Shown here: in pieces, positions 1 through 41,512 of the stretch
Layout: every line of letters starts with the position of its first letter
Position numbering within the stretch: position 1 is the first letter of the stretch
DNA from: SAR324 cluster bacterium
GTDB lineage: Bacteria > SAR324 > NAC60-12
Length of the DNA: 41,512 bases
Reading direction: 5' to 3'
Assembly: GCA_029245725.1 (NCBI GenBank)
Contig: JAQWOT010000133.1
Span: 1-41,512, forward strand
Position numbers and translations under genes: made by a program
Notes under the pieces: generated by a model
The model's database searches: none
Seen by the model: the letters and a program-made list of their open reading frames with translations, nothing else
What the model was told of the DNA's origin: nothing

Positions 1-1247
1 TTCCATACAACACGAACCCTAGATTCTAAGGCCTGCTTGAGTATTGATTCAAATCCGATTTCATAGCAAATGGCTGCCAAGATGGAACCTCCTTCTGACA
101 ACGGAAGCAAGTTGAGTTCACTACCGGGTAGGTACCGACGAGCATTTGGAAGCCAATCTCTTAGGAATGGGAAACTCTCTTCCCCAGGTAGGTATTCACC
201 GAAAGGTACCAACTTTTGCTTTATTTGTGAGGCTCTAACGATTCCAGTTGAGCCAATCATTTGAGCGACATTGTAATAAGCGAATTGCTCCCCCCGAATC
301 ACTTTGGGATCATCAACTGTGCTAGATACCATGAAAAGAGGACGCTGCCACTTTACAACTGCCTGTCTAATCTGTTGCCTTTGCTCCACCTGATCCACCC
401 AAGATAGTGGAAATGGGACCTCGGGCCAGAAAACTGCTTCAATGTTTGGGTCAGTCTGAATCAATTCATTGCTTTGCTTCAAAAGACTTAGCAGCTGTTC
501 TTTTGAAACGGGATTTTCCTCATCTGGAATCGAGGTGAAATTAGGTTGAACCCAGCCAATTTGTAATTCTTGGAAGGGTCTCTTTTTACTTCGGTGTAAT
601 TCATAACTACCCCAACTGAAAATGATAACTGGAATGAAAGTGATCAAAATTAGATGATTTCTCATCCTCCGATAGTCATGCTTAAATCGTAAAAAGCTAT
701 GTATAATCAGCCAGTTGACCCAGATCAACAGTAAATGCAAGGTTGGGGTTCCTGCCCAATGAACAACCTGTAACCAAGCAGCCTGTTGGCCGAGGGCATG
801 GACAGGAAAAACGGGAGCAAGAGATGGGATCCACTCGATCAAGCAAACCCACAATAATGCAGTTCGTAACGCTCCAGCTGGTTTTTCAATCCAGTGCAGA
901 CGGGCTATTAGTAGCCCGAAAATCAAATAGGGAATGCTAGCAATGAGACAAAGAAAAAACCAAAAAATGATTGAGATCCACCATGGTAAACCTGGTTGAT
1001 AAGTCAGCGTGGTGTGAAGTCCCCAGGTTTGACTGATCCAGAGAATTGTTCCAAAACACCCACCAAGCCATGCTCCTTGCTTAGGAGTTGCTCCATACAG
1101 AGCTAGGCCAAGAGGGACCAAAGAAACCCAGATTAGAAAAGATGTGCCGCTCCAGTTGAGTGTAGGAGAGCAGATGGATAGGAGCCCCGTTGATCCTAAG
1201 GCAAGGATCGTTCGGTTCTGAGGGAGGAAGGCTTTGGGCAGCGGCAA
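1..1247 (-). CDS. lnt: Apolipoprotein N-acyltransferase, 3' end cut by window
   Basis: Lnt is an inner-membrane enzyme that transfers a third acyl chain to the N-terminal cysteine of lipoproteins. About 415 codons are present, and the C-terminal part lies outside the window. The N-terminal half is strongly hydrophobic, with several membrane segments. The nitrilase-like half follows and shows the three catalytic contexts: Glu in VFWPEVPFP, Lys in KQKLVPFGEYLP and Cys in AAICYEIGFE. No ATG is available. The frame is closed by the TAA that ends the upstream gene, and the first possible start after it is a TTG at 1247-1245, six bases downstream, so I chose that start. The gene is the last visible member of a three-gene minus-strand unit and is probably translated by coupling. 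The family call is secure; the start is inferred. Confidence 0.9.
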   Translation of the reverse strand, partial: MPLPKAFLPQNRTILALGSTGLLSICSPTLNWSGTSFLIWVSLVPLGLALYGATPKQGAWLGGCFGTILWISQTWGLHTTLTYQPGLPWWISIIFWFFLCLIASIPYLIFGLLIARLHWIEKPAGALRTALLWVCLIEWIPSLAPVFPVHALGQQAAWLQVVHWAGTPTLHLLLIWVNWLIIHSFLRFKHDYRRMRNHLILITFIPVIIFSWGSYELHRSKKRPFQELQIGWVQPNFTSIPDEENPVSKEQLLSLLKQSNELIQTDPNIEAVFWPEVPFPLSWVDQVEQRQQIRQAVVKWQRPLFMVSSTVDDPKVIRGEQFAYYNVAQMIGSTGIVRASQIKQKLVPFGEYLPGEESFPFLRDWLPNARRYLPGSELNLLPLSEGGSILAAICYEIGFESILKQALESRVRVVW

Positions 1248-1253
1248 GTTGTC

Positions 1254-1766
1254 TTATTGCAGGGCAGCTTGACGGACCCAATCTTTTGGTTCCTGCTGGA
1301 TCAAAAAATCGAATTCGTCAGGACTGATTGTCCGAATTGCTCTCGCAACAGTTAAACGCAATTCAGGATCAGGGTGATCATGAAATTGCCACGCTAGATC
1401 ACGCACGGCCTTTGGTTGATCTGCCGAAAATGCTGAAGCGTAGGCTTCCAGTCCGTGGCGCAGCAGAAGAGGTGGTGCAGTCGGCTGAAGCAAAGATTCC
1501 AAAAAAGTAGAAACCTCTGGAGTGGGATAATGCTCTAGAACTCTCAGAGCACGAAATCGGTAATAATTGGGAAGGTAATCATCTTGAATAATACTAAGTA
1601 AGTGAGGAATCTCTTCCTCACCCAGAGTTGTGTAAAATTTAGGAGGGTCCCAGTGGCGGCCTTCCAGGCTCTCCTTCACTTGGCTGTAGGAAACTTCAGC
1701 TTGGACAGGAAAGACAAATACGAACGTCCAAATGCTGAAGGCTAGCCAATTTGAAAAACTCCTCAT
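1254..1766 (-). CDS. Exported HEAT-repeat-like protein, function unknown
   Basis: A 170-residue protein whose first 23 residues look like a signal peptide (hydrophobic core, VQA before the mature part). The remainder is helical with leucine-rich, HEAT/PBS-lyase-like periodicity: RFRALRVLEHYP, LLLRHGLEAYA and PELRLTVARAIRTIS resemble successive helical repeats. No catalytic motif is visible. It starts inside an ATGA overlap with the preceding gene (1763-1766), and its stop lies six bases before the lnt start, so the three genes are very likely cotranscribed. The likely role is a periplasmic protein-interaction scaffold, but that is inference from the fold only. Confidence 0.7.
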   Translation of the reverse strand: MRSFSNWLAFSIWTFVFVFPVQAEVSYSQVKESLEGRHWDPPKFYTTLGEEEIPHLLSIIQDDYLPNYYRFRALRVLEHYPTPEVSTFLESLLQPTAPPLLLRHGLEAYASAFSADQPKAVRDLAWQFHDHPDPELRLTVARAIRTISPDEFDFLIQQEPKDWVRQAALQ

Positions 1767-2329
1767 GATTTCTCTTTCGTTGGTGCTTTAAACAGGGTTA
1801 CTTTTGTTTGTTCGCCTTGGAGCGCGGCTCGAATCAGGGTATTTTCCCCTACCATCACTTCGACAACGCATTTTGTACTTTCACTGTAAAATCCTGCTTT
1901 GTCTCGGATGCTAGTGAGGGATCGAACCAGGCGATTTCGATTGCTTCGCCATTCAGTGATTGTGGGGTCATCCATGAGCAGCAATGCAAGGCATTTCCCA
2001 CCTTGTTCAAAATTTGCCCTCACTTTTAATAATTCAGGATACTCCTTGTGAACTTCTTTGACAAACTTCATCGCAGGTGTGTCTTCATCATCTTTTTCTT
2101 TATTTTCCCCACTACCACCTGATACCTTTTTCTCTGAACTTTCTCGTCCAAAATCCATATTTCCATCTTTAGGTTTTGGACTATTGAGGGGCTTTTCTTC
2201 CACGGAAGCCGCTGGTTTGTCTTCCTTAAAGACTTCCTTGAACAGATCGGTGTAGGTGTTGATGATAGCGATTGTAATTACCAGGAGAAGTATGATTCCT
2301 GCGATAGCTAAAATTCTCTCCAGTTTCAT
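1763..2329 (-). CDS. Single-pass membrane protein with charged linker, unknown
   Basis: A 188-residue protein that I do not recognise. Residues about 7-27 form one strong membrane segment. Next comes a low-complexity stretch rich in Lys, Glu, Asp, Ser and Pro (about 36-85). A compact C-terminal region of about 100 residues contains two cysteines (in GGKCLALLL and STKCVVEVM) and looks like a small mixed alpha/beta domain. The start is preceded by a good purine-rich site (GAGGGG, minus strand). Only 29 bases separate it from the divergent rdgB start, so promoters for the two genes must overlap coding sequence. It leads the unit that continues into the HEAT-like protein and lnt, suggesting an envelope role. 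Confidence 0.65.
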   Translation of the reverse strand: MKLERILAIAGIILLLVITIAIINTYTDLFKEVFKEDKPAASVEEKPLNSPKPKDGNMDFGRESSEKKVSGGSGENKEKDDEDTPAMKFVKEVHKEYPELLKVRANFEQGGKCLALLLMDDPTITEWRSNRNRLVRSLTSIRDKAGFYSESTKCVVEVMVGENTLIRAALQGEQTKVTLFKAPTKEKS

Positions 2330-2358
2330 TCCATCCCCTCTTTGCGGCTAGAGTAGCC

Positions 2359-2910
2359 ATGCTTCAATTCGTGAGTTCGAACTCCAATAAAGCTCGTGAG
2401 TTGGAGGAAATTCTGCAAATTTCCATCCAAATGAAACCACTAGAACTGATGGAGATTCAGACAGATGATCTTACAGAATTGGTCGTTCATAAAGCCAGAA
2501 ACGCCTTCCAGTTAAGCCCAACCCCACTGCTTGTCGAAGATACTTCTCTGTATTTTGAGCAGTGGGGGAATCTACCTGGACCACTCATCAAGTGGTTCAT
2601 AAAGAGCCTCACCCTAGAAAAATTGGTGGAATTATTGTCTCAGGGAGAAAACCACAGAGCTCGTGCAGTCTGCGTCTTAGCCTTCACCTCTGATGGAGAA
2701 AAAGTCCATTGCTTTGAAGGAGAAGTGTTAGGTGAGATTGTTGCCCCAAGAGGTAAACATGGATTTGGATGGGATCCAATTTTTCAACCGATTGGCAGTC
2801 AAAAAACTTTTGGCGAGATGACTTCTACTGATAAACAAAGCTTCTCGATGCGAGAAAGGGCAGCAATAGCGTTTAAGCAGTCCGCAATAGCGCAGGCAAT
2901 GCAAAATTGA
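2359..2910 (+). CDS. rdgB: RdgB/HAM1 XTP/dITP pyrophosphatase
   Basis: This house-cleaning enzyme hydrolyses non-canonical purine nucleoside triphosphates (dITP, XTP) to monophosphates, keeping them out of DNA. The 183 residues show the family landmarks in order: SSNSNKARELEE at the N-terminus (phosphate-binding S-x-N-x-x-K), LVEDTSLYF with the catalytic acid, LPGPLIKWF, the GFGWDPIFQP substrate loop and SMRERAA near the C-terminus. The length is slightly below the usual 190-200 residues. It is the only plus-strand gene among minus-strand neighbours. Its last 38 bases overlap the end of ispH tail-to-tail. The upstream ribosome site is weak. Confidence 0.9.
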   Translation: MLQFVSSNSNKARELEEILQISIQMKPLELMEIQTDDLTELVVHKARNAFQLSPTPLLVEDTSLYFEQWGNLPGPLIKWFIKSLTLEKLVELLSQGENHRARAVCVLAFTSDGEKVHCFEGEVLGEIVAPRGKHGFGWDPIFQPIGSQKTFGEMTSTDKQSFSMRERAAIAFKQSAIAQAMQN

Positions 2911-3817
2911 CATTTTCATCAACAAGTTTCAACTCTCTTACACTATGTTGAGGAGCTAACTCACAAAGCTTTGCAACGATGCTTTGTACTACGTCCTCGG
3001 GAGCTGAAGCACCAGCTGTAATGCCAATAGACCTCACCCCCATCACATCAGCTCTTTCAATCTGAGACGCCTCCTCGACCCGGCGAGCTTCCGTGCCCTG
3101 CGCCTTGGCAACCTCAACCAGCCTCAGTGTGTTGGAACTATTGGACGCTCCGACTACTAGAATTCTCTCTACCTGAGAAGCCAACTCCTTGACGGCATTT
3201 TGACGGTTTTGAGTTGCATAACAAATGTCGTCTTTCGGAGGGCCTTCAATGCTTGGGAAGCGTTGCTTTAAGATCTTTATAATCTCAGAGGTGTCATCAA
3301 GTGAGAGGGTAGTCTGTGTCAAATAGGCGACTTGATTTGGATCAGGGAGTTGAACTTTTTCAGCATCTTGAACAGTTTCAATGACGATCATTTGCTCTGG
3401 AGCTTCCCCCATTGTCCCTTGGACTTCAACATGATCCGCATGGCCAATGAGCAGAATAGTAAAGTCTTTGCGGCGGTAACGCTGTGCCTCTCCATGTACC
3501 TTAGTCACAAGTGGACAGGTGGCGTCAACTACTTCCAAACTTTGTTCTTGGGCTTGTTGTCGTACTGATGGGGATACTCCGTGTGCAGAGAAGATAGCAT
3601 GGGCTCCCTTGGGGATGTCCTCGATTTCTTCAACAAAGATCACACCTTGAGCTTGTAGGCGTTCTACAACTTGCCGATTGTGCACAATTTCATGGCGTAC
3701 ATAGATAGGCGCCCCCCACTTTTGGAGTGCCTTTTCCACAATCAGAATGGCGCGATCAACTCCAGCACAGAAACCGCGAGGACTAGCGAGCACAATTTCC
3801 AGCTTTTCTTCATTCAT
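2873..3817 (-). CDS. ispH: 4-hydroxy-3-methylbut-2-enyl diphosphate reductase
   Basis: IspH (LytB) is the last enzyme of the non-mevalonate isoprenoid pathway. It reduces HMBPP to IPP and DMAPP with an iron-sulfur cluster. The protein is 314 residues, the normal length. The three cluster cysteines are present: C17 in RGFCAGVDRA, C101 in VDATCPLVTKVH and C199 in DDICYATQNRQ. The glutamate of the HxxxEVxGTMG segment (about residue 131), used in proton delivery, is also present. It is the last gene of the long minus-strand series and follows polA after a 60-base gap. Its 3' end runs 38 bases into rdgB on the opposite strand. Confidence 0.96.
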   Translation of the reverse strand: MNEEKLEIVLASPRGFCAGVDRAILIVEKALQKWGAPIYVRHEIVHNRQVVERLQAQGVIFVEEIEDIPKGAHAIFSAHGVSPSVRQQAQEQSLEVVDATCPLVTKVHGEAQRYRRKDFTILLIGHADHVEVQGTMGEAPEQMIVIETVQDAEKVQLPDPNQVAYLTQTTLSLDDTSEIIKILKQRFPSIEGPPKDDICYATQNRQNAVKELASQVERILVVGASNSSNTLRLVEVAKAQGTEARRVEEASQIERADVMGVRSIGITAGASAPEDVVQSIVAKLCELAPQHSVRELKLVDENVNFALPALLRTA

Positions 3818-3877
3818 TGCATCACAAGTGTAAACAGGTCAGGGAGAAATATTCTATCATTTCTGAGTTCCTGAAGA

Positions 3878-6616
3878 TTAATGTGCTTCTAGCCAATTGT
3901 CACCCAAACCGATTTCTACGACAAGTGGGACTTCCAAGACGATGACATTTTCCATTTCTTCTTTGATGATCGAACTAGCTTTTTGTATTTCTACCTCAGG
4001 TACGTCGAAAACCAACTCATCGTGAACCGAGAGAACCATTCGAGTATCCATTGCCTCCGAACGGAGTCTTCGTTCAACAGAAATCATCGCAAGCTTAATA
4101 ATCTCAGCCGCACTCCCCTGAATTGGAGTATTGATTGCTGCGCCCTCTGCAAGACGCTTTGATAACCCTTTCCCGTTTATGTCTGGTATCAGTCGCCTGC
4201 GTCCCAGAAGAGTACTCGCATAACCCTCTTTCCGAGCTTTTTCGAGAAAATGTTCCTGCAGAGCGTGAATAGTGCTGTAGCGCTGAAAATATGCTTCAAT
4301 AAAATGCTTTGCTTCTGCTTTGGGGGTTTGGGTCACAATGGAAAGTCGCTCTGGGCCCATTCGATAGATTAGTCCAAAATTGACTTCCTTTGCCTTGGAT
4401 CTCTGTTCTCTAGTCACTTCTTCAGGCTTAACCTGGAAAATTGTAGCAGCTGTCAATGCGTGGATGTCTCTTTCATGTCTGTAGGCATCTAAAAATGTAG
4501 GGTCTTTTGAATAATGTGCGGCAACGCGAAGTTCTATTTGGCTATAATCTGCAGCTAGGAGTTGATTGCCAGGTTTTGAAGGCAAGAAAACCTTACGAAT
4601 GCGGCGACCTTCGGCACTTCGAACTGGAATGTTTTGTAGATTTGGATTGTCTGACGATAGCCGGCCTGTTGCAGTCGAAACTTGGTGAAAGGTTGAGTGA
4701 ATTCTTTTTGTTATTGGGTGAACGTAAGTCGGTAATTGATCGATGTAGGTGTTTTTGAGTTTGTTTAAAGAACGGTAGTCAAGAATGGTTCTGGGAAGTG
4801 GATATTCACTCATTTTCTCCAAAGTTTCTTCATCGGTGGAGAGCCCCATGCCAAGTTTGATTTTTTTGGGTTTGATACCACAGGCTTCGTGTAATTTGAA
4901 CTTTGCATACAGAACTTCCTGGAGTTCAACCACAGAGTTTAGATTGAACTCTTGGTCTGCAATGCTTTGAACTTTGGATCTCAATTCGTTCAATCTTTGT
5001 TCAAATTCTTTTGAGATTTCTGACAATTGTTTGGTGTTTACTCGTATTCCCTCGTATTCCATTTCGGCAATAGAGTGTGCAAGGGGCAACTCCAGGTATT
5101 GAAATAAATCTGCGAGTTGATTCTGCTTTAAATGCTTCGATAAGCTCTCCCAAACCTGCAAAGTAGCTGATGCACGTTCTCCAAAATACTCCCTACGTTC
5201 TGGATCAGGTTCAGCCAGCATCGAAAGCTGTGCAGAAGAATTGCTTGGCAGCTGTTGAGTCAGTTTTTTGTTAAGACGCCGCTGAACAAGGAAATCTAAT
5301 TCGAATCGTTTCTCTAAAGAATCTGTCAGATGAGCAGCAATCATCAAATCACCAACAATACCCTGAACTGATATTCCCTGATTCTGGCAAAGTTGACACA
5401 TCTGTTTCAGATCACCAACTACTTTTGGGACAGTGGCATCTTCAAGAAGCTCTTTGAGTTGCTTTGGAATTGTCTCACCAAATGGCCAGTAAATGGCTTG
5501 TTTGCGCTGGGCGCTTAGGGCTATTCCCATCCATAGGACATCATGCTGATTAATAAAAGTTGCGTCAGCAACCATCGCCAGAGGTTTTTCCTGTGTGATT
5601 AAGACAGAGGAAAGCCAGTCCTGCCAGGAATTCTCCCCAATGATGTCTGTTTCAACTTCGATGGGTTCCAGGGCAGAAGGATTTTCCTGTTCGGAATCAG
5701 TTGGTAGGCTTGGTTTTTCGAGATGCTTTGCTGGACTAGATTTAGAAACTGCCGTTAGGCGCTTCAAAAGCGTATTGAATTCAAGTTCTTCAAGGATTTG
5801 ATGAAATTCGACATTATCAGAAAGCTTCATCTCACTTGGCTTCAAATCCTCGAGTTGAATGCTCAAGGGTACTTCTCTGAAAATAGTTACCAATTCCCGC
5901 GAAAGAATGGCGGCCTCACGATCTGTCTCCAGTTTTGTGCGGAGGGAAACACTCTTGATGTTAGCTAAATTCTCGTAGACTGAAGGAATAGATCCAAATT
6001 CTTGAATTAATTTAATAGCTGTCTTCTCTCCTACTCCTTTCACTCCAGGAATGTTATCGGAGCTATCACCCATTAGTCCTAAAACTTCGATGACTTGCTT
6101 GGGCGTACACCCAAATTTGTTGAAAACACCAGCTTTGCCGACCCGATCACCGTTGTGGTTGAGTAATGTGATTTTGTCGGTGATTAATTGCATGTAGTCT
6201 TTGTCACTGGTGACCATGACACCTTCCAAATCCGACTTGAAGCACCAATGCATCAAGGTGCCGATGATGTCATCAGCTTCGTAGCCAGGTATGATCAGGT
6301 AGGGTAAATGTAAGGCTTCAACCAGTCTTGGTAGATAAGGCAGTTGTTCCACCAAATCTTCTGGCATTTTCTCTCGTGTCGCTTTATAGGCCGGAAATCT
6401 CTGATGTCGGAATGTTGGTTCGCTTGAGTCAGAAGCAACCGCTAAGTATTCAGGTTTGTCTTCCTCTAATATTTTAAGAATTTGCTGAATTACTCCCCTT
6501 AAACCACTTGTATTGAGACCTTTTGAATTGATCAAGGGGTTCCGAATCATTGCAAAATAACTACGGTAGAATAGTGCCATCGAGTCAATGGCGAAGAGGC
6601 GTGAGGATGCTGACAT
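3878..6616 (-). CDS. polA: DNA polymerase I with degenerate proofreading domain
   Basis: A 912-residue family A polymerase for Okazaki-fragment processing and repair. The 5'-3' nuclease domain (about 1-290) keeps its acidic motifs (AIDSMALFYRS, VTSDKDYMQL, GLMGDSSDNIPGVKGVGEKTA). A low-complexity linker follows (about 290-330). The 3'-5' exonuclease-like domain (about 330-490) lacks most catalytic acids when lined up with the E. coli enzyme: D355 is kept (D351), but E357 becomes T353, D424 becomes M406 and D501 becomes R481, so proofreading is probably absent. The polymerase domain is intact: motif A AADYSQIELR (D690), motif B RSKAKEVNFGLIY and motif C VHDELVF (D866). Arg752 stands where E. 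coli has Gly after the O-helix tyrosine. It follows the glycosyltransferase and precedes ispH. Confidence 0.96.
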   Translation of the reverse strand: MSASSRLFAIDSMALFYRSYFAMIRNPLINSKGLNTSGLRGVIQQILKILEEDKPEYLAVASDSSEPTFRHQRFPAYKATREKMPEDLVEQLPYLPRLVEALHLPYLIIPGYEADDIIGTLMHWCFKSDLEGVMVTSDKDYMQLITDKITLLNHNGDRVGKAGVFNKFGCTPKQVIEVLGLMGDSSDNIPGVKGVGEKTAIKLIQEFGSIPSVYENLANIKSVSLRTKLETDREAAILSRELVTIFREVPLSIQLEDLKPSEMKLSDNVEFHQILEELEFNTLLKRLTAVSKSSPAKHLEKPSLPTDSEQENPSALEPIEVETDIIGENSWQDWLSSVLITQEKPLAMVADATFINQHDVLWMGIALSAQRKQAIYWPFGETIPKQLKELLEDATVPKVVGDLKQMCQLCQNQGISVQGIVGDLMIAAHLTDSLEKRFELDFLVQRRLNKKLTQQLPSNSSAQLSMLAEPDPERREYFGERASATLQVWESLSKHLKQNQLADLFQYLELPLAHSIAEMEYEGIRVNTKQLSEISKEFEQRLNELRSKVQSIADQEFNLNSVVELQEVLYAKFKLHEACGIKPKKIKLGMGLSTDEETLEKMSEYPLPRTILDYRSLNKLKNTYIDQLPTYVHPITKRIHSTFHQVSTATGRLSSDNPNLQNIPVRSAEGRRIRKVFLPSKPGNQLLAADYSQIELRVAAHYSKDPTFLDAYRHERDIHALTAATIFQVKPEEVTREQRSKAKEVNFGLIYRMGPERLSIVTQTPKAEAKHFIEAYFQRYSTIHALQEHFLEKARKEGYASTLLGRRRLIPDINGKGLSKRLAEGAAINTPIQGSAAEIIKLAMISVERRLRSEAMDTRMVLSVHDELVFDVPEVEIQKASSIIKEEMENVIVLEVPLVVEIGLGDNWLEAH

Positions 6617-6648
6617 CTGTTATGCTTCAGTAATAGCGGAGGTGTGAA

Positions 6649-7428
6649 TCAGTTGTGACGATCGGAATTTAACTCCTTCAAAAGTGCATATTTTAGGAAG
6701 GTGTAAAAGAATGTACTAAAGCCTGCAATGAGTCCCGGAAAACCATCTCTGAATCCTTGTCGCAGAAAATAAAGACGAATGAATGCAACAAGCGGATTGA
6801 GGAATAGGTTCCAGTAGTGGAATTTCTTGTTTCTTCGAGAATAGTCTTCTGCTGAAAGTTTCGCATAATTCAGAGTTTTTTCGAAGTGATGGTTTATATT
6901 TCTGTAGGAATAATGGATGAGGGGCGACTCAAGAGTAAAGATTGAAACCCCAGAATTTTTCAAAACTAAATCCTCATGAACAATTTCTCCCACCCATTCT
7001 GGATTAGAACAGCGATTGACCAGTCGAGTTTTAACATCTGGGTACCATGCATAATTCAAAAGGCGGCCTAGATAGAAAGTTTTGCGTTTTAAAGCAAAGG
7101 CTTTTGACGGATCTGATGAGCTGACTACTAATTTGATTTCTCTTGACAACTCTGTTGACAATTCTTCGTCAGCATCAAGAAAAAGCAGCCAATCTCCTGA
7201 GGTGATTGTCAGCGCATGGTTTTTTTGCTTTGAGTAACCTAGCCAGCTTTGAATAGCAAATTTAGCCCCTGAATCTTTTGCAATAGACTCAGTTCGATCT
7301 GTTGAACCTGAATCCAAAACCAAAACTTCAATTTCCAGCTTTGACTGTTTAAGTTCTCTTAAGCTTTCAAGTGTCCTGGGTAAATTCTTTTCCTCATTTA
7401 AAGTGATAATGATGACACTTAAATGCAT
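6649..7428 (-). CDS. Family 2 glycosyltransferase, WaaE/KdtX-like
   Basis: A 259-residue inverting glycosyltransferase with a GT-A fold. The N-terminus SVIIITLNEEKNLPRTLESL is the nucleotide-sugar-binding start, followed by VLDSGSTDRT. The metal-binding acidic motif is LFLDADEEL (about residue 89-96). The C-terminal third has a hydrophobic stretch rich in aromatic residues (YWNLFLNPLVAFIRLYFLRQGFRDG) that may associate with the membrane. The overall pattern fits the WaaE/KdtX group, which adds sugars to the lipopolysaccharide inner core. The exact acceptor cannot be read from the sequence. It lies between holA (77-base gap) and polA (32 bases) and is co-directional, though functionally unrelated. 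Confidence 0.82.
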   Translation of the reverse strand: MHLSVIIITLNEEKNLPRTLESLRELKQSKLEIEVLVLDSGSTDRTESIAKDSGAKFAIQSWLGYSKQKNHALTITSGDWLLFLDADEELSTELSREIKLVVSSSDPSKAFALKRKTFYLGRLLNYAWYPDVKTRLVNRCSNPEWVGEIVHEDLVLKNSGVSIFTLESPLIHYSYRNINHHFEKTLNYAKLSAEDYSRRNKKFHYWNLFLNPLVAFIRLYFLRQGFRDGFPGLIAGFSTFFYTFLKYALLKELNSDRHN

Positions 7429-7505
7429 TGGTGGCTGGATGTAGAGGGCAAAGAATAAATGAGATAGAATTTGTTGAATCGTATGGTTTGTCTAGGATAG
7501 ACAGA

Positions 7506-8552
7506 CTAGACAGCTGAAGAGAAATTACCTAAACAAATTTTTTCCAGTAAGTTTTGGAAAAGAGGTCTTACGTGCTGTTGTTGGAACTTGATGCTCAAAT
7601 CTATCTCAGCCAGATACACTTGAATATTTTCGAGTTCGGTTAGAGTAAAGCCTTTGGTGTTCTGGAGTAGTTGTCGTCCAAGAAACGGATGGATACGCAG
7701 TTTGGAAAAAATTTCTGTTTCAGAAAGCCGCTCATTCAAAAAATATTTAACTATTAGAAGTCGGCGGACCTGAGAAGTTAGAACACCGAAAAGCTTTACA
7801 CCATCTCTGGGATTTTCTTTGAGATGAGTTTCAAGAAATTCTAGAGATTGAGCGAGTTCTTTTTTTGAAACGCTCTCGCTTAGAGCATATACAGAATAGT
7901 GTTTATGGCCCTTTACAATCTTAGGAATTTGATTTGTATCAACGACTGAATCAGCACCTAATAAGAGGTAAAGCTTTTCTAACTCATGGTCCAAATCATT
8001 AAGATTGTTACCAACTAATTGAATTAATTCGATAGCCACATTTTCAGGAATCTGCAGTCCTTTACTCAATGCACGTTGGCACGTCCATTCAATTGGTTGA
8101 TCGTTATCATAGGCTACAAACTTACGAACCCTGCCACCTTTCTTACAAGCATTTAAAAGGGGTTTGCTTAAATCATTCTCACGAATTGTCTGACTACAAA
8201 GGATTAGACAGATTTTCTCCAAGGGTGAGTTGAGAAAATTTAGAATAGCATGAAACAACCGTGTTTCCTTGCTTTTGTCACTTTGACTTCTCGGATTCTT
8301 TATCCTTTCAATATTGTCTAGACGCAACACTCGGCTTTCTTCTAAGAAAGGAAGTGATTCAAGACTTTGAATTAACTCGCTAAGTTGGCCTTCATTTTCA
8401 CTTCCCTTCAAAATTTCTTCAACACTGAAGCGCTGAAAACCAAGATCACGTGTGTCACATGGTAAGATTTTATTTATGAGTTCAAGTACCTGCTCATCTA
8501 TCAGGAGGTTTTGATTACCATAGAATAAGAATACCTGTGGATCGCCTCTCAT
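7506..8552 (-). CDS. holA: DNA polymerase III delta subunit
   Basis: HolA is the clamp-loader subunit that opens the beta sliding clamp. At 348 residues it has the usual length. The N-terminal segment VFLFYGNQNLLIDEQVLELI is the typical degenerate P-loop start of this family. The middle part has the conserved context LESLPFLEESRVLRLDNIERI. The C-terminal collar domain contains SVYALSESVSKKELAQSLEFL and VRRLLIVKYFLNE. The start lies six bases after ptsP stops, which implies cotranscription. The family is divergent, but the order of conserved blocks makes the call solid. Confidence 0.9.
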   Translation of the reverse strand: MRGDPQVFLFYGNQNLLIDEQVLELINKILPCDTRDLGFQRFSVEEILKGSENEGQLSELIQSLESLPFLEESRVLRLDNIERIKNPRSQSDKSKETRLFHAILNFLNSPLEKICLILCSQTIRENDLSKPLLNACKKGGRVRKFVAYDNDQPIEWTCQRALSKGLQIPENVAIELIQLVGNNLNDLDHELEKLYLLLGADSVVDTNQIPKIVKGHKHYSVYALSESVSKKELAQSLEFLETHLKENPRDGVKLFGVLTSQVRRLLIVKYFLNERLSETEIFSKLRIHPFLGRQLLQNTKGFTLTELENIQVYLAEIDLSIKFQQQHVRPLFQNLLEKICLGNFSSAV

Positions 8553-8557
8553 ACGGT

Positions 8558-10831
8558 TTATCGCTCATGAAATCGAGAAATTTTCTGTCTCACTTCCATG
8601 GCTGATGCAGCTTCATGCAAAGCAAAATCTGCAATCTCTTCTGCCTCAGAGAGAGTAAACATTGACATCCGTTCCTTAACTAGAGGAATCAAAGATGCGC
8701 TCATTGAAAGTTGGCGTAATCCCAAGCCAACTAAAATGACACTACCGTCAGGGTCTGAAGCCATCTCTCCACATAACTCTATGGGCATATTCACCTCTGC
8801 ACAATTCTTGGCCAAATGTTTAATAATTTGGAGAACTGCTGGGTGTAGTGGGTCATAAATATCTGATACATTTGAATTATTACGATCTACTGCCAATACA
8901 TATTGTGTTAGATCGTTTGAGCCAATTGAGCAGAAATCTATTTCTGACATCATTTTGTGGCTAATGAAAATTGCAGCGGGTACCTCAAACATCACACCAA
9001 TTTTTAGCTGAGGTGCATGATATCCCTCTTCAATCAATTCTTGCCGACATTCCTCATAAATTCCCTTGACACCCTTAACTTCTTTTAGATTTGTAATCAT
9101 TGGGAACAACAGTCGAACATTCTCACACCCTTCCGAAGCTAGGAGAATCGCCTTTATTTGAGTTTTGAGAACCGCCGGGTGTTTCAACTGTCTACGAATT
9201 GCTCGAAAGCCTAAAAATGGATTATCCTCTTTTTGAAATCCCATATAGGGCGCAGCTTTGTCCGCTCCTAAATCAAGAGTTCGAATAACAACTGGGAAAT
9301 CACTTGGTACCCTTTCAATGATTTTTCGATAAGTTTCACATTGATTTTCAAGGGAGGGGTAGCTGTCTAAAGATATAAAATAAATTTCAGAACGGTATAA
9401 CCCAATGCCCTCAGCTCCAAAGTGTTTTAGCTGTAGAGTCTCACTTTCTAGGGCAACATTTGCCAAAATGTGTATACGCTCTCCGTCCTTAGTTAAGCAG
9501 GGGAGAGTTCGAAATCTCTCCAGTTGGCTTCGATGGCGATCTTGGGCTACTAGTAGTGCGGAGAAACTCTCAATAGTTTCCTCACTCGGTCGAATAACTA
9601 TTAAGCCATCTCCTCCATCAACAGCAAGCATATCTCCCTCATGAATTTCATGAAGATACGCTTCACTAACGCAGATTGCAGGGATCAAAAGGGATCGTGC
9701 AAGGATAGCAGCATGTGATACAACCCCACCGCTAGAAGTGATGATCCCTTTAATTTTTGTACTATCGATGCGGGCTATATCACTTGGTAGAACCTGCTTT
9801 GCTACCAAAATTCCCTCTTTGTCTGTGATCTCCCCGAAGCTATGACCCAAGTGGTGTAGCAACCGAATTCCGACATCTTTAAGATCCTGGCTTTTCTCTC
9901 GCAGATACGGATCTTCTATGTTGCTGAAAGCGATTAGGTATTCGTGGATGACTTGGTAGATAGCCCATGCCGCACTATTGCCCTGGCCGATGTACCCTTC
10001 AATCTTTTCCTGAAAAACAGAGTCTTCCATAAACATAATATGGGCATGGAAGATTGCGGCCTCATCAGGACTCACTAATCCTGAGAGTCGGTCAATCAAG
10101 CCTAGGACATCTTTGATTGTTTGGTCCAGGGCAGTACGAAAAGCTTTGTTCTCTTCATGAATGCTCCATGGAGACGTCCGTACTGGCTCTTCCATTGAAC
10201 CTTGTTCAAGAACAAGCGCTTTTCCTAACCCAACACCTTCGGCTACTCCTTGACCTCGAAGCGTATATGTTTGAGGCACTGGGTGAGAGAAATCAACTAA
10301 GGTGCTGCTATCCAATTCCTTAATCAACAAAGCCTTGGAGACAAGGCCCGCAATTTGGGAGGCAATGGTTGTCATCAAACGTTCTTCGTTTTCTGAAAAA
10401 CTTCGACGTTTGAAGGTATGAACCGTAAGTACACCGATGGCACGGCGGTAGATCAGAAGTGGGACTCCCAGAAAAGACTGGTAGACTCCCTCACCAATAT
10501 TCGGGAATAACTTGAATCGAGGATGTTGATGCATCTCGAGTACTTGTAGAGGACGAGATTCCTGCAGCACAAGACCGGTGAGTCCTTCATCAGGTCTCAT
10601 GGTAACGGCATCGACAGCCTCTGGGACTAAGCCGATTGTGGACTTTAGCCGTAGTTGATTTTCTCGTGCATCGTAGGCGTAGATCGCGCAGGCATCGACC
10701 CTCATGCGCTCCGCGATCATTTTGGCAGTTTGTTGAAGTGTTTCGTCTGCGTTATGGGAAGTAGTGATGATTTGGCTGACGTCAGCCAAAATTTGTAAGG
10801 CAGCGTCCTGGGATAGTTGGATCTGATTCAT
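8558..10831 (-). CDS. ptsP: PEP-protein phosphotransferase of the nitrogen PTS
   Basis: PtsP (enzyme I-Ntr) takes phosphate from PEP and passes it to NPr, linking carbon and nitrogen status. The 757 residues contain an N-terminal GAF domain (about 1-170, ending in AIGVLTVHTF), an enzyme I N-terminal domain (about 190-320), the phosphohistidine swivel domain with H373 in SSGGVVSHAAILARS, and a PEP-binding TIM barrel (GIGLYRSE, PVVIRTLDLGADK, GSNDLTQYVLAVDR, CGEMASDP). The GAF domain separates it from sugar-type PtsI. It follows glnB by 17 bases, fitting a shared nitrogen-signalling unit. No ptsN or NPr gene is visible in the window. Confidence 0.94.
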   Translation of the reverse strand: MNQIQLSQDAALQILADVSQIITTSHNADETLQQTAKMIAERMRVDACAIYAYDARENQLRLKSTIGLVPEAVDAVTMRPDEGLTGLVLQESRPLQVLEMHQHPRFKLFPNIGEGVYQSFLGVPLLIYRRAIGVLTVHTFKRRSFSENEERLMTTIASQIAGLVSKALLIKELDSSTLVDFSHPVPQTYTLRGQGVAEGVGLGKALVLEQGSMEEPVRTSPWSIHEENKAFRTALDQTIKDVLGLIDRLSGLVSPDEAAIFHAHIMFMEDSVFQEKIEGYIGQGNSAAWAIYQVIHEYLIAFSNIEDPYLREKSQDLKDVGIRLLHHLGHSFGEITDKEGILVAKQVLPSDIARIDSTKIKGIITSSGGVVSHAAILARSLLIPAICVSEAYLHEIHEGDMLAVDGGDGLIVIRPSEETIESFSALLVAQDRHRSQLERFRTLPCLTKDGERIHILANVALESETLQLKHFGAEGIGLYRSEIYFISLDSYPSLENQCETYRKIIERVPSDFPVVIRTLDLGADKAAPYMGFQKEDNPFLGFRAIRRQLKHPAVLKTQIKAILLASEGCENVRLLFPMITNLKEVKGVKGIYEECRQELIEEGYHAPQLKIGVMFEVPAAIFISHKMMSEIDFCSIGSNDLTQYVLAVDRNNSNVSDIYDPLHPAVLQIIKHLAKNCAEVNMPIELCGEMASDPDGSVILVGLGLRQLSMSASLIPLVKERMSMFTLSEAEEIADFALHEAASAMEVRQKISRFHER

Positions 10832-10848
10832 TGCATACTAAATTGAAA

Positions 10849-11190
<342 letters not shown>

Positions 11191-11248
11191 CTACTCCTAT
11201 TATTGAACTTAGCAATTACCCTCCCCGGACTTTGATCCTTAACCTTTC

Positions 11249-11264
11249 TTCAACGCTTGTGCCA
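11249..11264 (-). promoter_or_regulatory. Possible sigma-54 promoter for glnB
   Basis: Read on the minus strand, TGGCAC-AAGCG-TTGAA matches the -24 element exactly. It has the right spacing to the -12 element but carries GA where the consensus has GC. A start site would fall near 11238, about 50 bases before glnB. Nitrogen-regulated PII genes often use sigma-54. The -12 mismatch keeps confidence low. A TATACT (about 11304-11309) in the same gap could serve as a sigma-70 -10 element, without a good -35. Confidence 0.35.
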
Positions 11265-11379
11265 GTGCATTAATTCTCAGCATTGATCAGGGGTGACAGG
11301 GAAGAATAAGTATAGGATCTTGCCTAAAATTTAGACAGGATGCTCAAATTCTTGAAGATCTCATCTTATTTTTTTCGAC

Positions 11380-12348
11380 TTATTCTGTTTTGTTTAGCTT
11401 TATTTTCCAATCTAACAACAATCCTTCGTTTTCAGGCAGTGGATATTGTTTTTCATCCAGCCTGATTTGTACTACCTCAGTATTACCAATGGAAAGGGTA
11501 TAAAATTCTTTAGCTGTTTCCCAACTTAGAAATTCGCCAGCCTTCAGATAATGAAGGGAAGGTTGATCCTTATCAGATTGGACAGCTATCCAAACAGATT
11601 CCTCTGCTCGCAATTCAAGGATTGGAGAAATGGAACGATTTTCTGTGGGAGCTAAATAATTAGCTGATGATTCTGCCTGAATAGTTGGTTTGATTTCTTC
11701 AGTTTCAACACCTTGTTCCATCGTGATATTAATCATTTCATTTTGGCTAGTCTCATCTCCAGATCTCTTTCCCTGTTCATCAGAAAGATTTTCATCAACT
11801 TTTGATTCAGTGATGCCCTCACTTGTCACACGAGTAGTTGCTTCAGTTTGTGGTGCATCCTTCTGCTCGTCCTTGTTTCTAGAAATGGAGTTTTCTTTAT
11901 CAGAGACAGTAGTTTCAGTGATATTTTCAATACTCTCAACTGAATCCCAAGAATTCAGTTGCCAAATCAGTAAAAGCGCAGCACCCAATCCCAACCCAGA
12001 GATCCATTTGCGAAGATTAATACTCTTTTGTTTGCTTTCTAAGGGATCCAAATGAACAGGCGTAATTTTTTCTTCAGATGTAGGTCTTTGCTCAATAACT
12101 TCTTTGAACAACTCTAATTCTGATGGGGGCATCTGTAAAAACTGAAGATAAATTCTCAAAAAACCTCTCATGAAAACCTTGCCTGGTGGGGCTTCCAGAT
12201 TTCCTTCTTCCAAATGCCGAAGAACAAGTACGTCTAATCGCGTTTGACTGGATACATCTTCCAGAGACCATTCTTGAGAAATTCGGTGATTTCGGAGAAG
12301 CTGGCCTAATTGCTGTTGATTGGAGATATTTTCTGAGGAGTTAGCCAT
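11380..12348 (-). CDS. RodZ-like HTH membrane protein
   Basis: A 322-residue protein with the RodZ layout. The N-terminal cytoplasmic helix-turn-helix (HTH_25, about 12-80) includes LGQLLRNHRISQEWSLEDVS and GKVFMRGFLRIYLQFL. One membrane segment follows at about 115-131, then a long acidic Ser/Thr/Glu-rich periplasmic linker (about 140-235), and a C-terminal beta-rich DUF4115-type domain (about 240-315). In rod-shaped bacteria RodZ ties MreB to the elongation machinery. The linker sequence is poorly conserved in this family. The gene begins directly after the glnE stop (no gap), so the two are cotranscribed. Whether it is true RodZ or a paralogue cannot be decided without other mre genes. Confidence 0.8.
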   Translation of the reverse strand: MANSSENISNQQQLGQLLRNHRISQEWSLEDVSSQTRLDVLVLRHLEEGNLEAPPGKVFMRGFLRIYLQFLQMPPSELELFKEVIEQRPTSEEKITPVHLDPLESKQKSINLRKWISGLGLGAALLLIWQLNSWDSVESIENITETTVSDKENSISRNKDEQKDAPQTEATTRVTSEGITESKVDENLSDEQGKRSGDETSQNEMINITMEQGVETEEIKPTIQAESSANYLAPTENRSISPILELRAEESVWIAVQSDKDQPSLHYLKAGEFLSWETAKEFYTLSIGNTEVVQIRLDEKQYPLPENEGLLLDWKIKLNKTE

Positions 12349-15246
12349 TCAGGTTCTTTTGTCAACTTTCATGACTTGTTCGTAAATCAGACGGACTTTG
12401 TCAGAGGTTTGTCCTAAAGTACTGGTGATATCATCAAATTGCCCTTGGCGAGGGAGAAGAGTTTCCAAATGCAACGTTTGAGTTCTATTGAAGTTTAGGG
12501 TGTTTACTGACTGGTCAAACAAAAGACGAAGAGCTGTTTCAATTTGCCTAATCCAGCGATAAGCTTCTTGTAAAAAAGTGGCTTCATATGAGGAAATAAG
12601 CGCTTCCTTTCTAATAACTTCCAAAGCTTTCAACGTCTCGGGAGTACGTAGTTTGGGAAATCTTTGAACAAACTTTAATTGAAGATACTGTGTCAAAAAT
12701 TCAATGTCTAGTAAGCCACCCTTCCCCTCCTTCAAGTTCTTTTGTTCAAAGGTCTCTCCTGAAAGTTCTTCTTCTTTGCGTCCTCTCAGATAGGCGATTT
12801 TCAGATGCAGATCATCTGGAATTTCCCATTCATAAGCTGATTTTGATAACAACTTGTCTACAGATTCTCTCCACTTTTCATCTACGTCCCCTCCTACTAC
12901 CCTAGCTTTAATAAGTGCCTGATGTTCCCAGGGCTTTGATTGTTGATGGTAAGCATCGAATGAACTAATCGTTGTAACGAGTACGCCTGCATTTCCAGAG
13001 GGTCTCAACCTTGTATCTAATTTGTATGCGTACCCACAACTAGTAACCGAGGACAGAAAAGATATAATGCGCTGAATAAGTTTTGCGTAAAAGAGTTGAT
13101 TAGATACTTGTAACTGCCCATCAGTTTCTCCAATACCTGAATAAAGAAAAATAAGATCTAAATCGGAATGATAGGTTAACTCTCTCCCCCCAAGCTTTCC
13201 CATGCCAACAATACTGAATTTTGCAGGTTCCCCATTTTCATCTCTCGGTATGCCATGACGCTGAATGAGGTCGCGAAAACAAACTTCATGAGCCTTTTGA
13301 AGAACAATCTCAGCAAGTATCGTCAAGCCTTGACGTGCCTGATTGTATTCAAGAAGACCATCTAATTCTGCACTGCCTAAGAGGAAGGTCTGGGTATGTT
13401 TGAAGCGTCGAATGGCATCCAATTCCTCTTCCTGATGAGCGCATTTATCTAAAGCTCTGTCAACTTCTTCCTTCAAATGTTTAGCATCAATTCGTAATGC
13501 TTTAGGCTCAAGTTTGTTCAGCAAGTCTGTGTTTGTCAGTAGGTGGTTCCACAAGGTGTCACTGGTTGCAGCAATCGAGGCTAAGCGACTCCAAGAGGCT
13601 GGATGATCGAAAAGGGGCCTGTATTTCTCGAGCTGTGCACCTATGGTTTCGAAAAGTCGAAAGAATCGCTTGTCTAGTAGATCTTGTCCAGATTGACGAA
13701 GGATAGGAGTGAGTTGTCTTGCCAATGACTCCAGTAAATGAGCCTCTTCAGGTTTGAAATTCCGGAGTCTTGTGCTGTTGCGAAGTGCTGCCTCAACTTC
13801 AAGATGCTTTTGGTCAAACAAACCTCCAAAGATGCTGCGGACTTTTGCCATGGTGTTGCGGAGATGATGAAACATGCTCTGCCGATCCGCCTCTGCATTT
13901 GAAGAGTAGAACCCCATCATCCGTGCAAAGCACTGTTGCTCAAATTGAGTACTTGGCAAAGTGTGAATTTGCTGTTCATCGATCATCTGTAATCGATGCT
14001 CATACTTTCGTAAGATGAGGTAGCACTCTCTAAGTGTACTCCCATCTTCGACAGAAAGAATACCTGCTTGGGTTAGGGCAGATAACACCTTCAAGGTATT
14101 TTGTTCTCGCAACTCAGAGCGGATGCCTCCATAAAGCAATTGAAAAATTTGAACAAAAAATTCGACCTCTCGAATCCCACCAACACCTAACTTTACGTTG
14201 AGTTGACTCTCCCGAAGATGCTCTTTTTCAATCTTTTCTTTGATCTCAACAACGCCTTCTAGAAGATTTTCGTCGACACTTTTTCGGTAAATATAAGGGT
14301 TGATGGATCTGAAAAAAATCTCACTAATTTCCTTGTCTCCAGCAACATAAGATGCCTTAATCAAGGCTTGTTGCTCCCAAAGTGCTGCTCTTGACCAGTA
14401 GTAAGCCTCTACCTGCTGTAATGGTAAAACGAGAGCTGAGGTATCACCACCAGGACGCAAGCGCATGTCAACACGAGCTAAAAAACCTTCTTCTGTGTGC
14501 TCGGTGCACCACTCAATAAAAATTCTAGCAATTTTTTGACGCAGCTTTTGATCTTTTGCTTCATCGCCTGTGATGGGATTTTCATCATGAACAAATATCA
14601 GATCAACATCGGATGAATAATTTATTTCTTGGCCGCCCAATTTGCCCATACCTAGGATGAGAAAAGGTGGCCGTATTCCATTTGCCAACAGATCTTTGCT
14701 TGAAAGTTCAAACTGTTTAGCCTCCAAAGTGGCTGCACGAAATGCCCAGTCAAGTGTGATTTTTGTCAACGATGTAAGTTCTGCCAAAATTACTTCTTCT
14801 GTTGCGAGATTTAGCAAATCACGGACGGTCAGTCGGTAATATTCTTGGTATTTGAACCGTCTGAGGAGATTTCTCAGATCTTTAGAACGCCAGATCGTTT
14901 GAGAGTTAATTCTGCTAATCAGAATCTTTGATAGTTCATCATCGAATCTGGGTCGGTCTAAATTGTTTGATTCCTGTAGTTCCTTAACCCAACTTGGATA
15001 GCGAATCAGTCTTCTGGAAAGAAAATGGCTATAACCAAGGACGGCTAATGATTGATTGACAACTGATTCATTGCCTTCAAGGCAATTGGGAAAATATTCG
15101 AGTAGATTCTCTAGATCAGCTATTGCCTGCTGGGGGAATGGAGAACACATAATCCAAGACTTTAATCCAGGAGAGATTTTTAAACCTCTCTGAGAAATTG
15201 ATTCAAATCCAGAACTTAGTTGTTCTTCATGATTGGGTTCTACCAT
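12349..15246 (-). CDS. glnE: Glutamine synthetase adenylyltransferase/deadenylylase
   Basis: GlnE is the bifunctional enzyme that attaches AMP to, and removes it from, glutamine synthetase under PII control. The 965 residues carry two nucleotidyltransferase domains. The N-terminal deadenylylase domain has LGMGKLGGQEINYSSDVDLIF (near residue 200). The C-terminal adenylylase domain has GMGKLGGRELTYHSDLDLIF (near residue 680). Both have the G-x11-DxD arrangement, so both activities look intact. Regulatory helical domains follow each. It is divergent from fliJ, with 155 bases between starts. Proximity to glnB places modifier and sensor in one series. Confidence 0.96.
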   Translation of the reverse strand: MVEPNHEEQLSSGFESISQRGLKISPGLKSWIMCSPFPQQAIADLENLLEYFPNCLEGNESVVNQSLAVLGYSHFLSRRLIRYPSWVKELQESNNLDRPRFDDELSKILISRINSQTIWRSKDLRNLLRRFKYQEYYRLTVRDLLNLATEEVILAELTSLTKITLDWAFRAATLEAKQFELSSKDLLANGIRPPFLILGMGKLGGQEINYSSDVDLIFVHDENPITGDEAKDQKLRQKIARIFIEWCTEHTEEGFLARVDMRLRPGGDTSALVLPLQQVEAYYWSRAALWEQQALIKASYVAGDKEISEIFFRSINPYIYRKSVDENLLEGVVEIKEKIEKEHLRESQLNVKLGVGGIREVEFFVQIFQLLYGGIRSELREQNTLKVLSALTQAGILSVEDGSTLRECYLILRKYEHRLQMIDEQQIHTLPSTQFEQQCFARMMGFYSSNAEADRQSMFHHLRNTMAKVRSIFGGLFDQKHLEVEAALRNSTRLRNFKPEEAHLLESLARQLTPILRQSGQDLLDKRFFRLFETIGAQLEKYRPLFDHPASWSRLASIAATSDTLWNHLLTNTDLLNKLEPKALRIDAKHLKEEVDRALDKCAHQEEELDAIRRFKHTQTFLLGSAELDGLLEYNQARQGLTILAEIVLQKAHEVCFRDLIQRHGIPRDENGEPAKFSIVGMGKLGGRELTYHSDLDLIFLYSGIGETDGQLQVSNQLFYAKLIQRIISFLSSVTSCGYAYKLDTRLRPSGNAGVLVTTISSFDAYHQQSKPWEHQALIKARVVGGDVDEKWRESVDKLLSKSAYEWEIPDDLHLKIAYLRGRKEEELSGETFEQKNLKEGKGGLLDIEFLTQYLQLKFVQRFPKLRTPETLKALEVIRKEALISSYEATFLQEAYRWIRQIETALRLLFDQSVNTLNFNRTQTLHLETLLPRQGQFDDITSTLGQTSDKVRLIYEQVMKVDKRT

Positions 15247-15401
15247 GAATTTATTAGGGTCTTTATTTGGGTGTTGGGATCCGACTTTTTCTCAAAGATT
15301 TAACTTTGCTAGATTCTAGGGTGGGAAGTCTAAAAACAGCTTTGTGCACTTTTTGCAAACCGACCCGAACCAATAAAATTTTTGCAAATTCACTGTAGGA
15401 T

Positions 15402-15845
15402 ATGAACAAATTTAAGCTCCAAACAGCGCTGAAAGTTCGCGAGAGACTTGAGAAACTATACCAAAAATCCTTTGCTGAACAAGTACAGGTCACCCAGAGA
15501 TTGACGGATCAATTGAATATTTTGGAAGAAGCATTTCAAGAAAACAATTCTGCTGTCGATCTAGCTAAGCGAAATGGTTTCACGATTGCTGACTTGGCTG
15601 GAGCGAATGGATTCGGCCAGCGGCTGAAATATCACCAAAATGTAGTGCAAGATCAAATGATTGAACAGCAAGAGTTGATGGAACGTCGCAGGCAAGAACT
15701 GGTTTCGGCAACTCAGCAGAAGCGCGTTCTGGAGATTTTGCGTGAGAAGCACGAACTCAGACAGAGGGAGAAGCTTCAAAGAGAGGAAACTTTTGAGTTA
15801 GACGAAGTTTCACTGAATCTAAGACGTTATCGTCAGGAATCCTAA
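15402..15845 (+). CDS. fliJ: Flagellar export chaperone FliJ
   Basis: A 147-residue, almost entirely helical and coiled-coil protein with the FliJ opening (MNKFKLQTALKVRERLEKLYQKSFAE) and the charged C-terminal helix (REKHELRQREKLQREE). FliJ is the soluble stalk of the flagellar type III export ATPase and escorts export chaperones. It heads a plus-strand set with motE-like, fliK, flgD and flgE genes, which supports the call. The AGGA preceding the ATG is unusually close, with one base between them, so initiation may be weak or depend on another signal. No sigma-28 element was found upstream. Confidence 0.82.
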   Translation: MNKFKLQTALKVRERLEKLYQKSFAEQVQVTQRLTDQLNILEEAFQENNSAVDLAKRNGFTIADLAGANGFGQRLKYHQNVVQDQMIEQQELMERRRQELVSATQQKRVLEILREKHELRQREKLQREETFELDEVSLNLRRYRQES

Positions 15846-15868
15846 TTCGAAATAGAACACATCAGCCA

Positions 15869-16471
15869 ATGTTTCTTCATTCACATCGTATTTCTCTTCA
15901 ACTCATGATGCCCTTGCTGGTAATCTCTCTACTGGTGGCAAGGCCCGCTTATAGCATTCCAACCACTCTTGAAGAAGGGCAACAATGGATTGGGGAACTG
16001 TGTGCAGATTTCGGGATTGAATTCTGTGCGTATGTCACTCAGGAAGATGAGGTGGCTGCAAAAAAACCTTTGAGGTTGACTGCTACAGAGCGTCAGGTTC
16101 TAACCAGATTGGTTGAGCAGCAGGAAAATCTAGAGAGAAGAGGACGTGATCTTGATCGCCGCGAAACCCAATTACAGGCCCTTCAGGAGGACGTTCAACG
16201 GCAGATAGTTCAACTTGAGCGAATACAACAGGATATTGAGCAGTCGATTGAAACGAAGAAGGCTCAGGATATTGAGCAGCTTGAAAAAGCTGTTTCTTTT
16301 TACACTCGGATGGATCCTGCAGCTGCAGCTTTATCAATAGTAAATTTAGATCAAAAAACAGCTGTGAATATCTTAATGAGAATGAAAGATAAACAAGCAT
16401 CTGCAGTACTAGAGAGTATGACTGCAGAGCGATCCTCAGAATTGATAGACTCAATTGCGCGCAAGCGCTAA
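15869..16471 (+). CDS. MotE-like flagellar protein (MgtE_N domain)
   Basis: A 200-residue protein with an N-terminal hydrophobic signal or anchor (about 10-29), a coiled coil (about 75-140), and a C-terminal MgtE N-like helical domain (YTRMDPAAAALSIVNLDQKTAVNILMRMKDKQASAVLESM). This layout matches MotE, a periplasmic chaperone for the MotC stator protein in Rhizobia, and equivalent proteins between fliJ and fliK in many proteobacteria. Cysteines near residues 44 and 53 could form a disulfide. It follows fliJ by 23 bases and precedes fliK by 18. The precise partner is not known here. Confidence 0.75.
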   Translation: MFLHSHRISLQLMMPLLVISLLVARPAYSIPTTLEEGQQWIGELCADFGIEFCAYVTQEDEVAAKKPLRLTATERQVLTRLVEQQENLERRGRDLDRRETQLQALQEDVQRQIVQLERIQQDIEQSIETKKAQDIEQLEKAVSFYTRMDPAAAALSIVNLDQKTAVNILMRMKDKQASAVLESMTAERSSELIDSIARKR

Positions 16472-16489
16472 AAACTAGGAGCCCCAAAG

Positions 16490-18250
16490 ATGATAGATGC
16501 CTTACAACTAGCTCCCACTTCTAGCAAATCTCCGTTGGCAAAGAAGCTTGAACCATACAGTAGTTCTTTCAAGGAAACTTTGCAGCAGGCTGATGGTTCA
16601 GATCAAGAATATTTGGAAACAAGTTCAAATGTGCGTGATCCTGTAGAAACCAGACCAGACAACCGAGAAGAGATCCGTAGAAAGATAGCCGAAGGTAAGG
16701 AGAGCAAAGGTGATCATCGTATCAAGATTGTTGACTCAGATGAGGAGATGCCACGGGGACCAGAAGAAATAGCTGTCTTGGAAAGAGCGTTGCGAGCACT
16801 GGATGAGAAAGCCAAGGTACTTGAGTTTAATGACAGTGAATTTGTTGGCGGACTTACTGAAGAACAATCAGTAGAACTGGCTAGATTGCGAGCACTGATT
16901 GAAGGTTTGCTAAGTGGTAAAAAACCTTCTGAAGAATTAATTGCTGAAGATCAGGAAGCTTTCACTGCACTTCTAGCCACCCTGAATTTAGAGGAAGGTG
17001 ATGCAGCTAGACTAGAGCGCGATCTTGGATTTTCTGGATTTGGAGAACCGACCGGAGAGGAAGTGCGCAATGACGGTAGTATCACTGTGAACGGTTTTGG
17101 TAGTGGTTCTAGTTCTCGAGCTAACGATCCAAATCTCGGCGAATTAAAAGAGAAAGTTGGGGACAGTTCAGAAAGTGGGAATCCTGATCTTGAACTCGTA
17201 GCCCTCAAAGAACGTAAGAATTTGATGAATTTGACAGAAGCGCAGAAAGCTGAAGAACTTGATGCCAATGATCCTAGATTCAATTCTGGCACAATTGATT
17301 CTGATCGCGCTGAAATGAGTATCGAAGAACAAATTCAGATGGCTAAAGCAAACCGGCTTGTGAATCAAGAATTGGAAGCTGCTACGAAAGCGGCTTTTTC
17401 TAAACAGGAAATCTTAAAAAACTCGTCAGGATTAGCGATTCATAAAGATTTGACGCAGCAACAAAAGCTTGAAGAAATCCTGATGCATCAACATGTTGAT
17501 GGAAAGAATCTTGAGGCAGAACAAACTTTAGAATCACTAAAAGCTCAACAAATGATTCTTGGTGGCAATACTTCAACTAATGCCAATTCCATCGACCATG
17601 CCCGCTTAGCCACATCGATGAGTGGATTGAATGCCATTGCTCTGGAAATGCAGCAACAGCGTGAGAATGCAAGTGTAAAAGATTTTCTCAACAATGGAGA
17701 ACAGGAATCAAATAATTCTGGCAATCTCCCCCAAAGCCAACTCTCAAAGATTGCATCGGCGTCTGACGCCAAATCTGCAAGTGGTATGACCTTTGCGCAA
17801 GTTGAGGATTTGTTGGCAGAATCTCCGTTTGATATGTCTCAATTGACGCGCAATCTTCGGAAAGGTAGAGAAGGAGAATCCCAAGAAGTGACGTTGCGTT
17901 TGCGCCCTGATGAGTTGGGGACATTGACAATGAAAGTAAAGCAGCTTGGCGATCGCTTGCAGGTTGAGATGCAGGTTGAAAATCCTCACGTGAAACAACT
18001 TGTTGAATCAGATCTGGAACAACTTCGAAATCGTTTCCTTGATAAAGAATTTAATTTCTCTGAAATGGAGCTCACTGTGAATATTGATGCACGCTCAGAC
18101 GCAGATTCACAGGCGTTTGCGAATCAGGGCCGTTACCAGGAGGATACAACGGCAGTCAGTCAAAAACAAAGATTGAACGCTGCTCAGGAGAGTGCTTCAG
18201 TAGTTCGTCCACAAACCCGCTCAGACGGCAGCTTGAACCTCTATGCTTGA
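16490..18250 (+). CDS. fliK: Flagellar hook-length control protein FliK
   Basis: FliK is the secreted molecular ruler that sets hook length and switches export specificity. The 586 residues comprise a long, poorly conserved, acidic and Gln/Ser-rich ruler region (about 1-440) and a C-terminal Flg_hook domain (about 455-535) with VTLRLRPDELGTLTMKVKQL and VEMQVENPHVKQLVESDLEQL. That domain is the diagnostic part. A good ribosome site (CTAGGAG) precedes the ATG. flgD, its hook-cap neighbour, follows after 15 bases. Confidence 0.9.
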   Translation: MIDALQLAPTSSKSPLAKKLEPYSSSFKETLQQADGSDQEYLETSSNVRDPVETRPDNREEIRRKIAEGKESKGDHRIKIVDSDEEMPRGPEEIAVLERALRALDEKAKVLEFNDSEFVGGLTEEQSVELARLRALIEGLLSGKKPSEELIAEDQEAFTALLATLNLEEGDAARLERDLGFSGFGEPTGEEVRNDGSITVNGFGSGSSSRANDPNLGELKEKVGDSSESGNPDLELVALKERKNLMNLTEAQKAEELDANDPRFNSGTIDSDRAEMSIEEQIQMAKANRLVNQELEAATKAAFSKQEILKNSSGLAIHKDLTQQQKLEEILMHQHVDGKNLEAEQTLESLKAQQMILGGNTSTNANSIDHARLATSMSGLNAIALEMQQQRENASVKDFLNNGEQESNNSGNLPQSQLSKIASASDAKSASGMTFAQVEDLLAESPFDMSQLTRNLRKGREGESQEVTLRLRPDELGTLTMKVKQLGDRLQVEMQVENPHVKQLVESDLEQLRNRFLDKEFNFSEMELTVNIDARSDADSQAFANQGRYQEDTTAVSQKQRLNAAQESASVVRPQTRSDGSLNLYA

Positions 18251-18265
18251 TGCAAAAAGGAGATT

Positions 18266-19042
18266 TTGATGAATATCAATGATGTCAATCAAACTATTAA
18301 TGTTGCGCAGACATCCCAACGTCAACTGGCCACTAATAATTCAAAAGATGGCAAAGAACTTGGTAAGCAGGACTTTCTGAATTTGCTAATGACACAAATG
18401 TCCCATCAAGATCCGATGGATCCAATGAACACGGACAGCATGATGCAGCAGATGGCTTCACTGGGTACGGTGGAACAACTCCAAAATCTAAATGCTAAGA
18501 CCGATTCGCTGCTGAATTATCAAGAACAATTGATGCGTTCAGGTTCTGCTGGTTTCTTAGGTAAGGATGTAGAGGTTCAAGCAAAAGAAATTCAACTGAT
18601 GAACGGAGCATCCGCCCCAGTTTCTTATGAACTGGTTGGTGATGCAGATGAAGTTGTTATTCAAATTATGAATGACATTGGTGATGTCGTTCGTCAAATC
18701 CCCCAAGAAGCAAGAAGTCAAGGTCATCACAATGTGCTCTGGGATGGCATGGATAACGAAGGTGACCCTCTAACTGATGGCACATACTCAGTTAACGTGG
18801 TTGCCAGAACACAAGAAGGAGCATTTGTAGATACTCTGCTCTCAAAGTCAGGACAGGTTCAGGATATTCGTTTTGAAGGTGGAGGTGCACAAATCAAAGT
18901 GAACAATGAGTGGATCTCAACAGGAGATATCAAAGGATTGGGTGATAAGACAGATCGAAGATTCGCACAAGCCCAGCCGATGCCCCTGCATACAGAACTG
19001 CAACTTCGTCAAGCTTATGGCCGCTTAAGAGACCAAGAATAA
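18266..19042 (+). CDS. flgD: Flagellar hook-capping protein FlgD
   Basis: FlgD caps the growing hook and is needed for its polymerisation. The 258 residues carry the N-terminal FlgD signature GKQDFLNLLMTQMSHQDPMDPMN, with Gln/Met-rich EQLQNLNAKTD after it. A Tudor-like and FlgD-Ig region (about 95-220) follows with VVRQIPQEARSQGHHNVLWDG. The C-terminal tail of about 40 residues is less conserved. An AGGAG ribosome site lies a few bases before the ATG. The gene sits between fliK and flgE, the standard order. Confidence 0.94.
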   Translation: MMNINDVNQTINVAQTSQRQLATNNSKDGKELGKQDFLNLLMTQMSHQDPMDPMNTDSMMQQMASLGTVEQLQNLNAKTDSLLNYQEQLMRSGSAGFLGKDVEVQAKEIQLMNGASAPVSYELVGDADEVVIQIMNDIGDVVRQIPQEARSQGHHNVLWDGMDNEGDPLTDGTYSVNVVARTQEGAFVDTLLSKSGQVQDIRFEGGGAQIKVNNEWISTGDIKGLGDKTDRRFAQAQPMPLHTELQLRQAYGRLRDQE

Positions 19043-19077
19043 ATTCTTTCCCCATAGCAACTAATTAGGAGCAATTC

Positions 19078-20562
19078 ATGGCACTACTTGGATCATTGCA
19101 AACAGGCGCCAGTGGCGTTCGAACTCACGGAAAAGCGATGGCTGTCGTTGGTAACAACATCGCAAATGTCAACACCTTTGGCTTTAAAAGAAATGAAGTT
19201 GCATTCGAAGATGTAATGGGGAATGAGTATCCTCAGGGAGCATCTTTTACTCAGGTCACTAATGGGGTAAAAATCGGTGCAGTGAAGCAAGACTTCACTC
19301 AAGGCACCTTTGAAAATACAAGTTCACATACGGACATGGCAATTGGTGGAAATGGGTTTTTCACTCTAATCAATCCTAGATCAGGCCAGGAAATTTATAG
19401 TCGAAATGGTCAATTTACTTTTGACAAAGAGGGTTTTCTTTCCACTGAACGCGGAATGCGTGTACAAGCAATTGAAGTTGATCGAAACACCAAAGAAAGC
19501 AAGGGTCTGCCTGGATCATTGAAAGTTTTAGGATTAGTGGACCCGCCTCAGGTAACAGGTAACGGAGCTGATGGCACTGGAATTCGAGTATCCGCAAATT
19601 TGGATTCAAATGCAGTAATCAAAGATGTCCCTTTTGATCCGACCAATGTCCGTGACTCGATGTACAACTTCTCGACATCAGTAACGGTCTACGATCGATA
19701 CGGAGACCCACATACAGCCACGGCAGCCTTCAGAAAACGCCCTGACTTGCCAGAGCAAATCGATCCAGCAACTGGTCAGCCAATTCCTGGAACAGGTGTG
19801 ATTAATCAGTGGGAGTACTATCTAATGTTTGATGGTGGTTCGATCGGGCAGATGCCAGGGAATCAAATTGCAGTTGGTGGAGGCTTTCTGCAGTTTACTG
19901 AAGATGGAAAGTTGATCGCTGCAACTAGTGGCAGCTTTGAAGCTCAACCTGGAGGAGTCGATGCTCAAGGGAATCCTCTTCCATCAGGCCCCCCTAGATT
20001 AGTTCCCCAGCCTGTTGACCCGGAGACTGGAGTTCCTCAATTCGCAGTACCGTTCAATGGTGAAACTCCTGTTGTGATTGGTGTTCACTTAGGTGATGGT
20101 TACAACCCTGATGATCCCACAGATCCTAGAACTGGGCTCGATGGCTTAACTCAATTTGCAGGTCAATACTCAGTTAGCAAAGCCAACGCAGATGGTAATC
20201 CTTCTGGACAACTTGAAAATATCTTTGTGGAACCAGATGGCACAGTTAATGGAGTATTTGATACAGGTTACAGCAGGCCGGTAGGCAGACTGATCCTGAC
20301 AAAGTTTGACAATCCCGGCAAGCTGATGCAGATTGGTGATAATATGCTTCAGGAATCTCTTGGAGCAGGTAAGAAAGTTGCGGGTGAACCGGGCACACCA
20401 GGATTCGGAGAGGTGCGTAGCAAGAGTCTTGAGCAATCCAACGTGGATCTGTCTCTAGAATTTGTGAAAATGATCGAATCGCAAAGAGCTTTCCAAGCGA
20501 ATGCGAAGACCGTCACCGCAACTGATGAAATGATCACGGACCTGGTGAATATGAAGAGATAA
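19078..20562 (+). CDS. flgE: Flagellar hook protein FlgE
   Basis: The structural subunit of the flagellar hook, 494 residues. The N-terminus has the rod/hook family signature (VVGNNIANVNTFGFKRNEVAFEDV), and the FlgE-type second block follows (GNGFFTLINPRSGQEIYSRNGQFTFDKEGFL). The C-terminus ends in the heptad-rich SLEFVKMIESQRAFQANAKTVTATDEMI segment that forms the inner core. The middle domain is long and Pro/Gly-rich (about 215-380), as is common in hook proteins of larger size. The ribosome site TTAGGAG is strong. It is the last recognisable flagellar gene; motA/B or fliL do not follow here. Confidence 0.95.
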   Translation: MALLGSLQTGASGVRTHGKAMAVVGNNIANVNTFGFKRNEVAFEDVMGNEYPQGASFTQVTNGVKIGAVKQDFTQGTFENTSSHTDMAIGGNGFFTLINPRSGQEIYSRNGQFTFDKEGFLSTERGMRVQAIEVDRNTKESKGLPGSLKVLGLVDPPQVTGNGADGTGIRVSANLDSNAVIKDVPFDPTNVRDSMYNFSTSVTVYDRYGDPHTATAAFRKRPDLPEQIDPATGQPIPGTGVINQWEYYLMFDGGSIGQMPGNQIAVGGGFLQFTEDGKLIAATSGSFEAQPGGVDAQGNPLPSGPPRLVPQPVDPETGVPQFAVPFNGETPVVIGVHLGDGYNPDDPTDPRTGLDGLTQFAGQYSVSKANADGNPSGQLENIFVEPDGTVNGVFDTGYSRPVGRLILTKFDNPGKLMQIGDNMLQESLGAGKKVAGEPGTPGFGEVRSKSLEQSNVDLSLEFVKMIESQRAFQANAKTVTATDEMITDLVNMKR

Positions 20563-20605
20563 TTCTTGAAGCCTCTGTAGGGGCCATCAACACATTTTTG
20601 CAGCC

Positions 20606-20944
20606 ATGTTGAAACTTTCCATGGAATTTAATCTCCTGAGAAAGCCATTATTAGTGGCTACTATTCTAATTGGGCTGCAAACCGGAGTCATGGGACAGAC
20701 AACGGAAGCCCAAAATCAGGTAGATCAATTTTCCGCTGTAAGCATGGAAGCACAACGGTTAATTTTCGAAATGTCACAGATTGAAGGTGACAGGGCAAAA
20801 GGCATTGCCCTTAAAAGACCAATTAGGAAAAATGTAGGGCGATTCGGTAATACGATTGAATATAAATCCCCCCGAAGAAGACCAAGTTCGTCACGCAAAT
20901 TGATAATTGGACGTTCCCAGTCTTATATGTCCGCAATCCCCTAA
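20606..20944 (+). CDS. Small basic exported protein, unknown
   Basis: A 112-residue ORF that I do not recognise. The N-terminus reads as a signal peptide (hydrophobic core LLVATILIGLQTGVMG, about residues 17-32), and the C-terminal half is very basic (RRRPSSSRKLIIGRS). The ATG at 20624 (second Met) is an alternative start giving a shorter, more typical signal peptide. Neither start has a clear ribosome site. It follows flgE by 43 bases in the same direction and overlaps the end of pyrF by 3-4 bases tail-to-tail. It could be a flagellar-regulon secreted protein or an unrelated gene. Coding status is moderately likely. Confidence 0.5.
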   Translation: MLKLSMEFNLLRKPLLVATILIGLQTGVMGQTTEAQNQVDQFSAVSMEAQRLIFEMSQIEGDRAKGIALKRPIRKNVGRFGNTIEYKSPRRRPSSSRKLIIGRSQSYMSAIP

Positions 20945-21624
20945 TTCATGAGGCTAATTTCGTTCAAAATGAGATTAGCCGCATTCAAATAGTCAGTCCG
21001 TCCCACAATCGGCCTTCCTACTACCAAAAGATTAGCTCCCTCTGAGACTGCCCTTGCAGGGGTCACAGTACGCTGCTGATCTCCTCTATCATCTTTGAAC
21101 CCCCGAATACCCGGGCAAACTCTTAATAGAGTTCTATCCGGATCAGTTTGATCAAGCAGATGTAAGTCCTGTGGAGAACAGACAACACCAGTTATTCCAG
21201 TTTTGCTGGCTTCTCTAAAAAGCTTGAGGAGGGTTTCAGTAGGAGATCCTCCATAAATCCTTTTACATTCATCAGGAATTGAAGAAGTTAAGAGAGAAAC
21301 CCCTAGAATTCCTACCCCTTTGTCAGCAATCCTTTCTAGTGTTGATCGGCCCATTGAGAGATGCACAGTTGCTAAGTCAACATTTAAACTCGAAAGCCAA
21401 ACGACAGCATTTTCAACCGTGTTCGGAATATCATATAGTTTTAGGTCGACAAAGACTTTCCCAAGTTTTTTCAGTTCAGCAACCCATTCAGTTCCCACAA
21501 AAGTCAGAGAGTGACCAATTTTAAAACCCCACAACCCATTTGATTGTAAATGGGACAAGTCACTTGCCAACTGTAAAGCCTTATCCGGGGCCATGCCATC
21601 CAGTGCTACAATCAATTCACTCAT
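20941..21624 (-). CDS. pyrF: Orotidine 5'-phosphate decarboxylase
   Basis: PyrF makes UMP from OMP, the last step of pyrimidine synthesis. The 227 residues form the expected TIM barrel: LIVALDGM at strand 1, the catalytic FVDLKLYDIPNTV (Lys and Asp of the D-x-K-x-x-D array), ATVHLSMG and VVCSPQDL. The C-terminal phosphate-binding region is VCPGIRG, then TPARAVSEGANLLVVGRPI. The start overlaps the pyrE stop in an ATGA (21621-21624), implying translational coupling with the gene for the preceding step. Confidence 0.95.
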   Translation of the reverse strand: MSELIVALDGMAPDKALQLASDLSHLQSNGLWGFKIGHSLTFVGTEWVAELKKLGKVFVDLKLYDIPNTVENAVVWLSSLNVDLATVHLSMGRSTLERIADKGVGILGVSLLTSSIPDECKRIYGGSPTETLLKLFREASKTGITGVVCSPQDLHLLDQTDPDRTLLRVCPGIRGFKDDRGDQQRTVTPARAVSEGANLLVVGRPIVGRTDYLNAANLILNEISLMN

Positions 21625-22214
21625 AAGCGGGCTCCTGTGATTGATGAATGAAAATCTCTAGCCTCATGCAATGTGGTCAGTGAATAGACGGGTACATTTT
21701 TTACAGCTAGACCACTAGGAGAACGTCGATCAACTCCCACGATAATAGCTTCAAATTTAACATCAAAAGCCTTCAGGACTTTTTCCATTCCATTGATTTT
21801 TGTAGATGCACTCGTAATCACATCATCTACAAAGACAATAACATCTTGACTTGTAGGAACCGTACCGACAAAGCTTCCTCCGTCTCCATGCTTCTTCACC
21901 TCTTTACGATCGAATAGATAACCAACGTCTTTACCTCGAAGTTCAGCCAATTCTACGGACACAACACAAGCCAGAGGTATCCCCTTGTAAGCGCTGCCAT
22001 AGATCAAATTACATTCTGGGATTTCTAGCTGAATGGCTTTCGCCAAAAATCTTGAAAGCTTTCTGAGCTTTTTTCCTGAGTTGAATGATGAGGAGTCAAA
22101 AAAAACATCTGAATTGCTTCCATCTTTCAGAGTAAAATCGCCAAATTTGAAGGCCTGACACTCAACTGCAAACTTTAAGAACTCTTGCCCTAAATTCGTC
22201 TGCAACGTATTCAT
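21621..22214 (-). CDS. pyrE: Orotate phosphoribosyltransferase
   Basis: PyrE joins orotate to PRPP to give OMP. The 197-residue protein carries the PRPP-binding motif VIVFVDDVITSASTKI (about 126-140), a flexible-loop region (DRKEVKKHGDGG, about 102-112) with catalytic Lys candidates, and IYGSAYKGIPLA (about 71-82), which matches the family's GPAYKGIPLA-type segment. It heads a two-gene unit with pyrF. The upstream gap to metY (172 bases, divergent) must hold promoters for both directions. No PyrR-type or attenuator structure was recognised there. Confidence 0.94.
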   Translation of the reverse strand: MNTLQTNLGQEFLKFAVECQAFKFGDFTLKDGSNSDVFFDSSSFNSGKKLRKLSRFLAKAIQLEIPECNLIYGSAYKGIPLACVVSVELAELRGKDVGYLFDRKEVKKHGDGGSFVGTVPTSQDVIVFVDDVITSASTKINGMEKVLKAFDVKFEAIIVGVDRRSPSGLAVKNVPVYSLTTLHEARDFHSSITGARL

Positions 22215-22359
22215 AAAACTCGGTTATCCTAAGAAATGATTTGGAGAGTGAATTGTATTTAGTTGGGTAATTTTTCAATCATGCACTAAGATTGCGTTTT
22301 TCCAGTGCTTTCAGTAACTTGATTTCTTTTATCTGGGGCAGAATCGGAACTGTGCCTTG

Positions 22360-23721
<1,362 letters not shown>

Positions 23722-23727
23722 ACTGTA

Positions 23728-23772
23728 GATAAATGGAGGCGAGGTTCATTGGGATCTCGCTCTCCATCTATC
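23728..23772 (+). other. Long hairpin between metY and metA
   Basis: The metY-metA gap contains inverted arms that fold into a stem. ATGGAG-GCGAG (23733-23743) pairs with CTCGC-T-CTCCAT (23756-23767) around a 12-base loop, with one bulged T. GATA and TATC extend the stem outside an A/C mismatch. No T-run follows, so it is not a classic terminator. It may stabilise metY mRNA or reduce read-through into metA. Confidence 0.45.
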
Positions 23773-23804
23773 CTCTTCAAATATTCCGATAGTAACTTTC
23801 ATAA

Positions 23805-24698
23805 ATGACCCTAGTCATCGATCGGTCAAACCATATTTTTCCGCTTATTTGTCAGGAACGTATTTCTTGGATTACATCAGAGGATGCTGAGCGCCAGGAT
23901 ATTCGTCCCTTGCGGATTGGTATTTTGAATATCATGCCCTTTGGAAAGGACTATGAGTTCAATCTCCTCCATCCACTGGGTTTGTCTATTCTTCAAGTTG
24001 AGCCAGTTTGGATTCGTTTGGAATCACACGAGTACTTGTCTGGTGATCAACAACATATGTCTGACCTCTATCAGACCTATGAAAAGGCAACTCAGTTATC
24101 TGGGCTGGATGGTATGGTTGTTACGGGCGCCCCAGTTGAAAAAATTCATTTCCATGAAGTGCGCTACTTGAGTGAGATTTCAAAGATCATTCAAGACTCA
24201 CAATTAAATTGTCCAAGTACTTTGGGGATTTGCTGGGGAGCTTTTGCTCTGGCTTTTCTGCTTGAAGTGGACAAGTTGACCTACGACAACAAACTATTTG
24301 GTCTCTTTAAACTGCAGAATCTTGATTTTGGACACCCTATTACAGGAGAACTGGATGATGAATTCTGGTGTCCACAAAGTCGCTATGCGGGTATTGATGA
24401 CAGCCTGATGGAAGGAGCACAAAGGGATGGAAAATTGAATCTGCTAGCCTATGGAGAAAGGGCTGGGTATTCGATTTTTGAAACTCCTGATCATCGATTC
24501 GTGATGCACAGCGGTCATCCAGAGTACAATTCAAGGCGAATTGTGTATGAGGCTGAACGCGATAAACTAGCAGGAGATGTTTTGCCTCCAGAGAACTTTG
24601 ATCTCAGTAATCCACTAAACTGCTGGCGAGGGCACCGCAATACCTTTTTTACCCAGTGGTTGAAGTTCTGTTATCAGCAGATCAGTATGCCTAGGTGA
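23805..24698 (+). CDS. metA: Homoserine O-acyltransferase, probably acetyl-specific
   Basis: MetA activates homoserine at its hydroxyl for methionine synthesis. The 297 residues show the family plan: RPLRIGILNIMP at the start, the nucleophile C143 in LGICWGAFALA, and H238 with E240 in SGHPEYNSRR. Position 112 (VTGAPVEKIHF) is Glu. In characterised MetA enzymes Glu here goes with acetyl-CoA use and Gly (E. coli) with succinyl-CoA. Acetyl specificity also agrees with the metY gene upstream. No clear ribosome site precedes the ATG. It converges on the Smr gene, with a 32-base gap. Confidence 0.92.
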   Translation: MTLVIDRSNHIFPLICQERISWITSEDAERQDIRPLRIGILNIMPFGKDYEFNLLHPLGLSILQVEPVWIRLESHEYLSGDQQHMSDLYQTYEKATQLSGLDGMVVTGAPVEKIHFHEVRYLSEISKIIQDSQLNCPSTLGICWGAFALAFLLEVDKLTYDNKLFGLFKLQNLDFGHPITGELDDEFWCPQSRYAGIDDSLMEGAQRDGKLNLLAYGERAGYSIFETPDHRFVMHSGHPEYNSRRIVYEAERDKLAGDVLPPENFDLSNPLNCWRGHRNTFFTQWLKFCYQQISMPR

Positions 24699-24730
24699 GT
24701 GTTAAACAGAGATCGACTAGAGGTGATTAG

Positions 24731-25213
24731 TCATCGTCGAAAGATGACCCAGAGCGCTCCATTACCTCCCCAGCGTGGTGGAGCCTCTCGGACCTGTGCA
24801 ATATACTTTTTTCCATTTTTTACCAGCCACTGCTCTACGATCTGCTTGAGCACAGGGCCAGCTTGTGAACGGTTGCCTTTACCAGTAACAATCAATAGTG
24901 AGTCAAGTCCGTGTAAAGTACCGTAATGAACGTAATTCTCCACCAGCATTAAAGCTTCGTGCCGATTTTTACCATGGAGATCAAGAGTTTCGTCAGGAGC
25001 GGTATAGCTTTGAAAAGCTTTGCGAGAGGTCTTTATTTTGGCTGGTTTTGATTTCTGATCAGGCAATAAACTTGGGTCTGAATCTTCCTCTTTGTCAGGA
25101 ATTTTACAAATACTAGTAAAGATTTGATCCATCCAATTTGATTCTGTCGTTGAATCATTGAAAGAAAGGCTGGATTTTCTTTGATTATGAGGTGGGTTGG
25201 TTTTGGACTTCAA
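24731..25213 (-). CDS. Smr-domain protein, putative nuclease
   Basis: The C-terminal half is an Smr domain (DETLDLHGKNRHEALMLVENY with the LDxHG motif, LLIVTGKGNRSQAGPVLKQIVEQWL with TGKG, and REAPPRWGGNGALWVIF). The N-terminal half is polar and probably disordered. This is the stand-alone bacterial form (YdaL/SmrA/SmrB-like); SmrB cuts mRNA at collided ribosomes in E. coli. An ATG at 25267 would add 18 residues. However, a perfect AGGAGG (minus strand, 25219-25224) lies five bases before a TTG at 25213, so I prefer that start (160 residues). It is co-directional with, and just downstream of, the outer-membrane-like gene. Confidence 0.8.
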   Translation of the reverse strand: MKSKTNPPHNQRKSSLSFNDSTTESNWMDQIFTSICKIPDKEEDSDPSLLPDQKSKPAKIKTSRKAFQSYTAPDETLDLHGKNRHEALMLVENYVHYGTLHGLDSLLIVTGKGNRSQAGPVLKQIVEQWLVKNGKKYIAQVREAPPRWGGNGALWVIFRR

Positions 25214-25272
25214 TGACACCTCCTGACCAAAAAGGTAAGGGAGACAGGGACAGTTGCCCCTGATCAATTTTC

Positions 25273-25896
25273 TCAGAAATAATAGCGGGCGGCGAGTGCG
25301 TTGTAAAATCCTTGTTCTGTGCTTCCGAGGCCCTGCTGACGTCGGAGCCCAAGTTCTGCGGACAAGCCAACATTTGGGTAGTTGATAGGGAAAAATTCTG
25401 AACCAGTGAAGAGCCTGAAAAGAGTCCCTCGTTCATCTTCTTCGCTTTCGAAGCCAGCCCCAGCACCGAGGAAGAGATTATGTCCACCTTCATTCAGAAC
25501 TACTCGAGCGAATCGGCCTTCTAATGAGAAATGAGTGATATCCATTTCTTCATGATAGCCAATCAACAATTCGAGGGAATCAATAGGGCTTAGCCAGTTT
25601 TTCAAACTTATACGCTCTTCTGGGACCGCAGATGGACGGTAATGGAGGCCAATTCCGAGCTTTCGAGCAAGATTTCTTTCGGCAGCTTCAAATTCAATCA
25701 GGCGAATGTCCACTCTTTCAACCTTGAGTACACCGAATCCTCGATCTGACTCAAGGTAAAGCATCTGCTCGTCCATACCCTGAATGCGGCCACTCAGCGA
25801 TTCCCCACTGTTGAGGTGAACCACGGCTCCGTATGCTGTGGCTGTCAAGGTCCATCCGATGAGCAAGACCAGCAGCAATCGTAGTTTTGAGAACAT
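25273..25896 (-). CDS. Putative outer-membrane beta-barrel protein
   Basis: The best start is the ATG at 25896, with AGAGGT just upstream. It gives a clean signal peptide (MFSKLRLLLVLLIGWTLTATAYG) and 207 residues. An upstream ATG at 26085 would add 63 residues of non-signal sequence and overlap the neighbouring divergent gene. The mature protein begins with a small VVHLNSGESLSGRIQGM module, similar to SH3-like repeats of exported proteins. It continues with alternating polar and hydrophobic strands and ends in ALAARYYF, whose terminal Phe fits the Bam recognition signal. It shares the direction of the Smr gene. Function unknown. Confidence 0.7.
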   Translation of the reverse strand: MFSKLRLLLVLLIGWTLTATAYGAVVHLNSGESLSGRIQGMDEQMLYLESDRGFGVLKVERVDIRLIEFEAAERNLARKLGIGLHYRPSAVPEERISLKNWLSPIDSLELLIGYHEEMDITHFSLEGRFARVVLNEGGHNLFLGAGAGFESEEDERGTLFRLFTGSEFFPINYPNVGLSAELGLRRQQGLGSTEQGFYNALAARYYF

Positions 25897-25946
25897 TCTA
25901 CCTCTCTGAATGATCGTAACAAACCGATGAATCCAACACCGGCGCA

Positions 25947-26417
25947 GTGACAGATTTCCCGACTCATGCAATAGATGCACCGCCTTTTTTCCGTGCCTTG
26001 GCACTCTGCGCCATTGGGGCAATTTGGGGAAGTTTCCTACAAGCTGTGTTAGATCGTAGACGAATTCGTCAAAAACAAATCCCACTCGATGGTGGTGATC
26101 AATTTGCTCAAAGATTGAAAAAATTGAATAGCTTGTCTCCGTCTAGATCTTTCTGTTTTGATTGTGGGTCGCAATTAGCTTGGTACGACAATATTCCGAT
26201 TTGGTCTTATTGCTGGTTACAAGGTCGATGTCGTCTCTGTAGAGTACCATTCAGCAATAAATCATTTCGCATGGAACTTGGGTTGGGTTTGGGGCTTGGT
26301 CTTTTAGGCTGGAGCATCAAAATAAGCTGTTTGCTTGGAGCTCTCACATTTTTATGGGTGATTGTCTGGACGGTCTTTTTAAATGCACCATCTAGGTGTG
26401 TGGTGAAATCGAAGTAA
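25947..26417 (+). CDS. Prepilin-peptidase N-terminal domain without catalytic half
   Basis: 156 residues matching only the N-terminal part of type IV prepilin peptidases (PulO/PilD, A24_N). Membrane segment 1 is ALCAIGAIWGSFLQAVLDR. A cytoplasmic loop follows with two CxxC pairs, C70/C73 in SFCFDCGSQLAWYDNIPIWSY and C95/C98 in GRCRLCRVPFS, likely binding zinc, then RMEL and two more hydrophobic segments. In full enzymes this part carries the N-methylation determinants, and the aspartyl protease domain follows. Here the ORF stops before either catalytic Asp motif and hisA begins 33 bases later. It starts with GTG. It may be a split enzyme part or a decaying fragment. Confidence 0.72.
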   Translation: MTDFPTHAIDAPPFFRALALCAIGAIWGSFLQAVLDRRRIRQKQIPLDGGDQFAQRLKKLNSLSPSRSFCFDCGSQLAWYDNIPIWSYCWLQGRCRLCRVPFSNKSFRMELGLGLGLGLLGWSIKISCLLGALTFLWVIVWTVFLNAPSRCVVKSK

Positions 26418-26450
26418 AGTTTTGCAAAAGAATTAATTGGAGATGGTTTA

Positions 26451-27185
26451 GTGAAGATCATTCCTGCGATTGACTTAAAAAATGGCTGTTGTGTTCGTTT
26501 ACTTCAGGGGAAAGAGGATCAGGAAACAGTGTATGAGGAAGACCCAGTTGAAACAGCTCTAAGTTTTGAAGAGCAGGGTGCTGAACAAATTCATCTAGTA
26601 GACTTGGATGGTGCTTTTCGAGGTGAATCCAAAAACTTGGAGCAAGTGGAACGTATTGCTCAAGCAGTCAAAGTCCCTTTAGAACTTGGTGGTGGTATTC
26701 GAAGTTTAGATGACATATCAAGAGTTTTCGACTTGGGAGTGAGTTTCGTTATTATCGGAACGATTGCTGTAAAAAATCCGAAGATTTTAGAGGAAGCAAT
26801 TCAAAAGTTTGAGAATCAACTAATCTTGGGTCTTGATGCTAAAGATGGGAAGGTGGCTGTCTCAGGTTGGGTAGAAGTCACAGAATTTAGTGATGAGGAA
26901 TTTGCAAACCAGTGGAAGCAACTCGGTATCAACAGAGTGATTTATACCGATATTGCCTGCGATGGTATGTTGACAGGTCCAAATTTGAGTTCACTCCGGA
27001 GGATGGCGATAGCGACTGGGTTAAAAGTAACAGCATCCGGGGGAGTTTCTTCACTTGATGATTTAAAACAACTGGCGGAGTTAGAGCGAGACGGAGTGGA
27101 TGAAGTAATCGTGGGCAAAGCGATCTATGAAAGACAGTTGGATTTGAGAGAAGCGTGTTTGTGGCTCAATAAATATGCGGCTTGA
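26451..27185 (+). CDS. hisA: ProFAR isomerase, histidine biosynthesis
   Basis: HisA isomerises ProFAR to PRFAR in histidine biosynthesis. The 244 residues form a TIM barrel: KIIPAIDLKNGCCVRLLQG with the first catalytic Asp, LELGGGIRSLDDI and FVIIGTIAVKNP in the first half, and GLDAKDGKVAVSGW, VIYTDIACDGMLTGPNLS (second catalytic Asp) and TASGGVSSLDDL with a second phosphate site. The GTG start is supported by a GGAG site eight bases before it. It stands alone here, without hisF, hisH or other his genes. Confidence 0.95.
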   Translation: MKIIPAIDLKNGCCVRLLQGKEDQETVYEEDPVETALSFEEQGAEQIHLVDLDGAFRGESKNLEQVERIAQAVKVPLELGGGIRSLDDISRVFDLGVSFVIIGTIAVKNPKILEEAIQKFENQLILGLDAKDGKVAVSGWVEVTEFSDEEFANQWKQLGINRVIYTDIACDGMLTGPNLSSLRRMAIATGLKVTASGGVSSLDDLKQLAELERDGVDEVIVGKAIYERQLDLREACLWLNKYAA

Positions 27186-27198
27186 AATGTTTCAGTAT

Positions 27199-27231
27199 GA
27201 AAAGAGAAATTGATATTTTTCTTTTTTTTTT
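27199..27231 (+). terminator. Weak A/U-rich terminator after hisA
   Basis: GAAAAGAGAAA (27199-27209) can pair with TTTTTCTTTT (27216-27225 region) through about ten A-T and G-T pairs. A run of further Ts follows immediately. The position, 14 bases after the hisA stop, fits an intrinsic terminator. The stem has almost no G-C pairs, so the efficiency is doubtful. Confidence 0.4.
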
Positions 27232-27294
27232 CACTTCAAATATTTTGATGATTCCAATTTGGTCCTCAGAGGAATAGTCTCTAACAGATCAATT

Positions 27295-27304
27295 TGATAT
27301 ATCA
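27295..27304. promoter_or_regulatory. Palindrome upstream of aldo/keto reductase
   Basis: TGATATATCA is a perfect ten-base inverted repeat, 48 bases before the reductase start. It resembles, but does not equal, the ATCATATATGAT palindrome before the GntR gene at 38479. GntR/FCD regulators bind short A/T-rich palindromes of this kind, so it may be an operator. The evidence is only positional. Confidence 0.25.
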
Positions 27305-27351
27305 TATTTGGTTGTTCAGGATCAGTAAATTTTGTAATCAGGAGTTAGTGG

Positions 27352-28317
27352 ATGGAGATGCAATATAGAAGGGTGGGTCAAGCAGGAATCAAAGTGAGTG
27401 TTTTGTCTTTCGGATCCTGGGTTACTTTTGCCAAACAGCTCCCCTTGGATAATGCTCTAGCTTGCATGCAAGCAGCACATGAGGCAGGGGTGAATTTTTT
27501 TGATAACGCAGAGGCCTACGAAAGGGGAGAGTCCGAAAAATTGATGGGTCAAGCTCTAAAAGAACTTGGCTGGGCCCGTGAAACCTATCTGGTCTCCACC
27601 AAGTTTTTCTGGGGAATTGTGCCGGGGGTCAATACGAAAAACACCTTGAATCGCAAATATCTCAGACAAGCAATGGATCGCTCGCTTGAGCGCTTTGGTC
27701 TGGATTTCATCGATCTTGTTTTCTGTCATCGTCCTGATCCCGAAACTCCTATTGAAGAAACCGTTTTTACCATGTCAGAAATGGTTAGTTCCGGGAAAGC
27801 TCATTATTGGGGTACTTCTGAGTGGTCTGCTCAGGAATTGTTGGAGGCCTATGAAATCGCTGAAAGATATCACCTTCACAAACCAACGATGGAACAACCC
27901 CAGTATCATCTTTTTCATCGTGAAAGATTAGAGGAAGAATATGCTCCACTTTTCAAAAAATATCAGATGGGCACTACAATTTGGAGTCCGCTTGCCTCAG
28001 GCATGTTAACTGGCAAATATCTGGATGGTATTCCGGCTGACAGCCGAGCCAACCTCCCTGGATATGAATGGCTCCGAGAGAAACTAACAGATCAGACTAC
28101 CCTGAATAAGGTGAGGAACCTCAAAGTCATTTCAGATCGACTGGGCTGTTCTCTTTCCCAACTGGCTTTGGCTTGGTGTGTGAGTAATCCAAACGTTTCC
28201 ACCGCAATTACAGGGGCAAGCCAAGTGGAACAAGTCCATGAAAATATGAAATCCTTGGATGTGTTGGAATTGATTACTCCTGAGGTGAAACAGGAGATCG
28301 AAAAAATAGTAGGCTGA
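27352..28317 (+). CDS. Aldo/keto reductase, Kv-beta type
   Basis: A 321-residue NADPH-dependent oxidoreductase with the aldo/keto reductase TIM barrel. The full catalytic tetrad is present: D51 and Y56 in [12 protein letters not shown]84 in VSTKFFWG and H126 in LVFCHRPDP. The sequence style ([22 protein letters not shown], and [18 protein letters not shown] near the end) is that of potassium-channel beta-subunit-like AKRs, such as E. coli YghZ. Substrates are usually small aldehydes or methylglyoxal. It could reduce the lactaldehyde made by the nearby aldolase, but that link is inference. AGGAG lies nine bases before the ATG. The stop is TGA, and the frame continues into the nucleotidase remnant. 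Confidence 0.88.
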
Positions 28318-29526
28318 GTAGGAGTTGTAGTTTGGAGTTCAACAACACATTTACCAGTATTTAGCAATGATTTAGTAACAGACAAAGCTTTTGCAGAAAA
28401 TTACCCTTATGAGACAACTGATGTGGATGGTAACCCTGTCATTCTTGTCAATGTTGATGCTGACTATAAATATTTGGGCAGATTAGTCATCACTTTTGAT
28501 GAAAAAGGAAATATTCAACCAGATTCAATCGATCCACAGATGAGCGCAGCATATGCTGCAACTGAAGAAGTTATAAATTCGTTTGGGGGTATTCGCAATG
28601 TTGGGGTGATTGCAATCAGGAATGCAGTTCAGGACGTCATTACAAGTCAATTCGGGAATGTCGTAGGTTACACAAAAGTCTACCTTGATGGGTGACGCAG
28701 CAAAGTTAGAACAGAAGAAACCAATTTGGGTAATTTAAGTGCCGATGCGAACTTGTGGTACGCAAATGAATTGAGTGAAAAACCAGTCCACCTATCTTTA
28801 AAAAATGGGGGTGGAATTAGAACAGGAATTGGCTCGGCGCTAATCCCCCCTGGTGTTACAGATTACAGTAAAGCCGTCTTTGCTCCTCCGTTAGCAAATC
28901 TAGAGGCTAAGACTGCTGAGGGGGCGTTGAGTGAAGGCCATATTAGAGCAACTCTACGTTTTGACAACGGCTTGGTTGTGGTATCTGTGACGGCCGCAGA
29001 ATTAAAAGATTTATTAGAGAATGGGCTTGTAGACACAGCAGATGGAAGGACACCTGGGCGCTTTGTACATGTAGCTGGAATGAAATTTAGTTATGATAGC
29101 ACTATGAGACCAAGATCAACTTCCGGTACTGGTCAGCGGGTAAGATCTTTAGTTATTCTTAACTCAGATGGGACTGTCAAAGATACGATCGTCAAGGACG
29201 ATGATATTTTGGGTAATCCAGATCAGAGATTCAACATGGCGACTCTGAATTTTTTGGCAAACGGAGGAGATGATTATCCTTTCCAGGAGTTGAGTAATCC
29301 AAATCGTTTGAATCTTTATGCAGGCAGATGATATGGAGAAAAAGTCGACTATCCAAGTGCAGACACAACTAGAGATCCTGGTCTTTCTTCAGAATTCAGT
29401 TACACTGATGGTGAACAGCATGTGTCCGCTGAATACATGTCCGCATTCCATCTTTCTGCTTCTGAAGCCTATGGTTTAGAGGAAAAAGGCGTTAACGAAG
29501 ATAGCAGAGTTGTCAAGCTGCGCTAA
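28318..29526 (+). pseudogene. 5'-nucleotidase remnant, truncated with two in-frame TGA
   Basis: One reading frame of about 403 codons resembles the C-terminal part of UshA-type 5'-nucleotidases. It includes the end of the metallophosphatase domain (VNVDADYKYLGRLVITFDEKGNI) and the 5'-nucleotidase C-terminal domain (VRTEETNLGNLSADANLWYANEL, LKNGGGIRTGI, FMATLNFLANGGDDYP-type substrate loop). The N-terminal metal-binding domain is missing, because the frame begins right after the aldo/keto reductase stop. Two TGA codons interrupt it at 28693-28695 and 29329-29331, and the frame is kept across both. It ends at TAA 29524-29526. No indels are seen, so decay is recent or the stops are read through. 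ORFs starting at 28423 and 28726 are fragments of this gene. Confidence 0.8.
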
Positions 29527-29598
29527 GTAGGGTACTAAAATCTCACTGAAACAGCGTTATAGCTTTGATGAACCATCTGGAAAAATAATTTGGCTACA

Positions 29599-30363
29599 TT
29601 AATCAATGGTCGCACCTCCATCAATAACCAGGTGGGCGCCTGTTACGAAAGAGGCTTCATCTGAAGCGAGAAAGAGGATGCCATTGGCTATCTCGACGGG
29701 CTCTCCCATCCGCTTCATTGGGGAATCCTGCCCGAACAATGTCCGGCCCTCTTCAACACTGATCCCGATGAATTTCATATGATTTTCGCTGGCTTGAGTG
29801 AAAATTGCTCCCGGACATACACCATTCACTCGAATATTTTCTGAAGCTAAATCTAGTGCAAGACAACGAGTCATCTGCATAATTCCGCCTTTAGATGTGT
29901 TGTAGGGTACAAAAGCCGGCTGTGCAATAAAAGAACTAACAGAAGCCACATTGACGATGGCACCACCTCCATTGGCCCGCAGATGTGGTAAGACAGCCTG
30001 AACCATATTTGCATAACCGATGATGTTCACTCCCAAAACCTTTTGCCAGTCCTCTGCGGTAGCTTCCTCAATTTTGCCAAAAACAAAAGCCGCTGCATTA
30101 TTGACAAGGATCTGAAGACTTCCAAAGGATGAGATTGTGGCTTGCACGGCCATCTCAATTGCTTTGGAGTCAGATACATCTGCTTGCTGATATTCAGCTT
30201 GTCCCCCTGCATCTCGAAGCATTTGTGCAGTCTGCTTGGCATCATCTCCATTGATGTCAACAACCATTACTCTAGCACCTTCCTCTACAAAACGTAGGGC
30301 TGTTGCTTTACCTATTCCTGCCCCAGATCCGGTGATGATTGCGTTCTTGTTTTTCAGTCTCAT
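29599..30363 (-). CDS. SDR-family dehydrogenase
   Basis: A classical short-chain dehydrogenase of 254 residues. Cofactor motif TGSGAGIGKA (about 11-20) is followed by VVDIN with D36 at the end of strand 2, which favours NAD over NADP. The NNAA motif is at about 88-91, and the catalytic Ser143 region, Y154 and K158 lie in SVSSFIAQPAFVPYNTSKGG. The C-terminus ends GAHLVIDGGATID, as usual. It is the last gene of the deoxysugar operon, 27 bases after the amidohydrolase. In that context it may oxidise a deoxysugar (rhamnose or fucose 1-dehydrogenase) or a keto-deoxy acid; the family alone does not settle this. Confidence 0.88.
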   Translation of the reverse strand: MRLKNKNAIITGSGAGIGKATALRFVEEGARVMVVDINGDDAKQTAQMLRDAGGQAEYQQADVSDSKAIEMAVQATISSFGSLQILVNNAAAFVFGKIEEATAEDWQKVLGVNIIGYANMVQAVLPHLRANGGGAIVNVASVSSFIAQPAFVPYNTSKGGIMQMTRCLALDLASENIRVNGVCPGAIFTQASENHMKFIGISVEEGRTLFGQDSPMKRMGEPVEIANGILFLASDEASFVTGAHLVIDGGATID

Positions 30364-30390
30364 AACTACCTCTGTGCAAATTCTGTCAGA

Positions 30391-31302
30391 TTAGGCTCTG
30401 TAAATTCGCATTGCATTTAATGCAAAGAGAGCCTCTTGTTCCTCTTGACTTCGATGATCCACTAGTCGTTGAAATTCTTGATACATACTTTGAGCATTCC
30501 AACCGTCCAGTTTTTCTACAGGATAATTTGAGGCGAAGATGCAGCGCTGGACTCCGAATAAATCAATCACCTTATTCACTGTCTCCTTGATGAGGGCATC
30601 CTTATGCCACTGCTTGTTTGGGTAGGTCAGCATTGAGAGTTTTATCGATACCTGTTCAAGGTTAGCCAACGCTTGCAATCCTTCCCAATATTTCTGTCCT
30701 TCCAAAAGATTTTCTCTTTTGGGTGTGCCCAGATGATTTAGAATCACAGGAATTTCAGGATTTCTTTGAAAAATCTCAGCAGATTGTTTGTATTGATGGG
30801 GATTACATTGCAAGTCAAACGAATAACCTGCCTCAACTAATGTGCTAAAGCCTTGTTGCCATTTGTTCGAATCTAACAAGTTACCAAGTCGATTGTTTCT
30901 GGGCCAGGAGGGTTCATGGTTCAAGATTTGACGAATCCCACAAACATTCGGAATTTTCTGGAGCCGAGCTAACAGTACCAGCCACTCAGGGCTTTCCAGA
31001 GGTCCTGTAGCCACAATCTGATAAGGGAGGCTTGATTGTGAACATTGATCAGTAACCCACTTGGCTTCTGCTAAACATGCATTTTCGTAGAGAGGCCCAT
31101 CGTGTTCTATGTGGCATACGCTGACGGCCTCAACAAAAGTTCCTCCGATCAGTTCAAAACCTTCCATGCTAAGATCAGTTTCATAGCGTTGAATAGTGTA
31201 AATGGGGTCTTCGTCTGGAGCAAATAATTGGGCTGAATCATGGCCACTCGGACTGTTTGGGCGTACATCCCAGATGTGAAAATGTGGATCCCAGACTTTC
31301 AT
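30391..31302 (-). CDS. COG3618 amidohydrolase, lactonase-like (copy 2)
   Basis: A 303-residue TIM-barrel hydrolase of the amidohydrolase-2 family, the group that contains L-fuconolactonase and L-rhamnonolactonase. The metal motif HxH is H7/H9 in VWDPHFHIWD. Further conserved blocks are GTFVEAVSVCHIEHDG, VCGIRQILNHEPSWPRN and ILNHLGTPKR. Near the end, FASNYPVEK has Asn where many members have the metal-binding Asp (FGSDWPV). It is clearly paralogous to the gene at 35071-35988, sharing long identical blocks. It sits 27 bases after the aldolase gene and 27 before the SDR gene. A sugar-acid lactone is the most likely substrate. Confidence 0.85.
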   Translation of the reverse strand: MKVWDPHFHIWDVRPNSPSGHDSAQLFAPDEDPIYTIQRYETDLSMEGFELIGGTFVEAVSVCHIEHDGPLYENACLAEAKWVTDQCSQSSLPYQIVATGPLESPEWLVLLARLQKIPNVCGIRQILNHEPSWPRNNRLGNLLDSNKWQQGFSTLVEAGYSFDLQCNPHQYKQSAEIFQRNPEIPVILNHLGTPKRENLLEGQKYWEGLQALANLEQVSIKLSMLTYPNKQWHKDALIKETVNKVIDLFGVQRCIFASNYPVEKLDGWNAQSMYQEFQRLVDHRSQEEQEALFALNAMRIYRA

Positions 31303-31329
31303 TCTTCCCCTGTGTTTTGTTTAAAGATG

Positions 31330-33420
31330 CTAACGCACAAAAGCTTCGTGCAACCCCCCATCAACGTTGATAAGTTGTCCTGTGGTTCGACAGAGACGTT
31401 CAGAGGCTAGCAGAAAAATTGCCTCTGCCTGGTGTTCTGGTGAAATCTCTGATTTAAGCAGAGTTCGCTGAGCATAGAAATCTGCCAGACGCCTTCTCAG
31501 GATTTCAGTATCCTCATGCTCATCGAAAGTTAATTGATATTTTGAAAGTGAGGAAATTAATCGTTTTCTAGGGAACATGCTGCTTCCTTCCAGCACTGTC
31601 GCAGGTGCTAACGCATTGACCCGCACCAGAGGAGCCATTTGAACCGCCAATTCTCTGACTAAATGATTCAAAGCAGCTTTCGAACTATCATAGGCCAGGC
31701 TGCCCACTTTACTCACAGTTGCGTTCACAGATGAGGTTAAAATAAGGTTCGCAGGCATTTCTTGTCTAAGCCAAACTGTGTAGGCCTCTTCAGCAACCAT
31801 CGCAGGGCCGATCACATTCACATCGTAAGTCTGGCGCCACTGACTATCCGAGATACGACCAGTTGCATCAGGTGGAAAAAACACTCCGGCAGTAATAATC
31901 AAAGTGTCCATCCCTCCGTAAGCCAACACTACATCTTCAAATAGCTGATTTAGACTCTCACTGTTGGTGATGTCTGCTGATCTAGCGAGGGTTGGACCAC
32001 AGGTGCTCAGCCTACTGCCAGCCACCCCAATGCCAACTCCCACTTTTTTCACTAACTCTTCAGCTGTAGTTTTGGTGGCCAGGGAATTAGCATCTGCACA
32101 GACAACATTAGATCCCTCCCCAAGCAAGCGGTGGCAAACAGATTTACCAATCCCAGAGCCTGCTCCAATTACCACAGCGACTTGTCGTGACAACTCCTGT
32201 TCAGGAGGCATCCGCCGAAGCTTTGCTTCTTCCAGAAGCCAGTACTCTATATCAAAGGCTTCTTGCTGATCGATAGCAACGTATTCATCTACTGCTTCAG
32301 CTCCCCGCATCACTTCAATTGCACAATTATAGAACTCAGCGGTTACCCGGCTTTCACTCTTGTTTTTACCCCAAGCAATCATCCCAAGTCCTGGGATGAG
32401 GATAACACTGGGGTTGGTGTTTCGGAGCGCAGGAGAATCTTCATGCTTACAACGCTCATAGTAAGCAGAATAATCTTGTCGATAATTACCAAGCCCCTTC
32501 AAAATCAGTTCTTTCAAATCATCCAGACTTTGACGGTGAGGATCCCAAGGAACATACATTGGCTTGATCTTGGTTCGCAGAAAGTGATCTGGACAACTTG
32601 TACCCAATTCTGATAGACGAACAACATCTTCAGAGTTGACGAAGTAGCGCATCATCTCACCATCTTGCACAGTCGCAACAAGTCGCTTATCGCTGGATAC
32701 CTGGCCACGGAGCCAGGGCAGAATTTCAACAAGTGTGGATCTGCTTGCAGCTTTGTTTAGTTCTGGATAGCGAATTCCACCGAAAGTCATCTCTCCTTTA
32801 TCATGCTGGGCTAGATGCTCATCAGCTTTTTGGATGATCTCTACCGTCCATTCGTAACACTCCTGGTTACTTTCAGCCCAGTTGATTACACCATGGCCAC
32901 CAAGCAATATTCCCCTTGCGCTGGGGTGATCTTTACAAATCTTCTGCAACTGCAGTCCTAGATCAAAACCTGGTCGTTGCCATGGCCACCAGATCAAATC
33001 ATCTCCCCAGATCTTTTTCGTCAGCTCCTTGGAACGCTTGGAAGCTGCAATAGCGATCACAGAGTTTGGATGCATATGATCGACATGCTTGTGTGGGATG
33101 AAGGCATGTAAGGGGGTATCAAGCGAAGCAGCCCGAGGATTCAGATTGAAGGTGCAGTGTGGGTACATGCCGACCATCTGATCTTCTATGCTGGTCTTGT
33201 AGCCCTTCACTGGTGCAGAGGTGTATTTGGGGATCAGATTGAGCAATTTCTGCTGATACAGAGAAGAGAAATTTTCACGCTTGGAAGTGCGTAGATCTCC
33301 TCCTGATCCCTTAACCCAAAGAACCTCGGTTTGCTCATTACTAAGCGGATCAATTTCATGTAATTTTGCAGAGGTGTTCCCTCCACCAGTGTTAGTTATC
33401 CGTTGGTCGGACCCTAGCAA
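31330..33420 (-). CDS. Fused rhamnulose-1-P aldolase / dehydrogenase
   Basis: A two-domain protein of the bifunctional rhamnulose-1-phosphate aldolase/lactaldehyde dehydrogenase family (RhaD/RhaE or YuxG type, about 700 residues). Numbering from the TTG at 33420, residues 1-385 form a class II aldolase with TNTGGGNTSAK, metal histidines in HKHVDHMHPNS (112-117) and GGHGVINW (H176). Residues about 412-696 form an SDR domain with GAGSGIGKS (419-427) and Y577/K581 in LAYDSSKAAL. It would split the phosphosugar into DHAP and L-lactaldehyde and oxidise the aldehyde. The TTG start cuts conserved sequence: homology continues upstream to a TGA (see 33421-33519). The aldolase and dehydrogenase cores are intact. 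Confidence 0.88.
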   Translation of the reverse strand: MLGSDQRITNTGGGNTSAKLHEIDPLSNEQTEVLWVKGSGGDLRTSKRENFSSLYQQKLLNLIPKYTSAPVKGYKTSIEDQMVGMYPHCTFNLNPRAASLDTPLHAFIPHKHVDHMHPNSVIAIAASKRSKELTKKIWGDDLIWWPWQRPGFDLGLQLQKICKDHPSARGILLGGHGVINWAESNQECYEWTVEIIQKADEHLAQHDKGEMTFGGIRYPELNKAASRSTLVEILPWLRGQVSSDKRLVATVQDGEMMRYFVNSEDVVRLSELGTSCPDHFLRTKIKPMYVPWDPHRQSLDDLKELILKGLGNYRQDYSAYYERCKHEDSPALRNTNPSVILIPGLGMIAWGKNKSESRVTAEFYNCAIEVMRGAEAVDEYVAIDQQEAFDIEYWLLEEAKLRRMPPEQELSRQVAVVIGAGSGIGKSVCHRLLGEGSNVVCADANSLATKTTAEELVKKVGVGIGVAGSRLSTCGPTLARSADITNSESLNQLFEDVVLAYGGMDTLIITAGVFFPPDATGRISDSQWRQTYDVNVIGPAMVAEEAYTVWLRQEMPANLILTSSVNATVSKVGSLAYDSSKAALNHLVRELAVQMAPLVRVNALAPATVLEGSSMFPRKRLISSLSKYQLTFDEHEDTEILRRRLADFYAQRTLLKSEISPEHQAEAIFLLASERLCRTTGQLINVDGGLHEAFVR

Positions 33421-33519
33421 ATTAGAGTGGTAGATCAGTTTGCCAACTGGATCAAGTGTATTTGCGTAGTTAGTGTCCCAGGTCGGATAAGGTCAATTCA
33501 AGGGTGTAGGGTATTTCAT
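33421..33519 (-). other. Aldolase N-terminus split by in-frame TGA
   Basis: Upstream of the TTG at 33420 the aldolase frame stays open and family-like (WDTNYANTLDPVGKLIYHSN leads into LLGSDQRI). It is then interrupted by TGA at 33493-33495. Beyond that, the frame continues MKYPTPLN from an ATG at 33517-33519, which overlaps the rhamnulokinase stop as ATGA. That overlap is the usual coupled start, so the ancestral gene very probably began there. No ATG, GTG or TTG lies between the TGA and 33420. The TGA is either a nonsense mutation, a sequence error or a recoded codon. Confidence 0.75.
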
Positions 33520-34997
33520 GGTAATTTCAGGTAACGTTGATAGGCCTTTTCCCAGATCGATTGATCCTGGGGAAGATATTCTTCAATTTCAAAAGAGTTT
33601 CGGACAGTTTGGCGTATTTCTGAGAGTGAACTCAAATGTCCGAGGGCAAGACTTTGAATCAGAACATTCCCAATTGCAGTTGCTTCGGACGGGCCACTGA
33701 GGACCCTACGTCCAGTGGCATTGGCTGCTAGCTGATTCAGGAGTTTGTTCTTGGATCCGCCACCAACAATGTGGAGCGTTCGCAGGCTTTTCCCCGTTGT
33801 TTCCTCAAGTTCATCAAGTACCTTTCGATATGAGAGCGAAAGACTTTCCAGTGAACTCCGAACAAAGGCTCCATGATTTTCAGGAACGGGTTGTTTCGAT
33901 TCAATACAGTAGGCTGCTATTTTTTCAGGCATTTCACCGATTGTAGCAAACCGAGGATCGTTGGGATTAATTAGAGATCGTAGAGAGGATGCCACCGATG
34001 CCATTTCGGTGAGAGTAGAATAATCGTAAGAACACCCCTCTCTTGCCCACTTGCGACGACACTCCTGTATAACCCATAAACCACTGATATTTTTAAGTAA
34101 ACGAATACTATGGTTTAATCCTACCTCGTTTGTGAAGTTGTACTGGCGGCTCTTGGAAGTGATCACAGGTGCCGCCAATTCAATTCCTAACAGGGACCAT
34201 GTCCCAGAGCTAAGATAGGCCCAGTCTTTTTGTTCACTTTGTGCGGGAGTACCGACTACGGCTGCTCCTGTGTCATGTGAGCAACTTGCAATCACTTTGG
34301 TGTTGCTTGCTAGGCCTGTACTCTCTGCAACTTGTTCATTAATTTGCCCGAGTATCGATCCACAGGGTACAATTTCTGGGAAAAGATCATAGGGCAATCC
34401 AAGGGCATCAATCAGCGGCTTAGACCATTCATGCTTGCGGGGATTATAAAGCTGAGTTGTACTAACCATGGAAGCATCTCCCACTGCGACTCCAGAGAAC
34501 ATGTAGTTGAACCAATCACCCATTGGGATCAGTTTATTAGCAAAGGTCAGCAACTCAGGGCACTCTTCTTGGGCAGCAGCGAGCTGATAGATTGTATTGA
34601 TTGGCATGAACTGAATGCCAGTTTCCTCAAAAATAAAATCTTCACCGAGTTGCTTACAAACCTTCTTGTATGAGACCAGATTGCGTGGGTCCCGATAGTG
34701 CCGTGGGGGAGTAAGAATGGGTTCTTGATCACGAATAAGAACAAAATCGAGTCCCCATGAATCAGCACTCAAACTGGCAATTGGCAAGTTGAGCTGAGCT
34801 GCCTTGCGTACACCAATACGGAGTTCTTCAAAGATTTGTAGGACATCCCAACGGAGAGACTCTCCAACAGAGATGCTACCTGTTGGAAAACGATGAATTT
34901 CCTCTAGCTGAAGTTGTCGTTGATGGAGAATTCCAACCATTACACGAGCGCTTTCGGCACCACAATCCAGCGCAATATAAGCTTGTTTTTGAACCAT
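33516..34997 (-). CDS. rhaB: Rhamnulokinase, FGGY family
   Basis: A 493-residue sugar kinase. The N-terminal phosphate loop is IALDCGAESARVM (D11), the RhaB-type substrate segment is ADSWGLDFVLI with RHYRDPRN, and the catalytic Asp is D242 in CSHDTGAAVVG. The C-terminal ATP domain has LHIVGGGSKNKLLNQLAA and GNVLIQSLALG. These features fit rhamnulokinase better than xylulo- or glycerol kinase, although L-fuculose or another ketose cannot be excluded. It precedes the aldolase gene with an ATGA overlap, so kinase and aldolase would act in sequence on a ketose such as L-rhamnulose. No isomerase gene is visible nearby. Confidence 0.9.
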   Translation of the reverse strand: MVQKQAYIALDCGAESARVMVGILHQRQLQLEEIHRFPTGSISVGESLRWDVLQIFEELRIGVRKAAQLNLPIASLSADSWGLDFVLIRDQEPILTPPRHYRDPRNLVSYKKVCKQLGEDFIFEETGIQFMPINTIYQLAAAQEECPELLTFANKLIPMGDWFNYMFSGVAVGDASMVSTTQLYNPRKHEWSKPLIDALGLPYDLFPEIVPCGSILGQINEQVAESTGLASNTKVIASCSHDTGAAVVGTPAQSEQKDWAYLSSGTWSLLGIELAAPVITSKSRQYNFTNEVGLNHSIRLLKNISGLWVIQECRRKWAREGCSYDYSTLTEMASVASSLRSLINPNDPRFATIGEMPEKIAAYCIESKQPVPENHGAFVRSSLESLSLSYRKVLDELEETTGKSLRTLHIVGGGSKNKLLNQLAANATGRRVLSGPSEATAIGNVLIQSLALGHLSSLSEIRQTVRNSFEIEEYLPQDQSIWEKAYQRYLKLP

Positions 34998-35070
34998 TTG
35001 GGAAATGTAGGGAAGCCTCTAAAACTTATCTGATCCCAGTGAAAGTGTTGGTGGGGCTTACAAATAAGAT

Positions 35071-35988
35071 TTATGAGTAGGTTTTGTAAACTCGTTTTGC
35101 ATTTTCAGAGAAGAGTTTTTTTTGATCATTTGGACTAAGTGATTTGACTAAACCTCTTAATGCACCAAATAGCCTTTCTGCTGGCCAACCATCATTTAAT
35201 TCAACAGGAAAATTTGAGGCAAAAAAACAGCGATCAACCCCGAAGATATCAATAATTTTTAAAACCGTATCCTCCACAAGGGGGTTGTTCTGCCAATCTT
35301 TATCAATGTAGGACAGCATGGAAAGCTTTACAGAGTTTTGAGGCAGATCAGCTAGAGCTTTAATTCCCTCCCAGTAAATTTTTCCAGTGGTTAAGTCTTG
35401 TAAGATTGGACTTCCGAGATGTCCAAGGACTAATGGGATTTCAGGATTTCTTTCAGATAATCTTGCTGCTTGCTTAAATTGATGAGGGTTGATTTGCAAA
35501 TCAAAGATGAGTTCAAAATCTTTAAGTTTTTCGAATCCAGCACACCATGCTGGATTATCAAGCAAATTCCCCAAGCGTTCATTTCTTGGCCAAGAAGGCT
35601 GATGGTTCAAGATTTGTCGAATCCCTACTACTATTGGATTTTGAGCAATTTTGGCGAGATGTTTTGAACAATTTGGGTCTTCGAGGGCCAAGGTTGCGAC
35701 AATATAATAATCTTTTGTTGACCGACTAATTTGCTCGGAGACCCACTTGGTCTCCGCTAAGCAGTACTTAGCATAGTCATCACCACTAAGATCAATATGG
35801 CAAACACTGACTGCCTCGACAAAGACTCCTCCGGTTAAATGAACACCATAGGTCTTTAAGTCTTTCTCAAAATCCTGAATTCCATAAATTTCCTGGCCAT
35901 GTGGAGCAAACAGAACATTGCAGTCGTGTCCACTGGCAGTTTTCAATGAAATATCCCAAATGTGAAAATGAGGATCCCAAAATTCCAT
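35071..35988 (-). CDS. COG3618 amidohydrolase, lactonase-like (copy 1)
   Basis: A 305-residue TIM-barrel amidohydrolase-2 protein, paralogue of the gene at 30391-31302. Both share WDPHFHIWD (H7/H9), FVEAVSVCHI, GIRQILNH-PSWPRN-RLGNLLD, NPHQ-KQ and KLSML-Y, roughly half of all positions by eye. The C-terminal block is FASNFPVELNDGW, again with Asn in place of the common Asp. The expected role is hydrolysis of a deoxysugar lactone or a related cyclic ester. It lies between the mutarotase (72 bases upstream) and rhamnulokinase (73 bases downstream). Keeping two diverged copies in one operon suggests different substrates or anomers. Confidence 0.85.
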   Translation of the reverse strand: MEFWDPHFHIWDISLKTASGHDCNVLFAPHGQEIYGIQDFEKDLKTYGVHLTGGVFVEAVSVCHIDLSGDDYAKYCLAETKWVSEQISRSTKDYYIVATLALEDPNCSKHLAKIAQNPIVVGIRQILNHQPSWPRNERLGNLLDNPAWCAGFEKLKDFELIFDLQINPHQFKQAARLSERNPEIPLVLGHLGSPILQDLTTGKIYWEGIKALADLPQNSVKLSMLSYIDKDWQNNPLVEDTVLKIIDIFGVDRCFFASNFPVELNDGWPAERLFGALRGLVKSLSPNDQKKLFSENAKRVYKTYS

Positions 35989-36060
35989 GTTTCGTGTTTC
36001 AAAACGATTAACAGACAGTTTTTGAAGACTAGTTAACCTTGTGATTTATCAGATTGAAGG

Positions 36061-36378
36061 TCAGTCCATATGCCACTGTAGTGGCAGCAAGAATGGGAAG
36101 TTTTTCTGAGAATCTATTTCGATCTTCATAATTGGAGTCATATGCTCACCCCAGTGTCTATTCACATCACTAGCGTTGATCGCTGCAATTGTTTGCTCCA
36201 AGTTTTCCGTTTCAAAATAGCCAAAAAGTGTCAGGCCATGCCGAAAAATGGAGTAGTTTCGAACTCCTGCCTTTCGAAGCATGTCAACCATTTCTGGCCA
36301 TATTTCATCATGACGCTTTTTGTATTCATCCTCATAGCCAGGACGTACTTCTAAAACCCATGCAAATTGTTGATTCAT
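36061..36378 (-). CDS. rhaM: L-rhamnose mutarotase
   Basis: A 105-residue dimeric alpha/beta-barrel protein of the RhaM/RhaU family, which interconverts alpha and beta anomers of L-rhamnose (or L-fucose). Characteristic segments are FAWVLEVRPGYEDEYKKRHDEIWPEM with the catalytic His, VRNYSIFRHGLTLFGYFE and VNRHWGEHMTPIM. Full length for the family. Its start overlaps the stop of the PhyH-type dioxygenase as ATGA (36375-36378), so the two are translationally coupled. It is the clearest marker that this operon handles a 6-deoxyhexose. Confidence 0.92.
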   Translation of the reverse strand: MNQQFAWVLEVRPGYEDEYKKRHDEIWPEMVDMLRKAGVRNYSIFRHGLTLFGYFETENLEQTIAAINASDVNRHWGEHMTPIMKIEIDSQKNFPFLLPLQWHMD

Positions 36379-37259
36379 ACAACTTCCCGTTGAAGCTCAG
36401 TTGTTGGTGGTGAAGACTGCCTTCTAAACTCCTGAATCCGATAAATCGAATCGGGATTCGGAGGGCGTGGAAACGGCATGATGATATGTTCAGGCTCGCT
36501 CCTAGGGTGCAGAGTACCTTTCCCTAGTACAATCTTTTCTTCAAATTCTTGAAAGTCTCCGTAAACTGCAAAATCAACCAGAGGCCAGGCATCTGCAGAA
36601 GCGTATTCAAAAAGGAGCAGTCGACGTGGACGATTTGAGAAATTTGGACTAGAGCCATGTAGGGCTTTGACATGATGGAAACTTGCTGAACCAGCCGAAC
36701 CTGTCAACTTTACTGCTGTGGAAAGATCAATGTTCTCAGAATCAGGATTAACTGATCCACTGAACACCCCTTGGAAGTGATGGTTCAGAGTTTTGCCCCG
36801 ATGGCTGCCCGGAACAATCATCAGCGGAGCGTTATTTTCATCAATATCATCAATCATAATGCCTACTGCTAGTAGATCGGCATTGGTGTGCGGATAAAAA
36901 GCCCAGTCTTGATGCCAGTCAACAGCTGCACCTCCATGAGCCTCTTTTATGTTGAGCTTGCTGTTCCTGAAGCGGATGTTTTCACCAATTAATTTGCTCA
37001 GGATCTCAAGTATTTTAGGCTTTCTGACAGCTTCTGCAAAAATAGGATGTTGTTCGTGAGGCACCTTGATTCTCTGGACCCTCGGTTTCTGGCTAGAGTG
37101 ATTGTGTTCCAGGTCAAATTTTTCATCGGAAGTTATGTGACTCCTTGATTGTTCAATCAATTCATCTGTGGCAAGTTGAAGATCATGAACTTCTTCTTTG
37201 TTAAACAGGCCTTCAATACAGGTAAAGCCCACTTGCTGATACTCCTCGATCATATTCAT
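36375..37259 (-). CDS. PhyH-family Fe(II)/2-oxoglutarate dioxygenase
   Basis: A 294-residue member of the phytanoyl-CoA dioxygenase family. The iron ligands are visible: H116 and D118 in AVDWHQDWAF, and the distal H201 in VKALHGSSPNFSN. The basic residues after it (RPRRLLLFEYA) would bind 2-oxoglutarate. Family members hydroxylate many small molecules, so the substrate cannot be named. In this operon it might oxidatively remove a methyl or other substituent from a modified deoxysugar, which is speculation. It is seven bases downstream of the Gfo/Idh gene and is coupled to rhaM. Confidence 0.87.
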   Translation of the reverse strand: MNMIEEYQQVGFTCIEGLFNKEEVHDLQLATDELIEQSRSHITSDEKFDLEHNHSSQKPRVQRIKVPHEQHPIFAEAVRKPKILEILSKLIGENIRFRNSKLNIKEAHGGAAVDWHQDWAFYPHTNADLLAVGIMIDDIDENNAPLMIVPGSHRGKTLNHHFQGVFSGSVNPDSENIDLSTAVKLTGSAGSASFHHVKALHGSSPNFSNRPRRLLLFEYASADAWPLVDFAVYGDFQEFEEKIVLGKGTLHPRSEPEHIIMPFPRPPNPDSIYRIQEFRRQSSPPTTELQREVV

Positions 37260-37266
37260 GATTTGC

Positions 37267-38325
37267 TCAATTACAGATTATTGCTTCTTTTGATTTGGCG
37301 GATTTGTAGAGGGCTTCGAGAACCTGAACAGTTTTGAGACCCACCTCATGGTTTCCACAATTTCTCCGACTTTTCCCTCTACAGATGTCGATGAATCGAT
37401 TCATCGACTCTTGCGTAGAATAAGAACCAAATCCGCCATTCTTTTCAATCTGAACGAGGATGTCTTTTTTATCGAAACGTCTGATTTGCAAACGTTCCCG
37501 CTCTGGTTCTACATCTAAAAGCATCATTCCTTCGCTGCCATAGATTTTTAGATCTAGTTGAGGCGGACAGTGCTTTGGTAGTCCTGCTGCACCTGATAAA
37601 ACAGCAGAGGCACCGTTGCCAAAACTAATAATAGCTGAGTCGTAATAATCTGCACCTGTCTTAGAATTTACTGTGCGAGCAAATACACTTGCTGGTTCCA
37701 AAGATGTCACAAAAAAAAGGGCTGCAAGAGCATGGGATAGTTGGCCCCATCCATAGCCTCCAGCACGATTTGGATCTGCCCATGTGGATGAATGAGGTCG
37801 GTACATGTGCTTTTCTGTTTCAGCCATGGGCTCACCACCAAAAAGATCCATTAAGGCAGAAGACATATGTAAGGCAACGTGCTGGATTTTACCAATACTT
37901 CCCATTGCAACTTGGTCGGCAGCAGACTCCATGTATTGGGTATGATTCAGCCCGTAAGGTGTCATCAAAGTTTTTCCTGTTTTCCGAGCAATTGAACAAA
38001 GTGCTTCTGCATCTTCTGTCGAGGTTGCCATTGGTTTTTCTACCAAAACATGACAACCCTTTTCTAAGGCATACTTGGCATGCTCTGCATGGAAAACATG
38101 CGGTGAAGCTACGATTACACCATCTGGGTTGAGTGCATATAGTTCCGTATGATCTTCACTGACGAATGGAATCTCAAAATGTTTTTGGATTTGTTGTAGT
38201 TCCGCTGAGCCAATTCTAGAAACTCCAACAAGCTCTGCGTTTGAATTGGCTAGGATATGAGGAAGATGAAACTCACAGGCCCACCATCCAACTCCCACTA
38301 CAATAATTTTTGATTTTTTACTCAT
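37267..38325 (-). CDS. Gfo/Idh/MocA-family oxidoreductase
   Basis: A 352-residue NAD(P)-dependent sugar oxidoreductase. The Rossmann segment IIVVGVGWWACEFHLPHI is a variant of GxGxxG, with Ala for the last Gly. The conserved EKP motif (E96-K97-P98 in HVLVEKPMATS) and a C-terminal substrate domain with GGYGWGQLSHALAALFF follow. Family members oxidise or reduce ring carbons of sugars or inositols. It is the first gene of the minus-strand operon, and its start faces the GntR regulator gene across 229 bases. No strong ribosome site precedes it. Confidence 0.88.
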   Translation of the reverse strand: MSKKSKIIVVGVGWWACEFHLPHILANSNAELVGVSRIGSAELQQIQKHFEIPFVSEDHTELYALNPDGVIVASPHVFHAEHAKYALEKGCHVLVEKPMATSTEDAEALCSIARKTGKTLMTPYGLNHTQYMESAADQVAMGSIGKIQHVALHMSSALMDLFGGEPMAETEKHMYRPHSSTWADPNRAGGYGWGQLSHALAALFFVTSLEPASVFARTVNSKTGADYYDSAIISFGNGASAVLSGAAGLPKHCPPQLDLKIYGSEGMMLLDVEPERERLQIRRFDKKDILVQIEKNGGFGSYSTQESMNRFIDICRGKSRRNCGNHEVGLKTVQVLEALYKSAKSKEAIICN

Positions 38326-38373
38326 TTGGAATTACCGGATTAAAACATTCAAAAAATTTTACCTCAATTTTCC

Positions 38374-38415
38374 AAACGGAACGATGCAATCAATTTTTGG
38401 TGGCAAAACGGAACG
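38374..38415. repeat. Direct repeat AAACGGAACG, two copies
   Basis: The ten-base word AAACGGAACG occurs at 38374-38383 and again at 38406-38415, 32 bases apart start to start (about three helical turns). Both lie in the gap between the divergent operon and regulator, closer to the operon. Such spacing places both on one DNA face, as expected for a cooperatively bound activator or repressor. Confidence 0.45.
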
Positions 38416-38464
38416 GATCACGAGACTATTTCGAGGTTTTTCTCTAGTTATTGGTTCAAAAATC

Positions 38465-38493
38465 TTGCACTGACCTGCATCATATATGATATA
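38465..38493 (+). promoter_or_regulatory. Putative gntR promoter with operator palindrome
   Basis: A perfect palindrome ATCATATATGAT lies at 38479-38490. TTGCAC (38465-38470) and GATATA (38488-38493) are separated by 17 bases and could be -35 and -10 elements for the GntR gene, 62 bases before its ATG. The palindrome would sit over the -10 element, a typical place for autorepression. It is also upstream of the oppositely directed operon. Confidence 0.4.
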
Positions 38494-38554
38494 GCTGGCA
38501 ATTCTTATTACACTCCTTTGATTTGTTCAATAGAAAACTTGGGAGGTCCAACCC

Positions 38555-39238
38555 ATGATTACTTGGCAGGAATCTAATATAGAGCGACCCAAATCATTGG
38601 TTCAGATCGCTGCGGACTCAATCCGGAGGGGGATTATACTTAGTGAGTTGGTCTTGGGGCAGCCTCTCACGGAGGCTGGTTTGGCAAAAACTCTTGGTAT
38701 CAGTAAAACTCCGGTCAGAGAAGGCCTATCTCTATTGCGTTCAGAAGGCCTTGTGGTCGCAGAGCCCCATCGTGGCTACAGAGTTTTTAGTATGACACAA
38801 GAGGAGCTAGTCGATTTTTGTGAATTACGTTTTGCCTTGGAATCCCAGGCATTACGTTATGCGGTCCAGCGTCAACCATCAAAGCTTGCTAAACAACTCC
38901 AGCAAATTTTGACCGAAATGGAGGACAACTTCAGTCCAGAGAATCGTGAAAAGTACTTAGAGTTAGACACAAACTTCCACAAGAGCTTTTTCAGCTATGC
39001 CGAAAGTAGATTCCTGCTTCAACATTACGAAAATATCAATGCTATCATTGAGACTGTACGCCACTACATTTCTGGGACTGATGCAGCAACGGGTAATGCT
39101 TATGAGGATCACAAAAAGATTACGGAATGTCTCATCAATAGTGATCTTGTGGGGGCACTGGGACATTTAGAGGTGCACATTGTCAACTGGTCCAAACGAA
39201 GTAATTTAAAGGCAAATCTCTTGGAGGTGATGAAGTAA
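38555..39238 (+). CDS. GntR-family regulator with FCD domain
   Basis: A 227-residue transcription factor. The N-terminal winged helix-turn-helix (about 15-78) includes LTEAGLAKTLGISKTPVREGLSLLRSEGLV and the wing PHRGYRVFSMT. The C-terminal FCD ligand domain (about 85-215) has helix ELRFALESQALR and the metal-binding pattern D-x3-H (ELDTNFHKSFF) with later His in YEDHKKI and HLEVHI. FCD regulators commonly sense sugar acids or lactones. Divergent placement from the deoxysugar operon makes this its likely controller. A good GGGAGG ribosome site precedes the ATG. Confidence 0.9.
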   Translation: MITWQESNIERPKSLVQIAADSIRRGIILSELVLGQPLTEAGLAKTLGISKTPVREGLSLLRSEGLVVAEPHRGYRVFSMTQEELVDFCELRFALESQALRYAVQRQPSKLAKQLQQILTEMEDNFSPENREKYLELDTNFHKSFFSYAESRFLLQHYENINAIIETVRHYISGTDAATGNAYEDHKKITECLINSDLVGALGHLEVHIVNWSKRSNLKANLLEVMK

Positions 39239-39364
39239 ACGAAAGGCAATAGTTTTCACTTCCTGCCAATTTTCTCTTGCCATCCTCTCCCTCCAAGAGT
39301 ACCAAATTTGCTGAATGTTTCACCGAGTCAATCATATTCCAAAGAACCCTAGTAACGAATCTGC

Positions 39365-41512
39365 ATGAGTGCCGCAACCCGACAGCCCATCCGATTGCAA
39401 GACTACAAGGTCCCCCCCTACTTGATTCCAAAAACAAAACTCCGGTTTGAACTGGGAGAAGAAAGCACCGAAGTTCAGTCGAATCTGAGTTTACAAAGAA
39501 ACCCTCTTGCCAAAGAAGAAGATCGCCTTTTGCGCCTTCATGGAGAAAGTATTGAACTCCTAGAGTTGAAACTCAATGGTGCTGCTTTGAGTGAGGATGA
39601 TTACCAAAAAGATGAAGAATTCCTGACAATCCCAAACTTTCCAGAGGAAGGAGAACTAACAATTCGGACTAGGATTCGACCTCAGGACAACACGACTCTG
39701 GAAGGCCTTTACAAGTCTAATGAACTCTTCTGTACACAATGTGAGGCAGAGGGCTTCCGTCACATCACCTACTTCCTTGACCGCCCTGACGTCCTTTCCA
39801 GATACACGACTACAATTGTGGGGGATCATCAGACTTATCCCACCTTGCTTTCCAATGGGAACCCCATCGACTCAGGAAGCTTGTCGGATGGGCGCCACTA
39901 TGTCACCTGGGAAGATCCATTTCCAAAACCAAGTTACTTGTTCGCCCTTGTTGCAGGAAATCTAGAATGTCTTGAAGACTCCTTTCAGACAGTTTCAGGC
40001 AAACAGGTAGCCCTGAGAATTTATACCGAGCATGGTTACAAGGAGCAGTGTCATCATGCGATGGAATCACTGAAGAAGGCGATGCGCTGGGATGAGGAGC
40101 GCTTTGGTCTAGAGTACGATCTCGAAATCTACATGATTGTCGCTGTTCAAGACTTTAACTTCGGAGCAATGGAAAACAAGGGACTGAACATTTTCAATGC
40201 TCGTTACATCCTCTCACGATTTGACACTGCAACCGATGAAGATTTTGAAAACATCGAGAGTGTGGTTGCTCATGAGTATTTCCACAATTATACGGGGAAT
40301 CGGGTCACTTGCCGTGATTGGTTTCAACTGAGCTTAAAAGAGGGGTTGACCGTCTTTCGTGATCAGGAATTTACCTCAGAGTTGAACTCTCGGCCCGTCA
40401 AAAGAATTCAAGATGTCAGATTTTTACGAGATTACCAATTTCCGGAAGATGCAGGCCCAACGGCCCATTCTGTCCGTCCAGAAAGTTTCCTCGAAATCAA
40501 TAACTTTTACACCGTTACTGTCTATGAAAAGGGCAGCGAATTAATTCGCATGTTGCAAACCCTGATCGGACGTGAGGCCTTCACCCAAGGTGTGCAGCAC
40601 TATTTAAAAAAGCATGACGGACAAGCAGCCACGGTGGAGAATTTTCTGAAAGCCATTGCAGAGAGTTCCAAGACCGATCTGGAGCCTTTCCGAGCTTGGT
40701 ATCGTCAGGCAGGCACTCCAAGAGTTTCTGTTCGAGGGCAGTACTCTGCAAATAAGCAAGAATATGAGTTACATTTCGAGCAATCCTATCCCCAACTGAG
40801 CTCTGCAGGGGATCGGCAGGCCGTTCCAATCCCAATTCAAATCGGTTTGTTGAACAAAGCAGGTGGGAGCATCTCATCAGCAGAAACGGACGTGTTTTTA
40901 CTTGAAAAGCCCAAAGATAGTCTGGTGCTCACTGGAATTTCAGAGCAGCCCATTCCGTCGTTACTTCGGCAATTCTCAGCCCCAGTACGCTTGGAATATG
41001 AATACTCACCTGAAGAGTTGGCCTTGCTCTACCAAAGGGATTCTGATGAGTTCAATCGCTGGGATGCAGGTCAGCGTTTGGCCACGATGGGGATTCAGCA
41101 GAGCCTTCAAAGTCTGCAACAGGGGCAATTGCCTGCTGAACCAACACTGCTTTTAGAAAGCTTCGAGGCGATCTTGAGGTTAGGACATTCTGATCTCTCC
41201 TTCTTGAGCCAATTACTGACCTTACCTTCTGAAGGTTACCTGAGCGCACAGTTCCAACCAATCTCACCGAATCAGCTCCGGGAGGCTCTCTGGGGGTTGC
41301 ACGATGCATTGAGCAACCAACTTAATGAGATTTGGCAGCAGAAATACAAAGAGATTGTGCAACCTCCTGCTGAAAGTTTAACTGCAGAAGCTGTTGGAAA
41401 GCGCCGCTTCCGCAATCTTTGTTTGAGTTACCTTGGAAGAAGTCAGGAAACCACTGGAGAAGAATTAGCTTTCCAACAATTTGAGCAAAGTCAGAATATG
41501 ACTGAGGCAATG
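39365..41512 (+). CDS. pepN: Aminopeptidase N, 3' end cut by window
   Basis: A family M1 zinc aminopeptidase that trims N-terminal residues from peptides; 716 codons are visible of the usual 870 or so. The start is ATG 39365; an in-frame TAA twelve bases upstream excludes a longer form. The N-terminal beta domain shows CTQCEAEGFRHITYFLDRPDV, typical of the PepN subfamily. The exopeptidase motif is FGAMENKGLNIFN (267-271 region), and the zinc site is HEYFHNYTGNR (H303, E304, H307) with E326 in LKEGLTVFRDQEF. No ribosome site is obvious. It follows the regulator gene by 126 bases in the same direction. Confidence 0.95.
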   Translation, partial: MSAATRQPIRLQDYKVPPYLIPKTKLRFELGEESTEVQSNLSLQRNPLAKEEDRLLRLHGESIELLELKLNGAALSEDDYQKDEEFLTIPNFPEEGELTIRTRIRPQDNTTLEGLYKSNELFCTQCEAEGFRHITYFLDRPDVLSRYTTTIVGDHQTYPTLLSNGNPIDSGSLSDGRHYVTWEDPFPKPSYLFALVAGNLECLEDSFQTVSGKQVALRIYTEHGYKEQCHHAMESLKKAMRWDEERFGLEYDLEIYMIVAVQDFNFGAMENKGLNIFNARYILSRFDTATDEDFENIESVVAHEYFHNYTGNRVTCRDWFQLSLKEGLTVFRDQEFTSELNSRPVKRIQDVRFLRDYQFPEDAGPTAHSVRPESFLEINNFYTVTVYEKGSELIRMLQTLIGREAFTQGVQHYLKKHDGQAATVENFLKAIAESSKTDLEPFRAWYRQAGTPRVSVRGQYSANKQEYELHFEQSYPQLSSAGDRQAVPIPIQIGLLNKAGGSISSAETDVFLLEKPKDSLVLTGISEQPIPSLLRQFSAPVRLEYEYSPEELALLYQRDSDEFNRWDAGQRLATMGIQQSLQSLQQGQLPAEPTLLLESFEAILRLGHSDLSFLSQLLTLPSEGYLSAQFQPISPNQLREALWGLHDALSNQLNEIWQQKYKEIVQPPAESLTAEAVGKRRFRNLCLSYLGRSQETTGEELAFQQFEQSQNMTEAM

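Follow-up and report, generated by a model that had tools for sequence, protein, structure and literature searches.

A gene for a PhyH-family dioxygenase in a bacterium of the SAR324 cluster stands in what its neighbours mark as an operon for the breakdown of methyl-pentose sugars, and it very probably acts in deoxysugar catabolism. The gene lies in a contig of 41,512 nucleotides (GenBank JAQWOT010000133.1), referred to here as the window, meaning the whole stretch of DNA that was analysed; G-numbers designate genomes and L-numbers loci, with G000 being the window's own genome. The neighbourhood suggests, with somewhat less than even confidence, that PhyH is an accessory oxygenase of the operon, which would remove a substituent from a decorated 6-deoxyhexose. 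That this substituent is an O-methyl group in particular is doubtful. The underlying observation of a first-pass annotation, a phyH gene joined to a sugar mutarotase gene, is real, conserved, and more general than first noted, yet it is not general in bacteria.

The operon consists of eight genes on the minus strand, in the order Gfo, PhyH, RhaM, Amidohydro_2, kinase, RhaD/ADH, Amidohydro_2, and SDR, beside a divergent gene for a GntR/FCD regulator (Table 1). Judged by these products, the run is a methyl-pentose (L-rhamnose/L-fucose-type) catabolic operon. The fused RhaD/ADH protein scores above its cut-off, and thus the aldolase of the phosphorylative L-rhamnose pathway is recognised here. 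RhaM passes the Pfam cut-off of PF05336, while its 75.5 bits against TIGR02625 fall short of the equivalog cut-off of 99.6; its solved relatives are 2qlx, 2qlw (RhaU), and 1x8d (YiiL). The Gfo/Idh/MocA product is probably a deoxysugar 1-dehydrogenase, and both Amidohydro_2 proteins are likely, from their family matches, to be sugar lactonases. Of the operon proteins scanned, none was recognised as formaldehyde-handling or as a glycosidase or sulfatase, and counts of promoters and terminators were no higher than in shuffled sequence. The regulator occupies the same position in all six loci whose stretch reaches it (the window, G001, G004, G005, G007, and G027); the contigs of G002 and G013 end before that point. 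CUT2-type sugar ABC genes are missing from the window between rhaM and the first amidohydrolase gene, as a result of either real loss or an assembly fault, and no close copy of the ABC binding protein was found elsewhere in the window's genome (best match 30%).

Table 1. Features of the phyH operon and its regulator, with positions in the window.
Feature	Position	Strand	Evidence
SDR dehydrogenase	29599..30363	-	PF13561 210.3 bits; NF005559 252.3 bits, cut-off 215
Amidohydro_2 protein (second)	30391..31302	-	PF04909 77.8 bits; NF052480 63.1 bits, under cut-off 400
Bifunctional rhamnulose-1-phosphate aldolase / short-chain dehydrogenase (RhaD/ADH fusion)	31330..33420	-	NF006189 990.6 bits, cut-off 634
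Rhamnulokinase-like FGGY kinase	33516..34997	-	TIGR02627 449.3 bits, under cut-off 527.95
Amidohydro_2 protein (first)	35071..35988	-	PF04909 86.6 bits; NF052480 L-fucono-1,5-lactonase 61.6 bits, under cut-off 400
72-base gap in place of four sugar ABC-transporter genes of sister loci	35989..36060	-	Locus comparison
RhaM, L-rhamnose mutarotase family, 105 aa	36061..36378	-	PF05336 E=1.3e-25, 90.1 bits, cut-off 23.4
ATGA overlap, phyH stop / rhaM start (four bases)	36375..36378	-	Common to 5/5 genus loci
PhyH-family Fe(II)/2-oxoglutarate dioxygenase, 294 aa	36375..37259	-	PF05721 109 bits
Gfo/Idh/MocA oxidoreductase, first operon gene	37267..38325	-	PF01408 90 bits
GntR/FCD-type regulator, divergent from operon	38555..39238	+	PF07729 68 bits, PF00392 45.6 bits

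The phyH product belongs to the PhyH family over the whole of the domain: residues 7 to 213 align with positions 1 to 212 of the 213 in PF05721 (E=5.4e-31, against a cut-off of 22 bits). The iron-binding residues named in the first-pass annotation, H116, D118, and H201, are indeed present and, together with R212, are invariant in an alignment of 11 homologues. R212 lies 11 residues past the distal His and, from what is known of the family, is presumably the arginine that binds 2-oxoglutarate; HxD and H-x10-R were found in all ten of the RhaM-linked PhyH copies chosen. By its alignment, then, the protein has the residues of an Fe/2-oxoglutarate PhyH enzyme. An AlphaFold2 model was obtained with good confidence (pLDDT 85). 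Among the 50 solved matches listed, the best are GriE, proline hydroxylase H11, and EctD (about 20 to 26% identity); EvdO1, EvdO2, and AviO1 are also among the 50, and 2a1x, human phytanoyl-CoA hydroxylase, ranks eighth among the matches listed. The solved relatives are mostly small-molecule hydroxylases, including the sugar-acting EvdO1, EvdO2, and AviO1. PhyH scores 73.8 bits against the ectoine hydroxylase profile TIGR02408 and 42.9 bits against the methylphosphonate hydroxylase profile NF052437, below the equivalog cut-offs of 336.5 and 500, respectively. In viral contigs, the PhyH patterns gave no match.

The overlap of the phyH stop with the rhaM start, which the first-pass annotation had described, is identical in G000, G001, G002, G004, and G005, all five genomes of the genus that have the locus, and so is conserved rather than a matter of chance; the sequence GGGAAG stands shortly ahead of the rhaM start. 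The annotation had also called the two genes translationally coupled: the overlap on which that statement depends holds in every one of the five loci, and coupling itself is a deduction from it. The sixth genome of the genus, G003 (68% complete), gave no RhaM match. Between rhaM and the first amidohydrolase gene, G001, G002, and G004 carry four sugar ABC genes (ATPase, two permeases, and binding protein), and the G005 contig stops after three of the four. Two genes in these loci are broken, either by sequencing error or by decay: phyH of G001, in two frames (L037, 8640-9852), and the RhaD/ADH gene of G004, in four pieces (L031, 16762-18816).

Outside the genus, the arrangement is kept in part. 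The locus of G027, from another genus, has GntR, Gfo, PhyH, RhaM, and the ABC genes in the same order (PhyH 71% and Gfo 64% identical to those of the window), with rhaM starting 53 bases after phyH, a gap rather than an overlap. Next come genes for an SDR, for an L-rhamnonate dehydratase (530.7 bits against a cut-off of 393), and for a lactonase-like protein, and the contig has no match to RhaD/ADH. Since the window has the RhaD/ADH route and G027 the dehydratase route, the PhyH operon leads into two different downstream routes. In G007 and G013, PhyH (68-70% identical) is followed by ABC genes, a different RhaM (33% identical to that of the window), and a lactonase-like gene, with this other RhaM type 4.7-4.9 kb from PhyH; the Gfo of G007 is 64% identical to the window's. 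A mutarotase has therefore been kept there, although it is encoded by another rhaM. Gfo and PhyH stand in the same order in three genera. Thus, the tight phyH-rhaM overlap is found only at the level of the genus, and the Gfo/Idh/MocA gene is the steadier partner of PhyH.

In the phylum as a whole, RhaM was found in eight of 52 sampled genomes (15 genes). Of the 15 genes, 13 share their contig with a PhyH gene no more than 5.4 kb away, and at least three arrangements occur among them; the remaining two genes are at contig ends. One of these pairs, on contig C404 of G000, is 5.4 kb apart and is not clearly a single operon. A second operon, present in G000, G004, and G005 (L061, L063, and L064), contains Gfo genes, a PhyH gene 26% identical to the window's, RhaM, and L-rhamnonate dehydratase; typing of its genes in G004 revealed a peptide-type ABC permease, an AP_endonuc_2 TIM barrel, the dehydratase (524 bits against a cut-off of 393), and a class II aldolase. 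The L064 copy also holds a sulfotransferase-like protein alongside an AP_endonuc_2 protein and a peptide-type ABC permease. A third arrangement is that of G002, where RhaM and a gene of MR_MLE type (enolase superfamily) run divergently from a Gfo gene and a PhyH gene of 24% identity. The absence of linkage from relatives, which the first-pass annotation had named as evidence against its proposal, was looked for and is not what these genomes display. PhyH genes are dense in them, so some proximity to RhaM is expected by chance: G000 (4.4 Mb) has 34 PhyH matches, and any PhyH was found in one of 14 control genomes. For two of the five RhaM genes in G000 to fall within 3 kb of a PhyH gene has a chance probability of 0.02, which for one genome is modest evidence; conserved gene order therefore carries the argument.

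A comparable association is present in an order of small-genome Alphaproteobacteria. In a class-wide sample, RhaM was found in 15 of 190 genomes, with PhyH at one (L208) of the 16 loci read; L208 is of the window's RhaM-Gfo type (RhaM 64% and Gfo 45% identical). A window-type Gfo (E of 1e-40 or better, 42-45% identical) was present in 46 of the 162 genomes of the order to which L208 belongs, a probably SAR11-like group whose listed genomes have 0.9-1.6 Mb. Stretches of 6 to 20 kb around this gene were read in 40 of the 46, and RhaM lies within 150 bases of Gfo in 36 of the 40. PhyH was detected in 13 of the 40 stretches and not in 27, with a profile built from 14 sequences that may miss remote copies; in two genomes among the 27, G352 and G395, a different contig carries a PhyH block with the same gene order. 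These genomes contain 2-14 PhyH genes each, about seven on average, so that by the author's arithmetic about 9% of clusters would have a PhyH within 8 kb by chance, as against the 13 of 40 seen, in genomes that are related and share few arrangements. At least three PhyH-RhaM arrangements occur in the order.

Three of the 13 stretches (L254, L273, and L274) contain a PhyH of the window's family, 38-45% identical; the other ten contain only a remote PhyH type, detected by profile, whose representative in L208 is 24% identical over 80 residues. L274 has one more remote copy beside its family member. The remote PhyH adjoins Gfo and a 456-aa gene, whose L254 copy matches the glycolate oxidase subunit GlcD below cut-off. 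This 456-aa gene encodes an FAD-linked oxidase in L254 and L208, and in L245, L246, L248-L253, L263, and L275 the remote PhyH overlaps its end, tail to tail with the Gfo beside RhaM. In G313, G365, and G352, the family-type PhyH stands between one ABC transporter, ahead of it, and an SDR gene, after which comes a run with a second ABC transporter, typed in G365 as a ketopantoate-hydroxymethyltransferase-like gene plus the transporter. In G313 and G365, whose contigs extend farther, this leads on to genes for an AP_endonuc_2-type protein, for RhaM and Gfo, and for an L-rhamnonate dehydratase that scores 469 bits in G365 (cut-off 393). G395 has the same start as the G313/G365 block, and in both G352 and G395 the RhaM part is on another contig. 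The placement of PhyH beside SDR and a second ABC transporter in G313, G365, and G352 would fit a pattern of added substrate. Because rows of ABC genes, SDR, RhaM, and Gfo also exist without PhyH (examples are L255, L256, and L258), the run with PhyH resembles a block that was added together with an importer of its own. G302 (L273) has its family-type PhyH in a different arrangement, without the added transporter of G313 and G365. The ketopantoate hydroxymethyltransferase-like protein of L254 (13481-14329), encoded between the PhyH-adjacent SDR gene and the second ABC transporter, may have a formaldehyde-linked or aldolase role.

Farther afield, homologues of PhyH with 42-50% identity occur at 78 loci in named bacteria, and protein comparison with the window's RhaM found the mutarotase at none of these loci (45 of all 80 loci reach 18 kb). 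These homologues were accordingly discarded as support for the linkage, and the PhyH family is not devoted to a deoxysugar pathway. The check proposed in the first-pass annotation, whether PhyH-rhaM coupling is conserved across genomes, comes out positive for linkage, which recurs in relatives, and negative for the overlap beyond the genus and for these broader homologues. SDR genes are present at 25 of the 78 loci; among the neighbour clusters whose representatives were typed, those of TRAP-transporter, 2-hydroxyacid-dehydrogenase, LacI-type, and dihydroxyacid-dehydratase proteins occur at 8-14 of the 80 loci each. Fifty of the homologue-bearing genomes were searched for RhaM, which is present in nine, at ten loci, with no PhyH in the stretches read there. 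In three of them (Rhodoferax, a Rhodobacteraceae genome, and Halovulum), a Gfo gene 32-35% identical to the window's directly precedes RhaM, in two with a sulfatase gene ahead; the Gfo-RhaM pair is thus more widespread than its PhyH. At L172 5956-8800 (Rhodobacteraceae PRO13) and L173 8536-11468 (Halovulum marinum), genes for a sulfatase, a Gfo of the window's type, and RhaM stand in a row, accompanied by an MR_MLE-type gene and one for a peptide-type binding protein; they look like gene sets for the use of sulfated methyl-pentoses. A general association between RhaM and PhyH was rejected, since PhyH stands at only one of 26 RhaM loci read in other bacteria, that one being L208.

A tree was built from 92 PhyH rows: 78 from the other loci, six of the window group, two paralogues, and six alphaproteobacterial (L274 and L286 being the same gene). 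The G001 and G002 copies (L068 and L071), two further paralogues, and the remote PhyH types were left out. The window's six rows group together (99/94), and five G313-type rows group with two SAR324-like paralogues (100/98), which adjoin SDR, MR_MLE, Gfo, and ADH genes (typed in L041). L273 has a long branch, and its placement is unsure. The RhaM-linked label requires at least two changes on the tree, most simply two recruitments; a single unchanged origin of RhaM-linked PhyH is accordingly not supported. Together with the loci above, the tree makes PhyH look like an accessory that deoxysugar catabolism can do without and has recruited more than once.

As RhaM-Gfo clusters exist without PhyH, and PhyH can bring further transport genes with it, we favour the reading that PhyH opens an additional, decorated substrate. 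A decorated 6-deoxyhexose would be imported by the sugar ABC transporter (not in the window, present in relatives), and PhyH would then hydroxylate the decoration at one of its carbons, the likeliest decoration being an O-methyl group. The unstable hemiacetal would split into free sugar and an aldehyde, which would be formaldehyde if the group were methyl. RhaM would interconvert the anomers of the freed sugar, which could proceed through the Gfo/SDR dehydrogenases and lactonases or through the kinase and aldolase. Hydroxylation of an O-methyl group, giving formaldehyde and free sugar, would be the simplest chemistry and is plausible. We hold the placement of PhyH in a sugar pathway strongly, its action on a substituent rather than the skeleton moderately, and the choice of O-methyl weakly. 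In the P450 system that demethylates 6-O-methyl-galactose, a precedent in logic, the adjoining alcohol dehydrogenases proved not to detoxify formaldehyde either (PMC10033563); that no formaldehyde gene was recognised in the window's operon is accordingly no refutation.

A different role in the same pathway would be hydroxylation of the carbon skeleton of a sugar, lactone, or aldonate, a core step that might replace a missing isomerase by making a ketose or a further oxidised sugar acid. The operon has the kinase-like and aldolase genes of the rhamnose pathway, and an isomerase was not found in the families searched, which leaves room for the oxygenase or Gfo to make a ketose or sugar acid directly. 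RhaA (PF06134), the L-rhamnose isomerase, is in none of nine genomes (G000-G005, G007, G013, and G027), as against three of 14 controls. The isomerase search is weak: the rhizobial type, TIGR02629, exceeds its cut-off in none of the nine but also in none of the 14 controls and gives 26-36 bits in five of the nine, and G007 has a fucose-isomerase C-domain match. The SDR neighbours of the homologues elsewhere, and smaller sets with TRAP-transporter, 2-hydroxyacid-dehydrogenase, and dihydroxyacid-dehydratase genes, would suit sugar-acid chemistry. Against this role, PhyH is missing from 25 to 27 of the 40 stretches read around window-type Gfo, which mostly have RhaM and often have genes resembling those of lactonases and dehydratases. 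Skeleton hydroxylation is rather unlikely. Attack on a phosphonate or sulfonate substituent of the sugar, for which the methylphosphonate hydroxylase PhnY* and the sulfoquinovose dioxygenase SqoD are models, is improbable: the NF052437 match of PhyH and the 88.9 bits of the regulator against the phosphonate-associated PhnR profile TIGR03338 point that way, but both are far below their cut-offs (500 and 271.5 bits), a PhnZ-like partner was not recognised among the operon proteins, and SqoD is a member of another oxygenase family.

The two remaining explanations detach PhyH from the sugar genes. With 34 PhyH matches in the window's genome, and a chance probability for that genome that is only modestly low, the neighbourhood of RhaM might be a coincidence. 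This is very improbable given the overlapping genes at all five genus loci, the Gfo-PhyH order kept at 64% (Gfo) and 68-71% (PhyH) identity, and the three or more arrangements both in the phylum and in the alphaproteobacterial order. Finally, as its Pfam name would imply, PhyH could be a hydroxylase of phytanoyl-CoA type that acts on chlorophyll's phytol chain, in which case it would stand here by accident. Published work reads PhyH in SAR324 (PMC9031357), SAR202 (PMC5395668), and SAR86 (PMC11582366) as serving phytol or branched-chain degradation. For SAR202, PMC5395668 also reports a 2-hydroxyphytanoyl-CoA lyase, so the lipid reading may be right there. Around the window's phyH, however, no lipid alpha-oxidation or acyl-CoA genes were recognised among the operon proteins scanned, Gfo and PhyH stay in order in three genera, and by sequence its nearest relatives of solved structure are EctD, GriE, and H11, with 2a1x eighth among the matches listed. 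The operon context speaks against lipids, making a sugar decoration the more likely target, and we consider the phytol role for this gene very improbable.

Extended beyond the window, the reading of PhyH as remover of a sugar substituent leads to a broader proposal, possible though on the doubtful side: in marine bacterioplankton of at least two distant lineages, PhyH proteins may be plug-in oxygenases that open decorated 6-deoxy sugars, such as O-methyl rhamnose or fucose, and that entered the RhaM-Gfo cluster on several occasions. In that case, many of the annotations of phytol degradation in these genomes would really denote oxygenolytic sugar catabolism. Among the open-licence PubMed Central papers listed, none links PhyH to rhamnose or fucose catabolism in its title or the start of its abstract. 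Should a 2-oxoglutarate oxygenase indeed give access to methyl-pentoses, sugar catabolism would gain a new entry step, in marine lineages that are probably abundant, and the many PhyH genes per genome would be easier to explain. It would also call into question how marine PhyH has been interpreted in PMC9031357, PMC5395668, and PMC11582366, where it is assigned to phytol or branched-chain degradation.

The window's PhyH shares with EctD, the leucine hydroxylase GriE, proline hydroxylase H11, and human PHYH the fold, the HxD...H iron triad, and the distal arginine; unlike them, it is encoded in a sugar operon, and its identity to the best solved matches is low. EvdO1, EvdO2, AviO1, and EvdMO1 are PhyH-fold oxygenases of the biosynthesis of orthosomycin antibiotic oligosaccharides, whereas the context of the window's PhyH, at about 21-23% identity to them, is catabolic. 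In porphyran-degrading Flavobacteriia, a cytochrome P450 and its ferredoxin partners oxidatively demethylate 6-O-methyl-D-galactose (PMC10033563). The proposed logic is alike in that an oxygenase would remove the O-methyl group so that the free sugar could enter the core pathway; the systems differ in the enzyme (PhyH here, a P450 with redox partners there), in the sugar, and in the activity, which is demonstrated there and proposed here. From the bacterial L-rhamnose pathways, both phosphorylative (RhaM, RhaB, and RhaD/ADH) and non-phosphorylative (lactonase and L-rhamnonate dehydratase), the operon differs by its added Gfo and PhyH genes and by the isomerase not found in the families searched, and it shares with them the mutarotase, kinase-like, aldolase/ADH, and lactonase-like genes, along with, in G027, the dehydratase.
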